64,000 nucleotides of DNA. It comes from Mesodorylaimus sp. YZB2_4 (Eukaryota; Nematoda; Enoplea; Dorylaimida; Dorylaimidae). The translations under genes were made by a program, and so were the position numbers. The DNA lies in the NCBI GenBank assembly GCA_030248295.1, contig JASANH010000996.1, positions 51,848 through 115,847 on the forward strand, read 5' to 3'. The notes beneath the pieces are model-generated. The model searched no databases and was not told the origin of the DNA. It was given only the letters and a program-made list of their open reading frames with translations. Positions 1 to 64,000 of the stretch are shown here, in pieces; positions within the stretch are counted from its first letter, which is position 1; each line of letters begins with the position of its first letter.

Positions 1-1400
1 ATCAGTGCAAGTCACAAAACAAAGGAAAACAAGGGAAACCAGTCAGCATGACCTGTACCCGATGTTGACTTATGCCTATCAGTCAAAGGTAGCATGAATA
101 CACCCGACACAGATGACATTATCATAGTGCACCACCAACTAGATCTTACATTCCCCTCACAATACTACCTCGACAATAAAGTCGGACTTCCACTCTCCGC
201 CCCACCAGGTCACGTGACTGCACATTCAAAAAAAAACACAACGCAGCACCCATGGCACCAATCACACCAAAAAATGCAACCTAACGCAAAAAGGCATAAC
301 ACAAAAATGGACCTTCCCAAAGCAACCGAGGGACCGCCGCATGGCTTGGGGTGACCTGCGCATGCCTCCAATGGCGCGACCCAAGCAGTGGGATGAAAAG
401 AGTTACAGTAGACGCGGACAGTGCTTACATTCCCCTGAGCAGAAACTATCTCGCAAAAAAGAAAGAAACCAAAAGGCACTATGGAGGTATATGAAGAAAG
501 TCCCTAGAGCCACGTGAACCATAAAAAACCGGAGATCATGGACCAAGGGAGGAATCGAAAGAAGATTGGGGAGGTCGGTATCCCAGGTGCAACATATAAC
601 ACACCAACACATGGACGCAAAAATCGTAAGCAAAAAGAAGTAAATGAAAACAAAGGTAGGGCAGTGACTTAAATAATACGGGCGGGCAAATAGAGAACAG
701 GGCGACGGAACACAAACGCAAAACACCAAAAAATCAAGTGAAAATTAGAATGAGTCCTGAAACAAAGTGTGAAAATAGGGAAAACATCCCTCTAGGAACA
801 AAAAGTTGGGTGGTGAAGAATCTAAGATTGACCAAAAAATGGAAAAAGGTGGACGAGGAAACTCCCCAGCACAACACCACACACAACAAAAAGAAAATAC
901 CAATAAGTCCAAGATGATCGGACACCAAATAATGAGGAGGTGAAATGAAGCAGTTGAGAAATGGTTGTGGGTGGAATGAATGAAAAGTAAATGGAATGTT
1001 AAGAGTGACTTCGCCAATTTTTGACAGTTTTTGACAGAATTCTTGTCGATTCGCAAAAACCAGAACTCCTGCAAATGCTTTTTAAACTAGCTCACTTGGT
1101 AGAGCATTCTTTTTTGACCATGAAACTACCTTTGATTTAGTTTCAGACTGCATCAGTCGGCTACTATGGCCGTCTGATTAAAGAATGGTCGAATTCTCAT
1201 GCAAAATCTGCTGACGGGAAACTGCCTTCCTCCATACCTGGTGACCGCCACACGAGTATGGCCGTTCATAGACTAGTCTATTCCCACCTTGTCTTGGACT
1301 AGGAATCGAATGAGACCAGTTAAAATGTGTCAACCCTTCTAGTTTTTTCGAAAAACTTGGCTTTCTGCGACTTTTCTCTTTCTCCCAGTGCTCGACCTCA
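1..1400. other. No supported gene; A-rich non-coding DNA
   Basis: Open frames here are short, A/C-rich on the plus strand, and show no domain or splice pattern I recognise. A stretch near 1088-1108 looks like the D-arm and A box of a tRNA, but no matching anticodon or T arm follows. Confidence 0.5.
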
Positions 1401-1430
1401 TTTCGCTCTAATGATAATATCAGAAAAAAA

Positions 1431-3880
1431 TGAGAACGTGCGTCACTTACGCGTTGGAACTTCTAGTTCCTCTAGTTTGTCAATCCATGAATTATGTGAT
1501 GGATGGGGAATATTCTGTTTCAGGGCTTGATTATTTCACATCCGCTGGTGGAAATGCCTTCGATACATTTGTGCATGCGGTCACAGTACTGATGCAAAAA
1601 GGCCATGTGTTAAAGGAATGGCAACAACGTGTGAAGAAAAAGCTTCAATGTGGGAAAAATTATCTGAAAAATGGTTACAAGAGCCGTATTTTTATTCACT
1701 CAGAAGTTCCTGATCATTGCATTACCTACGCACTTAGCGAGGGTGAAAACGCGTCATATTTAAAGCAATGCACTAATTGACACGACATGGCTTGCAAAGA
1801 ATGCGAAGAACTATCAAATGCACTGTCTGAAGTCGCAAGCGCGGTAGAGAACGCTAAAATGTCAGACATCGACAAGGCGAATATGGAGTTTCAAGTAAGT
1901 ACAGTCACTACCAAAGCTAACAAGACGTGTCTCTTAAAAAAGTCAGGAAATATTTTGCGTCTGGATCAGGATTGTGACCAGCGACAAGGAACACGCAACC
2001 TGCAGTACATGACAAAAACAAATAAAACTGGGTGAATATAAACTACAGAAAAGACAAGCTCAACATCGTTTGTTTTCAGTTACAGAATGCTGAACGCGAT
2101 ATTCACATGTGGAAAGCGCACAAGCTACGTATAATTGATCAAGATGCTGCAAGGCTAGCAGCGGTCGAAAAAATGGAACCGGAAAAATCAGAACTTACAG
2201 TCATGGATTGGGCAATGAAGGTAGGAGTTGACTGAGGATTCTGAGAAGCGTTATTATACATAGATTTTCCAAGTCGTGAGATTACTGTGTTTGCTGTACA
2301 CAGCATTATAACACAGTTTTTGCAGTTTTTGCCAATGTGGTATCGAGAAGATATGTCAAAATTTTCCAGCAAACGTGGATTTCAATGGCATATCATTGTG
2401 GCAACAATGAAAACGTCAGACGGTAGATACAAGACGCGCACTATCGTTCATAATTTTGATCAGTGCACACAAGACAGCGCGGCTGTGCTTGCTATATTGC
2501 AAGACAGCGCGGCTGTGCTTGCTATATTGCAAGACAGCGCGGCTGTGCTTGCTATATTGCAAGACAGCGCGGCTGTGCTTGCTATATTGCAAGACAGCGC
2601 GGCTGTGCTTGCTATATTGCAAGACAGCGCGGCTGTGCTTGCTATATTGCAAGACAGCGCGGCTGTGCTTGCTATATTGCAAGACAGCGCGGCTGTGCTT
2701 GCTATATTGCAAGACAGCGCGGCTGTGCTTGCTATATTGCAAGACAGCGCGGCTGTGCTTGCTATATTGCAAGGCAGCGCGGCTGTGCTTGCTATATTGC
2801 GAGACAGCGCGGCTGTGCTTGCTCTATTGCAAGACAGCGCGCGTGTGCTTGCTATGTTGCAAGACAGCCTGAAACGATTGAAAACCGAAGTCCCAACTCT
2901 AGAATCCGTCTATTTGCGAGCTGATAATGCTGGCTGCTATCAGTCGGCGCAGACACTTCTTTCTTTGCCCGTTATTGCTGCGGAAGTGGGAATTTGCATA
3001 AAGCGGTTTGACTTCTCTGACCCACAGGGTGAAAAGACAGACTGCGATCGAATGGCTGCGACAATCAAGCGCCACGTCCATCTGTTTGTTGCCGGTAAGC
3101 ACGACTGTACTACTGGCCAAGAATTCGCGGATGCCATCGAATCACATAAAGGAATTGTTGGTGTGAGCATCCATTATGGTTCGCTTAAAGAGAACGATAA
3201 TGCGATTCAAGCAGAAAAAACCTCAAATCAAGGGAATCAGCGCGTTAAATAATTTTGGGTATACATCGGATAACAGAGTGGTGGCATGGGGAGCCTACAA
3301 CATCGGACAAGGAGTACTTATTCAAGAAGCACCTGGTGCTTACCACAATCACAAATTCGTTGAAAGCTATGGCACAACTCGTCATATCACCTGGCGGCAC
3401 CTCAGATCTGAAGTTGCTGATTTGCAACCAGAAAGTTATGAAGAAAATGAAATCTGCGAAGCTGATGATACTGTAGAAAATGAATCAAGCTCTAAAGAAA
3501 AACTGTTTTCATTTCCTGAAGATTGTTGCACAAAAACATACAAATATGCAGCTCATCTTGATAGACATCTTTCAGTTGGTAAGCATTAGTACGACTACCC
3601 AAAAGAAAGTCTTCTCGACTGTGCGAAAAAACATACAAAAAACAGCTCGATGATCCTGATCGCGCGAGCATACACGGCGAATGCTCCTCTTCTGGCATGA
3701 CAAGTCGTGATGGTGATCAGGCGGCTTTAGCACCTGGATGGGCGCTGCGACAAGAACGCAGAAACGTTAGATTCACAGAGAAGCAACGACAATATCTCAG
3801 AGACAAATTCCATGATTAGGAAGAAAGTGGCTCGAAATATACACCAGAATTTTCAGTTACTCTAGCCGGTTGACTGCGCA
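1431..3880 (+). pseudogene. Decayed multi-exon gene of a conserved metazoan family with a C-terminal C2H2-like finger
   Basis: Coding segments are open at 1431-1777 and 1787-1894 (ends at GTAAGT), 2080-2220 (after TTTTCAG, ends at GTAGGA), and from 2326 (after TTTGCAG) to about 3200. A one-base frameshift leads into 3215-3586, which ends in a zinc-finger-like FPEDCC...HLDRHLSVGKH. Motifs DNAGCYQS (about 2925) and DFSDPQGEKTDCDR (about 3010) are typical, from memory, of a large uncharacterised family common in cnidarians and lancelets, possibly transposon-derived. A TAG at 3587 interrupts the family, because the characteristic tail (GWAL..R...RFTEKQRQYLRDKF) continues in pieces to about 3880 with further stops. 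The exact function of the family is not known to me. A minisatellite lies inside the exon. Confidence 0.6.
2471..2860 (+). repeat. 30-bp in-frame minisatellite, 13 copies
   Basis: The unit AAGACAGCGCGGCTGTGCTT plus ten bases repeats 13 times. The first ten units are identical and the last three carry one to a few substitutions. In the gene frame each unit reads DSAAVLAILQ, and the sequence just after it (DSLKRLK) shows it grew from a single native motif. Because 30 is a multiple of three and the unit lacks stops, several other frames are open too; these are shadows. Confidence 0.97.
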
Positions 3881-5011
3881 AAAACGTCTGGCTGAAGACA
3901 GGAGCAACCTGCTTCTTACAGCTGATCAGGCAACAATTGATCGTGACGAGATCGCTGAGTGAACAAGAAGCGGTAGCAGCAGTCCATCAAGCAGTATATC
4001 AGCAGCTTTTGCACGAACGCAATTTTGATGCTTTACTTCATTGCGATCATGATAACGTGCAGAATCTGATGACTACGCAGGAAATGCATAACAAAGAAGA
4101 TATCGGTCCAACAGCGACAGTTCCTTAGTCAAAGCGCCTCAGGCAATCAAGAAAACGTTGTGCCCTTTACATTGCACAGCCTCGCCCTGGAAACGTTTCG
4201 ACTCGGATTTTGATGATGATCAGGAAGTACAATCGCATGCCTCGATCACCCCCAAAATCAACAACTTAGAACAGCCCGCAGCGTTCCTCAACAGAGAAAA
4301 CAAGTAAGAGATTTCTGAATAATGTCTGCGTTATTTTCCATGAGCCAGACTTTTTTAGAGCGCGCGTTCATAGGGGAAAATCCAACAGCATGTGATGTTG
4401 AAAGCATTTTCTGCTGCACTTGAGCCATTTCGTGTTGGTCTGCGAGCACTTTTATTAAAAAAAAGACAAGACTAGAGCCATGAAAGAGAGATATCACAAC
4501 AGTATCCGGAAGGAAGCGCATGGGAGATGTGAGTAGCCTTTGATCATTGACTGGCCAATTTGTGATTCAAATTTTATATGCTAGTGCAGGGTGTTGTGAG
4601 CAGAAATCTTCAATTTGAGCACATTGACAATGTTCTCAACAGTAGCACATCATCTGAAAACGAGAGTAGCCGCAATTGTGATACTGCCTTCGAGGACTTT
4701 TGCCTTCTGACTGCAGAAATGGGATATCCAAGTTTTGACCACGCGCCACGAAATCAAGACAAGGTACTGGCTTAATCATCATGCGAACACATAGACTTAT
4801 CGACAGCTAGAATGTTCAGTGAAAATGACACCCTAAGACCAACGTCAAATAATGAGCAGGAAGGTGAGTCGCTGTTGCATGCCGATGTCGCAATCTGTCC
4901 AGATGATTAGCTTTCTTCGATAGATTTTTCAAATGAGTTTGAATGTTCATCAAACGAGGTGCAACGTCAACGTAAGTGACGCACGTTTTCATTTTTTTTC
5001 TGATATTATCC
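3881..5011. other. Non-coding or decayed sequence, no gene recognised
   Basis: Short open frames at 3937-4128 (acidic, Gln/His rich) and 4578-4775 could be remnants of the upstream gene or unrelated. Neither shows a motif or a clear splice site. Confidence 0.4.
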
Positions 5012-5074
5012 CCCAATGCCTCAATTTCGGCATTGGGATCCCGAGCTATTCTTAGTCGCCATCCGCTAAAACTT
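5012..5074 (-). repeat. 63-bp dispersed repeat with a hairpin, inverted relative to 21296-21358
   Basis: The segment matches the reverse complement of 21296-21358 with only a couple of differences. It contains a palindrome, CCCAATGCC...GGCATTGGG, which would form a short stem. It may be the end of a small non-autonomous transposon. Confidence 0.8.
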
Positions 5075-5076
5075 GT

Positions 5077-5281
5077 GAACAGTGCAACGTTCTTTTTGCT
5101 CAGAATCGGCGACTGATCAACAGGATTGTACGAATAAAAAAACCATCGTTTGGTTGTGGTGAAGACCAGAACAGAAGTTGATTTGAATATCGAGGAGATG
5201 CCAGACGAGAGGTTCAGGATTTTATTTGGCATCCGGAAGAAGATCTTCAAAGCCATATTTGAGAAGCTCGAACCAATCGCT
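5077..5281 (+). repeat. Direct partial copy of ISL2EU transposase segment
   Basis: This is a near-identical direct copy of 9495-9699 and carries the same fragment of the transposase N-terminal region (EEMPDERFRILFGIRKKIFK). Confidence 0.9.
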
Positions 5282-5284
5282 GAA

Positions 5285-5964
5285 CCGATTCTGAGCAAAA
5301 AGAACGTTGCACTGTTCCTCAGATTTTGCACAGTTGTCGCATCGACAAAAACGCAGGTTGAATTCGATTACTTTTGACCTGTTCTTTTCTTCTTGAATAG
5401 AGTGAAGTTGATTTGTCAATGCCTTGATTTTGGATTCCTTTGGATGCACCTAGTACACACCACAGCGCTGTAATTTGGGGTTTCCTGAGTACAATGGCGT
5501 TTTTCAGCTGGCGGCGGCGTGCGCTGCGTATCAGAGAACAATACAGCGGATATGGGCCTTCTTCGCTCGGCAGTGGGTGATGTATGGGGGCGTTCAAGTT
5601 CCTCCATCGAAATGGGTCTTGCAGGAAAAGCGGCAGGTGGCGTTCGACTACGATCACGACGAGAACTTCGTTGCTGCATTCGTCGACGTACCACTATTGT
5701 CTCCGGCGAAGCATTATACAATGAAAAAACGTGTGCTCGTGTCGGGGAAAGAAAAACACTGCTTTTATTTGTCATTTTTTGTGGCAGTACAGGCCTTACA
5801 CGATGAGTAGTGGAGATAAGGGAATCAAAGAAACGACTCCCTGTGAGTCATTGATATTGCTATTGATGATTCGTGAGCGGTACTTACTATTTCCGCTAAC
5901 GGGAGATCATCATTCATCGTCATGTTTTACCACATCACCAAACGCTTATGCGCACTCGAGGGTG
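5285..5964 (-). repeat. Inverted copy (680 bp) of the 5' part of the ISL2EU element
   Basis: It is the reverse complement of 8848-9527, almost base for base. Together with the direct copy ending three bases earlier it makes a fold-back: the 195 to 240 bp around 5281-5285 turn back on the same source sequence. Confidence 0.93.
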
Positions 5965-5995
5965 AAGGGACACATTTTACGCGAAATGATTTACT

Positions 5996-6074
5996 GGCCC
6001 GCGAGTCGAACACTCGCCCGTAACTGCGCACCTGGCGTGAGAGGCAGACGCCTTACCCACCAGGCCACGAGGCC
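5996..6074 (-). tRNA. tRNA-like gene or pseudogene, possible anticodon CUC
   Basis: Read on the minus strand the sequence starts GGCCTCGTGGCCTGGTGGGT, giving a D-arm with GCC/GGC stem and an A box close to consensus. A loop CUCUCAC would place a CUC (Glu) anticodon. A perfect five-pair T stem (GCGAG/CUCGC) encloses a loop containing UUCGA, and a B box GTTCGACTC is present. The acceptor stem pairs at four or five positions only and the anticodon stem has mismatches, so this may be a tRNA-derived SINE head or a decayed gene. Confidence 0.45.
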
Positions 6075-6489
6075 GATTATCTGTTTTGTGGCCTTGTGAC
6101 CTGGGAGATCTGGTTTTGCGATTGTTGAACCTGTTTCCGACATCCCAGGAATTCGTGGTAGGCTGTTCAACGCGTTTCCGAAGGCGACACCTGCAGATTA
6201 GAAACGAACTGGCTAGAACTGGGAAAGAGTCAAATTTTGTATCACAAAACTCATACCAAAGTCATCCATAACGTTTTCATATGATACGGCTTGTCTTTCC
6301 TTTCGAAAACTCTCCAACGAAATAATTGCTGACGTCGTTGCATCAGCCAGATGGGCGTTGACAGTTTTATTTGGCGGACTCGACATTCCAATTATTGCTT
6401 GTTCTTCCAGCACTGCCAAAACACGCGCGTTCAAAATCTCCCGAATTTCTGAGTCATATTTTCAAATGTGCAGAATGGGAATTTTTTAA

Positions 6490-6787
6490 CGACCACCTCG
6501 GATGCTCATTCCTATATCGAAATGCTTTGAACACACCCATTGTGTTTCCGTGGCTCAAAATCGTCGGGTAAATTAAGCAATACCTTCCACACATTTCGGA
6601 TGTTCAAGTCCGACAGAAAAGTATGGTGAGAAAATAATTTTGATAAAAATGAACAGTGGCATTCGCTACTATCGCACAAATGACGTTGACACCAGGCGTG
6701 ACCGTCGCGTGAAATCGCTTTTCTAAACGTGATTTCTTCTTCTGATGAAACGCAGCTTTTAACAATACATCGAACTCCCATCACTTG
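6490..6787 (-). pseudogene. THAP-like zinc finger domain with a frameshift
   Basis: The minus frame gives GVRCIVKSCVSSEEEITFRK and later FLSDLNIRNVWKVLL, DFEPRKH. That fits the C2CH pattern of THAP DNA-binding domains (C-x4-C, a central W, then C-x2-HF). The closing CSKHF is present only after a one-base shift near 6540. THAP domains occur in transposases and in host regulators; downstream minus frames (to about 6210) are broken and I cannot assign the partner domain. Confidence 0.5.
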
Positions 6788-7372
6788 AAATTATGTTTTA
6801 GTAATCACATACACCTATTTAATCAAATCTAACCAAAATGTTCGTAATTTTGTTATCCCACATATGCAAAGCAGGCAGAACGAATGAATCGCATCCGCGC
6901 ACAAGTTGGATTAGCACCCGGGCTGTTTTGCAATAAGAAGATTAACTACAGTAGGAAATTTTGCACGTTTTTTAAATTTCTGGAAAACAGTGAAATGGTC
7001 TATTACGTATGTATTCAGATAAACTCGACGTACGACCTTTAGATGAGACATAGATAGATCTCAGACGTATTTGCATGCTCTATACATCTGACTGTTGTGC
7101 ATGCGAGGCCACGCATTCAAGCGGGTACAGATTCTGGATAGGGCGCCGAATCGTTCATCCAGACGAGATTCGGACCATAGCGCTGCGGGCTTGTCCACCC
7201 GCTCCGCATTTCAAAGCGACGATTTTGCCGATTGGCCATTGCATTCAGGGAGGGCGATTTCGAAACAACTCCTCCAAGATGCGGAGTACAGCAGGACTTA
7301 ATCCGAGATTTGCGATGCGGCCAGCAAAATCACTAATGGATCCTCACGCATTTAAATAGGTCCAGTTTGTCA
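6788..7372. other. No gene recognised
   Basis: There is only AT-rich sequence and short overlapping open frames. A 21-bp string (AAACAGTGAAATGGTCTATT) at about 6982 recurs at about 12889. Confidence 0.4.
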
Positions 7373-7655
7373 TGTTAAGTTAGGCATGCACACTTAATGT
7401 GTTCTGGATCAGGGGCTAGGCTCCCTGCTGTAACCCATTTTGCATTATGTCATTTTATCTGCACCACTGATTTAGACCTGATCTATTGGTGTTTGTTTTC
7501 GTTTTGACAGACCAGTTTTTCCAGGCCTGTGTATTACGAAGGGTATAGGGGTGTCTGTCCATGTATTAGTCAGTTCGTGCTAGCTGATTGCTCGAATAAA
7601 GAATCCACGCCACTTCGTATATACGTTATTTCGATCATTTTTCCTTCTTTTGTCA
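7373..7655 (+). mobile_element. Putative 5' LTR of a degraded retroelement
   Basis: The segment begins TGTTAAGTTAGG and ends TTTTGTCA, holds an AATAAA signal at about 7595, and is followed two bases later by TGGCTCGTATCGCCGG, which looks like a primer binding site complementary to a tRNA 3' end. No second copy is in the window, so the boundary call is tentative. Confidence 0.4.
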
Positions 7656-7889
7656 ATGGCTCGTATCGCCGGCACCCGTCGCAGTGCTAGATACTAGCCG
7701 TACCAGCATACATTGGGTAAGCATAATTGAGTGTGGTGTATTTAAGACTAAGGGGTAGGAACATCCCAGCCTAACTTCATCACAGCAGTGACGACTCGGT
7801 AAGTGATTCTGTGCTACTTTTTGTGATGAAAGTTATCCGTGCTCTTATACAGGATCCAAAAACACGGAAACGAGATAGAGAAAGTGTAG

Positions 7890-8697
7890 ATGCAAGACTC
7901 TGTCAGCCTTAGGCTGAAACCAAGTGGTGGCTCGGTTGATCGAAGAAGCAACGCTGACATCGGGCGGTTCAGCCAGCCGAATTTGGACGCCACGTCACCA
8001 GCTTCTGGTGATGCACTACGCAATCCGTACGAGGACGGATATGTTGGTGGCATATACACGCCAGACTCGGCTGCGGTTTAACCACACCCAGGTGGCCTGG
8101 TCGCATCGACTCCTACTGGCCATTCCAACGTGCCTCATTTTGTCCCTTTAGTGGCTGGCGATGGTGGAATGGGCTGCAGCTACTTCGACAACGTGCCTTT
8201 AGTAAATGACAAAGCGGACTGGTTTACAGGAACAAGCATGGCAGCAATTTTTATTTTAGAATCACAATGATTATCGCCAAATTTTGATGGAGATCGGCGA
8301 AGTATCCCAACCGCGTTTGACATCGTAACGGCCATGTGCTATGGTTCTGTTGAATCTGCGTTAGTTTGGATTGAGCAGAGTAAATGTATGCACATCCGTG
8401 GGTTTCCTAGAAAAAACACTCCTCTCATTTTAGACATGACGGATGGCTTGTTTAATAATACAAAGGCCTTGTTGTCTGTTATTGCTCAATTTCGTGACCG
8501 AGACGAGAGGACAAAATTTGTAAACATCGAGCGTCTAGGAGTGTCAGCTCAGGCGGTTAAGAAACAGCTACTGGCCATATTCAAGCAAACCAAAAAAGAA
8601 GAATTGCGAAGATATGTGAATGTCGAAAAGAAAGAAGGCGTTCGCGAGGGACTTGTCAATTCTTATATTGGCTTTTTGCAAAAGCACATACACATGT
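7890..8697 (+). pseudogene. gag-like remnant downstream of the putative LTR
   Basis: Frames at 7890-8081 and 8334-8697 follow the putative LTR and primer site. A stretch PNFDGDRRS near 8280 resembles the FDG motif that opens the gag region of BEL/Pao-like elements. The 8334-8697 frame is Lys/Glu rich with no zinc knuckle. Stops and shifts break the reading. The assignment rests mainly on position. Confidence 0.35.
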
Positions 8698-8847
8698 AGG
8701 GGAGGCACAAATAAGGGATTGACTTTGATTGACTTTAAGCATCCCTTTCCAAAAGTTTACATGAGGCCCAGGGTCTGGTTGTGGACAATAGTCATGAACA
8801 TAGAGATGATTCTTGGATGCTTCCTGGCATGACCAGCCCCCTCTTGC

Positions 8848-10524
8848 CACCCTCGAGTGCGCATAAGCGTTTGGTGATGTGGTAAAACATGACGATGAAT
8901 GATGATCTCCCGTTAGCGGAAATAGTAAGTACCGCTCACGAATCATCAATAGCAATATCAATGACTCACAGGGAGTCGTTTCTTTGATTCCCTTATCTCC
9001 ACTACTCATCGTGTAAGGCCTGTACTGCCACAAAAAATGACAAATAAAAGCAGTGTTTTTCTTTCCCCGACACGAGCACACGTTTTTTCATTGTATAATG
9101 CTTCGCCGGAGACAATAGTGGTACGTCGACGAATGCAGCAACGAAGTTCTCGTCGTGATCGTAGTCGAACGCCACCTGCCGCTTTTCCTGCAAGACCCAT
9201 TTCGATGGAGGAACTTGAACGCCCCCATACATCACCCACTGCCGACCGAAGAAGGCCCATATCCGCTGTATTGTTCTCTGATACGCAGCGCACGCCGCCG
9301 CCAGCTGAAAAACGCCATTGTACTCAGGAAACCCCAAATTACAGCGCTGTGGTGTGTACTGGGTGCATCCAAAGGAATCCAAAATCAAGGCATTGACAAA
9401 TCAACTTCACTCTATTCAAGAAGAAAAGAACAGGTCAAAAGTAATCGAATTCAACCTGCGTTTTTGTCGATGCGACAACTGTGCAAAATCTGAGGAACAG
9501 TGCAACGTACTTTTTGCTCAGAATCGGCGACTGATCAACAGGATTGTACGAATAAAAAAACCATCGTTTGGTTGTGGTGAAGACCAGAACAGAAGTTGAT
9601 TTGAATATCGAGGAGATGCCAGACGAGAGGTTCAGGATTTTATTTGGCATCCGGAAGAAGATCTTTAAAGCCATATTTGAGAAGCTCGAACCAATTGCTC
9701 GAACGTCCACCTATTGGAAAGGAGACGCTATAGCAGTGGAAAAGAAGCGAGCTACAACTGAAATTTAAAAGTCGCGACAGGTCTATATAAACGAATTTCT
9801 ACTGTTTCTCATTCGCTTGCGACATAAACCAAACATTGAGATTCTTTGCATGATCTTCAACCTGTCAACTGGATGGAAATCTGAAATTGTGAACACTTGG
9901 TCAGATATGTTCACTCGCCAGCTTGACTGGATGGTCAAAATGTATGATCCGTTGACGTGTCGCAGATAAGCTCCACCTCACATAGCCGCCGCGTTCCCGC
10001 GTCTACGTTGCATCGTGGACTTTACTGAACTGTTCGTGCAGTAACCTCAAGGATCGACTGATCAAGCGGCGACGTACAGCAGCTACAAGAAACACAACAC
10101 ATTCAAAGTTTTGGTCGCCGTTGCTGGAAATGGTCACGTTATGTGTGTCTCGTCTGCGTGGGGTGGGCGAACCAGCGACAACTATATATTCAAGCACTGC
10201 GGTTTGTTGGAGTTGTTGGGAAGTGGTGATCAGTTTTTAGCGGATCGTGGATTCGCCATCATCGTCGAGTTTCTGCGTCGCGGAATCGAGAGTAACATCC
10301 CTCCTGCAGCTACTGGGGTCGCTCAGTTCACAGTGGGCAGCGTGGATGAAACTCAGCGTATAGCGAATGCTAGGATTCACGTCGAACGGGCCATTGGCCG
10401 AATAAAAACGTTTCAGATTCTAAACGGTGTTTTGCCTTTGACTATGTCCGCCGTTGACGACAAAGTGTTCAAGGCCATTGCTATTCTGGTTAATTTACAA
10501 GATGAACTTGTGCGGCCTGCTTGA
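8848..10524 (+). pseudogene. PIF/Harbinger (ISL2EU-type) transposase, broken by stops
   Basis: A coiled-coil-like segment (KIKALTNQLHSIQEEKNR, near 9390) leads to the N-terminal region EEMPDERFRILFGI and a helix-turn-helix-like stretch near 9790-9940. The DDE_Tnp_4 nuclease domain follows. The first Asp is in VDFTELF (about 10017), then YSSYKKHNTFK, the second in ADRGF (about 10241), and the Glu in RIHVERAIGRIK (about 10384). At least three in-frame stops (for example near 9766, 9967 and 10042) interrupt it, so this copy is probably dead. Its first 680 bp recur inverted at 5285-5964. I did not find convincing terminal inverted repeats. Confidence 0.75.
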
Positions 10525-10726
10525 TGTCATGATCTCTTGCTTGATTCCAGGTTCGTTTACTAAATGTACAGTACAGCATGCAGCACGTGATCTTTTATGG
10601 TTTGATTTGATACTGTACTACTATGTTGACTCAACGTAAAAGGCGATTATTCGTTTTCTTCATCCAAAAGCACAGGCAAAATAACATTCAAATAGTACCA
10701 TTTCAAGCGAATTAAGCATCCTCCTA

Positions 10727-12645
10727 AACGATTTGGTCAAAATTTTCAGACGCAAAGAAAGACATACTTTGAGACCAGATAACGAGATTATTGCATTTGA
10801 GACCAGAAACACCCATCTGTACCATTTGCTGCCAATAATGGAGGTTACTGAAGGCACCAGTTTCCTTGTTGAATTTAAGATCCTCCTCCAAGACTTCCAT
10901 CAAAGTTTTCTGAGAAGCACCACGATCAGGTGAGCACCTAAAAGGACACTTAGCTTCGACAGCCTGGCGCCCATGTTTTGAGCAACTTATGAAGCACCCA
11001 AAAAAGGCCATTCCGGCCTCACCATCAGACCCTTCGGCGGTTCCAGCACGACATCATCGCAACCAGCATCTCTGTGGTCGTCCAAGCAAGCGGCTAACGC
11101 ATTCGCCTCATTTCGATGACCATAAGCGACTGCCGCTCCTCCACTAAAACGCTCGGCTTCTTTCAATTCCGCCAACCTTGTTTTTGGCAAAAGCTTCTTC
11201 CTCGCTTCCTTTTTTTCACCGTCGTTTAAGTCATCGAAGTAAGCGAAGAAATCGGTGTAAAGACGTTCTGCAGGCTGCAATTTTCTAAAACGTTCCTCAA
11301 ATTTCTTAACAGCCGCTAGGATTTCGCTGGCCATTGAAGCAGTAATTCGATAAAGGCGGTGCTCAAACCGAATGGGATTCATCGATTGTAATCGAGTTTC
11401 GGATTCAATCATTTGACATCGTTCAGGAGTGAAGTACAAAATGACATCTTCGAAGCACCCGTTGCGTTTCTCTTCTTGCGTTAAGTTTGACTTCTCCTTC
11501 CATTCGACCACGAAACTTCGCAACGTCCTCACACGCATTTCCATCAACGATTTTGATTCTGCCACTACGACAGAACAGTTTTTGAAATTCATGCCTATCT
11601 TCTCCATCAATTCTTTTTTCTGCATATCGAACATAATTGACTTCGTGGATATGTACTCGCGCTTATTTGGACTGTTCAGCGACCGTTTTGGCTGATGGTC
11701 GAGCAAGTCTTTCCGTAATCCGAGGCGACTGGTCAAGGTAGGCGGAACCACGTTACTTGCTGACGGTTGCCCCCACTGCTGAGGAAGCGAGGTGCAAGCC
11801 GGATTGCTTTGACCGCTATCGGAATAATATTTCAATGAAAATAGCATAGCAAACAGGTGTTTACAAAATCCAGGCAGCCTGAAAAAGCCGAAAGATGAAA
11901 TGCCAGCCCCAAGCCCATGAATAAGCTAGGAAATCAGTTGCAACTTACCCCGCCAAGCAACCACAGCAACCAGTGAAAATATCGGCCGTGTCTTGATCCA
12001 ATGCAATCCAAACACTGTACACCTTGCCGCGTTTCATCGTTGATAAACATTTTGAGGATACGATGATCCAGGAACAATCATGTGGCTTATGACATCGCAT
12101 TTCCTGAATGTGGCCGTTCGCCCACAGCGTGTATGCCACAGTTTTGGCATATCTACAAAGAAACTAAAAAAAGTAATCTACAAAGGAACTAAAAAAAGTA
12201 AAAGAAGGAGTCCCCATGGATTGTAAGCAGGCACCTACCTGTTCAACTCATTCAGATCTCGCGGAGCAATGAACGGGTTACGCAAGTAATAGTCGACTGT
12301 TTTTTTTCTATCGAACATATGCAGGTTCGCTGGAGGTCCGCTCGTCCATAAATCAGATTTAATTTTCGCTGGATCAGAAATATTTATCTTCGTCAATTTC
12401 GCGTTATATTCCTCATCAACAATTTTCGCCAAATCGTCACTGCCCTTTGGCTCGTAACCAAGTTCCCAAGCAAAACATAATCGAGCAGCCTTCTCTTTCT
12501 TTGTTCCAGTCGTCGGAAGATTAAACGCTTGGCCCATTCGTGGTAAAGCATCGCTACAATATCCATACCAGAAATCGTAATCTCGATCGTCTCTAACAAC
12601 TTCGCCTATGAAAACAGGCATTTTTGCACAAACGAACACCAGCAC
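10727..12645 (-). CDS. SWIM zinc finger plus YqaJ-type nuclease protein, three exons, damaged near the 3' end
   Basis: Exon 1 runs 12645-12239 and ends at GTAGGT; exon 2 runs 12152-11949 and ends at GTAAGT; exon 3 starts at 11878 after TTTTTCAG. Frames join cleanly. Exon 1 has a SAP-like stretch (LPRMGQAFNLPTTGTKKEKA). Exons 2 and 3 together make a SWIM motif (CxC in CCGCLAG, CxH in FCKHL) followed by ACTSLPQQW. Exon 3 has the YqaJ signature (FEHRLYRITAS, then GLMVRPEWPFLGAS). A TAA near 10987 follows LGAS where the family has an Asp-Gly; the EAKCPF nuclease motif and the remainder are present in another frame to 10727. Such proteins are frequent in invertebrate genomes, often in many copies. 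Whether the break is a mutation or an unseen intron is unclear. Confidence 0.72.
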
Positions 12646-13413
12646 AATGAGCCCAGAAATAAAGCCGAGAATTCGTGAAGCTCGTAATATTTTCGCTGTT
12701 TATTACGATACTAGATATTTTTTACTTTGGATTCCGTTTATTTCATTTTATTGACAAGTTTCTATAAAAGGATATATTATAAAAGCATCTACCTCCTTAG
12801 CGCACATATTGAGCCGTTCGATGAGATTTCATTACCATTCGCTATAAGTAGCCTCAGCGCGCGAGTTTTAAATTCGCGTCTTTTGCAAAACAGTGAAATG
12901 GTCTATTAAAGCGTGATCTGAAAGTTTGGTTTTCGCATGACTAACTCTTCCGTAGTCTCTAAAAGCTCCCTTTTCTCTTTTTGGTAGACTCATCCCGCTA
13001 CAATAACAGTACCTTTCTGATAGAACCCCATCGTGAGCAAATGTCTTTAGGAATTCATGAACTCTGGTCCCACTTACCCTTTCCCCGGGCATCTCTCGCC
13101 CGCTGGAGTGTCGCGACGGAGCGCGATGGATTTCAAGCTCACATTACAGCCCAGGAGAAGCATCGTCGATTTGTGACTTTACGATGTGATTCTTTCCTGT
13201 TTTTGCTTAGTTCGCTTTTCTGCGGCCCATTCTTCGCTTTGTCTCTGACCAGAGAGGTCGCCTGCTTATCTTTGTCCGTAAAATACAGTGTAACGAAGCT
13301 TCGTTATACTCAGTCTCTGATCGTCGGCCGACCAGAGCAGTCGGTCCGCTTATCTATCTCCTACTCTACGCTTCCACAACGCTTCTCTCGCTACAGGTAC
13401 TGAGTCGGAATGG
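12646..13413. other. No gene recognised
   Basis: Open frames are short. At 13230-13380 two imperfect copies of a GACCAGAG(AG)(G/C)(A)GTCG-type stretch suggest an old LTR, but the boundaries cannot be fixed. Confidence 0.35.
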
Positions 13414-13560
13414 CTATGAATAGTCGACAAAACGCATGACTGGATGAGACACTAGTGCATTCCTAAGATCTTCAAATTCTTTTTGGTGAACGTCGGTCCA
13501 TTCCCAGTCGATTAATGCAAGCAAAAAAGAATTATTTCTAGAGGCCTTAGTTTTATGTAC
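13414..13560 (-). pseudogene. Gypsy pol scrap (RT/RNase H junction)
   Basis: The minus frame DWEWTDVHQKEFEDLRNAL then HPVMRFVDYS matches the connection between reverse transcriptase and RNase H in Gypsy elements (F-W-x-x-x-x-x-x-AF..LK..L...P.L..FD). Only about 45 residues remain. The rest of the open frame to 13899 is unrelated. Confidence 0.55.
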
Positions 13561-13734
13561 CTTGATGTCAACGACATCGAACTCAAAGATAGCCTGAATT
13601 TTCTGCCCATGAGCTTGGCAGCTCTGGGGTGAGCCTCCGATTTGGAAGAATGTCAGAAAGGTATTTATTGCTGTGGTAAGGTGAAAAAACTTCTTCTCAA
13701 CCCTGTAACAATCGCCTCCTAATTTATTGTTTAA

Positions 13735-14236
13735 GGATACTTCTCTCACATTTTTAATCGTAAAGAGAATTGGGATTTTGGTGGGGGATGGCCAGATGCA
13801 TCCTATTACCAACCACAGTACATGACGGACAATAAGAGAAAAAAATTCATGATGCAGTACGAGCAGCAGCGCGACAAACAGTTTTGCTCCCAACAACAAC
13901 TACCCAGTTATTGCGAAAGTGACGTGACGCTCCTCAGACTTTGCTGGCTCAAGTTTCGACAAATGTTTATAGATAGTGGCAACATTTTTTTTTGGTCGAA
14001 AGTATTACCATTCCTAGCGCGTTTAATAAGCTTTACCATATGCATTATATGCCACTAAACCGCATTGGTGTTGTACCCCATAGCGATTATCGGAAACATG
14101 ATCGGCAGTCTATTATCGCTCTGAAATTGCTTAAGTGGCTTGCACTCACGACTGAAGAGAACATCCGACACGAATTAAATAGCGGTGAAGTCTGGATTCC
14201 CCCTTGGCGAGTAGATGGGCTTTCTGGGGTTGTAAG
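13735..14236 (+). pseudogene. Maverick/Polinton-type family B DNA polymerase fragment
   Basis: The frame beginning GYFSHIFNRKENW, then GWPDASYYQPQYMT, reaches LPSYCESDVTLL, which fits the exonuclease III motif YxxxD of family B polymerases. After a shift at a run of nine T (13985-13993) the other frame continues TIPSAFNKLY, DRQSIIALKLLKWL, HELNSGEVWI, then VDG. This order matches protein-primed polymerases of Mavericks and adintoviruses. The Palm motifs are absent, so the piece is inactive. A GTAAGT at about 14233 could be a donor site. Confidence 0.7.
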
Positions 14237-15128
14237 TCTCGTGGGGAACAGGGGCGGCACGGGGCCCAACCCTCAACCATGTAGACCAGGAGCACACAAC
14301 GTCGGCGGAAGACCAACTGACACCATCAGAAGAACGCATGCGACTCGTGGTGTCAATGGACGGAACGTTACCAGCATGGGAAAGGAAGAAGTCACCATCC
14401 GACGAGCCGATGGAAGAGGAAATCGATCAGGTCGAGGCAGAGATCGACAGCTGTGAACAGGCGTGCCGTGAGGTGGGGCCAACAACATTTAGGTCCCGAC
14501 CCAACAGGCAAGCCAAACAAAAAGCAGCCTCAGCAATCAAGGAAATGGCTCAAGTAAAAAAAACAAGCGGACAATCGAGAAAGTCGACCCGGGAGCAAGA
14601 AACGAGGGGGGGAGCAATCACGGGGGTAGTGATCATGGAGGTAGTGATCACTGGATCACTTACTAGCCTATGGCGTGAATAGAATTTTTTTAGGACGTTC
14701 TTCATCAATAGTTGAGCTTTGCACTGGCGGATAATGTGTTTGTTTCTTAATATGTGAATGAATGCCCAAGCACGGAAAGGAAGTGTGATCGAAATTGATG
14801 AGAGATAGGTGCACCAGCACTGAAACGTGGTGTGAGATATGGTAGGAAGGTATCGGGTATTTTCATTAGTGTATAAGGGCAAGTCATGGGCGGTGGCACC
14901 AGACGAAAGGTCAACGAATGTAGAAAGGTCACATAGATAAGCGAGGCGACCAGCTCTCACAGCAGCTTCCCTCTGTGTGTCTCCTCTAGGAGCACCTCCA
15001 CACGAGGGCATCCTGTGCCAGCACTAGCATCCTAGGATGATACTGGGCGAGAAAGGAGGGACCTTCCCGACTGGTGTTTGGGAACCAGTTTCCTGATTCT
15101 CTTCTCGTTCGGCGTCCGCCTCATGACG
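14237..15128. other. No gene recognised
   Basis: A charged open frame at 14338-14682 overlaps others and has no motif I know. Confidence 0.35.
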
Positions 15129-15132
15129 GTAC

Positions 15133-15382
15133 TGTAAGGGGGAATGAAGACCAGGATATGCAAATGAGTATGACCTCGTTCGATATTAGGCCTGTCTGAT
15201 GATATCAGGTGATTGCTGTGTTAGGAACCGGTCTCCCCTTGTCTGACGTGTGTTATTTGTTTGTTTTGTGCTGGTGCACTTTTGCCCTTGGGTCGATGCT
15301 CGCTCTCTAATCAGTGTTCATGCCTGCGTGTACTCGGTGCGGTCGAGTGGTAAACCTTCTCTATAAGACAAGTGGTCTTATA
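15133..15382 (+). repeat. 5' LTR
   Basis: It begins TGTAAGGGGGAATGAAGACC and ends AGTGGTCTTATA. The related solo LTR ends CTTACA, so the ancestral ends were the inverted pair TGTAAG/CTTACA. Confidence 0.95.
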
Positions 15383-15383
15383 T

Positions 15384-15401
15384 TGGTTCCCATTGCTGGT
15401 C
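15384..15401 (+). promoter_or_regulatory. Putative primer binding site
   Basis: TGGTTCCCATTGCTGG starts two bases after the LTR and begins with the TGG expected to pair with a tRNA CCA end. The tRNA was not identified. Confidence 0.5.
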
Positions 15402-15513
15402 TCCAACCTGTGTGAGCCGTGCATCCTATCCACCGATCCTCCACCTCACTCCCGCCCGATACTAGCCAGGCTTTGCAAGCCATTCACCGATTTCGCCATC
15501 GATTCTGCCCGAA

Positions 15514-18500
15514 ATGGCCGATCAGCCGCCAAATGCTGATCAGGCCACCGACGAGAATCCCGTCGAAGAGTCCACCGTCCAGATCACGGCTGTCGACCCG
15601 CCTCTCGATGAGCGCGACCGATTACCCCCTGCAGCTCGACGTCAGCTCATTTCGGTTGAACAGGCCAAACAACTCCGCCAAGAAGTGTCCGAATCGTACG
15701 AACGTGCCGTTGCAGCAGTCGTGGAGGCAGACAGTGCCAGGCGTCATGCCGAGTCAATACGAAGTGCAATCGAACGATGGGAGCAGCAATGGGCCGAAGA
15801 ACGATCGAAATTTGCTCAAGAACGGTTGAAGACAGCTATCCTCGAGGCCCAACTGCAGGCGCTACAAGCGAAAGTGGACAAGGTAGAACAGAGTAAGCAA
15901 CCTGATATCCGTCCCTCTGCTCATGGTGGCCACCAACCCAGTACTGGAGTCATCCCGGTGTGCCCCGCCTATTCCCGCTCCAACCCAGATCCCCGTGCCA
16001 ATGATCCGCCACAGTCCCAAGAACGGTTCGACCCGCTTGACGTTCCCCCCGTCAAGATTGTAACCAGTGACTGGTTCTCGTGGTCACAATTCGAATGGTA
16101 CGACAGCCTTCGCTTTTGGCGGAATGTGCTCCGTTCATTGGTTCCTCAAGCACCCCCTGAACCTGGCAATGAAGATGACGTTGACGCACTTCGCCAAGCA
16201 GTGTCATCCGCGGCCCTCGCCCGAGCTCAGTCCGATTTGGATCACACGTTTGGCCCAGAAACCGATTTGATGCAATTCTGGCTCAATAAGATTACGACGA
16301 CGTATTCTACAGGTGGGGTTTTTGTTGATTTCTATATAACCATCCCTCTCGATGTCAGGTACTTACATCCCGTCACGAAGCAGCCACTCGTGTATGACGC
16401 CCGTGCGCAAGCATGGGGCCTGCCAACGGACAGACAGCAGAAAGTCGAGATCCCGTCGAGCTCAAAGCCCGACGTTGCTGCCAGTCAACAGGTCCCCTTC
16501 TCGAGTACCGGCTTGCAGCCTCAACAACGCCACGTTCAGTTCACTGATCCACCAGTACAAGGTCAGATAATCGTTCCGCCCCCTCCACCGGCCGACGATT
16601 TATCTCAAGTTCCTCGCGAGACACTGATCGAATGGTGTCAGGCGCAAGATAACGAACTGTCATTAGCATCCTACGAAATCACCGACATGCAGAGGGAGGA
16701 CAAGGAGCAAACCGCAATGATCCAACGACTTCAGCGGGAGAACGAACAGCTGCGTCGGAATCCTCCTCAACCAACTGATCCACCTAAGCCGACGCTGGTC
16801 CAGGTTACTCCGACAGTTCCAACGGCCTCTTCCAACTCACTGCCCGATCTACAAGCGATGATCAAGGAAACCATGCAAGCCACGATTGCTCCTGCCTTAT
16901 CTCATCTGGCAAAAGCAATCTCCTCTTCTGTCACTAACTTAGCTGTGCCAGCTACGGTCGCACCAACTGGTAACAACATCGACCAATCAACTGAAAGTAT
17001 CGACCTTGCAACGTACGAGCGTCAACGAGCCCACAATGCTAACGCACCTCCACCTGGTCAGCTACAACATGTACAGCAAAACGCGTTGGCCGGCTCGTGT
17101 ATCCAAATTGCGTTGGATAAAGGCAAAATCCCGCAACTCAACATCGATAAGTATACCGGACAACAAGGCTCACCGCCGTTGGACGAGTGGCTGGCCGATT
17201 TCAAATTTCGCATGAAGGCGTATCAAGCAACATCTGATCGGGACCTGCTAACCGTACTGCCTCTGTTTTTAGGAGACAAAGCCTCCCATTGGTTGCGTCA
17301 GTTCATTTGCAAATTTCCGGATCAATCAATCGTCACATGGTCCCAAGTAACGAAAGCGATGTGCGTGCAATTTCAATTCCGCGACGAGTCATATCTACAC
17401 ACGCAATTCAAGCAAACCAAACCAATGCCTGGAGAACAGTACCTCGAATATGCAAATCGATTGGAACTTGCCGCCACAAAAGCGTTCCCCGACACACCTA
17501 TATCGACGCTTCGATGGCTACTAATCGACACCTTTCGTAGTCATATGCCCCCAGAATTAGCGAAGATCATCCAAGAACAATATGTCGACAAACCGAGCGG
17601 AGCCAGTTTTGATGAAGTCAAACTCCATGCAGCAAAATGGCAACTACGCAATTCAATTTTATCGACACCATCTGATTCAACCCCATCATCGTTCCCTCCA
17701 GCGTCTGTGCCAACACCATCAGCCTCAGTCAAATTAGCGACAGCGACACAACAAGCCAATCAAGTGCCAAACCAGGCTCGAATAAACAATCAATCCCACC
17801 CATCACAGTATGTTCGACCACCGCGTGGAATTGGCGACCGTGTGTATCGGTGCCTGATCACTCGCTATCAGTACGACACCATAATTTCGATTCCTCCACC
17901 CGCCGATGTAGCAACAAGAAAATGCTCCGATTGTCATGCTGTAGGACATGTTCCAGCTCATTGCCCTAGTCGTCCGCCCTGCACAACGCCTGGATGTGGA
18001 CGCACGCCTGGTCATGGTCCATTTCGATGTCCATTTTTGTACGCTCAAGATGTCGCCGCTGCTCAAAATGGCAATTCATGCATACAACAGCAAGCTCTCT
18101 CAACTCCCGCTTTGGTTCACAACAATGTCGTCGATCAGCCGCCTAATCAAGGTAATGTTTTTCCTTGCCATGCTGGTAACTTTCCACCTTTCCAGAAACA
18201 GCCATCGCCTGAAATCGTTATCGGCATCGATGGTCGACAAGTTCAAGTCACAATCGATACTGGCGCTCAAGTTTCAGTCATGTCCAGCAAGACGTACAAC
18301 GATATCCATCCATATTGGAACGGTCAGTGCATGCAACCAAGTTCACTTCTGATCACACGACTGGACAACAGTGTCGTTCAAATTTTGGGCATACAATATG
18401 TTTACCTCACGTTTGGTTCAACAACAATTTTGCATCCTGTCGCCATTTTGAATGACCCTGCGGGTACCATCACCATGCTCATTGGTCAAGACATTGGTTC

Positions 18501-19101
18501 CGTGTACAAGCATACGCAATGCGAATCGAGTCAAACAGTCACATACAACAATGGAGCACTCGCTGGAGTCAAGATTCCATATGTCTGCCAATCCAGTCAA
18601 CTCGACAATTCCGAGTCTCAAATTTTGATGCCAGTCGTCTCCTCTTCAATCGACTACGAATCAGCTCAGGTCAGTCGTTTGGTATGCGCTCAATTTCGTT
18701 CAAATCCTACCCCCGGCGTCCAAAGTGGCGGGGTAGTCAAGAAATCTGCTTCGACAACCACGCGTCATGCGAATCGCATTTTCGTACAGTCTGCGGCTGT
18801 CGCTCCTAAAGCCAGCCCCTGTCCGAAACAACCTCAATTGGTAGTATTGACGACGAAATACGACAATTCGAGACTTCGAAGCAGTTCTGACCACGTTTCG
18901 GACACTACTCCAAAGAAAGCGAAAACACGAAAGAAAGCAAAACCATGCAATCGACCAATATCTCGTGATCAAATACGCGAAATCGACATCAAGTCAATCG
19001 ATACGAGCGATATCCCATTAACTACAGCGCCTGTGGCAATGCGATCAAGCTTCCCCAAACCACGATTCAAATCCAACTTTCCAACTACCAATTCGATTTA
19101 A
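15514..19101 (+). CDS. gag-protease polyprotein, 1195 codons
   Basis: The N-terminal half is Gln/Pro/Glu rich with a coiled-coil-like region (roughly residues 45-130) and a second one near 385-420. The retrotransposon gag domain lies near residues 545-700 (PLDEWLADFKFRMKAYQ, DKASHWLRQF, LEYANRLELAA). A Cys/His cluster (CSDCHAVGHVPAHCPSRPPC, then C..H.....C) near residue 805-835 resembles nucleocapsid zinc knuckles. An aspartic protease follows near 910-1000 with the active site DTGAQVSVM and a later LIGQDIG. The C-terminal tail is basic. The frame is uninterrupted. Translation start chosen as the first ATG of this frame. It ends about 800 bp before the 3' LTR. Confidence 0.9.
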   Translation: MADQPPNADQATDENPVEESTVQITAVDPPLDERDRLPPAARRQLISVEQAKQLRQEVSESYERAVAAVVEADSARRHAESIRSAIERWEQQWAEERSKFAQERLKTAILEAQLQALQAKVDKVEQSKQPDIRPSAHGGHQPSTGVIPVCPAYSRSNPDPRANDPPQSQERFDPLDVPPVKIVTSDWFSWSQFEWYDSLRFWRNVLRSLVPQAPPEPGNEDDVDALRQAVSSAALARAQSDLDHTFGPETDLMQFWLNKITTTYSTGGVFVDFYITIPLDVRYLHPVTKQPLVYDARAQAWGLPTDRQQKVEIPSSSKPDVAASQQVPFSSTGLQPQQRHVQFTDPPVQGQIIVPPPPPADDLSQVPRETLIEWCQAQDNELSLASYEITDMQREDKEQTAMIQRLQRENEQLRRNPPQPTDPPKPTLVQVTPTVPTASSNSLPDLQAMIKETMQATIAPALSHLAKAISSSVTNLAVPATVAPTGNNIDQSTESIDLATYERQRAHNANAPPPGQLQHVQQNALAGSCIQIALDKGKIPQLNIDKYTGQQGSPPLDEWLADFKFRMKAYQATSDRDLLTVLPLFLGDKASHWLRQFICKFPDQSIVTWSQVTKAMCVQFQFRDESYLHTQFKQTKPMPGEQYLEYANRLELAATKAFPDTPISTLRWLLIDTFRSHMPPELAKIIQEQYVDKPSGASFDEVKLHAAKWQLRNSILSTPSDSTPSSFPPASVPTPSASVKLATATQQANQVPNQARINNQSHPSQYVRPPRGIGDRVYRCLITRYQYDTIISIPPPADVATRKCSDCHAVGHVPAHCPSRPPCTTPGCGRTPGHGPFRCPFLYAQDVAAAQNGNSCIQQQALSTPALVHNNVVDQPPNQGNVFPCHAGNFPPFQKQPSPEIVIGIDGRQVQVTIDTGAQVSVMSSKTYNDIHPYWNGQCMQPSSLLITRLDNSVVQILGIQYVYLTFGSTTILHPVAILNDPAGTITMLIGQDIGSVYKHTQCESSQTVTYNNGALAGVKIPYVCQSSQLDNSESQILMPVVSSSIDYESAQVSRLVCAQFRSNPTPGVQSGGVVKKSASTTTRHANRIFVQSAAVAPKASPCPKQPQLVVLTTKYDNSRLRSSSDHVSDTTPKKAKTRKKAKPCNRPISRDQIREIDIKSIDTSDIPLTTAPVAMRSSFPKPRFKSNFPTTNSI

Positions 19102-19915
19102 TCCTGGCCAAGATCCGAATCCGTTATCTCAATCAACGCCATTCTGACTATCCCATTGCATTCTCGCCATTGCATGGCGTAACTCCACCTCATCGATTCT
19201 CTCCAAGCTCATCTTATTCAACTCATTCTCGGCTTCGTATTATGGCTCTACTTTCGCATTGCACTGGTATGTACTGTGTGGCTCTGCAAATCGCGTCCCC
19301 TCTTTTTCCATTTCATAAGTGGTTTTCTCGAATTTTCTAAAAACCGTTTTCTCATTTATTTTCTTCCGACCGCGCCGTAGTGTTCACCTCACCAACTTAT
19401 GCATTCCATTTGTTTAATTCCGTTTTTGCCAATATGTTGCGTTATACGTTTGTGTTTACAATTTGCATTCTGCACCGAGCATCACCCACTTCCTCCAACT
19501 TTTCTTTGTCATTTTTGCTAGTAATGGTTTTTTCTAGTGCTTTATTGGCGAGTGTGCCTCATGCTCTGCTTCACTGTTGGCGTCAGGATAGTAATGCTCA
19601 GGGGAATGAATATGCACATGTCCGTTGTTAGGTTCCTGAAGCTGGCACTCCTGCTGGATCACCCCGGGTCTATGGCAGTGCACCACCAAGCCATAGGGTG
19701 TGAAACTGGGTTGCTGGTGGATGGGCCCTGGGTCCTGATTTTCGGAAATTAGTTCCCTTTTTGTGTCATGTGTGTATTTTGTGTTAAGTGACTGTTGTGC
19801 ACTGTTGGTAGGATGCGTTGTGTTTCGTTTATTTTCGGGTGAGACCCTGTGCCAGGGTTCCCACAGATCCATCACCCCGGACAGTGGAAGTCCGTCTCCA
19901 TCGGCGAGGTAGTAA
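19102..19915 (+). other. Interior 3' region without pol genes
   Basis: No reverse transcriptase or integrase motif can be found in any frame. A hydrophobic frame at 19380-19631 lacks supporting features. A polypurine tract next to the 3' LTR is not evident. Confidence 0.6.
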
Positions 19916-20165
19916 TGTAAGGAGGAATGAAGACCAGGATATGCAAATGAGTATGACCTCGTTCGATATTAGGCCTGTCTGATGATATCAGGTGATTGCT
20001 GTGTTAGGAACCGGTCTCCCCTTGTCTGACGTGTGTTATTTGTTTGTTTTGTGCCAGTGCACTTTTGCCCTTGGGTCGATGCTCGCTCTCTAATCAGTGT
20101 TCATGCCTGCGTGTACTCGGTGCGGTCGAGTGGTAAACCTTCTCTATAAGACAAGTGGTCTTATA
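19916..20165 (+). repeat. 3' LTR
   Basis: It differs from the 5' LTR at three of 250 positions and is followed by the target duplication GTAC. Confidence 0.95.
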
Positions 20166-20392
20166 GTACGGAGTAAGGGGGGGCGTGTTTCACCACGACT
20201 CCCTGACTCTGGACGCGAAACCTGTGGCGTCTGGAGTCCACAGACCTGAGTCCGGAAAAAGAGCGTTTCACCACGTACTCCGGAAAGGATTCTAGTAAAC
20301 CTATTTAATTTCGCGGCGATTATATATCGCGGTTTCGGCCTCTCAGGCATTTTCGCGTAGATTTTATTTCGCGGTGTTATGAGATTGAGGCT

Positions 20393-20640
20393 TACTTCAA
20401 TTTTGGGGAGAATCAATGCGCCTTAAAAAACGGTTTGCGTGAAGAATTTACTAATTGGTATGCTGATCAAGTTGCCGCGGCCTTTAAACAAAATCAAGTG
20501 CCTCACGAATCGATTCACGGGTTGGCGTTTTAAAACCGCTGCTCGCCCGCTGGTTTCTGAAGTCTTTCGATAAGATGTTCAGTAAAAAATCAAAAATTCG
20601 CGCTGGGTGGATCAAGACCAGAATTGATGGCAGTTCGGCT
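20393..20640 (+). pseudogene. pogo/jerky-like transposase C-terminal scrap
   Basis: The frame REEFTNWYADQVAAAFKQN and, after a one-base shift near 20532, LKPLLARWFLKSFDKM followed by KIRAGWIKTRIDG fit the end of the DDE_1 domain (..WY..QV..., KPL.A+W......, ...G+...GI). Only about 80 residues remain. Confidence 0.5.
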
Positions 20641-20663
20641 GGATTAGTGTTGCAAATGACGTC

Positions 20664-20820
20664 GATTTTTCAATTTGACTTTGACCTTGACTTTGACAGG
20701 GGTCTCGAAAAATTTTTGACTATGACATTGAGAGGGGGTTTAAATTTTTTTGACTTTGACTTCGACTTTGACAGGGCAAAAATGCTTAACTTTGACATTG
20801 ACATTGACTCAAAATTGACC
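20664..20820 (+). repeat. TTTGAC hexamer-rich degenerate repeat
   Basis: Clusters of TTTGAC and CTTGAC recur between spacers that also share an AGGGGG..TT stretch. The Asp-Phe-rich frame over it is a by-product. Confidence 0.8.
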
Positions 20821-23800
20821 TTCCGCAAAAATTCCAGAAAGACTCTGCGACACGGCCCCTTGTCCGACCACGTAGCTTGAGCACGCATGCCGCCCCTCGT
20901 TCCCACAGCCATCGCCTAAGTTCGGGGCGGAGGTTGGCTACGGCCGTGCCTGTCTCGGTAGACAGGACGACTTCCCAATCTTGTTCAGTTTTCCTTTCAA
21001 ACTAACATTAGGCTGACGTGCTGAAATAAACTGTTTTTTTCGAAACACTGTAGCTGGCCGAAGAAGATCATGTACACATGGTTTATTTGGTTGTGCCAAG
21101 TAGAGTGTTCTGAATAGTAGATTATGCTAAATATTTTTGCCAGGTAGGTCAGTCATGCAGTGAGCATAATCGCGCGTCCAATGGGGTATTCAGGGAGCGA
21201 TCATTATATCTCTGTTTTGTGCCATGCTATTGAGTACTTTTTTGCGGAATTTTATAGTTGACTGACTTGACTAATCTTAGCAAGTTTGTGGATAAAAGTT
21301 TTAGCGGATGGCGACTAGGAATAGCTCGGGATCCCAATGCCGACATTGAGGCATTGGGATTCTGCATATACATATAGGCGTAAGCACGCTAGGTACACTC
21401 TGATCCATCGCATCATTCTTGCCAGAGGAGGCAGAAGATATTCGCTCAGTCATCATTCGAGGGGACGACAGTTCAGAGGCTGACAACAGTAGCGTTTACT
21501 GTGCAGCTCACTAGAGTGAAGAAATGGCACGAATGAAATATTATGTGGCTGCAGCGCTGAGAGACTTCCCTGAATCAGTCTAACACAGACAAAATTTTCT
21601 TTCAGCATAACACTGAGAAAACAAAGATGACAGTAAGAACAGAAAATTTTGGAGACGAGGGAAAAAAGAACTGAAGAAAATTTTGGCCTGCTGAAAACTT
21701 TGGCTTTGGTGGTTTTCTTTTAGCTGCTATATTTCACGAAAATTGTTTCCTATGTTTTCTACATAAGGTTTCGCGGCTACTAAATTTCGTGGTTGAGCCC
21801 TTCCGCGAAAATCCGCGAAATTAAATCGCCTGCGAACTTAAATAGGTTTACAGTAATTGCTAGAGCGGGAAATTGACACCAAGAAGCAAGATGTGCAGGT
21901 TCAGTCGCACTCTTCTTGCCTTTGTATGCTGGAGAGAGGCAAACTGTGAAAGATGCCATTGATGTCTTTATTTTGTAAATTTGTCTGGTAATTTTGTTTT
22001 TGATCTTGCTCACTAATTTCGATTCGAAGGAAATGCCAGTAATTTAGCAATGCACACATAATATAATATTATTACAATTTTTTAATTTAAAAAAATGATT
22101 TCAAAATAGTGTGATAACATTACAATACTATACTAAATGTGGACGTAGGCCACGACAGCACTTGCAGCGCGGCAGGATGGTTGATGACAAGTAAGATATA
22201 ACAAAACGACTATGATTCATACTTCGTGGTTGAGCATGCTGTAGTTTTATGATAGTGCTTACCCTGCTAAATGGGAACTAACGATAAGATTACAGTAGTA
22301 AAACAAAGGCTTGGGTGCCCTAAACAAAATAAGAATGAACACATGAGAAACGTACTCAAGCACGTGTCTTCATAGATTGTGGCATTGGCAGTTTGATCTA
22401 TAAGACAGCAGGGTAAAACTGATTACCGTCACTATATTACCTTCACAATCGGAAAAATATAATCTAGTTCTTCCTCGTAAAACCTCATCCCGTTTCTCAA
22501 AACTCTTTTTAAAGTCGCCCTCAGTTCACGTCGAAACCGATCCTTGACGCACACTGTACTGTAGGTAGATACGTTGACACTGGTCGTAGCTGCAGCATTA
22601 TATCAGGCTCCTTGTTATCCTCTTCCGAATTCAAGTTATCGTAAAATCCAAAGCTCATAGTTCGCCTAATCGTCAGATAATAAATTAATAATCAATGAAC
22701 TTCATTCCCATCGCTCAGGCTGATGCAGAAAAGGGGTTTAAAATGTGTTTTAGAGTCACGCGAGACTCCAAAGTTTTTACTCCAAATTTTTCCACAAAAA
22801 GCCTGGTCGTCCGCCCCTTGTTACTGATGAAGGGACAGCTGCCTCAGATTCCAATCGTGCTCTGCAGCGTGTAAATCAACAAAACTTTCTGCATTTTATT
22901 TAAATGATGAATCAACTAATATTCGAAAACTATAAAAATCTTTCTAAAATTTGAAAACGCGATTAAAAAGATTTGTGATGTATCGAAAAAAGGGTGGCTC
23001 ACTTGTCTGAAGGTTTTCGATTGGTAAGTGAGAATAAGGCATCAAAATCGGGTGAAGCTGAAATGGGCGAGGTTGAAACGGGCGAAGTTAGAGTGGGCGA
23101 AGCTAAGATGACTCATCATACCTCGGCAGGCTGAGGCAGCTCCTTTCTACTGAACAGCGACAGATATAAATGAGCCACCCACCCTTGTGTCTCATTTAGG
23201 GCCATCCATAAAGGTCGACTGCAGCCTAGGGGGGGGGGGGGGGGGGGGTAGCGGCTAGTGGTCGACCGCAGCAAATTTTTAGACTTTTGATAACAAAAAA
23301 ACACCTTTTATCTTCACCAGTAGTGCGCGTTCAAACCTTCAAAACTTTTTGTCTTCTCTTCTCCTTGGTCGTTTATTCTCGATAATGCAATTTCGGGTTC
23401 ATCAGGACTCTCATTCCCAACTGGAATGGCATCTGATCCACGAGGGAAAAATTCGCAGGCGATTGCTAAGCTAATTTAGGCGTTGATCCGCCTTTCTGGC
23501 TCGCAACCCTGACTGGGAGGCCGAGGTTCTATTCCGACGGAGGACGCCAGTTTAGTAGCTTGTCGTTGGCTTTGGACACCTGGCTCCGGGTGACAGCACG
23601 TTACTGTCAAACGGCGGACGCCCACCTGAGGAGCAGAGAATTGGGAAACTGTACTCGAACACCAGTCGAGAAGGTCCTTGAGCTAACGATAATCCCAAGC
23701 CCCTTCTCACCCAGTATGCCTCCGTGTTGAGGTGCTTCCATTGAAGACACAGGAACCTGCCATGAGAGCTGATCACTTCTAGGGATAGGTCATTATCACC

Positions 23801-24320
23801 TTTTTCCAGGATCGAGATCAGGGCAAGCCTGATCAGGATCGGGATTTGATGTTTGAGGTCGAACAGTTTGCACTCACGAAGGAGATAAGTCTATTTTCCA
23901 GACTTAAGCACACTTTAGTCATCCAGGTTTTTTATCAGGTCGAGTTTCAGTCATTAGGAATGAGCTGAAATCGATGAGTACCGTATTTCCTCGAAATTTT
24001 TTCAAATGGGTCCCAGACAGGGGAGAATTACCGGAGGGGGGAGGATTTCCAAAGGGGGGAGAATTAAGTAAAATCAGTGATCCTATTATTATCGATTTTA
24101 GCCGATGTTGCTGTTATCCCCTCATCGCTACTGCTTCATGGCAGATATGATGGATCAGAGTGTACCTGCCATGCTTATGCATATCATAATTATCAGCAGA
24201 ATCCCGTTGCCTCAATGTCAGAATCAGGATTGGGATTCCAACCTATCCCTCGCAGCCTCGCTTATCATCTCATGACTGCTTGCGAGCTAATATGACTGGA
24301 AGTCCCGTAGAGAACTGAAC
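20821..24320. other. Long non-coding stretch
   Basis: No gene is supported. It contains the second copy of the 63-bp repeat (21296-21358), four 15-bp GGGCGAAGYTRARAT units at 23050-23109, and a run of about 20 G near 23230. Sequence from 21780 to 22980 is strongly AT-rich. Confidence 0.5.
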
Positions 24321-24323
24321 CGC

Positions 24324-24475
24324 CGCGGCTCAACCCGCGGCTCAACCCGCGGCTCAACCCGCGGCTCAACCCGCGGCTCAACCCGCGGCTCAACCCGCGG
24401 CTCAACCCGCGGCTCAACCCGCGGCTCAACCCGCGGCTCAACCCGCGGCTCAACCCGCGGCTCAACCCGCGGCTT
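24324..24475 (+). repeat. 12-bp satellite, about 12.5 copies
   Basis: The unit CGCGGCTCAACC repeats with no visible variation until the last copy. Confidence 0.97.
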
Positions 24476-24799
24476 AAAAATATGGGCAAAAGATGTGGGA
24501 AAAGTTTGTAGAGGCTTTTACAAAATAGAAATCCGCTACATGAATCAAAAACGATTTTTCTAAGAAGGAGATGGCATCTTGTCGAGCTCAAGAAAGCATC
24601 AGACGAAACATTTCACAAAAGTGCGTTTGGAGGGGGGGGGGAAGGGGAAGTCAAAAAATCGAGATTTTCAGCGGTCGACCTTCATTGATGGCCTCTTCGC
24701 TCTGTGGCAGGCGTGGAGTCATGTCAGTTCACGACGCTCTCTCCCTCTATGTCCTACGAGCGAGATTCTGTTCTGGAAAACGGATAACGTTGACGCCCT

Positions 24800-25218
24800 G
24801 CAATCTACTCCCTCGTAAGTCGGCCGATCCATTGAAGTCGCAGCCCAACGATATTGCCAGCGAAGGCGACGCTCAATGGCCAGTGCTGGTCAAATTCATT
24901 GATCAGCATCCAAACGGCCGGCCGAAATCGATTCAAGAGCTGATTGATCAAAAAGAAGTTTATTTTTTGCAACCTGACGAAAAGAGAAACGTACAATTAA
25001 AGAAAGATTGCCCAGTTTGGTATCGCTGTCAGTCGATCATGGCCGTTTGCAAAATGGATAACATGATTTTGCTTTCCTTTCATCCAATCAGTTCAGATAT
25101 GCTCGACGTTCCTGTTCATTTCGAAAGTGAAGCCTTTGCTGATTGCTTGGCTTGCTTGGCCTTTGTTTTGCGATTTGGGTCTCAAGTTGATTTTGGTGGA
25201 GGAGCCTATGAATCCTAG
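24800..25218 (+). CDS. Unrecognised protein-coding segment
   Basis: The open frame starts at 24571, but only from about 24800 does it look like real protein: mixed composition with WPVLVKFIDQHPNGRPKSIQ, then EVYFLQPDEKRNVQL, CPVWYRCQSIMAVCKMDNM and a hydrophobic end. It ends with a stop at 25216-25218. The part before 24800 crosses a G-run and is low quality, so an upstream exon may join near here. I cannot place it in a family; it could be a host gene exon or a transposon part. Confidence 0.35.
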
Positions 25219-25373
25219 TTAATTTGTCTCGCTACTGTAAAATAATTTGAATGTTGCATAATTTTATTCAAATACAACTTTCTAAGGTAAGACACAAAAA
25301 AACAAAGCGGAAAGCAAAATAAAAACATAAGAAGCAAAATAAAACACAGAACCAACACAGAACCAACACAGTT

Positions 25374-25690
25374 TATCCTACTGTGATGTACGAGTACTTG
25401 CTCATCAACAAAGTCTTACTGTTATGTGCTTGCCCATCGAAAATTTCAAGTTTGCTGTGCTTGATTATCGCCAAAATCTTATTGTAATGTTCCTGCACAC
25501 CAACGAAATATACCCCAGGGTAATTTACCTACACATCGACAAAATATATCCTGCTGTAATATACTTCTCATCAAGAAAAATATATCCAACTGTAATGTAT
25601 TTGCACATCAACAAAATCCTACTGCACTGAACCTACGCATTGACAAAATCCTTCTGTGATGTACTCGCAAATCGACAAAGTTACCATACA
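25374..25690 (+). repeat. Degenerate tandem repeat, unit about 35 bp
   Basis: About nine diverged copies of a TCCTACTGTAATGTA...TGCACATCAACAAAA pattern follow each other. Confidence 0.75.
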
Positions 25691-25869
25691 GTACTCGTTC
25701 GTCACTCAGCCTGGCAACAGCTCAGGGAACATATAGTAACTCACTTACAGACAGCCTTTCTACCCACCCCTTTTTCAGTAGCTTTTAATTTCAAACACTC
25801 CGATAGTCCCCACTGCCAGCAACAGTCAGACAAAGGGTCTCACAGTCAATCTGTCGAACTAAAATGACA

Positions 25870-26260
25870 CCCTTAGTCCCTTGACGTATTTTACACTCAC
25901 TTTACACTCAACAGTCCACTGTGAGCAGCTCCTTACACTTCACTTAATACTGCGCACTTTTTACTTCACAGTCAGCCTTTCACCCACCCCTTCACACTTA
26001 CTTTAAACTTCACACTCCGATGGACCCAAAAGACATGCTTAAAAGACATGATCAGTCTCTTTTTACTTACTTAAACGATCTACTGCAAACAGCCCTTTGC
26101 ATCACCTCCGCAATGTGCACTGCGTGCACGCTTTTCTTTTTACACTTATAACTGTGTGCGCGCCTTTCTTTCTACTATACACCACGTGCGCGCTTTTCAC
26201 TTCACTCTTTGCACTGCACGCATGCTGTTTACTTTACACTTCACTCTGCCTTTGATTAAG
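25870..26260 (+). repeat. TTTACACTTCACT-rich low-complexity region
   Basis: Short words such as TTTACACT and CTTCACT recur irregularly on the plus strand, with no coding signal. Confidence 0.5.
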
Positions 26261-26518
26261 CACTGGTAATCTGGAAGGGACTGATGAAGCACCCTCCTCC
26301 ATTACTACTTTATTGCAAATATTTCAAGAATTTCGATGTAGACTGGTTAAATATTGGAGCTGAAAAATCGCGTCGTATGCATTTGTTCTAGTTTCAGGTC
26401 AAAGCAGCCTTTGTTTCGATTTTAAGATGTCTAATTTTGGAGTGGAAAGCCTGCAGGAAGGGGTGAGAGTTTCTTCATGATGAATTCTAGTGGAGGAATC
26501 TGTGAAACGACGCCGCAA

Positions 26519-26785
26519 TCACCTGATCGATATCTTGATCACTAGAGTGATTTCTAAATACTAGGTTGATGTCCCGATCACTTGAGCAATTCCCAAGTAC
26601 TAGAGTAATTTCTAAGCAACAGATCGATATCCCGATCACCAGATCGTTATCCTGATCACCAGATCGATATACTGATCAATGTAGTTCTTTCTGATCACTG
26701 TTGTTTTTTCTGATCACTGGGGGTAGTTTCTGATCACTGTGCTACTTTCTGATCACTAGAGTAGTTTCTGATCACTAGTCTATTC
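26519..26785 (+). repeat. Degenerate TGATCAC repeat, unit about 18-20 bp
   Basis: TGATCAC or CGATCAC recurs roughly a dozen times with spacers such as TAGAGTAGTTTC. The early copies include GATCGATATC. Confidence 0.85.
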
Positions 26786-26789
26786 TGGC

Positions 26790-27398
26790 CATGTTAATCG
26801 CAAGCCTGCCACATATTTTGATCGTTTGAAGCCCGATCCCCCAAGCAACATGGACACATCCATCACGAAGCAAAAATTCTATCACGATCGTCATACACGC
26901 GCCAGATCGTTCTACATGGGAGATTTAGTCTGGGTTTCAACCGACGGCAGTGGTTGGAAGCCAGGTCTCGTGAAGAAGCAGAACGGACCATTGTCGTACA
27001 CAGTCGAAATTGAGGGCGTTGATCATCGTCGACACGCGGATCACTTGCGCTTACGTCATCGGCCAGGTGATGACAGTGGCCAGGAGGAAGACGACGAGGC
27101 TACTAATCAGGAACCAGTGGCTTCACCGCAGTTCTTGCACGAACATTCCCCTCAAGCAACGTCGACAGACACTACAGACGGGCAGGACACGCTTCCAATA
27201 CAACAGGGACAGGAAGCAACCCTGCAACAGCAAGTTCCCCAGGCAACAGCGTCAGAAGGAATGACAAAGCCACCCACCAGCAAGGTCCAAACCGATCCGC
27301 CCGACGCGACCGCCCGTCATCACGAGTTTCAGAAGGGTCAAAGTCGGTACCCAAAACGTGAAAACCGAAAGCCACTGGACCGATACAGGCCGACATAA
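26790..27398 (+). pseudogene. Gypsy integrase C-terminal fragment
   Basis: The frame contains RLKPDPPSNM, then FYHDRHTRARSFYMGDLVWV, GWKPGLVKKQNGPLSYTVEI and RRHADHLRLRH. This is the GPY/F-type C-terminal module of Gypsy integrases. A Gln/Thr-rich tail follows. The catalytic core is missing because the GATCAC satellite lies directly upstream. Downstream, GATGGGGAGATA (about 27414) followed by TGTGATGTAAAC looks like a polypurine tract and LTR start. Confidence 0.75.
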
Positions 27399-27425
27399 GC
27401 GAAGCTTTTTTTTCGATGGGGAGAT

Positions 27426-28545
27426 ATGTGATGTAAACGCATTGGTAGTTTGCATACTTGCCAAGTCATAATCTCACGCCACGCTTACGCACCGCTTATG
27501 ATTAGGCTACCGCAAAGGTTACTTCTACGAGAATGTTACCAGCTTCTAGCACTAGCGCAGCGCACCTACGGCTCACTTGCTCTGCTTGTTACGGACTAGT
27601 AAAGTAGTTTTCTCAGCTCGGGTCTTTAACATAACAATTCAATGACAGCAAGGGAAGCAAAAGTGGTGAATCTGTGCACGAAGCATATGATATAACTGTC
27701 AAGCAAAGGTTAGGATGAAAAACCTGTAAATATGTAGCCAGAAATTTCCCCACAAGCAAGGTCATTATTAGAATTTCTTATTTTTAAGGAGCAAAAGGCT
27801 TTGTATCAAGCGGCTGCTCAATATTTCAGAACAGAGGTGCCTACAGTACTTGCTATCATTGCTCGGAATCAGAATACATGTTGATGAGGTACCTTGGCCA
27901 ATGTCCCTTTCAAATTGAGGGTACTGTATGTTTAGCCCCAGTAACCTTGCATAAAAGTATTGATTTGAGAAAACACGAGTGAAGTTGTCTACATAGTTAG
28001 CGCACCCCAAGTTTCAGTTTTAGAAGATGTTGATGAGGAGCGCTGGCCGATTTCCACATTTGATGGAAGAGTATTGTATGTGTCAACCTTTTCCGTTTGC
28101 GCTTTCCCTGCAAGTGCAGAAGTATTAATGGGCTTATCGGAGAGCATCACAGCAGCAAAGCGAACTACCTAGGGCATGTTTTTTTAGCAACAAGATTTTC
28201 GAGTAGGGGATTAGCATGAAATACAGTGATATAGCCTGCGGCTCTTAGCTTAGATAAATCTCATACAGTGGATATAGCAGTTTCTGCGATCTAACCAGTC
28301 ATAAAAGTATTGCATAATATGCATAATCAAGCTCTTACAAGCTGGTAGTTGCTAAAGCCATTGTACCAGCTGAAGATTGTCATTGAGTTTTAGGTTTTTA
28401 GGGTTTCAGACTCACACAATTTCAGTTTCTCATTTTTGATTTCGATTCCTAATTGGTGAGTATGCAGTTGGCGTACAATATTTTTGTTAGGCGGTCGAGC
28501 GCAGCCCGAGGCAGTTGCGAAAGGCCGCCCAACCCATTTTCATTG
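27426..28545. other. Likely LTR remnant then non-coding DNA
   Basis: The sequence from 27426 begins TGTGATG after a polypurine tract, as an LTR would, but no second copy is present to set its end. Nothing else is recognised. Confidence 0.4.
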
Positions 28546-28898
28546 GATGCGGTGGTACTCAGAACCCTCAGAACAAGCATAGTCTCAGATTTTCGAAGAG
28601 TCAGCAGGATGCTCATAGGCTCTGCAGGGCCCTTTTTAATTAGATCCAGTCCTCCCCGAGAAGTGGGATTCCATGGTATTGTTTCAATACTGCGAGTGGA
28701 AGCTGCAATGTGCAATTGCCTAGAGAAACATGAACTGTAGTTTCTTTCAATATTCTAATGGTAAAACTTGGGTATGCGCCCGAATTCATTATAACTTCGA
28801 CCATGTAGCTTCTCATTTCCGTGCTGGTGCATTCATACGAAGAAATCAGTTCGAACTGACGGAACTGCATTCGTCTGGGAATCCGATTGTCTAGATTT
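28546..28898. repeat. 353-bp direct repeat, left copy
   Basis: It appears identical to 31877-32229. On the minus strand it encodes a Cys-containing segment (MQFRQFELISSYECTSTEM) that ends GIPLLGEDWI before a stop. Confidence 0.95.
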
Positions 28899-31867
28899 CC
28901 CTTTTCACAAAGCAGCGGTTTCACCCCGTTGCACGTTGCGAGCATCATTGTCAGAATGCACATCGTGATCATGATCAGATTTATCACAGCCTTGTATCCT
29001 GAGATTACACAACTTGTCCTTTGTCGTACTGACCGGCTGTGGTCCCGTGTCTCGTCGTCTTCAGACTCTTCTTCTTGGGCCATGACCTGTATTCTTTTTC
29101 GAGCTGTTTCTGCCGCAATTCGTCGAGGGCGCACTGAGGTTTGCGAGGTCTGGCCCCCTGCCCTTGCAGACATGGGACGGTGACCCAGGGACCTTCCATC
29201 TCCTTCTGGTTCCACTTGTTTCACCTTTCCCGTCGTGTCTGCATCATCGACAAATTCTAGTGGATACAAGTGGACGATGGCTCTTTTCAGAACCTTCCCG
29301 GATGACAGCTTGACATTGGCAGAGCGAATCTCTCCATCCGCGCTGGTGAACAATTCAGTTATCCGGGCTAATGGCCAGGTACCTCGCGGCGTGTCCATCT
29401 TCACATGGACTACGTCCCCAACATGTGGACGTTGGTGTGTGGCGCCCCTTTGTCGTTTCAACTCATTTTGTGTCCTTTCTCGTAGCCTGAGCAGATACTC
29501 ATTTTTCCAGACAGCCCAGAACGCTTGGAGTTGACGTTCGCCCTTTACCCATGTCCGAAGCAAGATTTCTTTTGACGAAATGCGGTCAAAAAATTCGATA
29601 TCTCCGATATCTCTTGAGTCCAACATCTCCGTATTGTTCGACTGGTCGACGTGGCCCTGGGTCGTTCGTTTGCTCAAGACCTTCTTGCGCCATCGCAGGC
29701 ACCAAGCTGTCACACGTAGCAGTTTTATCCACCTCGAGTGACTATTTGGATCGATGCCAAAGGGCGGCTCCCCTGCATCCCGGATACTTAGGGCGGCGTC
29801 AAAAACCACTGATGGCCTCTCTTCCGCAGCAACTTCCGCTAACGTCTCCAAGCTGAAACACAACTGCCCCGACAAAACCGGCCAAGTAGAATTTGCGTCG
29901 AGCAGCCACTCGGGACCATGCCACCACAATCGACTGTCACGTAGGTCGGCGGCTGCGGCTCCCCTGGAGGCTAAGTCTGCTGGATTTTGTTCACTAGAAA
30001 CATATCGAAACTGCACATCCTTGAGTGCTCGAAGTTCCTTGACCCGGTTTTCCACAAAAACTTTCAGTGGCTTAGTGGACTGAATCCAATGCAGTACGTT
30101 TTGCGAGTCGATCCACATGTATCGACCTTTGATTTGCACCCCTAACGATCTCTCCACAAATTGTAACACCCGAGCTCTGATAGTCGCGGCAAGAAGTTCC
30201 AATCGTGGTACTGTAATTTTTCTGGTTGGGGCTACTCTGGACTTTCCCAACAGCAAATGGACGCCTGCTTCTTTATTCCACATGGTTTTCAGATACACAC
30301 AGGCACCATACGCAACCTTCGACGCGTCCGTAAAGCAATGCAATTCGTAGGACACCAGCGATTCTCCTGGCTCCAATGGTCCTATATATCGCGGAACGGA
30401 AATAGATAGGAGCGATTGTTGAGCCCTGGCCATGTCCCGCCATGCTGCAGCTTGCTGTGGGTTTAACGGACTATCCCAGTCCTTTTTCTCGAGCCAGAGA
30501 CTCTGAAGAAATGCCTTCATTGGCAGAAGCATTGGACTCCATAGGCCTAATGGATCAAAATTCTCCGCGACTGCCTTCAGTACCACCCGTTTCGTGACAA
30601 TCCTTGTCTCACCTTTTAACGTAGTTTGGGCAACTGAAAGTTGATCATTTTTTGTGTCCCACCGTATTCCTAGCACCTTGGTGGTCGTTTTTGACATCCG
30701 GTCTGCTATGGGAATGGTATCCATTACCTCTGGACTGTTCGAAAGCCATTCTCGGAGATTCATGGAGGCCTTTTGAAAAATCGTTTTGCTTCCTTCATAA
30801 AATGCACTTGCTTCCGTCGCGGATGCAGCGCCACTAATGAGGTTGTCCACGTATATGTCCCTCGCCAACCTTTGTGCCAGTGCACTCTTCTCGTTTTGGA
30901 GATGATGCATGATTGTGGCCCCCAACAGAAATAGGCTAGAAATGATTCCAAATGGAACTCTGGCGAATCTGTAGACTTGGACATTGCCATCAGTCGTCAT
31001 ACGCTTTGGGTCTCTCAACCAGAGGAATCGTGTCACATCGCGATCAGCTGGTTGAAGACCAATCTGAAGGAACGCCTTCTCGATATCGGCGATCAGAGCA
31101 ACAGGGTTCATTCGAAACCGAAGGAGCAGCGCGCCGACGTCGTCCAGAAACACTGGGCCTCAGTAAAGGCATTCGTTGATGCTGAGCTGTTCCTTTGTGG
31201 TCTTCGCCGACCCATCATAAACAATGCGAACCTTCGTTGTCGACCGATCTGGCGTAATGACATGGTGATGCGGCAGATAATGTTTCTTCGTTACTGACGC
31301 ATTGTCCCCGTCGTGAGGCACCCGCTCGATGATGCCTTTCTCCAATTGAGTCTGGATGATCTCGTCGTATTTTTCTAAAAGTTCAGGATCCTTCTGGACT
31401 CGCCGAACCAACGTGCGGAGCCTGCCCAAAGCGAGGCTATAATTTGTGTTCAGTCCATGGGCATTATCCTTCCATGGCCACGTGACTTGATACCGCTTGT
31501 CCTCGAACCTCACAGTATCACTAAATTGTTTTAACGCAACGTCGTCATCAATTGCATATGGAGAATCGCTTATTCCGATCGATTCAAGGCTCCACCAATC
31601 AGCTGGCGGACCTTCAGTTTGAAGCGGCTGATCCGCCTCCACATATGGCCCTGTCGGTGTCAGCATTTGCGCCATGGCAGTCATCAACACCATTGATGGC
31701 TTGTTTTCCCAAGCTGTGGGATCATCGATTCGACCACTGACGAGCCAGCCTAATTTGGAACCGATCAGATACAGACCGTTGGCCAACTGGATTCGCTCCG
31801 CTGTGACCAAGTCTGAATAATAATTGTTTCCGACGAGAAAATCAATCGTGTTTCCACGCATCGTCAT
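28640..31867 (-). pseudogene. BEL/Pao pol with one in-frame TGA and a deleted integrase core
   Basis: Reading on the minus strand, 31867-31160 holds the post-protease and RT start (FLVGNNYYSDLV, GWLVSGR, HYLPHHHVITP, VRIVYDGSA). A TGA separates it from 31153-28640, which is in the same frame. RT continues with IADIEKAFLQIGL, FGIISSLFLLG and the Pao-type catalytic YVDN. RNase H begins at CFTDASKVAYGACVYLK. The next segment jumps from FFDRISSKE to LRTWVKGERQLQAFWAVW, so the integrase zinc and DDE core are absent, while the DUF5641 end (HVGDVVHVKMDTPRGTWPLARI) remains. A hydrophobic helix (INLIMITMCILTMMLATC) then opens an envelope-like tail; that last assignment is tentative. Confidence 0.85.
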
Positions 31868-31876
31868 TCCATTTAC

Positions 31877-32229
31877 GATGCGGTGGTACTCAGAACCCTC
31901 AGAACAAGCATAGTCTCAGATTTTCGAAGAGTCAGCAGGATGCTCATAGGCTCTGCAGGGCCCTTTTTAATTAGATCCAGTCCTCCCCGAGAAGTGGGAT
32001 TCCATGGTATTGTTTCAATACTGCGAGTGGAAGCTGCAATGTGCAATTGCCTAGAGAAACATGAACTGTAGTTTCTTTCAATATTCTAATGGTAAAACTT
32101 GGGTATGCGCCCGAATTCATTATAACTTCGACCATGTAGCTTCTCATTTCCGTGCTGGTGCATTCATACGAAGAAATCAGTTCGAACTGACGGAACTGCA
32201 TTCGTCTGGGAATCCGATTGTCTAGATTT
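31877..32229. repeat. 353-bp direct repeat, right copy
   Basis: It is the same as 28546-28898. Here it lies upstream of pol (on the minus strand) and is fused at 32229 to a different gag fragment. Confidence 0.95.
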
Positions 32230-32850
32230 TGGCTTGACTGCGCGCCCATGGTGATGCAGACAACTTCCCAATGACCAGTCTGATGACAAGCATAGCATTT
32301 TCTGTCTTTTGCGAGACGCTTGCTGCCGTTTCCGTGGTGGTCTCGTCCATAACGCATTCAGTGCTTTTTCGGATCCTCCACCCTTGGTGTGCTGGTTGAT
32401 GGAGATGCTGGCTTTTCCGTTTCGTGTTTGGCTGGAGGTCCTTAGGACGGTTCCTTTGCGGGGACTCCACTGACAGAGCTCGCGTTAGACATCACTCTCG
32501 GCGATTTAAGGACCTTGCAGTGTAATTGTGCCGCCTTGATTTTAAGTGCCGTTCTTCCAATGCCCGGCCATGTTGCTGTAACCTGAGAATGCTGACAAAA
32601 CAGCTCCTCCTGCATACTGGGATTGCGAAGACCTAGAAGGAATCGGTCGCGTAGGCGTTCCTCCAATGTTTCACCAAACTGAAAGCCAGTCGCGATTGAG
32701 CGTAAGTGATTTGTGAATTGGACAATGGATTGTTCTGCTTGACAAAAACACTTTCCGAACTTTACGCGCTCCAATAAGTACACTGTCACTGTCACTGTTG
32801 ACTCCGCACGTAAACGCTTAGGCGCACTTAGATCGTAGGACACATAAGAT
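32230..32850 (-). pseudogene. Retroelement gag fragment with CCHC knuckle
   Basis: The minus frame from about 32843 reads LLERVKFGKCFCQAEQSI, then LRSIATGFQFGETLEERLRD and FLLGL, a Gypsy-type gag pattern. After a shift, CYACHQTGHWEVVC supplies a CCHC zinc knuckle. It then joins the 353-bp repeat. It is broken and lacks protease. Confidence 0.65.
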
Positions 32851-33353
32851 CAATAAAATATAAAAAGAAAATACGTTAAAACGCAAAACATCATCAAGTC
32901 CAATAATATATTTGTCATTATTAGGAAAATTACAGTTTCAGACGAGTGAGAGCTTCCTTAAAAGAGTTGGCATCGTAAAACCGGGCCACATCACAAGGCA
33001 ATGAGTTCCACAAACGAATAGCAGAGTAATCAAAACACTGTTTAAACGACTTAGTCCTGGTATCATTACAGGGTATATGTAACGTATGCTCCATGCTTAC
33101 ATGCCAGCTTCTGTGTCTCATAGAGTTTGCGCCCAGAACGTCCAAAAAACAAGAGTTTGAATAATCATGCGACCCGTGATAAAATTCATGGAACTGGGTT
33201 AATTTCAGTTCTTTTCGCCTCCTGCTTAGGGGTCTCCACCCGCATGGACGCAAAAGCTCATCATAAGTATCTGCCCAGTCCTTTGTGATGAGCCGGAGAG
33301 TGTACCTTTGCGTGCTTTCCAAATTTTCGATGTTCGATTTCAGAATGGGATCC
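32851..33353 (-). pseudogene. Non-LTR retrotransposon, 3' part (split by Gypsy insertion)
   Basis: The frame NLESTQRYTLRLITKDW, then GWRPLSRRRKELKLTQFHEF and FYHGSHDYSN matches the end of ORF2 in the 49-51 kb element. The 5' half of the same copy lies at 40240-40910. Just past the stop, the 3' region carries AAACGCTTAGGCGCACTTAG, which is shared with the 49-kb copy. Confidence 0.8.
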
Positions 33354-33357
33354 CACG

Positions 33358-33960
33358 TGTAACGTAGTTTACTGGCCCAGCCTAATATGGACTCAGTAAA
33401 CGGTTACACTCAACAAGACTGCTTACCCAAAGATCGGGCTGGATATGGGCGGAATCGCCGTCCACTCGGCACACGGAACATTGCCCAAAAGAAAACCACT
33501 GACAACCGACTGAAATCGTTTAATACGAGCTGACGTACAAGCAAGAAATACGAAGATCACGAATGACTACGACGTACCAGCGAGTGACGGCAACTTTACT
33601 ACTGACTGAGCTTGGCAGAATGGGCTCCTTATATACATTCCTAATACACATGGGTATAGGGTGCTACCAGTTTCCTAACCTAACACAAACGACCTGATCT
33701 TACACACCCTAGAAATTCCTAGGTCGCCCAGCAAGTTGGGCGATATGCAAATCACACTTACATACTAACCATAGGGGGGTTGGATCCCCTTGCCTCACGA
33801 ACAACATGTTTGTGCACACCTAAATCAGGTCCTACCGCATTATGCAAAGTGCCCTCTACTGACTCGAATTACGAGCGTGGTTCCGTCATATCCTATCCTG
33901 ATTTGACCTTGCCCCCACACCAAAATATCCACTGACGTAGCGCAAGGAATCGACATTGCA
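33358..33960 (-). repeat. 3' LTR of the Gypsy element (603 bp)
   Basis: It is bounded by TG...CA on both strands. Its outer 52 bp hold an imperfect inverted repeat, GTGTAACGTAGTTTACTG facing CAGTAAACGGTTACAC (33357-33409). Confidence 0.8.
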
Positions 33961-36900
33961 CACGCCGGGGCATTGAGACGAGTCGTCCTCGACCGTCTGT
34001 TATTCCCTCCAGTCCTGAGCTTGGTACCGTAGAGTTTGAAGCGGATTTGATCGTAGGCCAGAGCGACGGGGTTGAGTGAGCTGGAATGCGGCAGGTTCTG
34101 CCGATGCGGGATTGACCACCTCGTTTCTGTCCGCGCTTCGAGCTGCCTCCACAGTCTGTGACTTCTTCCTGCAGGACCGTTCGAGTGCTAATCGTTTGCT
34201 ACTGTCCTGCACTAGTGACGTGGGACGAACAGATAATGGCGACGGTGACTTTGCTGCCACTGGCTCTCCACTCTTGATCGGCGACGTTGGTGGCGTCTGA
34301 AACTCTGGTGACACACCTCGACCTATTTCCTCTTGCTGCTGCATCAATCGTGGTTGCATCACTGGTTTGGGCGATGTCTGCTCTGCCGACTGTTCCGGCA
34401 CTTGCCTGTCCTGTGGCGCCTGTTGCTTTATTCCCTCTGGGACTGATGGGGGTCCCAGCGTCGACGTCGTGTTGCCTAAATCCAAGAAAATTTCTTCGTC
34501 CTCCTCATCATTTCCTGGCGGTAATTGCCAAGGGGCGTGACATGGCTTCAATCGATTGTTGTGCACTGATTTCCGCGGAGCCGTGGGTTGATTCCACACT
34601 CGTATCACACTGTCCACTGCGCTTGGTTTCGCCAAGATAATATATGGCCCTTCCCATTTAGCCTGTAACTTCTGACCCTGGCCCTTTTGGTACCGCTTGC
34701 AGCCATACTAAATTATTGATTTGGAAATCCATGCATTCCTTATCCCTATCATAATGCCGCTTCTGTCTCTCCTGCGCTTCTTGCAAATTGCGGCGTATGA
34801 TCGATTTCATAGCTTCCAAACCTGCGACAATATCGTCCGAATAATCTTTCGTTTTCTTTCTCTCCGTCATTTGCACCGACAGCTCTCCAGGGATACGTGG
34901 TTACCGACCGAATAAGATTTTGTAGGGCGGATATTTCACAGATGATTGAACTGAAGACCGATACGCAAACAATAGGAACGGCAATGCGGTGTCCCAGTCC
35001 ATGCCAAACTGCTGCGTGTGAATGCCTAGCAGCGTTCCTAAAACTTTGTTAAAGCGTTCGGTCAGTCCATTGCACATTGGGTGATAAGCTGCCGTATTCT
35101 TTTTCTTGATATCGCAGAGCTGACAAACTTCCTGCATCAGCTTTGATAAAAACTCTTTACCTCTGTCAGATACTAATTCCTTGCAGCTACCATATCTGCA
35201 CAGAATCTCTCGCACAAACGCTATCGCGACTGTCCGTGTTTCCTTGTTGGGTAGTGGCACGGCCTCTACCCACCGCGTGAAGTAGTCCGTGAACACAACA
35301 ATATACTCATTTCCTCTTTTGGTGCGTGGCAGTGGGCCCATCAAGTCAACTCCTACTCGTTCCCAAGGGCCTGCTGTGGCCGGCATTGGCTGTAGAGGCG
35401 CTGTATTTTTACGAGCTGGGTTTTTAAAACGAGCGCACCATGAACACTGTTTGACGTATCTTTCAACATCCTGGAAATAACCATCCCAATAGTATCGTTG
35501 TGCGACTTTATCGAATGTTTTGCCTATGCCAAAATGTGCTGCAAATGCGTCGCTATGACACTGCTGCAGAATGTGACTCGTTATATTCCGAGGAGTGACC
35601 ACTTGCAAAACAGGCTCAGCATTCTTACTCCACCGCATAATATGCACCAGAAGATCATCCTTCATTATGTATCGAGGTTTCTCCAACAGAAACTGACGCG
35701 CCAAATGTTCATCTTTTGGTAAAATACCAGCTTCGACGAAATCAATTCTGGCCTTTAGCATACTGTCACTACGTTGTTGTAAGGCCAACTCCATCAGTTT
35801 AGCATGTTTCTCCCATACATTCAAATCTACTTGTGAGACTTCTCTTTCTATTGCTGCCATAGTGCTATCTAAGCTGGCTCTCGACAGGGCATCTATATTC
35901 GCATGTTTCTTTCCCGGCCGGTACCGAATATCAAAATGCATCCCAGTCAAGCTGGCAATCCATCTTGCAAAACGGCCTTCATGGCTTTTGTTCTTGAAAA
36001 TCGACACGAGGGGCAAGTGATCAGTTATCACTGTAAACTTCTGTCCATAAATATAGGGACGGAATAACTTCACAGCCCAATATAGTCCTAGTCCTTCCAG
36101 TTCTGTGACAGGATATCTCGTTTCACTGGACAACAAGGTCCTGCTAGCATATGCTGCTGGGTGTTCCTGTCCCTTCTCGTCTAGCTGGGATGAAATTGCT
36201 CCAAGACCTTCTCTGCTTGCGTCTGTTGGAATGATGAATGGCTTCTTGAAGTCGGAATAAGCCAAGATTGGCGCTGTCGTCATATGATGCTTCAAGCTCT
36301 CGAATGCCTTGTGCGCCTTCTCCTCCCATACGAATGGGACACTCTCCTTGGTTAGCTCAAATAATGGCCTGGCTATCTGCGAAAAATTTTTGATAAAACG
36401 TCCATAAAACGTACACATGCCCAAAAATCGGCGTACTGCCTCACGATCTCGTGGGACTGGCATGTCCCGTACTGCTCTCACTTTACTGTCATCCGTTTTC
36501 AGACCTTCCGCTGATATAATATGCCCCAAGAATGGTATTTCTTCTCGTAAGAAATGGCACTTTGGAAGCTTTAGCCGAAGCTTCACTTTATGGAGACGTT
36601 CCAACACCGCTTGCAGGCGTTCCTGATGGACTTGAAAATTTGGTGCAAAAATCAAAATATCATCCAGATAGACTAAGCATCTCTTATACGTCAGGTTTGC
36701 TAAAACCGCGTTCATAAGTCTTTGGAAAACAGCTGGTGAATTCGTGAGCCCGAAAGGTAAAACCTTGAATTGGTAGTGGTCCCCTCCAGGGACACGAAAT
36801 GCTGTCTTCTCTCTATCACCTTCCTTCAGCTTTATCTGCCAGTATCCCGAGATAAGGTCTAGACTTGGAAAGAATTTTGCTCCAGCAATTGAATCGATCA

Positions 36901-37789
36901 GATCATCCATTCGTGGTAATGGGTGTTCGTCCCATACTGTGATGGCATTCACTGCCCGATAATCGATGGCGAAACGAAACTCGCCTGATTTCTTACGTAC
37001 TAAGCATATAGGGCTTGCCCAAGCACTGTGGGAGTCCTCTACTTGCTCTCCCATTTTCATCTCTTGAACCATTTTTTCTACCACTTCTCTCTGTTTAAAT
37101 GGCAGCCTTCGAGGTGGGATATGGACTGGCGGGTGATTTCCTGTGTTGATTGCATGTTCAGTTTCGATATTGGCTGGTTTCAACTCCAACGTGCTAGAGG
37201 CGAAAATACCCTTCTTTGCCCATGATTTCAGAAAATCCCTGAACTGCTGTTTCTCGGAATGGTTCACTAGTGGGTTATCAATTCTCATGTCCTCTATGTA
37301 TTTCACAGGATCTTCTTTCTTATCTGGTCTATTGTCTAGGTACATGTCCGTTGGTACCACTTCTGCGACCTCTTCGATATAACCCAACAGTGTGCCGGCG
37401 GCTAACTGCACCGGATTCTGAGATCCATTCATGACTTGTACTGGAATTTGCCCATGCTGGGTTCTTCCTACACTGTGTGCTACCAATATGCACGTATCTT
37501 GTGTGAGGGGTTCATAGTTGGCTCTAAAGCAGACTGTTCTATCTTCGCTCTGTTGCTGGGTCTCACGACCCCAGACAAGTTTTTCTGTTGAAGGTGAAAT
37601 TGTAACCGTCTCTGCTAGACAAATGGCGTTTTGCATTTTGGCCTGTGCCTGAAATCTGTTATCCTGTATTTCCTGGCACGCAATCACGGCTGAACTGATA
37701 GACATACGATGTGAGAAGTCGAACTGAATTTTGCCTAACTTGGCCATAAGATCTCGTCCTATAACTACTGGCATTGGTAAGCCCTCCAA
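33961..37789 (-). pseudogene. Gypsy pol: protease end, RT, RNase H, integrase
   Basis: The main frame 37789-34901 (962 residues) starts at the protease end (VVIGRDLM). RT follows with FRFAIDYRAVN and the catalytic YLDDILIF near residue 373. RNase H has TDASREGLGAISSQ and TDHLPLV. Integrase has an HHCC zinc region (H..H, then CSWCARF), then Asp in GVDLMGPLP, Asp in VSDRGKEF and Glu in GLTERFN. A TAA at 34898 breaks the frame shortly after the core; the same frame then reaches 34658, and after a shift 34635-34000 carries the GPY/F-like module (RVWNQP..., VHNNRLKPCH) and a Pro/Gln-rich tail. Catalytic residues survive but two breaks make the copy defective. Confidence 0.88.
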
Positions 37790-37813
37790 TACCAGGAAAC
37801 AATGTAAAAGCGT

Positions 37814-39691
37814 TCAGCTGAACAAATTGACTTTACATATGACCATATGCTTAGGAGAAAATGCACTCCCATTGATAGCTGTCATTGGTGTCGGCTCGCA
37901 TGCTTCAATTTCAAGTTCTGGGCAATTCCGTGTCAATGCCCCGAAGAACCTCTCATTGATAAAACTTTTCCCTGCACCTGTATCTAACAGTGCTCGTGCT
38001 GAGATGTGAGCTTCTGGAAATGAGATGGATGGTAATGCCGCAGGGACTGATGTGCGATCTAGTTCTGCTCCTGCTAGCTCCTGTACTGTTTTCTTTTTCT
38101 GACGCCAGAACCGATTCCTCAACTTCTTCAGTTTACATAATTCACCGAAAGTCCACATTCTTGTCAAAAATATTATGCGCAGACCAGGGCATGCCTTCGC
38201 TAAAGCCGAGATCGGCCTAAGCAAAGAAAGTATACCAGGGAAAATAGGCGGCCTTCTGATCACGATATCATTTTGCTGCCACGGATGATTCACGACTTTT
38301 CTGGTGGCGGACGTATGCCCGTTTCGCGCTCGATGCGAGCATCTAACGATTCGGGTGGCGGCAAAGTTGACCCACCACCCTAGAGCGCACCAAATGCCAA
38401 TTAGAAATTTGCTAAGCCGGAATAAGGTAAAGAAACGTGGTTTTACCTCTGAAGTCAATGCCTCTCGACGACCTGGTGGTGCGTCTTTCTCCGAGTTTGT
38501 ATTAGCCGTATTTAATGGCGTTAACATTTGCGGAGTGGTCAAATCTAGCAGACTACTCGTGTTGTCTGGTGTCTGCGAACTGTTCGAGTTGCCAACATTA
38601 GCCGGCGTGGTTGGCGGTAACTGATCGGCCGGATTTGCTGGAGGACCCATTGGTGGGTTCAGTGGCACTTGGTTCGGTTCGGTTGCCTGCATATCAAAAT
38701 GGGCATATTCCTGATACGGTTCGTACGATTCGAACGTGCTACTTTCCATAGACCAACAGGCATAGTCCCCGAAAGGCTCGAAAAACTCCTCGTCCATATC
38801 AGTGACCTGTTCCGTTCCCTCTATTGCTACGTTCTGATAACCCGGGTTTCCAGGTTGAAAATTACGACTCTGAGAGCCATTGCTTGGGTTAGGATGGTAG
38901 GTACTTCCCTGACCTCCTCTATTTCCCCGATTGGGCATATTTCCCCTTTGATTCATATGACCTCTGTTACTTACGGTGTTACCACCCGAATTCAGCACGA
39001 CAGGTTCTTGTCCTTGCAAACGTGCTTTAGCCGCACCGAAATACGTGCAGGCGCGCGAGTGATGATTGGCACGACCACAATAATTGCAACATTGGCCGTT
39101 GTTCTGAACAAAGCCTTGACGAGCACGGTTCCACAATCGGCACTGATCAAATGCGTGTGGGTAACCATCATATTTGCAGAGTTGAAGCGGATTCTGCTGT
39201 TGAACGGACGTTCCTCCTCGACCCGCGACGTTGCCATTATGGCCACGGCCACGGGCGCGGCCACGAAAGCCTTCACGAAAACTGCCACGAGTGCCGAGAA
39301 CGGCTGCCAAACTGGTCGACACGTCACCAACGGACGGATTGGATATTATGGCTGAAGAGATGTGCGAAAATGTGCGTTGATCCATTTCAGCCGTTTGTGC
39401 GGCAGCTACTACTTCCTCAAGAGTACCTCCCATTCTCAGATAGCTCGCTTTCCATAATTTGAAATTAGGATGATTTTTATCAGATACTTTAAGACCTGCT
39501 ACAAAACGTTCCTTCAAAACTAAATTTTGAGCCTCTTCCCGTTCTCTCGGATATGCTTGTTTCACCAACTTTCTTAATTCACGGAGATAGTCCGAAATGG
39601 TCTCCTCTTTCAGTTTTTCCCTCACAGCAAACTGCTGGCGGAACAAGGCAATCTGATGCGGTTGAGTCGAATTAGCGATCAGGAAATTCAA
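37814..39691 (-). pseudogene. Gypsy gag-protease, 5'-truncated
   Basis: Gag starts inside the domain (QQFAVREKLKEETISDYLRE, FVAGL). A basic RG-rich region precedes the knuckle CNYCGRANHHSRAC (C-x2-C-x4-H-x4-C). The protease active site is LLDTGAGKSFI. The frame ends at a TGA at 37814, yet pol continues in the very same frame, so a single stop codon separates them. The natural gag start has been removed by the deletion at 39689. Confidence 0.85.
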
Positions 39692-40235
39692 GACTGCTTA
39701 CCCAAAGATCGGGCTGGATATGGGCGGAATCGCCGTCCACTCGGCATACGGAACATTGCCCAAAAGAAAACCACTGACAACCAACTGAAATCGTTTAATA
39801 CGAGCCGACGTACAAGCAAGAAATACGAAGATCACGAATGACTACGACGTACCAGCGAGTGACGGCAACTCTACTACTGACTGAGCATGGCAGAATGAGC
39901 TCCTTATATACATTTCTAATACACATGGGTATAGGGTGCTACCAGTTTCCTAACCTAACACAAACGACCTGATCTTACACACCCTAGAAATTCCTAGGTC
40001 GCCCAGCAAATTGGGCGATATGCAAATCACACTTACATACTAACCATAGGGGGGTTGGATCCCCTTGCCTCACGAACAACATGTTTGTGCACACCTAAAT
40101 CAGGTCCTACCGCATTATGCAAAGTGCCCTCTACTGACTCGAATTACGAGCGTGGTTCCGTCATATCCTATCCTGATTGGACCTTGCCCCCACACCAAAA
40201 TATCCACTGACGTAGCGCAAGGAACCGACATTGCA
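39689..40235 (-). repeat. 5' LTR remnant of the Gypsy element
   Basis: It matches 33414-33960 of the 3' LTR at about 98 percent by eye. Its inner end is missing. Confidence 0.85.
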
Positions 40236-40239
40236 CACG

Positions 40240-40910
40240 CCTGACAGGCATATTTCAATTTTGTACGAACGCACGCAGAGTAAAAAGTTTGCATCGCCTT
40301 CGACGGAGCATGTCTTCTAAGTCGTCAACGCAGCACTCCTAACATGCGCCGCGTGCTTGAGCAAACATGGGTGACATGCTCTGAAAATTTCATGTCACCA
40401 GAGGGAGTCACCCCCCAAATAAAATACCTCATTGACGAAGATAAGCTTCTTCCTATCGATAGTGGTCGGAGGTGTGCTGCTAGGTGCACGAGGACTGTAT
40501 CGAGAAAGAGTGGCTTGACTTTTTTGCGGATTAATAGACAAACCGACTGATCGTATCCAGTCCATAACAAAGTCAAGGGCAGGTTGAATCGTGCTCTCAG
40601 CTTCTTCAATGTCTCGGACGGCAACCACTAGACAGGTATCGTCCGCATAGCACTGCAGGCGTTAATCTGGCAACTTCTTGTAAACCTCCCGCAATAATGG
40701 ATCAATAAACGCCACAGAGAGCAGCGGACAAAAAATACCGCCCTGCGGCACACCAGAAACCACTCGTTCAGTGCCTGCTCGATGCACAGTCCTTCACGCT
40801 GATGTATTGGCGATCTGATACATACAAGTGTAGCCAGTTGAGCAGAGTTGGAGGAATATAGGTGCGCTGAGCTAGTGCTGAAGCTAGTAGCATTCTCGCA
40901 GGAGTAACCT
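40240..40910 (-). pseudogene. Non-LTR retrotransposon RT, 5' part of the split copy
   Basis: On the minus strand pieces in different frames give DRQYISVKDCA, then LQCYADDTCLVVAV, PALDFVMDWIRSVGL and DMKFSEHVTHVCSSTRRML. These align in order with the intact 49-51 kb RT. Several shifts and stops show it was old before the Gypsy insertion. Confidence 0.8.
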
Positions 40911-42429
40911 TTGCAGTAGCTTAATCATTAGCAGTGCGTAAAATAAGTGGCGTGAGACTATGACTTGGCGAGTATGCGAACTACCAATACGTTTACATCA
41001 CAGCAGCCCAAGTCGCACTTGTTATTCACTGTCCCATAAGTCGATTAGTGCTGTGCACTCTGAGCTAAACCCTAGCCGATAGATTGTATATGATCACTGG
41101 TTATATGCGTTCACTTAAATTGTGCGGCATCAACAAGCGAACATCGCCAACTGCTAAGTCGAACTTTAGAAAGCGAAAAATTGTAACATGTTCCTAGGTG
41201 CAAAAAAAGCTCTGTGCAAAATATCAGAGGCGTTTGGCCAACTGGTCAGTTGTGGTCAGCGCGTAGAGTACAGTGAAATTTTTGAATTCTGCTGGTTTTT
41301 TCCGTTATCTCGGGTAAAACCCCAAGCCCGAGTGTTGGAAGCTTAAACTCGAAACGCCGGACCAAAAAACCTAGTTTGGAAAAAACTCTGCGTGTCAGAA
41401 CTTGATGTATAATGTTACTTTTGCGACAAGTAAAGAAATCATAAAACTGTACCTGGTCTTGATAAGTGAGTCGTATTGCATTTGCCACAGGTTGATGAGG
41501 TCGTGCCGTCCCATACAATTGGCAGTTTCCAATGGCAATTTGTTGTCTTGCGGGCAGCGTGAACTTGCGCGCCTTAAGTATCATGAATCACAACTGTCGA
41601 AAAAGTGAAGACACCGCTTCAAGCGTTTGGCATTTCGAAGAAATCCTAATTGCTGCCACAAAATGGTTCGTCGGCATATTCCTACAAGTAAATAAACGTA
41701 CATTAGGCAGGCATTAACTGAAAACTGGTTCACTTAGGAGGACTGGCTCACAATTTTCACTTAGGAGTGAACAATGTGAATTTGTTAAAAACTAATTAGA
41801 AACACTCGCTCTTTGTGCATGGCAGGTTCTAACTTGTTAATTGCTGCCACCTTCAAATAACTAGCAAGTCCGTTTCTTTTCAATTTTAAAAAACAAAAGC
41901 TAGGGTACGCGTCATCAGGTTAAAATGGAGACAAAAAGTCTGTAGTTTGCTTCAGTCTTTGTAAACTGTGGGCATAGAAGAACGTAGGGGGGGGGGGGGG
42001 GGGTTTGCATAGACGACCGCCGTGTTGGGCCAATGTGGAAAGTGGACTTTTTTTCTCTCATTATTTCCGCAGCCCCCCCATTCTCCACACCACGTCAGAT
42101 TCAGAAGGAAAAAAGGGAAAGGAACTAGCAAAAGCGGTCTAAGGCCTGACCTGACTGACCAAGACGAATCCTGCAGCCACTCCATAGCAATGTATGTATG
42201 TGATGCGTTTTAGAAATCATTCATTTGACCTTGGCCCAAAGCTTAGGTGCTTCACAGGCAAGCAAATCAGGCTTGCGTTTATTATAGCATAAGAGAGTCA
42301 GCTTCATTCAGCTTTGGATGGGTGATGGGATGTCGTAATAAGTCGTCGGTTTCTCGCTCTACTCTTGCTCCTTTTTCTCGCGTACGCTGAAAACTGGTTC
42401 CTTGCTGTTTCCCGTATGGCTTCGTCATT
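40911..42429. other. No gene recognised
   Basis: There is a run of about 18 G near 41986 and short frames only. The string TGGTCAGCGCGT at about 41255 recurs near 56796. Confidence 0.4.
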
Positions 42430-44870
42430 ACTCAAGAAAGTGGCAGCCTGGAAAATTGGGTTCTCTATAACATGAATAGTATATTGGGAAGAAGAGAATT
42501 TGTGAAATCCGAAATCTTGGCAGAAAATTATGATATATTTGGCGTTGCGGAAATAAAACTGGACCATTCTATTCGCACTGACGAATTATAAATCCCGGAT
42601 TATAATTTTTCACGAATCGACCATAAAAAAGGAGGTGGCGGCCTTATATTAATTCGTCTTTTTCTGTCACAAACCTAAAATTGCCTTTGGAATATGAAAT
42701 TTTATGTCCAAATTCAGAACTGCCTCCATTCAAGGTGGGTTCTGGGTCAAACTCGTTCATTTGCATCTTTGTTAACACATTAAACCGCGATGGAAAAACA
42801 ATTGATGTTCTATGTGACTATCTGCTGCACGCCTTTTCGTCGCGACTGCACCGGCAAATCATCATCGGCGATTTTAACATCGATATATTATCTGCTGCTC
42901 CTGGCTCGCAAAACATATATCGACTGCTAGCGTCTAATAATTCTATTCAAACTATTCTCGCTTCCGAACGGTAGGACAAATGCTTCTGGACTTGGCAATT
43001 ACTAGAGATCAAAACTAGCACGTCTCGACCGATATTTTGCCACCCATTCCCACTTCTAATCACCCGACATTATTGATTTTGGTCTCGGGTGCTTCGAAGA
43101 AACGAGTGCCTGACAGGCGTACCATTCGGCTGATCAAATAAATGGACTGGGCTGAAATTAATGATCACTTATAGACCCTGGACCTTGAGCAATTGGTAAA
43201 CCCGTCGTCAACAGCCAGGGAAAAAGTCGTTGATCAGTAATTGTGGGCCGATATCGCTTCTGTCAATTTTATCGAAATTATCAGAAAAATATGTGGACAT
43301 ATTGCTGCCCAAATTTATTTAGATTTCGCTTGACCAGCATGGGTTCTGGAAGCGTCGAGGAACAAATGCTGCGCTCATTTATACTTTGCAACAAATCTAT
43401 GATTGGTTGGATAGTCCTAATTATAAGTTTGTCCTCGCGGTTTATTTCGATTTGGCAAAAGCCTTCGATAAGATTCCCCATAGTTTTTTTCCCCACACTC
43501 TAAAATCATCATCGTGTTCCAGTCAAGCTGCTTGCGTGGATCGAGTCCTATTTATCGAATCGAACCGAGCATGTCTCAATTCGTGACTTCGCCTGGGCTG
43601 ACTTGCCAGTGGTTAGTGGCGTCCCTCATGGCAGCGTGCTTTAGCCTGTATTATTATTTATCGCCTGTATGGATCCTCTGCTTGTGGAGTTTAAATATCG
43701 ATATCCTGACTTTTTCTTGGCTGCTTTCGCGGATGATTGTCGGCTTCTCGTTCCTTCTGAAAAATCAAGATGACATGGTCGGTACAGCTTAGCCTGCTAT
43801 TCATTTTATCTGTTCAACGATATCAAAAATTGGACTAGCATTAAATACCGACAAAACAAAATCCGTTCTTCATCGTCTCTGTGTCTCAGTGCAAAAACAT
43901 CCTGCTCTGCGTTTGAATGGCCAACAGATTGAATTAATCGATCGATTCAAATATTTAGGCGTTTTATTTTCTTTCGACATGAAATTTTCTGCTCATGTTA
44001 GCCAAGCTGTCCGAAGTGCATGCTCCATTGTAAGGGGAAATGAAGATCAGGATATGCAAATGAATATGACCTCGTTCGATATTAGGCCTGTCTGATGATA
44101 TTTGGTGATTGCTGTGTGAGGAACCGGTCTCCCCTTGTCTGATGTGTGTTATTTGTTTGTTTTGTGCCGGTGCACTCTTGCTCTCTGGGTAGATGCTCGT
44201 TTGACTTATCAGTGTTCATGCCTGTCCGTACTCGGTGCGGTCGAGTAGTAAACCTTTTCTGTGAGACAAGTAGTCTTACACTATGATCGGCGCCCTTAAA
44301 CGGAAATTCGGACGATATGTGAATTCCAGAATTCTTGGAACTGTTTATCAATCCCGTGTTAGATCGAAGCTTGAGTATGGTGCCGTGTGTTGGGACCCTA
44401 CTCTGTCCAAGGATATTCTGCAACTTTAAAGAGCTTAGAAGCAAGCCGCTCTATGCTGCCTCAATGACTGGACCATTCCTTACGAATCTGCTTTTAATAA
44501 ACTCGGTTGGCAATCTCTTCAAACCCGTCGTTAGCAACTGAAGCAAATCCAGCTTTAAAAATTTCTTCATTGAATTCAGGAATATCACTAGCAATACAAG
44601 AAACAGATCGATTCTGGTCGTCGTCACAGCCAGAGATTAGTCCAGCCCCACCATCTTGTGGTTCCTATTCATCATACAGTCGCTTACACGCGATCGTTTG
44701 ATCTTTCTGCAGTCACCTTATAGAACAAGTTACTAGTGGGCATAGCCGAGAGCAGTCTTGGGATCTTTTTATCGTCAATCAAAAACACGATTTAATAAAT
44801 TTCCGACTGGTTGTTTGACTGGTTTGTCTCTTCCTTGACCATTACTTATTCTGGTAGTTGTTTAGTTTTT
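42430..44870 (+). pseudogene. Non-LTR retrotransposon with endonuclease and RT, decayed
   Basis: An exonuclease-endonuclease-phosphatase domain is visible as LAENYDIFGVAEIKLDHSI (about 42515), then IIIGDFNIDIL (about 42855). RT follows with FDLAKAFDKIPH (about 43448), an FADD catalytic box in LAAFADDCRLLVP (about 43720) and RFKYLGVLFSFDMKFSAHVS (about 43945). After a solo LTR the coding resumes with GALKRKFGRYV and SKLEYGAVCWDPTL. Frameshifts and stops are frequent. Confidence 0.82.
44029..44280 (+). mobile_element. Solo LTR of the gag-protease family
   Basis: It matches the 250-bp LTRs at 15133 and 19916 across its length with about 10 percent differences. It starts TGTAAG and ends CTTACA. 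Flanking CCAT and CTAT are a diverged 4-bp target duplication. It splits the RT frame of the host non-LTR element. Confidence 0.9.
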
Positions 44871-44918
44871 AATGTTCTACTCTTTTTCATATCTTTTAAT
44901 GCCTGAGTGCAGTGTAAC

Positions 44919-45085
44919 GGGTGTAGGCCAGTTGCGCCGTTCCCAGTTGCGCCATTTCCCGACTGCGCCATCACCCAGTTCCGCCGTTCTCACTTGCGCT
45001 GTGCCTCAGATGCGCCGTTTGCATTTGCGCTGTGCCTCAGTTGCGCCGTTTGCACTTGCGCTATTTCCAGTAGCGCCATTTTAGC
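44919..45085 (+). repeat. Left TIR of the MULE, 15-bp units
   Basis: About ten imperfect units of AGTTGCGCCGTTCCC follow each other. Confidence 0.85.
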
Positions 45086-45308
45086 GAACCTGCTTGACTG
45101 GAACTGGATTGACACGTGGTATCAGCGGGTACCTACAAAGCTGCAGATCTTGTTTTCGTTGTCTTCTACGGACAGGTTGGTAGAACGGGGGGACATTGTT
45201 TGAAGTTGTTGTTGTGGGTTACGTTGGATAAGGAGAGTCTATTACTTATCGCTGTTTCTGTTGTATATCTCCGTTGACTCGAACGCACGAATTCCTAATT
45301 TCGCATCC

Positions 45309-46910
45309 ATGGAAATATTCAAGACAGAAAAAGACGTAGATGCTTGCTCTTTTCGTGGATACGTTTACCGACTGGTTGAAAGCAACAATCGGAAGCGCTG
45401 GAGGTGTGTCAAGAAGAACTGCAACGGCAAGTTGTGGACAAACTTGGACAATGGGCAGCCCATCGAACGCGGCGATCACAACCACACTCCAAATCCTGAT
45501 GTTGCAGTGATCAAGAAAGCAGTATCAGATATGAAGCAACGAGCGAGGAAAGAGACGACTCCAATTCCTCGGATTCATGTGGAAGCAGGTAAGTGAGGCA
45601 TTCATTTGTGTCATACTGGGTCCTGCACTCTTTTATTAATTCATGCTTAGCGGCGACCTTGGCCAACAACGAAGCAGCTGGTGCGTTATTCCCAACGTTT
45701 CCTGGTTTGTCATCCTCGATGTATCGCTGGCGTCATAAAAATACTCCTTTGCTTCCACAATCGCGTGAATTAATTGCTATTCCCATAGAAATGCGAACGT
45801 CGGCAACTGGTGAAGACCTATTACTATTCGCTGATGACAGAAACCGGTACATTGTATTGGGTACTCCAAGAAATTTTGAGCGGTAAACAAGGACCTCTCT
45901 ACTTTTCGCTTGAAGTTGGTTGGGTCATTCTGTAACTTATTTCTTCTCCAGTCTGTGCTCTGCTGATCGGCTGTTCATGGATGGAACATTTTCTGTGGCC
46001 CCTCCATTCTTTGAACAAGTGTTTACCATCCACGCTTTTTTTGATGGCAAGCAAGTCCCACTTCTGTACGGCCTGCTTCCAGAGAAATCCCGTGAAATGT
46101 ACAAGACATTATTCAGGTACTCACACTCCCACTTACACACACGTACGGATGGTACAGTATGTTGATTCTCTGTTTTGAAGAATGTTAAAAGACAAGGCAA
46201 CCGAGCTAGGTCGTCAGTTAGCTCCAACATCTATCACATCTGATTTTGAAAGTGGCTTGTTACCTGCAATCAAAGACGAATTTCCAGCCGCTCGGCATAT
46301 CGGCTGCTATTTCCATTTTTGTCAGTGTATCTATAGGCACGTGCAAAGGCTTGGTAAGAGACGATTGGGGTGAAGGACGAGTTTTATATCCTGCGTTTCC
46401 TTTTAGGTTTGGCAGATTTGTATCGCGATAACGAAGTCGCCCGTCTCCACTTGCGAATGCTGATGGCATTGGCTTTTTTCCCAATTCATCAAATTGAAAA
46501 AGCTTTCCAGTATTTGAAAGACAATATACCGCTGGCTATTCGCATATCGTTTGACCCACTTCATGCTTATTTTTCCACCCAATGGCTCGATGGTAACGTT
46601 GAAATGGCTGCTTGGAACATGTACAATGTGGAACGCCGAACCAACAACGACCTTGAGGCGTGGCATAAAAGGTTTAGCTCCCTCGTTATTAAAAACCACC
46701 CAAATATCTACGAGTTCATCAAGGCCGTTGTCTCTGAAAATGATGCAAACAAAACGCTATTCTCGCTGCAGCAGCTGGTCGACTCTTCGTTCGTCGCAAT
46801 AAAGAATATGAGGCCATGAATAATCGTCTTTTGACGTTGCAAAACAAATTTGATAACGGAGAAATCGATGCATATCAATACATTCGTGGGGTGTCCTACA
46901 ACCTGGCAAG
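45309..46910 (+). CDS. FLYWCH-MULE transposase, five exons, one likely frameshift
   Basis: Exons at 45309-45588, 45651-45881, 45952-46116, 46181-46353 and 46407 to about 46910 all meet GT-AG rules and keep frame. Exon 1 encodes a FLYWCH zinc finger (WRCVKKNCNGKLWT, then HNHTP). The MULE DDE domain has its first Asp in FMDGTFSVAP (exon 3), its second in TSDFESG (exon 4) and its Glu in NNDLEAWHKRF (exon 5), followed by HIGCYFHFCQCIY. Near 46780 the frame must shift by one base to reach the conserved end (RRNKEYEAMNNRL). The element is otherwise coherent and recent looking. It would cut and paste elements with these TIRs. Confidence 0.85.
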
Positions 46911-47032
46911 TCCTATGTCTTTCTAGTTTCAGTTGCATCAGGGCTTTTGGTTGACACTTTATCGCAAGTTTGTTTAAAGACAAGTTCCAATTTTTCAATA
47001 ATAAAGATCAACTTCCTATGTGTGGTAAAGCT

Positions 47033-47235
47033 AGGCGCATATGGGAACAGCGCATGTGGAAATGGCGCATGTGGGATCCGGCGCAATCGAGCAATGTCGC
47101 AATTGGGAACAGCGCAAATGGGACGCAGCGCATATAGGAATGGCGCAAATGAGACACGGCGCAAGGTGGAATGGCGCAATAGAAACGGCGAAATTGGGAA
47201 TGGCGCAACTGGAAGTGGCGCAACTGGCTACATCC
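47033..47235 (-). repeat. Right TIR of the MULE, 15-bp units
   Basis: About thirteen units of a GGCGCAAcTGGgAAT-like word are the reverse complement of the left array. Confidence 0.85.
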
Positions 47236-47244
47236 CAGTGTAAC

Positions 47245-48647
47245 TGCTCTATTGAAAGTAAAGTGATAAGTCATAAGTCAAAAGTCATAATCTGCGTAAC
47301 TTGAACCGCGCGGACAGCCACCAGCCAAACCTTGCTTCTGCTAAAACAAGCACCAGGTGCATCTGGTTATAAGATAATGGATTATGTTTTATTAGCGAGC
47401 TCTATGTGATTGCCGTTGTCAGCCCTAATTTGCTGCATAATTCAAGAGTACCTTACTGCGTAAGCTGTCGCAGGTACGCGGCGGTCTGTGTAGTTCAATT
47501 GATACATTTGCGTAGCCGCAATTGTTGTTCAGCCATTTCTCCTCACCTCAACTTGCATTCCGTCGCTGTACGTCGAATTTATCTGGTCAGTTTTCAGGTG
47601 ACGTCGACCCGTTTCCTCGAAGCGTTTAAGCAAAGTCTTCTTGCCAGCATCGAATTTTTTGTTGTCTTCCGTGCCTCTAAAACTGAGCGATGTGCGACGT
47701 GTATGGAACAGTAAGACAGGAAGTTTTACCTCCACAAGGTTACTTGCAAAAGTTGCAACGCGTCGGCACTATCTTGTACGAATGTTTGCTCAGCAAACCC
47801 GCGGTTGGCATGATGCTACAAAGCTAAGAGCTAGTACAGTTGCCCCTGTAATTACTCAGGTACTTACTGCAACCTTTTTTCCCACTGTTGCATTTCAGAA
47901 ATTGCTGTTTTTTAACGGCGTTGGAGTGAAAATATCTCCAATAGGGCACATCGAGCGAGCAGGGAAAGGCAAGGTCAGTCCACATCCACTATGATGTTTT
48001 GGAAGATTCGCGAGCAATGGGGTTGCCACTAGCCACCAAAAGTATGTGACTGACCAGCACTAAGAAATAGTCCCTGGAATAACATTATTTTAACATTGAA
48101 TTTCATTTTAGTAACATGGATAGGAATCACAAAGTCTACATTTTTATCGTCGAAGTGCATCAGGCGTGTTTAGCCTCTGGGGAAGGTTGTGTATTTGGTC
48201 GCCTTATACACGGGGCAGTGTATTGGCTTGCCTTCGTTGGCCAGTCGAAACGCTCCTCCAGCGAGACTGAAACCCGTTGGGTCGATGTCTCAGCCACCTA
48301 CGACTAGGTGGCCAGCCAGTCCATTCGCTGCCCTGCGGTAACTTCTCCAATGTACCGCCGTTCAGCCTGGTGCAGAAGCCACCGTAATGGCGCGTTGGCT
48401 CTGGCCAAACCTTCTGGCAATGAAGGTGAGGGTGCTGCTAGAGGCGTGTTTCGATACCCTGCTCTAACTTCCATCAGTAAGTCACAACTGCCTTGTTAGT
48501 CATTTATCTTTTGTTGTTCAACATTTCTTTAAGAGGCAGGACAGGCCGCGGCATAATCGATTAAAAGCCTGAACGCAATTTTTTTTTTAAATTTTTTTGG
48601 ATAAAAATTTTTTGTTTTCAAATTTTTTGAGAGAATTCATAGGCGCT
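47245..48647. other. Unresolved region, possible short exons
   Basis: Frames at 47406-47714, 47641-47994 and 48116-48307 each end near plausible GT donors (for example GTACTTAC at about 47870), yet none shows a known motif. A T-rich tract follows at 48570-48630. Confidence 0.3.
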
Positions 48648-48815
48648 CTGTATCTTTTTTAAATCAAGAAAAAGCCTATGTATTTTTTAAATCAATAAAC
48701 ATCCTGTATCCTTTTCAAATCAATAGACGTCCTATGTATTTTTTAAATCAATAAACATCCTGTATCCTTTTAAAATCAATAGACGTCCTATTTAGTTTTT
48801 AAATCTATACACTTC
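48648..48815 (+). repeat. 28-bp tandem repeat, six copies, alternating types
   Basis: The units are exactly 28 bp. Copies 2 and 4 are identical and copies 3 and 5 nearly so, which gives a 56-bp higher-order unit. Confidence 0.9.
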
Positions 48816-49056
48816 CTACAACTCATTCTCATTAGACCTCGATCATTTATACGTTGAAAAAACTGTCTATTTCCGCACTGATCAAGTGCGGAACCAAAAC
48901 TACGTCGTTACCCGCGTCGGAAATTGCAATGACCCGATCGCTCACGCGCCGGGCCGTACTGTACTTTACTGTTTATTGCTCACGTAAACGCTTCAGCGCA
49001 CTGAGATCGTGGGACACACAGGAAACATACCGCACACAGATCAGTCAACGAACACC

Positions 49057-51264
49057 TCACAAAACAACACTGGGAAGACCTTGTCTAAAAACGTCAGTGC
49101 TGTATGTCCACGCCAAATCAGGACTCAATTTGTTCCATAAAATAATACTCGAATGTTCAAAGGACTGCTCAAAAGCCTTGGTCCTAGTGCAATTTTCAGG
49201 TAAAAAGAGTGTATGCTCTTTGTTCACTCTTTCACTCACCCTCCTACCAGGCTCCAATACATGTCTAAAGCGAGCATTCGGGTAGTCGTGCCTACCATGA
49301 TAAAATTTGTGAAACTGAACCAACTTTAGCTCCTGCCGCCTCCGAGCCAGAGGCTGCCAACCCACAGCTGATAAAAGGTCCTCATATTGACTGGACCAAT
49401 CGTTGATGATAAGACGAAGAGCGTATCGCTGGGCACGCTCCAAATTCTCAATATCTGTCTTCAAAATCGGCTCCCATGCCTGACAGGCGTATTCCAATTT
49501 GGATCGAATACAAGCCGAGTACACCGCTCGAAGAACATGAGGTGAGGCGTGCCGTCCAAGTTTGCGACGAAGTGCGCCCAACATTCTCCGCGCACTAGAA
49601 GAAATTTTCGCCACGTGCTCAGAGAATTTCATGTCCGCCGACACTGTGACCCCCAAATAAGTGACTTCATCAACAAAGACAAGACGCTGTCCAGCAAAGG
49701 TCAATGCAGGCGTGCGGTCGAAGGCAACACGGTTGTACCGAAATGCAATGGCCTGACTTTTCGATACATTAAAGTCCAGACCAGATGAGTGAAACCAGTC
49801 GCACAAAAAGTTCAGAGCTGGTTGAATCGTATTTTCGGCGTACTCCATAGAAGGCAATGGGACGAGTAAGCATGTATCGTCCGCGTAACACTGAAGTCGA
49901 AAATCAGGGAATTTCGATGAGAAGTCTCGCAATAACGGGTCAATAAACGAAATAAATAAAAGAGGGCCAAGCACGCTCCCTTGTGGTACGCCAGATAGCA
50001 CCCGTTCCCTCCTCGATGCACAGTCTTTCACACTAACATACTGCTGACGATCTTTCAAATACGAATAAATCCAGCTGATTAATTTGGTGGGAACTCGATG
50101 CTGGGATTGCAAAGTTCGCAGTAGAAGTGAATGCGGAACTCGGTCAAACGCTTTCTGGACGTCCAGGAAGATACCAACTACCATACCGTATGTCTTCTGA
50201 CTGAGCCAATTATGGATGGTTTGCGTACAATTAATCAGAGCTCCTGTAATTGATCTTCGCTTACAGAATCCATGCTGATTTACCGACAATTTGATACGTT
50301 GGCGAAGAAGGCGATCAATGTGCCTTTCCAAAATCTTAGACATAATTGGCAACAAAGAGATTGGTCGAAAGTTGATCACACTCGACTTGTCACCCAGCTT
50401 TGGTATAGGCACGACCTTGGCCAGTTTCCATTGAGATGGAAATTCTTCTTCCATTATCGATCTATTGAATAAGGCCGTCATCGGCGCAGCAATGGATGGG
50501 GCGATATTTCGAAGAATCGATGAAGTGAACACGTCATCCCCTGGTGCACTATTTTTCTTCAAATGCTGCAGCTCGCGAAGCACAAATGGGGTCGTTACCA
50601 AATAGTCACTGAAGGCGTCATCATTATCAGGGAGAGGTCGAGTAAAGTCGCCCATGTTTCGATCATTGAAATTTGCAAGAAATTGATCTTGTAATGCATT
50701 GGCCTTCTCACCTGCTGTGACCAGCGGGTGACCGACTGAGTCGATTAGCGTAGGAATCGATCGATCATCAGGAGTTAGTCGCTGCAAAGCGGTCCAAAAC
50801 TCAGATGGACTAACAGTGTCTGAAAATGTTCGAGAAATATAATCGGACTTTGCTGTTCTGATGGCTTTACGGCATTGCCGACGTAGATTGAAAAAACGAT
50901 GCTGATCGTCAGCGGAGCCATCACGTTTCCATCTAATCCAAGCCTCGTTCTTTGCTCGAACCAATGCCAGCACCTCGGCAGTCATCCACATCTGCCCATT
51001 TCCCTTGCGCACATTTCTTGTTGGAACCATTTCAGTAAGAATGTTTGAAATTGTAGTCGTCATTTTAGAGCATGCAGAGTCAATAGATGGCGCAGAATTT
51101 ACCAATTCGATACAGTTCGAGGTCATGATTCGAGTATTGACAGCCTCCCAGTCCACATTTCGAAGAATCCACACCCTTCGGGCGTCCTTCGGCTTCTTGC
51201 TGAACGAGCTGGAGATCAATAAGCAGATCATACTGTGGTCAGAGGTGGAAATGACCGTTTCCAC
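49057..51264 (-). CDS. Non-LTR retrotransposon ORF2, 735 codons, 5'-truncated but open
   Basis: The frame begins at the very end of the endonuclease (STSDHSMI) and then carries an unbroken RT: INFRPISLLPIMSKILERH, FLDVQKAFDRVPHSLLL, GVPQGSVLGPLLFI and the catalytic LQCYADDTCLLVP near residue 458, followed by YLGVTVSADMKFSEHV and KLEYACQAWEPILK. The rest of the endonuclease is missing, as usual when target-primed reverse transcription stops early. The 3' end near 48986 has AAACGCTTCAGCGCACTGAG, shared with the 32.8-kb copy. I place it among endonuclease-type elements of the Jockey/CR1 group; the clade is not resolved by eye. Confidence 0.88.
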   Translation of the reverse strand: METVISTSDHSMICLLISSSFSKKPKDARRVWILRNVDWEAVNTRIMTSNCIELVNSAPSIDSACSKMTTTISNILTEMVPTRNVRKGNGQMWMTAEVLALVRAKNEAWIRWKRDGSADDQHRFFNLRRQCRKAIRTAKSDYISRTFSDTVSPSEFWTALQRLTPDDRSIPTLIDSVGHPLVTAGEKANALQDQFLANFNDRNMGDFTRPLPDNDDAFSDYLVTTPFVLRELQHLKKNSAPGDDVFTSSILRNIAPSIAAPMTALFNRSIMEEEFPSQWKLAKVVPIPKLGDKSSVINFRPISLLPIMSKILERHIDRLLRQRIKLSVNQHGFCKRRSITGALINCTQTIHNWLSQKTYGMVVGIFLDVQKAFDRVPHSLLLRTLQSQHRVPTKLISWIYSYLKDRQQYVSVKDCASRRERVLSGVPQGSVLGPLLFISFIDPLLRDFSSKFPDFRLQCYADDTCLLVPLPSMEYAENTIQPALNFLCDWFHSSGLDFNVSKSQAIAFRYNRVAFDRTPALTFAGQRLVFVDEVTYLGVTVSADMKFSEHVAKISSSARRMLGALRRKLGRHASPHVLRAVYSACIRSKLEYACQAWEPILKTDIENLERAQRYALRLIINDWSSQYEDLLSAVGWQPLARRRQELKLVQFHKFYHGRHDYPNARFRHVLEPGRRVSERVNKEHTLFLPENCTRTKAFEQSFEHSSIILWNKLSPDLAWTYSTDVFRQGLPSVVL

Positions 51265-51499
51265 GAGCAGAGGCCTAATACGGTCGCTTTTCCCTTGCTG
51301 TCGCGCAGATGGTCGATATCGTCGTCGTATATAAAATACAGCAACTGCAACCTCTTATAGCCACCCTCAGGGACCATTGGTATTGCTGCCTTACCAAACA
51401 CGTTCGTGGCCGTCAACACGTCGATTAGCCATATTTTAAAAATCGGCAAGTCTTCTTCTTCGATCAAAATTAAACCATCACTCGAATTCATGGCCTATT

Positions 51500-54345
51500 T
51501 TTTAGCGTTAGACGCAGAAACTAACGGCAATACGCCGGAAGGCCCATCCCTCCCCCCCCCCCCCAGATGAGGTCAAACCTGGCTGCGGGCTTCCTAACAC
51601 AGCAGACCTACCCTCGACTTGAGCAGTCACGCATTCCGTTGTGTTACCTGGCTCTTGAGCATTAGGATAGATAATTCGAATGTCTTGGCCTTGGTCGGCT
51701 TCGTCCTCGCGCCCCTCGTCACTTCCGTATAAGTACAACAACACTTCTTGGTAATCAGCTCTAAAAGCTGCGATCTCTTCCCTGAGACTCTCATTCCACG
51801 ACATTCTAAAATAAAACAATGGAACCATAAACAAGACAAACTGTACATAAATCATAGACATGACTCAAAGTTAAAACGCCGTCCTACTCTTTCCAGCATT
51901 ATCGGAAGGCGGCTTAGTATCTGCCGCCAGTCGCATCTTGCAAAGAGTTGAACTCTCGACTATGTGCTGCTGTGACATAGCTATCATTTTTCGACGAGTG
52001 CTTCGTGAGCATGCGTACCGCCTCCCTATTGCATTATATTTGGCGTGCATCATCTCCAAGCCAAACTCAGCAATGAGCTCGACAGTCTTATTCTTTGACG
52101 CCCACTTTGGAACGTGGTTGACCAACAGATGTGTTTTGGTAGTCTCTGTCAGGTCCTTTATATCAAGCTGTTCGAACACGCGCCAATGCTCAGCGCAAAG
52201 CTCACGATCAGCCAAATCGTGCTCTTCAGACGGAGTTAAAAAGCAGGAACTATTCATCAACTCAACAATCTGACCTAATGTTCTCAACAAATGCATAATG
52301 ACTGGGCGATATTTTTTTGTTCTTAGCTAGCGCTTTCTGAGCACTCAGTTATCCCTCCCCCTCCCTCTCCCTCTCCTACTAATAACTTCCTTATCTGATT
52401 GCCGACAAGGCAACCACCATGATACGCCTGGCGATCCACACATAAAATTTTCAAAGCCTAGTCGAATTTTTTTGTGGCTGCTCCTTGGCCCCTTTGAACA
52501 CGTTCTTAAACTTTATGACCTCTTCCTGTAATTTACTGGACAAATCTGCCAATTCCTTTCGAGTGTTTTTCAAGCTTTCGTAACGATCAATAGCGTCGTC
52601 CAGAAGATCTTTTGGTGTCAAATGTCGGGATTCACAAATAGGACACCGCCACTTCTGCACGCTACTACTTAAAAATTTTCTTGATTCGTCACGTCCGATT
52701 ATCAAACAACACTCCAGGTAAAACCACCTGCGGCAATGGTCACATTGGGCCCAAGTGGTCTAATGACTAAGCAATGTGCTCTCCTTAGAGACGCAAACAG
52801 CAGCCGCACAGGTTCCCTCGCTAATCGAGGCAGTCGACGTCCTAGTGTCCCTTGCCTTCGACTGTTGCACTGCCCTCGCAATGGCATCCTTAACTTGGAT
52901 GGACTGCTCAAGTTGGAGCTGGCCTTCCGAAACTTCCTCTTCTTTTTTACGAGCGTGCTTACAAAGCTCTTTGAACTTCCGCTGCGCTTGTTCGTCGATG
53001 CCAAGATCACATTAAAACCATAAATTTTCAATCATATCCACGAGATTTTTGCCCAAATCCAACATTATGTGGAGTCCATGCAAGAGAGTGCCATCGATCG
53101 GAATAGGTATGATAGGCTGCGCCTTCAAACCCATCGCTTTTTTTTCAAGCGCTGTCATACTGTCCAGTAATTCCCAATCCTTCAAGGATCGCGGGGAGGC
53201 GGACGAGAGCTTATCAAACACGCCTGGAGACTCACGCTCATATCATTGAGCTTGACATGACATACTGGACATGGCTCAGTTGAAGAGGCGCCAGCTAAGC
53301 CATACATGCTGTGAATAAACTTGAGGTCACCTAATAACCATAACCGAATTGGTGCATCGAATGTTTCACATTCAGGCGGCCTATCCTCGTCACGAGAATT
53401 GTTTGCAGCTCTCACCAGCTCCATGACAGGTAATGTCAATCTCATCAATTCTTTCCACTCTGACTCATATATGGATAACACAGATTACTCTCGCTCTCGT
53501 CGCCGTCGTACATAACTAGAAGCTTCAAACTAGCGTAACTGCTTGGATTTGGCGAATTCCCGGACGTGATGACGATTTTAGTTCATCCACCACCACGTTC
53601 GCCACCTATACTTTCCATATCCCATTGTTAAAGTTTGGATCATCGACCAAGCCCTGGAATTCTTTACGTCGTTGGAAAGATTTTTTCACGAAATCGATTA
53701 GTGAAGGCGCCCTGATACAAAAACGCTCCTTAACTGCATCCACGTTGTCCTCCTTCTTTTCACGCAAAGACATGAAGTCGTAACGCATCGATATTTGCAG
53801 TCCTACTGCCTTAACTTCCTTTATGACCAGACCTTCCCCTAGGAAAATGTTCAGACCTAACCGATTTAACTTTGTTAGGAACAAGTGCAGCTGTCTCCAC
53901 GTCAAGTTGATTTCACACATTATCTCTAAACACTGTGATGATGACAATTTCCTTGGCGCGAACTGAAGACTTTCGTCATCATTCCTTAGAGCCTCCAGCA
54001 CAGCGCGATTCCTTTTCAGATAATCCAAAACTGTTGCCGCCTTTTGCGCAGCAGAGTCGTCACCCAAAATGATGTTTAATTCACCCCGCAAAACTTCTGA
54101 GCGCCGCTGCAGCGTCTCTTTTGCAGCTTTCGTCGACGGGACCTTACTCTCAGGTATTGGGACATAGAGTCGGAAAGATTCAGAACTTTTATCTCGAATT
54201 TTAAGCAGTCGCTGTCTGCAACCCGTCGTACATCGAACTCCGTTGATCCACTTCTTTGGTCTGACGACCTACTACAATCAGCCGCCTTTTCCGACTCCTG
54301 CACTCGTTTATTCAACTCAAAGTTTGTGCCTGGACAGTGCCTCAT
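51500..54345 (-). CDS. Multi-exon transposase-like gene with PHD-type finger, function unknown
   Basis: Minus-strand coding blocks follow in a consistent order: 54345-54076 (charged), 54091-53606 (SLIDFVKKSFQRRKEF), 53481-53260 (RLWLLGDLKFIHSMYGLAG, EPCPVCHVKLNDM), 53190-53012 (GTLLHGLHIMLDLGKNLV), 53010-52790 (coiled coil), 52765-52451 with a PHD-like finger (CDHCRRWFYLECC, then WRCPICESRH), 52296-51871 (TKTHLLVNHVPKW, EFGLEMMHAKYNAIGR). The GD.KF, LH..L and H.P patterns recall, from memory, a widespread invertebrate family that is probably transposon-derived. Exact splice sites were not all resolved and stops lie between blocks. A non-LTR element sits directly downstream. Confidence 0.5.
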
Positions 54346-54406
54346 TTTTTTGATTCATAGAAGCCACTTCGTTTTGAAGGATGTAAAATTTTTGCATAGC
54401 CTGCAC

Positions 54407-54862
54407 TCAGGTTGAGTCGACCGATGCGGAAACTGACGTCCTAAGAGGAACTGGCGATAAACCTGGGCTGACAGTTAGATCAGGAGCAGGAGAAAAAGGA
54501 CTAATACTCAATGGCGCGGTAGCTGGCCGTTTTCCACTTTTCAGAAACATGGCCTCATAGTGATCCCCAGTCGCTTGAGGCGAGCACATCATGACAACAG
54601 TCACAGGAGGATCTCCCACTACGTCCCACTCGGCCTCGGTATGGAACAGAGGACAGTGGCGGTACACATCGTACAAGTTGTTGCGACAATGTTCGCGCTT
54701 TTTGAAAACGTAGATAGGACTTTGAAACAAGGTCCTAGCAACCAGTACCTTAACGCAAGAACCTTTGCCAGAGCGAACAAGGCCTGTCTCATTTATGTAG
54801 TCTGACGGAGTCCTGCCATCCAAAAGTTGGCTCACAGCGTCATTGGCCAGCGCGTATGTCAT
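54407..54862 (-). CDS. Unrecognised frame, possible OTU-like end
   Basis: The frame contains KVLVARTLFQSPIYVFKKRE, then WDVVGDPPVTVVMM and TGDHYEAMFL, followed by a Pro/Ser-rich tail. The spacing to a final DHYE resembles the histidine end of OTU cysteine proteases, which some transposon proteins carry, but the catalytic Cys region is not seen here. It may be the N-terminal exon of the gene downstream of it. Confidence 0.3.
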   Translation of the reverse strand: MTYALANDAVSQLLDGRTPSDYINETGLVRSGKGSCVKVLVARTLFQSPIYVFKKREHCRNNLYDVYRHCPLFHTEAEWDVVGDPPVTVVMMCSPQATGDHYEAMFLKSGKRPATAPLSISPFSPAPDLTVSPGLSPVPLRTSVSASVDST

Positions 54863-54938
54863 AAAAACGATTTCATGGCTGACCTAATATCTATCTGCGT
54901 GGTGCATCGTCCACTAGGGCTTGGTTTCAGGAAACTCA

Positions 54939-54958
54939 TCATCATCATCATCATCATG
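54939..54958 (-). repeat. (CAT)n microsatellite at a non-LTR 3' tail
   Basis: ATCATC repeats directly follow the 3' end of the element below and are likely its tail. Confidence 0.75.
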
Positions 54959-56450
54959 ATGTTCTATTCATTAGACAAACGCTGAAGCGCTATCAGGGTC
55001 TGAGAAACATTTAGTTATAAACACGCGAGAGAAATCACAAAGGTACAAAAACACGATTTCGAAAGTGAGAGTATGACGACCATGCAGTCTCCCAAGACAA
55101 CTGATTCCACATATGAATACACGAGAAAATGAAGCTTTGCTTATACGCATCAAAAAAGTGCTTCGGCATATTCAGGTGATGCGGCTCACAGGCTTGACGG
55201 GTGGCACGGGACACAGATCTATGTACAAATCGACTATTAGGAAAATCATGAAAGCCATGATAAAAGCGATAAAACTGACACAACTTGAGACCTTTCCTTT
55301 TGTCATGTGATGAAGTCCACCCAGCACGCCTAAGTCCCTCCTCGTAAGAAATAGTAAAGTCATTTAAAGACAGTCTTAGAGCATAAAATTGGGCGCGTTC
55401 TAATTCCCTGATATCTCTCTCCAGGATCGGATCCCAACAAGCAACACCATATTCCAGCACAGTGCGCAAACAAGCATCGTAAACAGATCCCAGAACCACT
55501 GGATGTACGTGCCTGCCCAATCTGCGTCTCATAGCCGCAATCATACTGATCGCTTTCCGAACAATCAAAGAAACGTGCTCACTAAATTTCATATCACAGG
55601 AAAATACAATGCCGAGGTATTTTACCTTATCAAAGAAATCAAGTTTCTGACCGTTCAAATACAAATCTGGATGGGAGGGAAGGACATTATGACCATAGCG
55701 AAACAGAATCGACTGGGATTTTGAGATGTTAAAATCAAGACCAGCTGATTTGACCCAGGACGAAATGAAATCAATCATAGGCTGAACAACGGTAATCAAC
55801 TCATCCAATATCTGGATGGGAACAAAAAGAGCCGTGTCATCAGCGTACGCTTGTAATAGTCGACGATGCGTTGGTGTACATGAAAATGTGGCTTCAAATT
55901 TCATGAGCAGATCGTTGATGTAGGCGATGAATAAAGTTGGACCAAGGACACTTTCTTGTGGCACTCCAGTGGTGACAGGGATATCAGCAGACGAATGACC
56001 ATCAATGACCACAAATTGTGAACGATTCGACAGGAACGAATTGAGCCAGCGAACCAGCTTGCAGGGGATTCGGGGGTCCCGTTAAAGCGACCCTGGAAGG
56101 TACTCGGTCGGAAGCCTTTTTGAAATCTAGAAAAACGGCCACAACGAGTTTGTATTTCTTCGAATTCAGATGGTCATGAATAAATTGACTGGCTGTGATC
56201 AAGGCCGTATTTGTACCACAACGCTTGGTGAACCCATGTTGATAAGGGGAAATTTTAAGGAAGGGTCGTAGAATGTTGTCTACGTGGCGCTCCAATAATT
56301 TTGAAAAAATGCATAGTAACGAAATTGGCCAGTATGCTTTCAAATCACTCTTGTCACCAGACTTAGGAACAGGCGTAACCTTGGCACGTTTCCAATAAGA
56401 CGGAAAGGATTCTCCGCAGACAGACCAAGTAGTATACAGTAGCACTCCAG
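54959..56450 (-). pseudogene. Non-LTR retrotransposon RT, 5'-truncated, with a frameshift
   Basis: Block 56445-56060 holds VTPVPKSGDKSDL and FLDFKKASDRVPS; after a shift near 56060, block 56012-55035 holds GVPQESVLGPTLFIAYINDL, LQAYADDTALFVP and YLGIVFSCDMKFSEHVS. It is related to, but clearly diverged from, the 49-51 kb copy. Its 3' region keeps a version of the shared AAACGCTGAAGCGC hairpin at about 54974. Confidence 0.83.
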
Positions 56451-57430
56451 AGGCCTGCCCCTGTGTATTATTCCGAGTAGCACCTGGTGACTCTTTAAAG
56501 TACAGGCCCCCTCTCCCCTCTAACCTAGAAGTACTGGCCCGCGCGTGGTGTACATGATTAGTTGCCTCTTATCCCCAACGGAGTTTAAAGCGTGTCTGTA
56601 GGTCCGTATGTATAAAGTAAACTTATGCTACATCTTTTACGCGCTAATTCGCATCACCGATAGGTCTCTAAATACGATCTAGGATCTATTCATATTTTTT
56701 AAAAGCCGTAAGGATAAGTGGCGAAGCTATTTTTCTCAATAAATCGTTAATCATTCTTCCCCACTCAACTCAGGTGCAAAGCTGGTTAACAGTGGTCAGC
56801 GCGTGTTCGTCAGAGCGCGTTAAAACGACCGGAAATGTCAGAACCAAAAAGTGTGCGAGCCTGAATCTGGATCTGATACTTTCTAAATGTTGCGGCTCAC
56901 AAAAGTCTGTCTGCGCGCACCCACTGGCTCGTAGGCTAATTGAAAAATGCCTGCCCGAAAAAGTGTTGTCCTTGATTTTGAATTTTAAATGAGCCTTTGT
57001 TCATACAACCAATTTAATTTTGTCTTGATTCGCTTATTCCTACATAGGCCCTTATTTCCAGGTCACTTTTCAATGTGTCAGCTTCTGCTCAAAATCACAA
57101 CGCGTGTTACTTTCGAAGAAAAATTGGCGAATAAACAATGACCTTCAATATATCAGCCCGGTCAACGAAAGCTTAAAGAAAGGTAAGATGTTTGTGCCAT
57201 TTTTAAAGGTTTATCTGGCTTAGAATGATATCAACTTCACTAAAATCAATTTTTAAATTCCCCCTTTTTCATTTTCATTTTATCTATACTGTTTTTCTTT
57301 TCGTCCGGGTGTTTTAGGAAGTAGCAGGATCGACAGAGGACTGCATATCTAAAATTTTTATCGCATTGTTTAGGCTTTGAATTTTGCTTGGCTTATATTT
57401 TTTGTATTCACTTTTCTTTTCCACCAACCA
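56451..57430. other. No gene firmly recognised; possible short plus-strand exons
   Basis: A frame at 56774-56992 contains GSQKSVCAHPLARRL. A block after a CCAG acceptor at about 57061 runs to a GTAAGATG donor at about 57182. Neither matches a family. Confidence 0.3.
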
Positions 57431-57436
57431 TATCAG

Positions 57437-58005
57437 TTAAATCAGCACGATCAATTTTGTCGGTGAAGGCCCGCTCTTGTTACATTCCTGGCAGATTGAG
57501 TTCAGTTTGATTATTTTTCTAGATTTTGGGATAAGGGCTGATATTGTTTCGAAAGCTGATCTCTCCATTGCCTGGTCCAGACTGGCTATAACCACTCTCA
57601 CCCCGCTATTCGCTAAAGCATCAGCCGTTTCGCAAATAGCTTTAAAAAAGTGTCCTGGTTTTTTAAAATATGAATTTTCTCAATTAGATGAGTAGGATAA
57701 GTGCTGTCTCATCTTAGTTCACCTTTATCTATACATACTATTTCGAACATCCTTATTTTCTCGAAAGCTGGCGCTAGTTCTGAGAGTGTCATAGACGCTT
57801 CTTCTTTTTGTCCACAATGGGAAACGACGGCGGTTTTCGAGTACCGCCCATCCTTGGCGTGTTTTATAAGCAGACAGTTTTTACCAGCTATAGAATATCG
57901 CCAGAACCGTCTCAAAAGCTCCGTCGTTTTTCCGCTGAAATTATTACCTTCACAATGCTTACTTTTCTAAGAGATCAGGGTTTACTTACGAGAACATGGG
58001 CCTAA
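57437..58005 (-). pseudogene. Thymidine-kinase-like gene (type II TK), spliced, catalytic Glu changed to Lys
   Basis: Three minus-strand exons are visible. One ends at 57990 with the start of the P-loop; an intron at 57935-57989 (GTAAGT...TTTCAG) follows; the next exon is 57723-57934; a second intron is 57655-57722 (GTGAAC...ACCAG); the last exon is 57437-57654. They carry the phosphate-binding Lys, TELLRRFWRYSIAGKNCLLI, DGRYS and SHCG, then the lid-proximal CIDKG, LANSGVRVVIASLDQ, ALIPKSRKIIKL and one zinc pair CQEC. In active enzymes CIDKG reads with Glu as the general base; here it is Lys (AAA, one base from GAA). The second zinc pair is not in this exon, so the end is missing or in an unseen exon. 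It would phosphorylate thymidine. Dual metabolism genes like this occur in hosts and in large DNA viruses. Confidence 0.8.
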
Positions 58006-58089
58006 TTATAAATTGGATTACTCCTCCCATATTACAGTTTTTCTTGCTTTTCTTTGCTCACCCTCTTTATATAGTTTATCAAGCCCTTG

Positions 58090-58394
58090 TGACTCATTTG
58101 AAAGTCATTTTTATCTTTGCCCTTTTCGAATCAGTCTGAATTAATTTGTCACTTTGGTATGCTGCTTTGACTCATTCGAAAGTTACACCGTCTGTGGCAC
58201 TGAATCATCCATTTTTTTTCACTTTTATTCCTGGTTTCTTTCCATTCCAAAAGGCGGATCAACGCTAAATTTTACAAACCAATCAGTATGAATAAATTCT
58301 CTTCTACAGTAGGTATATCGCATTTGACTCATCCGAAAGTTATGCTAATTTATTCTCCTACTTTCGCCCTCGGCACGTCCTCAGGGGTGACTCA
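58090..58394. promoter_or_regulatory. Triplicated AP-1-like motif between divergent TK and dUTPase genes
   Basis: TGACTCATTTGAAAGTCA (58090-58107), TGACTCATTCGAAAGTTA (58168-58185) and TGACTCATCCGAAAGTTA (58325-58342) share an 18-bp pattern. A fourth TGACTCA is at 58388. TGACTCA is the AP-1/bZIP consensus. Lying between two divergent genes, they may be a shared upstream activating region. Confidence 0.6.
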
Positions 58395-58594
58395 ACACTA
58401 ATTATTTTTCAGTGCACTACACTCTCTTACCGCTTTGGTACGCGTTTTGCTTGAAGGTTTTGCTACTAAATCATGTCATATATACGTGAGCAATACTTTA
58501 CATGCCTACTTTTTATCGGGATACGATTTCCTGGTCCTTATATATAGTCTTTTATTTTTCATGTTTCTCATTTTCTATTTTATCCCATTCTGAA

Positions 58595-58872
58595 ATGAGT
58601 GAAGCCCAGCGCGATTCTCTGTTTCTTGGTGCTCAAGTTAAAGATTTAGAAATGACTGCTCCTTCTCCAATCAAAAGCGAACATCGACCCATTCTTTTGG
58701 TCAAATTGCTTTCTCCTAATGCCCACGTGACGGCTCAGCTGACTTCAAAGTCTATTGGTCTTGATTTGTATTCACCAATCGATATTACTATTCACCCTAA
58801 CGAGGTGGCCGGTATAGATCTTCATATTTCCCTCGAGCTATTCAACTGGTTTTATGTGATTGTTTTTAGATA
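58595..58872 (+). pseudogene. dUTPase-like N-terminal exon or remnant
   Basis: From the ATG at 58595 the frame has an N-terminal extension of about 30 residues, then LLVKLLSPNAHVTAQLT, IGLDLYSPIDITIHP and AGIDLHIS. This is the first part of trimeric dUTPases, including motif 1 (GxDLYS) and the strand that follows (I..DL.I). Motifs 2-5, including the PRSG loop and catalytic Asp, do not follow, because the frame runs into a stop at 58870. Either further exons were missed or the gene is truncated. dUTPase removes dUTP so that uracil is not built into DNA. Confidence 0.6.
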
Positions 58873-59030
58873 AGTTGTGGATAGCGTATAAGATCCTTTT
58901 TTAAAAACGAGTTTTAATCTCTTGTCTTCTTTAATCAGTGTTTGTAGATTTTTGGAAAGGTTAATTCGCTCTTTTAAACCATTGCTTTCTCTGACCGCCT
59001 CAATAGCGGAGCTTATTCTTTTACAAACGG
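58853..59030 (-). CDS. Small basic minus-strand coding block
   Basis: The minus frame CKRISSAIEAVRESNGLKER, then LIKEDKRLKLVFKKGSYTLS is Lys-rich and looks like protein rather than noise. The pattern AI..V.......L......L..LK..FKKGSYTLS loosely recalls a linker-histone-like winged helix. It overlaps the 3' edge of the dUTPase block. No start or splice site was fixed. Confidence 0.3.
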
Positions 59031-59168
59031 TTTATATTGAAACTAATTAATGACGCAATAAAACAATCTATTTGATAAAGTATCATCACTTTCCTTTTCT
59101 AAATTTCTACTGCATACCCTATCCAACTAAACGTAGCCTATGATGTGCTATTTATTAACACCCGTTTT

Positions 59169-59660
59169 CTAACGAAAGCCGATTTTGACAAAGAGCACAC
59201 CAGGCCGTATCATTTGATGGCCCCAACGGGTGCACTTTCTTCCAATTAATAATACCACCGCCTTACAGGCGCGGCATTGGGGGAACCGGGCCGATAAGAC
59301 GGCTCCCCACTTTTGTTGAGTGGAAAAAGGTGCTACAGTTGCGCTGGCATTGTCCCTTACAGGCATGATTTCTTCACCTGGCTCTCCAGTGTTGTCGTTT
59401 CTCGTGGCTTCCTCCTCCATCGCGTGGTTCGCCATGTTTTCCTCCTCCTGCACTGTCTGACGAGGATTTTCTTCTTCAGTTCCCGCCTCGGATGGTGAAT
59501 TGTTATCACTATTCTCGCATTCGGGCAAGATCACGATAATGGCCGCGTTCTTGACTCGATAATGCCCTCCATCGTTCGTTTGTCAGCCTCTCGGATCGTC
59601 TCATTCGAAACTTCCTTGAGGGAAAGCAAAAATTCCTGCTTATTCGTTGCCATTTCGAAG
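59169..59660 (-). CDS. Acidic minus-strand protein, function unknown
   Basis: A short frame from ATG at about 59651 reads KQEFLLSLKEVSNETIREAD and stops near 59545. The frame 59534-59169 continues with ILPECENSDNNSPSEAGTEE and a strongly acidic stretch, then a Cys pair near the end. The two may be exons of one gene. No domain is recognised. Confidence 0.3.
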
Positions 59661-59969
59661 ATCAGTTTTTGCTCGGATGCTCTCTATAGGTTTTTTGCTT
59701 TCTTTTATACAGCTCGGTTAGGCCTTTTGGAATGCTTATTCATGACTTTTTTCCTTTTGGAAGATTCTGGAATGACCGTGATTGTACTGAGGCGATTTTA
59801 GCGGATTTCAATTGAAAGTTTTAAAAGGCTCATCTTAATCGGCTCTTTTTCGGAACCCCGGTTAACCTTTCTTCTTAACTTGATTTATAGGCTCCTACTG
59901 TTATTTGGCTTGGTTTTTGCCTCTTCATTCTAGGGTTTTGGTCTGTGAAAATTTCTGGTCAATCAGTCA

Positions 59970-60236
59970 ACTTTGCTTGGTGCTGGTATGGTTCTTATTC
60001 ACTTTAGGGTCCCTCGGAAATTTACGATTTGCCTCCTCTTTCAGGCCTGCTCGCACACTTTTCTTAGTTAGCAACAGTCGGGCAATTTTTTTTTACTATA
60101 GATCATTAATCGTTAACCCCTCAACCTGGCTCATTTCGTTTAGCCTCCTTTTTGCTTTTTTTCTTCTCCATTCTATTCTGTCGGAGTCTAAAGTTGAAGG
60201 CAAAATGCTTGAAAAGATTTCAACCATCATCGCGCT
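59970..60236 (-). CDS. Basic minus-strand coding blocks, function unknown
   Basis: One block begins with two Met codons near 60236 and reads VEIFSSILPSTLDSDRIEW, then RRKKAKRRLNEMSQVEGL. After a stop and a possible AG acceptor a second block reads IARLLLTKKSVRAGLKEEAN. The apparent plus-strand hydrophobic frame over the same bases is probably its shadow. Confidence 0.3.
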
Positions 60237-60312
60237 AGTATAAGTGCGAAAGAGATAAGTTTTTCTTTTTTCTTTTTGAATATCCTCGTTTCAGGGTTTT
60301 TCTTGGGTGAGA

Positions 60313-60868
60313 TCATGGCTACGATCTGGCACGGCACTCGAAAAGGGCCACAGCGTCGGTAACATCCTTGAATTCGTCCCGTGTCCAGCTTGTAAGAGAT
60401 ACTTTTGTTTGTGTGTTTTTCCGCCTAGTATTAGTTTTGCATTTTCCTGTGAAGGCAGCTGGGGTAACTTTGTCGCCTGAGACAGTTTTGGAGAGGATAT
60501 AGAAATATTATTTCGCGACTATGGTTTCGCCTTGGGATGTCAGCCAGTGAGAAGCTTCAAACCGCCGTGTTTAGAGCCAGGTTGTAAGAACAGAACTTCT
60601 GGACTGTAGTTTAAATACTGCGTTAATCATAAGCTGCCGTTCGGCTATCTGGGGTGTAGCCAGCAAACTTTGGCCGAGGGTTATGTTTGGTGTAAAACAC
60701 ACAACCAAGAGTTGGCTTGGGAGTGTCAGCGATACCACATCATCCATGAGCAGCATATTACATACCAAAATCCTACCGTTTTTAACGCGGCAACTTTAGG
60801 AATGCACCCCCTAGAAAGTTTAAGTCCGACGATGTCTGCTAGATGGCGGGAAGTTGGCGCCGCCTAGC
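60313..60868 (+). CDS. Cys/His-rich exons, zinc-binding candidate
   Basis: Blocks with possible splice sites include MATIWHGTRKGPQRR ending at GTAACA (60351), then LFRDYGFALGCQP, CLEPGC (ends near GTAAGA, 60591), and GYVWCKTHNQELAWECQRYH to the TAG at 60865. Cys and His spacing suggests metal binding. I do not recognise the family. The exon order is tentative. Confidence 0.3.
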
Positions 60869-61133
60869 AACGCATATTTGGGTGTCGCGTGGCTGGGTGG
60901 TGCGTCAGCTGTCTGGCGCCCCCAAGCCGGTTGGCGAGCTTGTCAGCAGCTGTCTGGCGGTTCCCCCCCCCCTAAGCGGTGGGTGTCTTGCTTTAGGGAG
61001 TTGGTCCTCGGAGACTGGTTATAGCCCGAGGGGGAGGGTGGTCTCGAATATTGCGCAAAAAAACTGATAGAAAAAAGATGATTAAAATTGACAAAAAAAA
61101 TTTTTTATCATTCAAGTTGAGCCGTTAACAGTA

Positions 61134-62093
61134 TTTGATAGGTGGAGGAACGAGCGTGGGAATATTTGGTCCGACTGGTAGGAGCCTTAAATTTTATAAA
61201 ATTTTGGGAATAAAAAAATGTATATTTTTTAGGTTCTGGCAAAACTTCGTTGCTATGTTGGCTATTAGTGGATTCGACCAGATATTTTGAAAACAAATTT
61301 TCGAAAATATATTTCTTTTATTCATTCTATCAAACTTTATACGATTATTTGAAAAAGAATTCGGGGGATAAGATTATATTTTATCGAGGATTCCCGGACC
61401 GTCAATTTTTCGAGGGTTACATCGAACCATTTTTGTGCGTCGTATTCGACGACCTGGACGACCAAGCTTACGCATCGGCTTTAATGAACGATTTTGTCAA
61501 AGGCGGTGTGCATCATAGCAACACGAATTTAATTTTGATAAGTCAATCGATTTATAACAAGTCCAAATTTGGAAGTTCGATTCTGAAAAATCTCAAAGTA
61601 AACACCCCCCAACGCCTTTTAAATCCTACTGTAGAACGGGCACACTCGGCGCGTTTGGCGGGAATTTAAACTTTTTTCTAAAAAAGTTTGTTGCCTTGCA
61701 AACATGTGTGATTTTTTTCAGGCTTTCGTATTTACTCGTTTTGCTCGCGATAATCATTCTTTGCGTACATTTTCGTATCAATCGAATTTTCCCAAAAGTT
61801 TTCTCTTGGAAGCTTACACGAGAGCGGTCGAGCGAGCCAGCGTGGACGAGTCAACAGAGGGAGCAAACCCAAAAATTGGACATCTTTTTCTCAATTATTC
61901 GCCCAGATTAGCTCCCTTTCTCGTGGTCACTGCTAATGTGATTAAGCCGCAATTTGAACGACGACAATCGGTCAATATTGATGGAAAGGAAGAAGAGAAT
62001 TACGTTCTTCAGCGGCAAAGAATTATTTCCGCATTGACTGTAGTTTATCCGCCTCCCGGGACCATTGACGCCTTTAATAATATTATGGCTTAA
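61134..62093 (+). CDS. Maverick/adintovirus-type packaging ATPase (FtsK-HerA fold), three exons
   Basis: Exon 1 ends at 61177 with a Gly-rich GGGTSVGIFG. An intron (61178-61232, GTAGGA...TTTTAG) splits the Walker A loop, whose Lys-Thr lies in exon 2 (61233-61597). Exon 2 also has the Walker B CVVFDDLDD and GGVHHSNTNLILISQSIY, corresponding to the LFxxGSHHxNxSV...TQN region of Maverick ATPases. A second intron (61598-61721, GTAAAC...TTTCAG) leads in phase to exon 3, with FARD, NFPKSFLLEAY and HLFLNYSP, matching the usual C-terminus. Such enzymes pump DNA into capsids. Catalytic residues look intact. The upstream start is not resolved. Introns in this gene are unusual for Mavericks. Confidence 0.78.
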
Positions 62094-62168
62094 GGCGATG
62101 CTAGCAATGCCGCCGATAACAAGGCTGGCTCCGCAAATGGAAAATCGGGACTGAAAACATTTTATCTT

Positions 62169-62438
62169 TTGAGTCAAGGAGATTTGGATATGCTCACAAA
62201 ATCGCCGTTGCCGATCACTTCTGGCGCTGCCAATATCGACAAGGTCAAACGGCGATGGGAGGACGAGGCCGAATCGATGGATCCCCGCATTGGTACCGGC
62301 CCAGTAAAAAAGCGAAAGCTGGTGATGGAAAGACGAGATTCGACTAGCCCCGATCCTCCTCCTAAGCTCTATCCCGTTTCTCATCGAGCAACCGTCAATG
62401 GTAATGGTAGTGGTCAGGCGAAAAATGATGCTTATTAA
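62169..62438 (+). CDS. Small ORF directly after the ATPase, basic, function unknown
   Basis: The frame is the same as ATPase exon 3 and is separated from it only by the TAA at 62091. It is open from just after that stop (GLKTFYLLSQGDLDM) and carries a nuclear-signal-like PVKKRKLVMERR. In Mavericks small genes of the form K.YYL....W..L sit beside the ATPase, which fits loosely. Confidence 0.4.
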   Translation: MSQGDLDMLTKSPLPITSGAANIDKVKRRWEDEAESMDPRIGTGPVKKRKLVMERRDSTSPDPPPKLYPVSHRATVNGNGSGQAKNDAY

Positions 62439-62444
62439 GAGCTT

Positions 62445-62744
62445 ATGAATTCAACCATTCCCTCCATGATTTCCCTGCCAGCCGCTGTAAGAATTCGCAT
62501 GTTAAAATTGGCCAAAATTTTTCACAAACTCAAAATTCGACTGCATCCAGAGACCGGCATTTTATCGTTTCCTTCTCTGCGCCCTAATTCTCCGGGAGGA
62601 ATGATTATGGGAAGTACGCCGATCGTCGATGTTTTACTGTATTTTAGCGTCGATTCGAGAAGCCACGCGCCCAGACCCAGGGAGCTGTGTAATTTGTGCA
62701 CATTTTTTTGTGTCTCGATCATAGCCCCGCTTTTCACCCTTTAA
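62445..62744 (+). CDS. Small ORF resembling the post-ATPase Maverick gene
   Basis: It begins seven bases after the previous stop and in the same frame. RMLKLAKIFHKLKIRLHPET then MGSTPIVDVLLYF recall the pattern ...GSNI.DLL.Y... and the P.......L end that I associate with a small protein next to the ATPase in Maverick-like elements. The match is by eye and weak. Confidence 0.35.
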   Translation: MNSTIPSMISLPAAVRIRMLKLAKIFHKLKIRLHPETGILSFPSLRPNSPGGMIMGSTPIVDVLLYFSVDSRSHAPRPRELCNLCTFFCVSIIAPLFTL

Positions 62745-62825
62745 AAAGGCCTAGCGTGCTTTTAAGGCAAATGCGAAAGTCGCTTTTGAATAAACTTTAG
62801 TCTGTTACGCATTGCGCACAAAATT

Positions 62826-63220
62826 TCAGAATATACATGGCCTCCTAGGGAAGAAATAAAGCTGAGACGCGTGTTTCGTGAGCATACTGTAACGTTTATG
62901 GTACAGTGCGTGCGTCTTATCTGTCTTGTTTTCTCGTTGCTGGAATGTTGACCCGTAAATGTGATGAATGGCGAGCGTAATCGTCTGGGCAATCTCGCCC
63001 CTGTACACGTCTTGATTGATGAGGATGCTCCCAATTATGTCGACTCCTCGGTCTGTTTGGAATGTTTGGACTGCTGGGCTGTTTACTGTAGATTGTTTAG
63101 ACTCGAACGGTCGATCGGCCGAACTTTGCTCCTAAATTTTTCCAGCCATTCGGTAGTGTGTGCTTCGGGCTGCGCTTTCTCTTGTTTTGTAAAAATAAAA
63201 CTGACTTCCTTTGGTTTCAT
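62826..63220 (-). CDS. Minus-strand gene in two frames, function unknown
   Basis: An ATG at 63220 opens KPKEVSFIFTKQEKAQPEA and EWLEKFRSKVRPIDRSSL, which stops at 63083. The neighbouring frame continues VQTFQTDRGVDIIGSILINQ and YRGEIAQTITLAIHHIYGS to 62826. A single-base shift or a tiny intron would join them. It starts 36 bp from the divergent RRM gene. Confidence 0.35.
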
Positions 63221-63256
63221 CTATTCTTTGTCCCATTTAATGAATCCATTCCAGTC

Positions 63257-63941
63257 ATGGCGGAAATTTATGTTGGAAATTTGCCAAAAAACATTACCAA
63301 CGACGCTTTTAAGAATCATTTTGCAACGTTACCGATTATGTGCGAGTGGATGAGCGGCAAGCTGCCAAGGTTCGGGTTTATTACGTTCACTCATGCTGAT
63401 CACGCCGCCGAGGCCATCCACCGTTTTCACCAGTCTACGCTTTTGGGTTCCACCATCCTCGTCGAGCATGCCCGCAGGTCATCGCTTCCACCCGCCTCGG
63501 CTACCCCTATCACAACTTTATCGCTGTCCACTGCCACTGCCCGTGGTTCGCTCCCCTCGGACGATCGCCCTTGGTTACCCTGGTTCCCAATTCCTCCCGG
63601 CGAAGACGATGACGATGACGATGACACCTCCGCTGACCACTGCCCGCTCGCCTTGGACGGCGCGCCTCCATCCGATAATGATCGCCCTCGACTGCCCCGG
63701 CCCCCCAAATTTCCCTGATGACAATGATGACGATGCTCCGTACGACCAGGGCGAAGAAGAAGCCTCGGCCGCACCAGCAATAAATGATGTAGACGCGCCT
63801 TTGGCTCCTGCAGCTAGTGACGACGCGGCTAAAGCTTTGAAGGGTGCAAATACAAAGTGTGTTAGTCGCGCAATTTTCAGCCAAAGCCAAGAATTCCGTG
63901 AAGATTATCTCGCTCAGATGAAGCTGCCACACAGGTGCCGT
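63257..63941 (+). CDS. RRM RNA-binding protein with acidic/proline-rich tail, possible +1 frameshift at CCC-TGA-T
   Basis: The ATG at 63257 opens an RRM: RNP2 is IYVGNLP and RNP1 is FGFITF, about 45 residues apart, followed by AIHRF and LVEHARR. A Ser/Thr/Pro stretch and an acidic block GEDDDDDDDTS come next. The zero frame ends at TGA (63716). One base further the +1 frame continues with DDNDDDAPYDQGEEE and runs open to 63944, keeping the acidic character. The junction is CCC TGA T, similar to the antizyme-type +1 shift site. An indel is the simple alternative. The role of the protein is unknown. Confidence 0.6.
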
Positions 63942-64000
63942 TGACTTGGTCGTGGTCTCATGCTGCTGCCACAAATGGCTGCTATGAAAAATGCTCTGAT

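Follow-up and report, generated by a model that had tools for sequence, protein, structure and literature searches.

The end of this contig carries genes resembling thymidine kinase (TK), dUTPase and a viral packaging ATPase a short distance apart, and an initial annotation raised the possibility that they belong to a single element, endogenous DNA-virus-like or giant Maverick-like, with spliced genes. Are these the genes of one mobile element, of several, or of none? The window, that is, the whole 64,000-nucleotide stretch analysed, lies at a contig end in a eukaryotic genome of 145 Mb. Our main reading, to which we give a probability of about 0.85, is that it holds the remains of two Mavericks (Polintons), with element B inserted into element A1, and that A1 belongs to a lineage that gained a spliced TK gene and a dUTPase gene in head-to-head arrangement.

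Two nested elements and their genes

The following features were assigned.

56428–60749, strand not assigned: portion of element A1 to the left of inserted B; 90.8–93.7% identity to copies L010, L019 and L016
56428–56436, plus: A1 terminus AGTAGTATA, with the AGTAGTAT end common to L010, L003 and L016
57437–57966, minus: TK frames of a dead copy (Pfam TK; compared with L010)
57655–57722, minus: TK intron 2, 68 bp, IDE/G, phase 1 (compared with close copies)
57935–57989, minus: TK intron 1, 55 bp, MFS/GK, phase 2 (counted by eye)
58490–58873, plus: truncated dUTPase frame (Pfam, L010 homologue, copy alignment)
59169–59683, minus: HMG-box/zinc-ribbon-like frames (L010 homologue at 2573–3085; weak Pfam matches, E 0.006–0.07)
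60280–60749, plus: Cys-rich gene of A1, severed by the B insertion (the L010 homologue is a 231-aa frame)
60749–64000, plus: element B, beginning at its end AGCAGCATA and running up to the contig end; start common to L036, L031 and L030
61214–62741, plus: packaging ATPase gene of B, interrupted by stop codons (aligns in two pieces to a 370-aa frame of C704)
63101–63718, plus: RRM frame of B (RRM_1, E 4.5e-9)

The window contains two broken Maverick-like elements, one nested within the other. Homology switches sharply at 60749, and two A1 copies retain the uninterrupted site without B. This junction, the shared B start and the two empty sites imply that B was inserted into A1. The B start also occurs in L017, at 70% identity, and the DNA match of B to its other copies was demonstrated up to 63082. 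The A1 end AGTAGTAT recurs in three further copies (L010, L003, L016) with unrelated flanks, placing the (AGT)2 end at several insertion sites in four copies; copy L019 lacks the first 159 bp. Around the end at 56428–56436, a non-LTR reverse transcriptase can be read by eye on the minus strand. The second end (TIR) of A1 and a 6-bp target duplication were not found within the C325 stretches read, and the end may lie beyond them; a 9-bp candidate in L040 was dropped because of a flank mismatch. No PolB, integrase, capsid or ATPase gene belonging to A1 itself was found in the parts read of L010/L040 (the C325 stretch), L019 and L041, which stop short of the second end.

Most of the genes named in the initial annotation were recovered. 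The TK-like gene consists of two minus-strand frames with Pfam TK matches (57709–57966, E 1.4e-14; 57437–57679, E 4.7e-14), and the short introns that had been reported are present at 55 and 68 bp, intron 2 having a length of 62–66 bp in the three copies closest to this one. Introns of the GT-AG type suggest that the gene is transcribed in the nucleus and its transcript spliced there. The dUTPase-like start (58490–58870) scores weakly when taken alone (Pfam E 0.032, under the cut-off), and the homologous L010 frame is a full dUTPase (E 4e-30). TK and dUTPase lie head to head and both are dead in the window: compared with L010, TK has IDKG in place of IDEG and is frameshifted close to its zinc region, and 266 bp present in the copies are absent from dUTPase at 58840. 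The compact frames noted on both strands include the HMG-box/zinc-ribbon-like, Cys-rich and RRM frames. The Cys-rich protein has 135 matches within its own genome, and a protein search with it retained 0 of 59 candidates.

The packaging ATPase, annotated as Maverick/adintovirus-type, matches Pox_A32 weakly (61214–61666, E 0.017, under the cut-off) but has 116 matches within its own genome. The two separate small reading frames that had been described after it do not stand: 61635–62093, 62094–62438 and 62439–62744 are one frame split by stop codons, and they align with the remainder of the single C704 ATPase. After the RRM frame, a C-terminal stretch resembling the C211 copy runs on in another frame to 63944; on 6 of 14 contigs a B-type ATPase match has an RRM nearby, and L042 shows one as well. 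As judged from sequence, B has a defined terminus and a predicted A32/FtsK-like packaging ATPase, as in a Maverick/Polinton.

Related elements elsewhere in the genome

C344 has TK and dUTPase beside genes for capsid and ATPase, and in C704 the two lie between inverted repeats. In C344 (L013), dUTPase, TK, LIIPP, LPK, ATPase and capsid frames occupy a contiguous 10 kb. Capsid genes, whose lack in paralogous copies the initial annotation had named as part of the contrary outcome, are present in such copies. Pieces of C913 match C344 at 90.6% in the capsid-ATPase block and at 91.6 and 93.9% in the LPK-LIIPP-TK block, the C913 dUTPase being placed by coordinates; capsid and ATPase frames are broken on both contigs. 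C385 keeps the C344 gene order over 13.8 kb. The order capsid-TK-dUTPase is common to C344, C913 and C385; C250 differs, and its capsid fragment has the opposite orientation. A search with the C579 capsid protein kept 8 of 2593 candidates, of which six belong to source 'lgn' and lie on contigs 1.6–4.4 kb long, and a PHROGs search with ten proteins gave no match.

C704 carries the sole unit seen with both ends. It measures 19.5 kb, which does not bear out the term 'giant', and is bounded by inverted repeats of 484 bp (96.7% identical, ends AGTAGTATA); the contig has only one base of left flank. Between the repeats are exonuclease, TK, dUTPase and integrase (rve)-, PolB-, ATPase- and capsid-like frames. 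Several of these fall under curated cut-offs: rve at 31.7 bits against 32.6, PolB at E 0.034, and the ATPase at E 0.0014 (Pox_A32). The integrase family is represented by 25 genomic matches. The ATPase is homologous to that of B and 27% identical to the C579 ATPase (E 9e-13). Two frames align in order, weakly, with the profile built on the C579 capsid (E 0.003 and 0.008 in hhalign at probabilities of 10% and 5%, E 0.011 and 0.045 in hmmsearch). Scans of viral contigs with the PolB and capsid pieces found no relatives, and PDB gave no meaningful match for the ATPase, the capsid piece or the capsid profile. A protein search with the C704 TK kept one of nine candidates (P0001, source eukprot).

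Host genes, viral relics or element genes

Could TK and dUTPase be pieces of host genes, carried as chance passengers among repeats? The genome is repeat-rich, dUTPase also occurs in its gypsy-like elements, and the C704 dUTPase is nearer to these (45%) than to the A-type (35%). TK was located at 26 places, 13 of which have a dUTPase no more than 2.5 kb away; a core Maverick gene lies within 15 kb at seven and none does at the other 19, and none of the PolB matches obtained falls within 15 kb of any of the 26. C344 and C913 could moreover derive from a single duplication of a chance neighbourhood. Against this, the inverted repeats of C704 enclose both genes, the TK and capsid blocks of C344 and C913 are equally diverged, and TK-bearing A1 copies have independent flanks. 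Grouping with the host's own gene, which the initial annotation had named as the contrary outcome, was not seen for the A-type TKs: in a small tree they form their own group (support 92/91), the probable host TK branches with the sequence of another eukaryote (95/96), and intron positions differ between the two. The C704 TK falls on the host side with weak support (75/79). Host gene pieces or chance passengers appear very improbable.

We also regard it as highly unlikely that the TK-dUTPase pieces are relics of a large DNA virus later invaded by Mavericks. The two genes are common in large DNA viruses, and among PDB entries the C704 TK scores best against 2j87 (127.9 bits), which we take to be vaccinia, with human TK1 chains at about 110 bits. 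However, the ends of A1, C704 and C510/C352 all start with AGTAGTA, and no hallmark gene of a large virus (its own capsid, D5 helicase, VLTF3) came up in passing in the stretches read.

That one element in the window bears TK, dUTPase and ATPase, as first proposed, is ruled out almost completely by the junction at 60749, the B start shared by L036, L031 and L030, and the A1 copies without B, even though the three genes lie within 3.7 kb and such sets do occur in one element elsewhere (C344/C913, C704). The idea that a Maverick-like element can have spliced genes and bear both TK and dUTPase holds for the genome and fails for the window.

We return to two nested Mavericks, A1 being of a TK- and dUTPase-bearing lineage. 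Such an element would copy its own DNA, presumably with a protein-primed polymerase; TK could supply its own dTMP and dUTPase could remove dUTP, a gain by analogy with large DNA viruses that would be felt chiefly in non-dividing cells poor in dTTP. A wider proposal, which we hold tentatively and at slightly less than even odds, is that TK was acquired independently by two or three distinct lineages of Mavericks (A-type, C704, possibly C510/C352), and dUTPase, again independently, by at least two, with the A-type TKs keeping spliceosomal introns. On this view selection acted on the Mavericks of this genome as on DNA viruses that replicate in the nucleus, and they furnished themselves with enzymes for DNA precursors much as large DNA viruses do.

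Comparison with known systems

Mavericks are often handled as transposons, yet a position close to the origin of several groups of eukaryotic DNA viruses is ascribed to them. Genes of nucleotide metabolism point to DNA being made in bursts within dTTP-poor cells, a difficulty that viruses face. If TK and dUTPase were indeed gained repeatedly, this would represent, in a small genome, a step in freeing DNA viruses from the cell cycle of the host. The literature covered, which takes in part of the key work, yielded no account of a Maverick with both genes.

LTR retrotransposons with dUTPase (PMC6431247) are likewise transposons bearing this gene, but there it is a domain inside the pol frame, and no TK was seen in L032/L033. 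Segments of the bidnavirus class (PMC11071296) also represent small animal DNA viruses with TK-like or dUTPase-like genes and a PolB link to Polintons; unlike the present elements, they are segmented, parvovirus-related and not Mavericks. Teratorn (PMC5601938) is similarly a virus whose genome exists in transposon form, but it joins a herpesvirus to piggyBac and, according to its authors, is without TK and dUTPase; they regard the absence of nucleotide-metabolism genes as a result of endogenization. There is likeness, too, to the vertebrate Mavericks/Polintons described in PMC8097293, where (AGT)2 is the commonest end motif, no introns were seen in intact elements, and virions are stated never to have been observed. 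Shared features are the (AGT)2 ends, the long TIRs in C704, genes for a packaging ATPase and a capsid, putative PolB and integrase genes, and the presence of accessory genes; what sets the present elements apart is TK together with dUTPase, and a TK that is spliced.

Element B lies within element A1

Pfam searches placed the TK frames, dUTPase start, ATPase frame and RRM frame where the initial annotation had reported them in the window (C286:51848-115847), whose right edge coincides with the contig end. Across the 145 Mb genome (1067 contigs), there were at least 39 TK matches, which we grouped into 26 places, at least 116 matches to the window ATPase, at least 65 to dUTPase and at least 62 to PolB.

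The left part of A1, the Maverick-like element with TK and dUTPase (window 56428-60749), shows 90.8-93.7% identity with copies at contigs C325, C639 and C353. Its left edge starts with AGTAGTAT in the window and in stretches L010 (C325), L003 (C367) and L016 (C353), and because these four copies have a common start but different flanking DNA, the edge is the end of a mobile element; the C639 copy (L019) lacks the first 159 bp. Similarity to A1 copies ends at 60749, where element B begins. Window 60749-63082 is 88.9-93.7% identical to C585, C353 and C211, although two of these three loci end short of 63082. B copies have one common start, AGCAGCATA, with different flanks, and L017 resembles the first 300 bp at 70%. 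This shared start and two empty sites (L010 and L019 continue across the 60749-equivalent point without B) show that B inserted into A1.

The window TK reads IDKG in place of the IDEG of close copies and carries a frameshift close to the zinc region, the dUTPase is missing 266 bp, and the B ATPase aligns as two pieces, the second crossing stop codons, to a single 370-aa frame of C704. All three window copies are dead.

The RRM protein of B (window 63101-63944; L042 3312-4388) combines a conserved C-terminus with a middle part rich in repeats. Of the 14 contigs with an RRM match, 6 have a B-type ATPase match no more than 2 kb away, although the proteins of those copies are only 38-48% identical. 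A 231-aa Cys-rich protein of A1 (L010 1264-1956, C325) has 135 matches in its own genome, and none of 59 candidates drawn from 5.8 billion proteins was homologous. In and beside the C325 copy of A1 are small frames, some Cys-rich and secreted-looking, others of membrane/coiled-coil type (L040 1486-1848, 2344-2835; L010 6108-7281), which gave no Pfam matches above cut-off.

TK and dUTPase beside Maverick genes

Gene content argues that TK and dUTPase are located inside Mavericks elsewhere in the genome, at C344/C913 and at C704. A contiguous 10 kb of C344 (L013) holds dUTPase, TK, two small conserved frames (LIIPP and LPK), ATPase and capsid frames together. The last two were identified by identity to intact C579 frames of 220 and 436 aa, the ATPase at 55% and the broken capsid at 57-65%. 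The C579 ATPase exceeds the Pox_A32 Pfam cut-off (E 3.1e-5); the 436-aa frame, without a match in the Pfam search, is presumably a capsid from its position next to the ATPase and from Maverick capsid motifs. Pieces of C913 match L013 at 90.6% over the capsid-ATPase block and at 91.6 and 93.9% over the LPK-LIIPP-TK block, and C913 is longer by about 5 kb between the two. Match coordinates place capsid, ATPase, TK and dUTPase over 13.8 kb of C385, ordered as in C344. On C250 a capsid fragment lies near TK in opposite orientation, and the genome-wide dUTPase search gave no match there.

The C704 unit is bounded by TIRs of 484 bp, 96.7% identical, whose ends, AGTAGTATA, are at positions 2 and 19544 of the contig. 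Units of about 141 bp are repeated in tandem within these TIRs (L009 2-485; matching end in L035). Between the TIRs lie:

Exonuclease, DNA_pol_A_exo1, E 2.6e-6
TK, E 1.3e-36, one interruption in frame
dUTPase, in tandem with TK, E 1.3e-31
rve integrase, E 1.9e-7, slightly under cut-off
PolB-like frames, E 0.034, labelled partly from a motif
ATPase, 370 aa, and capsid-like frames

The TKs of C510 and C352 form a third type, with a common end, AGTAGTAAAG, and different flanks; an integrase match lies 6.1 kb from the C510 TK.

In a tally from hand-entered coordinates, a dUTPase match lies no more than 2.5 kb from TK at 13 of the 26 places, a count that leaves out the truncated window dUTPase, which falls under the search threshold. 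Capsid, ATPase or integrase matches lie within 15 kb at seven (C704, C385, C344, C250, C913, C510 and the window, which enters by way of B); none was found within that distance at the other 19.

Origin and selection

In a small TK tree of the 3' exon region (13 rows of our choosing, 82 columns), eight A-type TKs, the lineage of A1, C344 and C913, form a single group (support 92/91), and those of C510 and C352 a separate one (100/100). The probable host TK, on the 980-kb contig C22, is grouped with P0001, a eukprot homologue from an outside eukaryote (95/96), and the C704 TK weakly joins this pair (75/79). A-type TKs have a phase 2 intron at MFS|GK (intron 1) and a phase 1 intron at IDE|G (intron 2); the nearby host intron follows IDEGQF in phase 0, and the C704 IDEG site has no intron. 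Of the 12 loci tested, six show the intron 2 pattern and two the intron 1 pattern, the latter pattern being too narrow for A1, where the intron was identified by eye. At 45% identity, the C704 dUTPase is nearer to a gypsy-like dUTPase from the same genome than to A-type dUTPases (35%); a comparison of two A-type dUTPases, A1 and L015, gives 51%. Separate gain of TK/dUTPase is the simplest reading, short of proof.

Other dUTPase domains occur in very long frames (L032, L033) that by eye are gypsy-like pol. On eight contigs (C92, C174, C192, C538, C111, C128, C78 and C76) such domains sit 1.5-2.2 kb in from the contig start, as if contigs break at, or terminate in, one retrotransposon family.

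Over the six A1 pairs, the dUTPase frame gave Ka/Ks ratios of 0.23-0.55 and the TK exon-1 frame 0.21-0.53; values were 0.53-1.5 in the 3' TK frame and 0.19-0.96 in the HMG-like frame. These ratios are weak evidence that dUTPase and the first TK frame were once under constraint, since there are few changes, the TK frames take in a number of intron codons and L016 contains stops. TK and dUTPase may serve protein-primed replication by raising dTTP and removing dUTP, and the spliced genes would require nuclear transcription.

Comparison with published elements

Among the papers matched to Mavericks, Polintons or adintoviruses together with TK or dUTPase, no title or abstract opening reports both enzymes in a Maverick; adintovirus, Polinton-review and nematode-Polinton papers lay beyond this scope, so an earlier report is possible. 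The strings 'thymid' and 'dUTP' are absent from PMC8097293, PMC4642659, PMC7805220, PMC12721341, PMC12220804, PMC9952930, PMC11071308, PMC3671162 and PMC4028283. The nearest published cases are Teratorn, remarked to be without TK and dUTPase (PMC5601938), and the TK-like or dUTPase-like genes on bidnavirus-class segments (PMC11071296).
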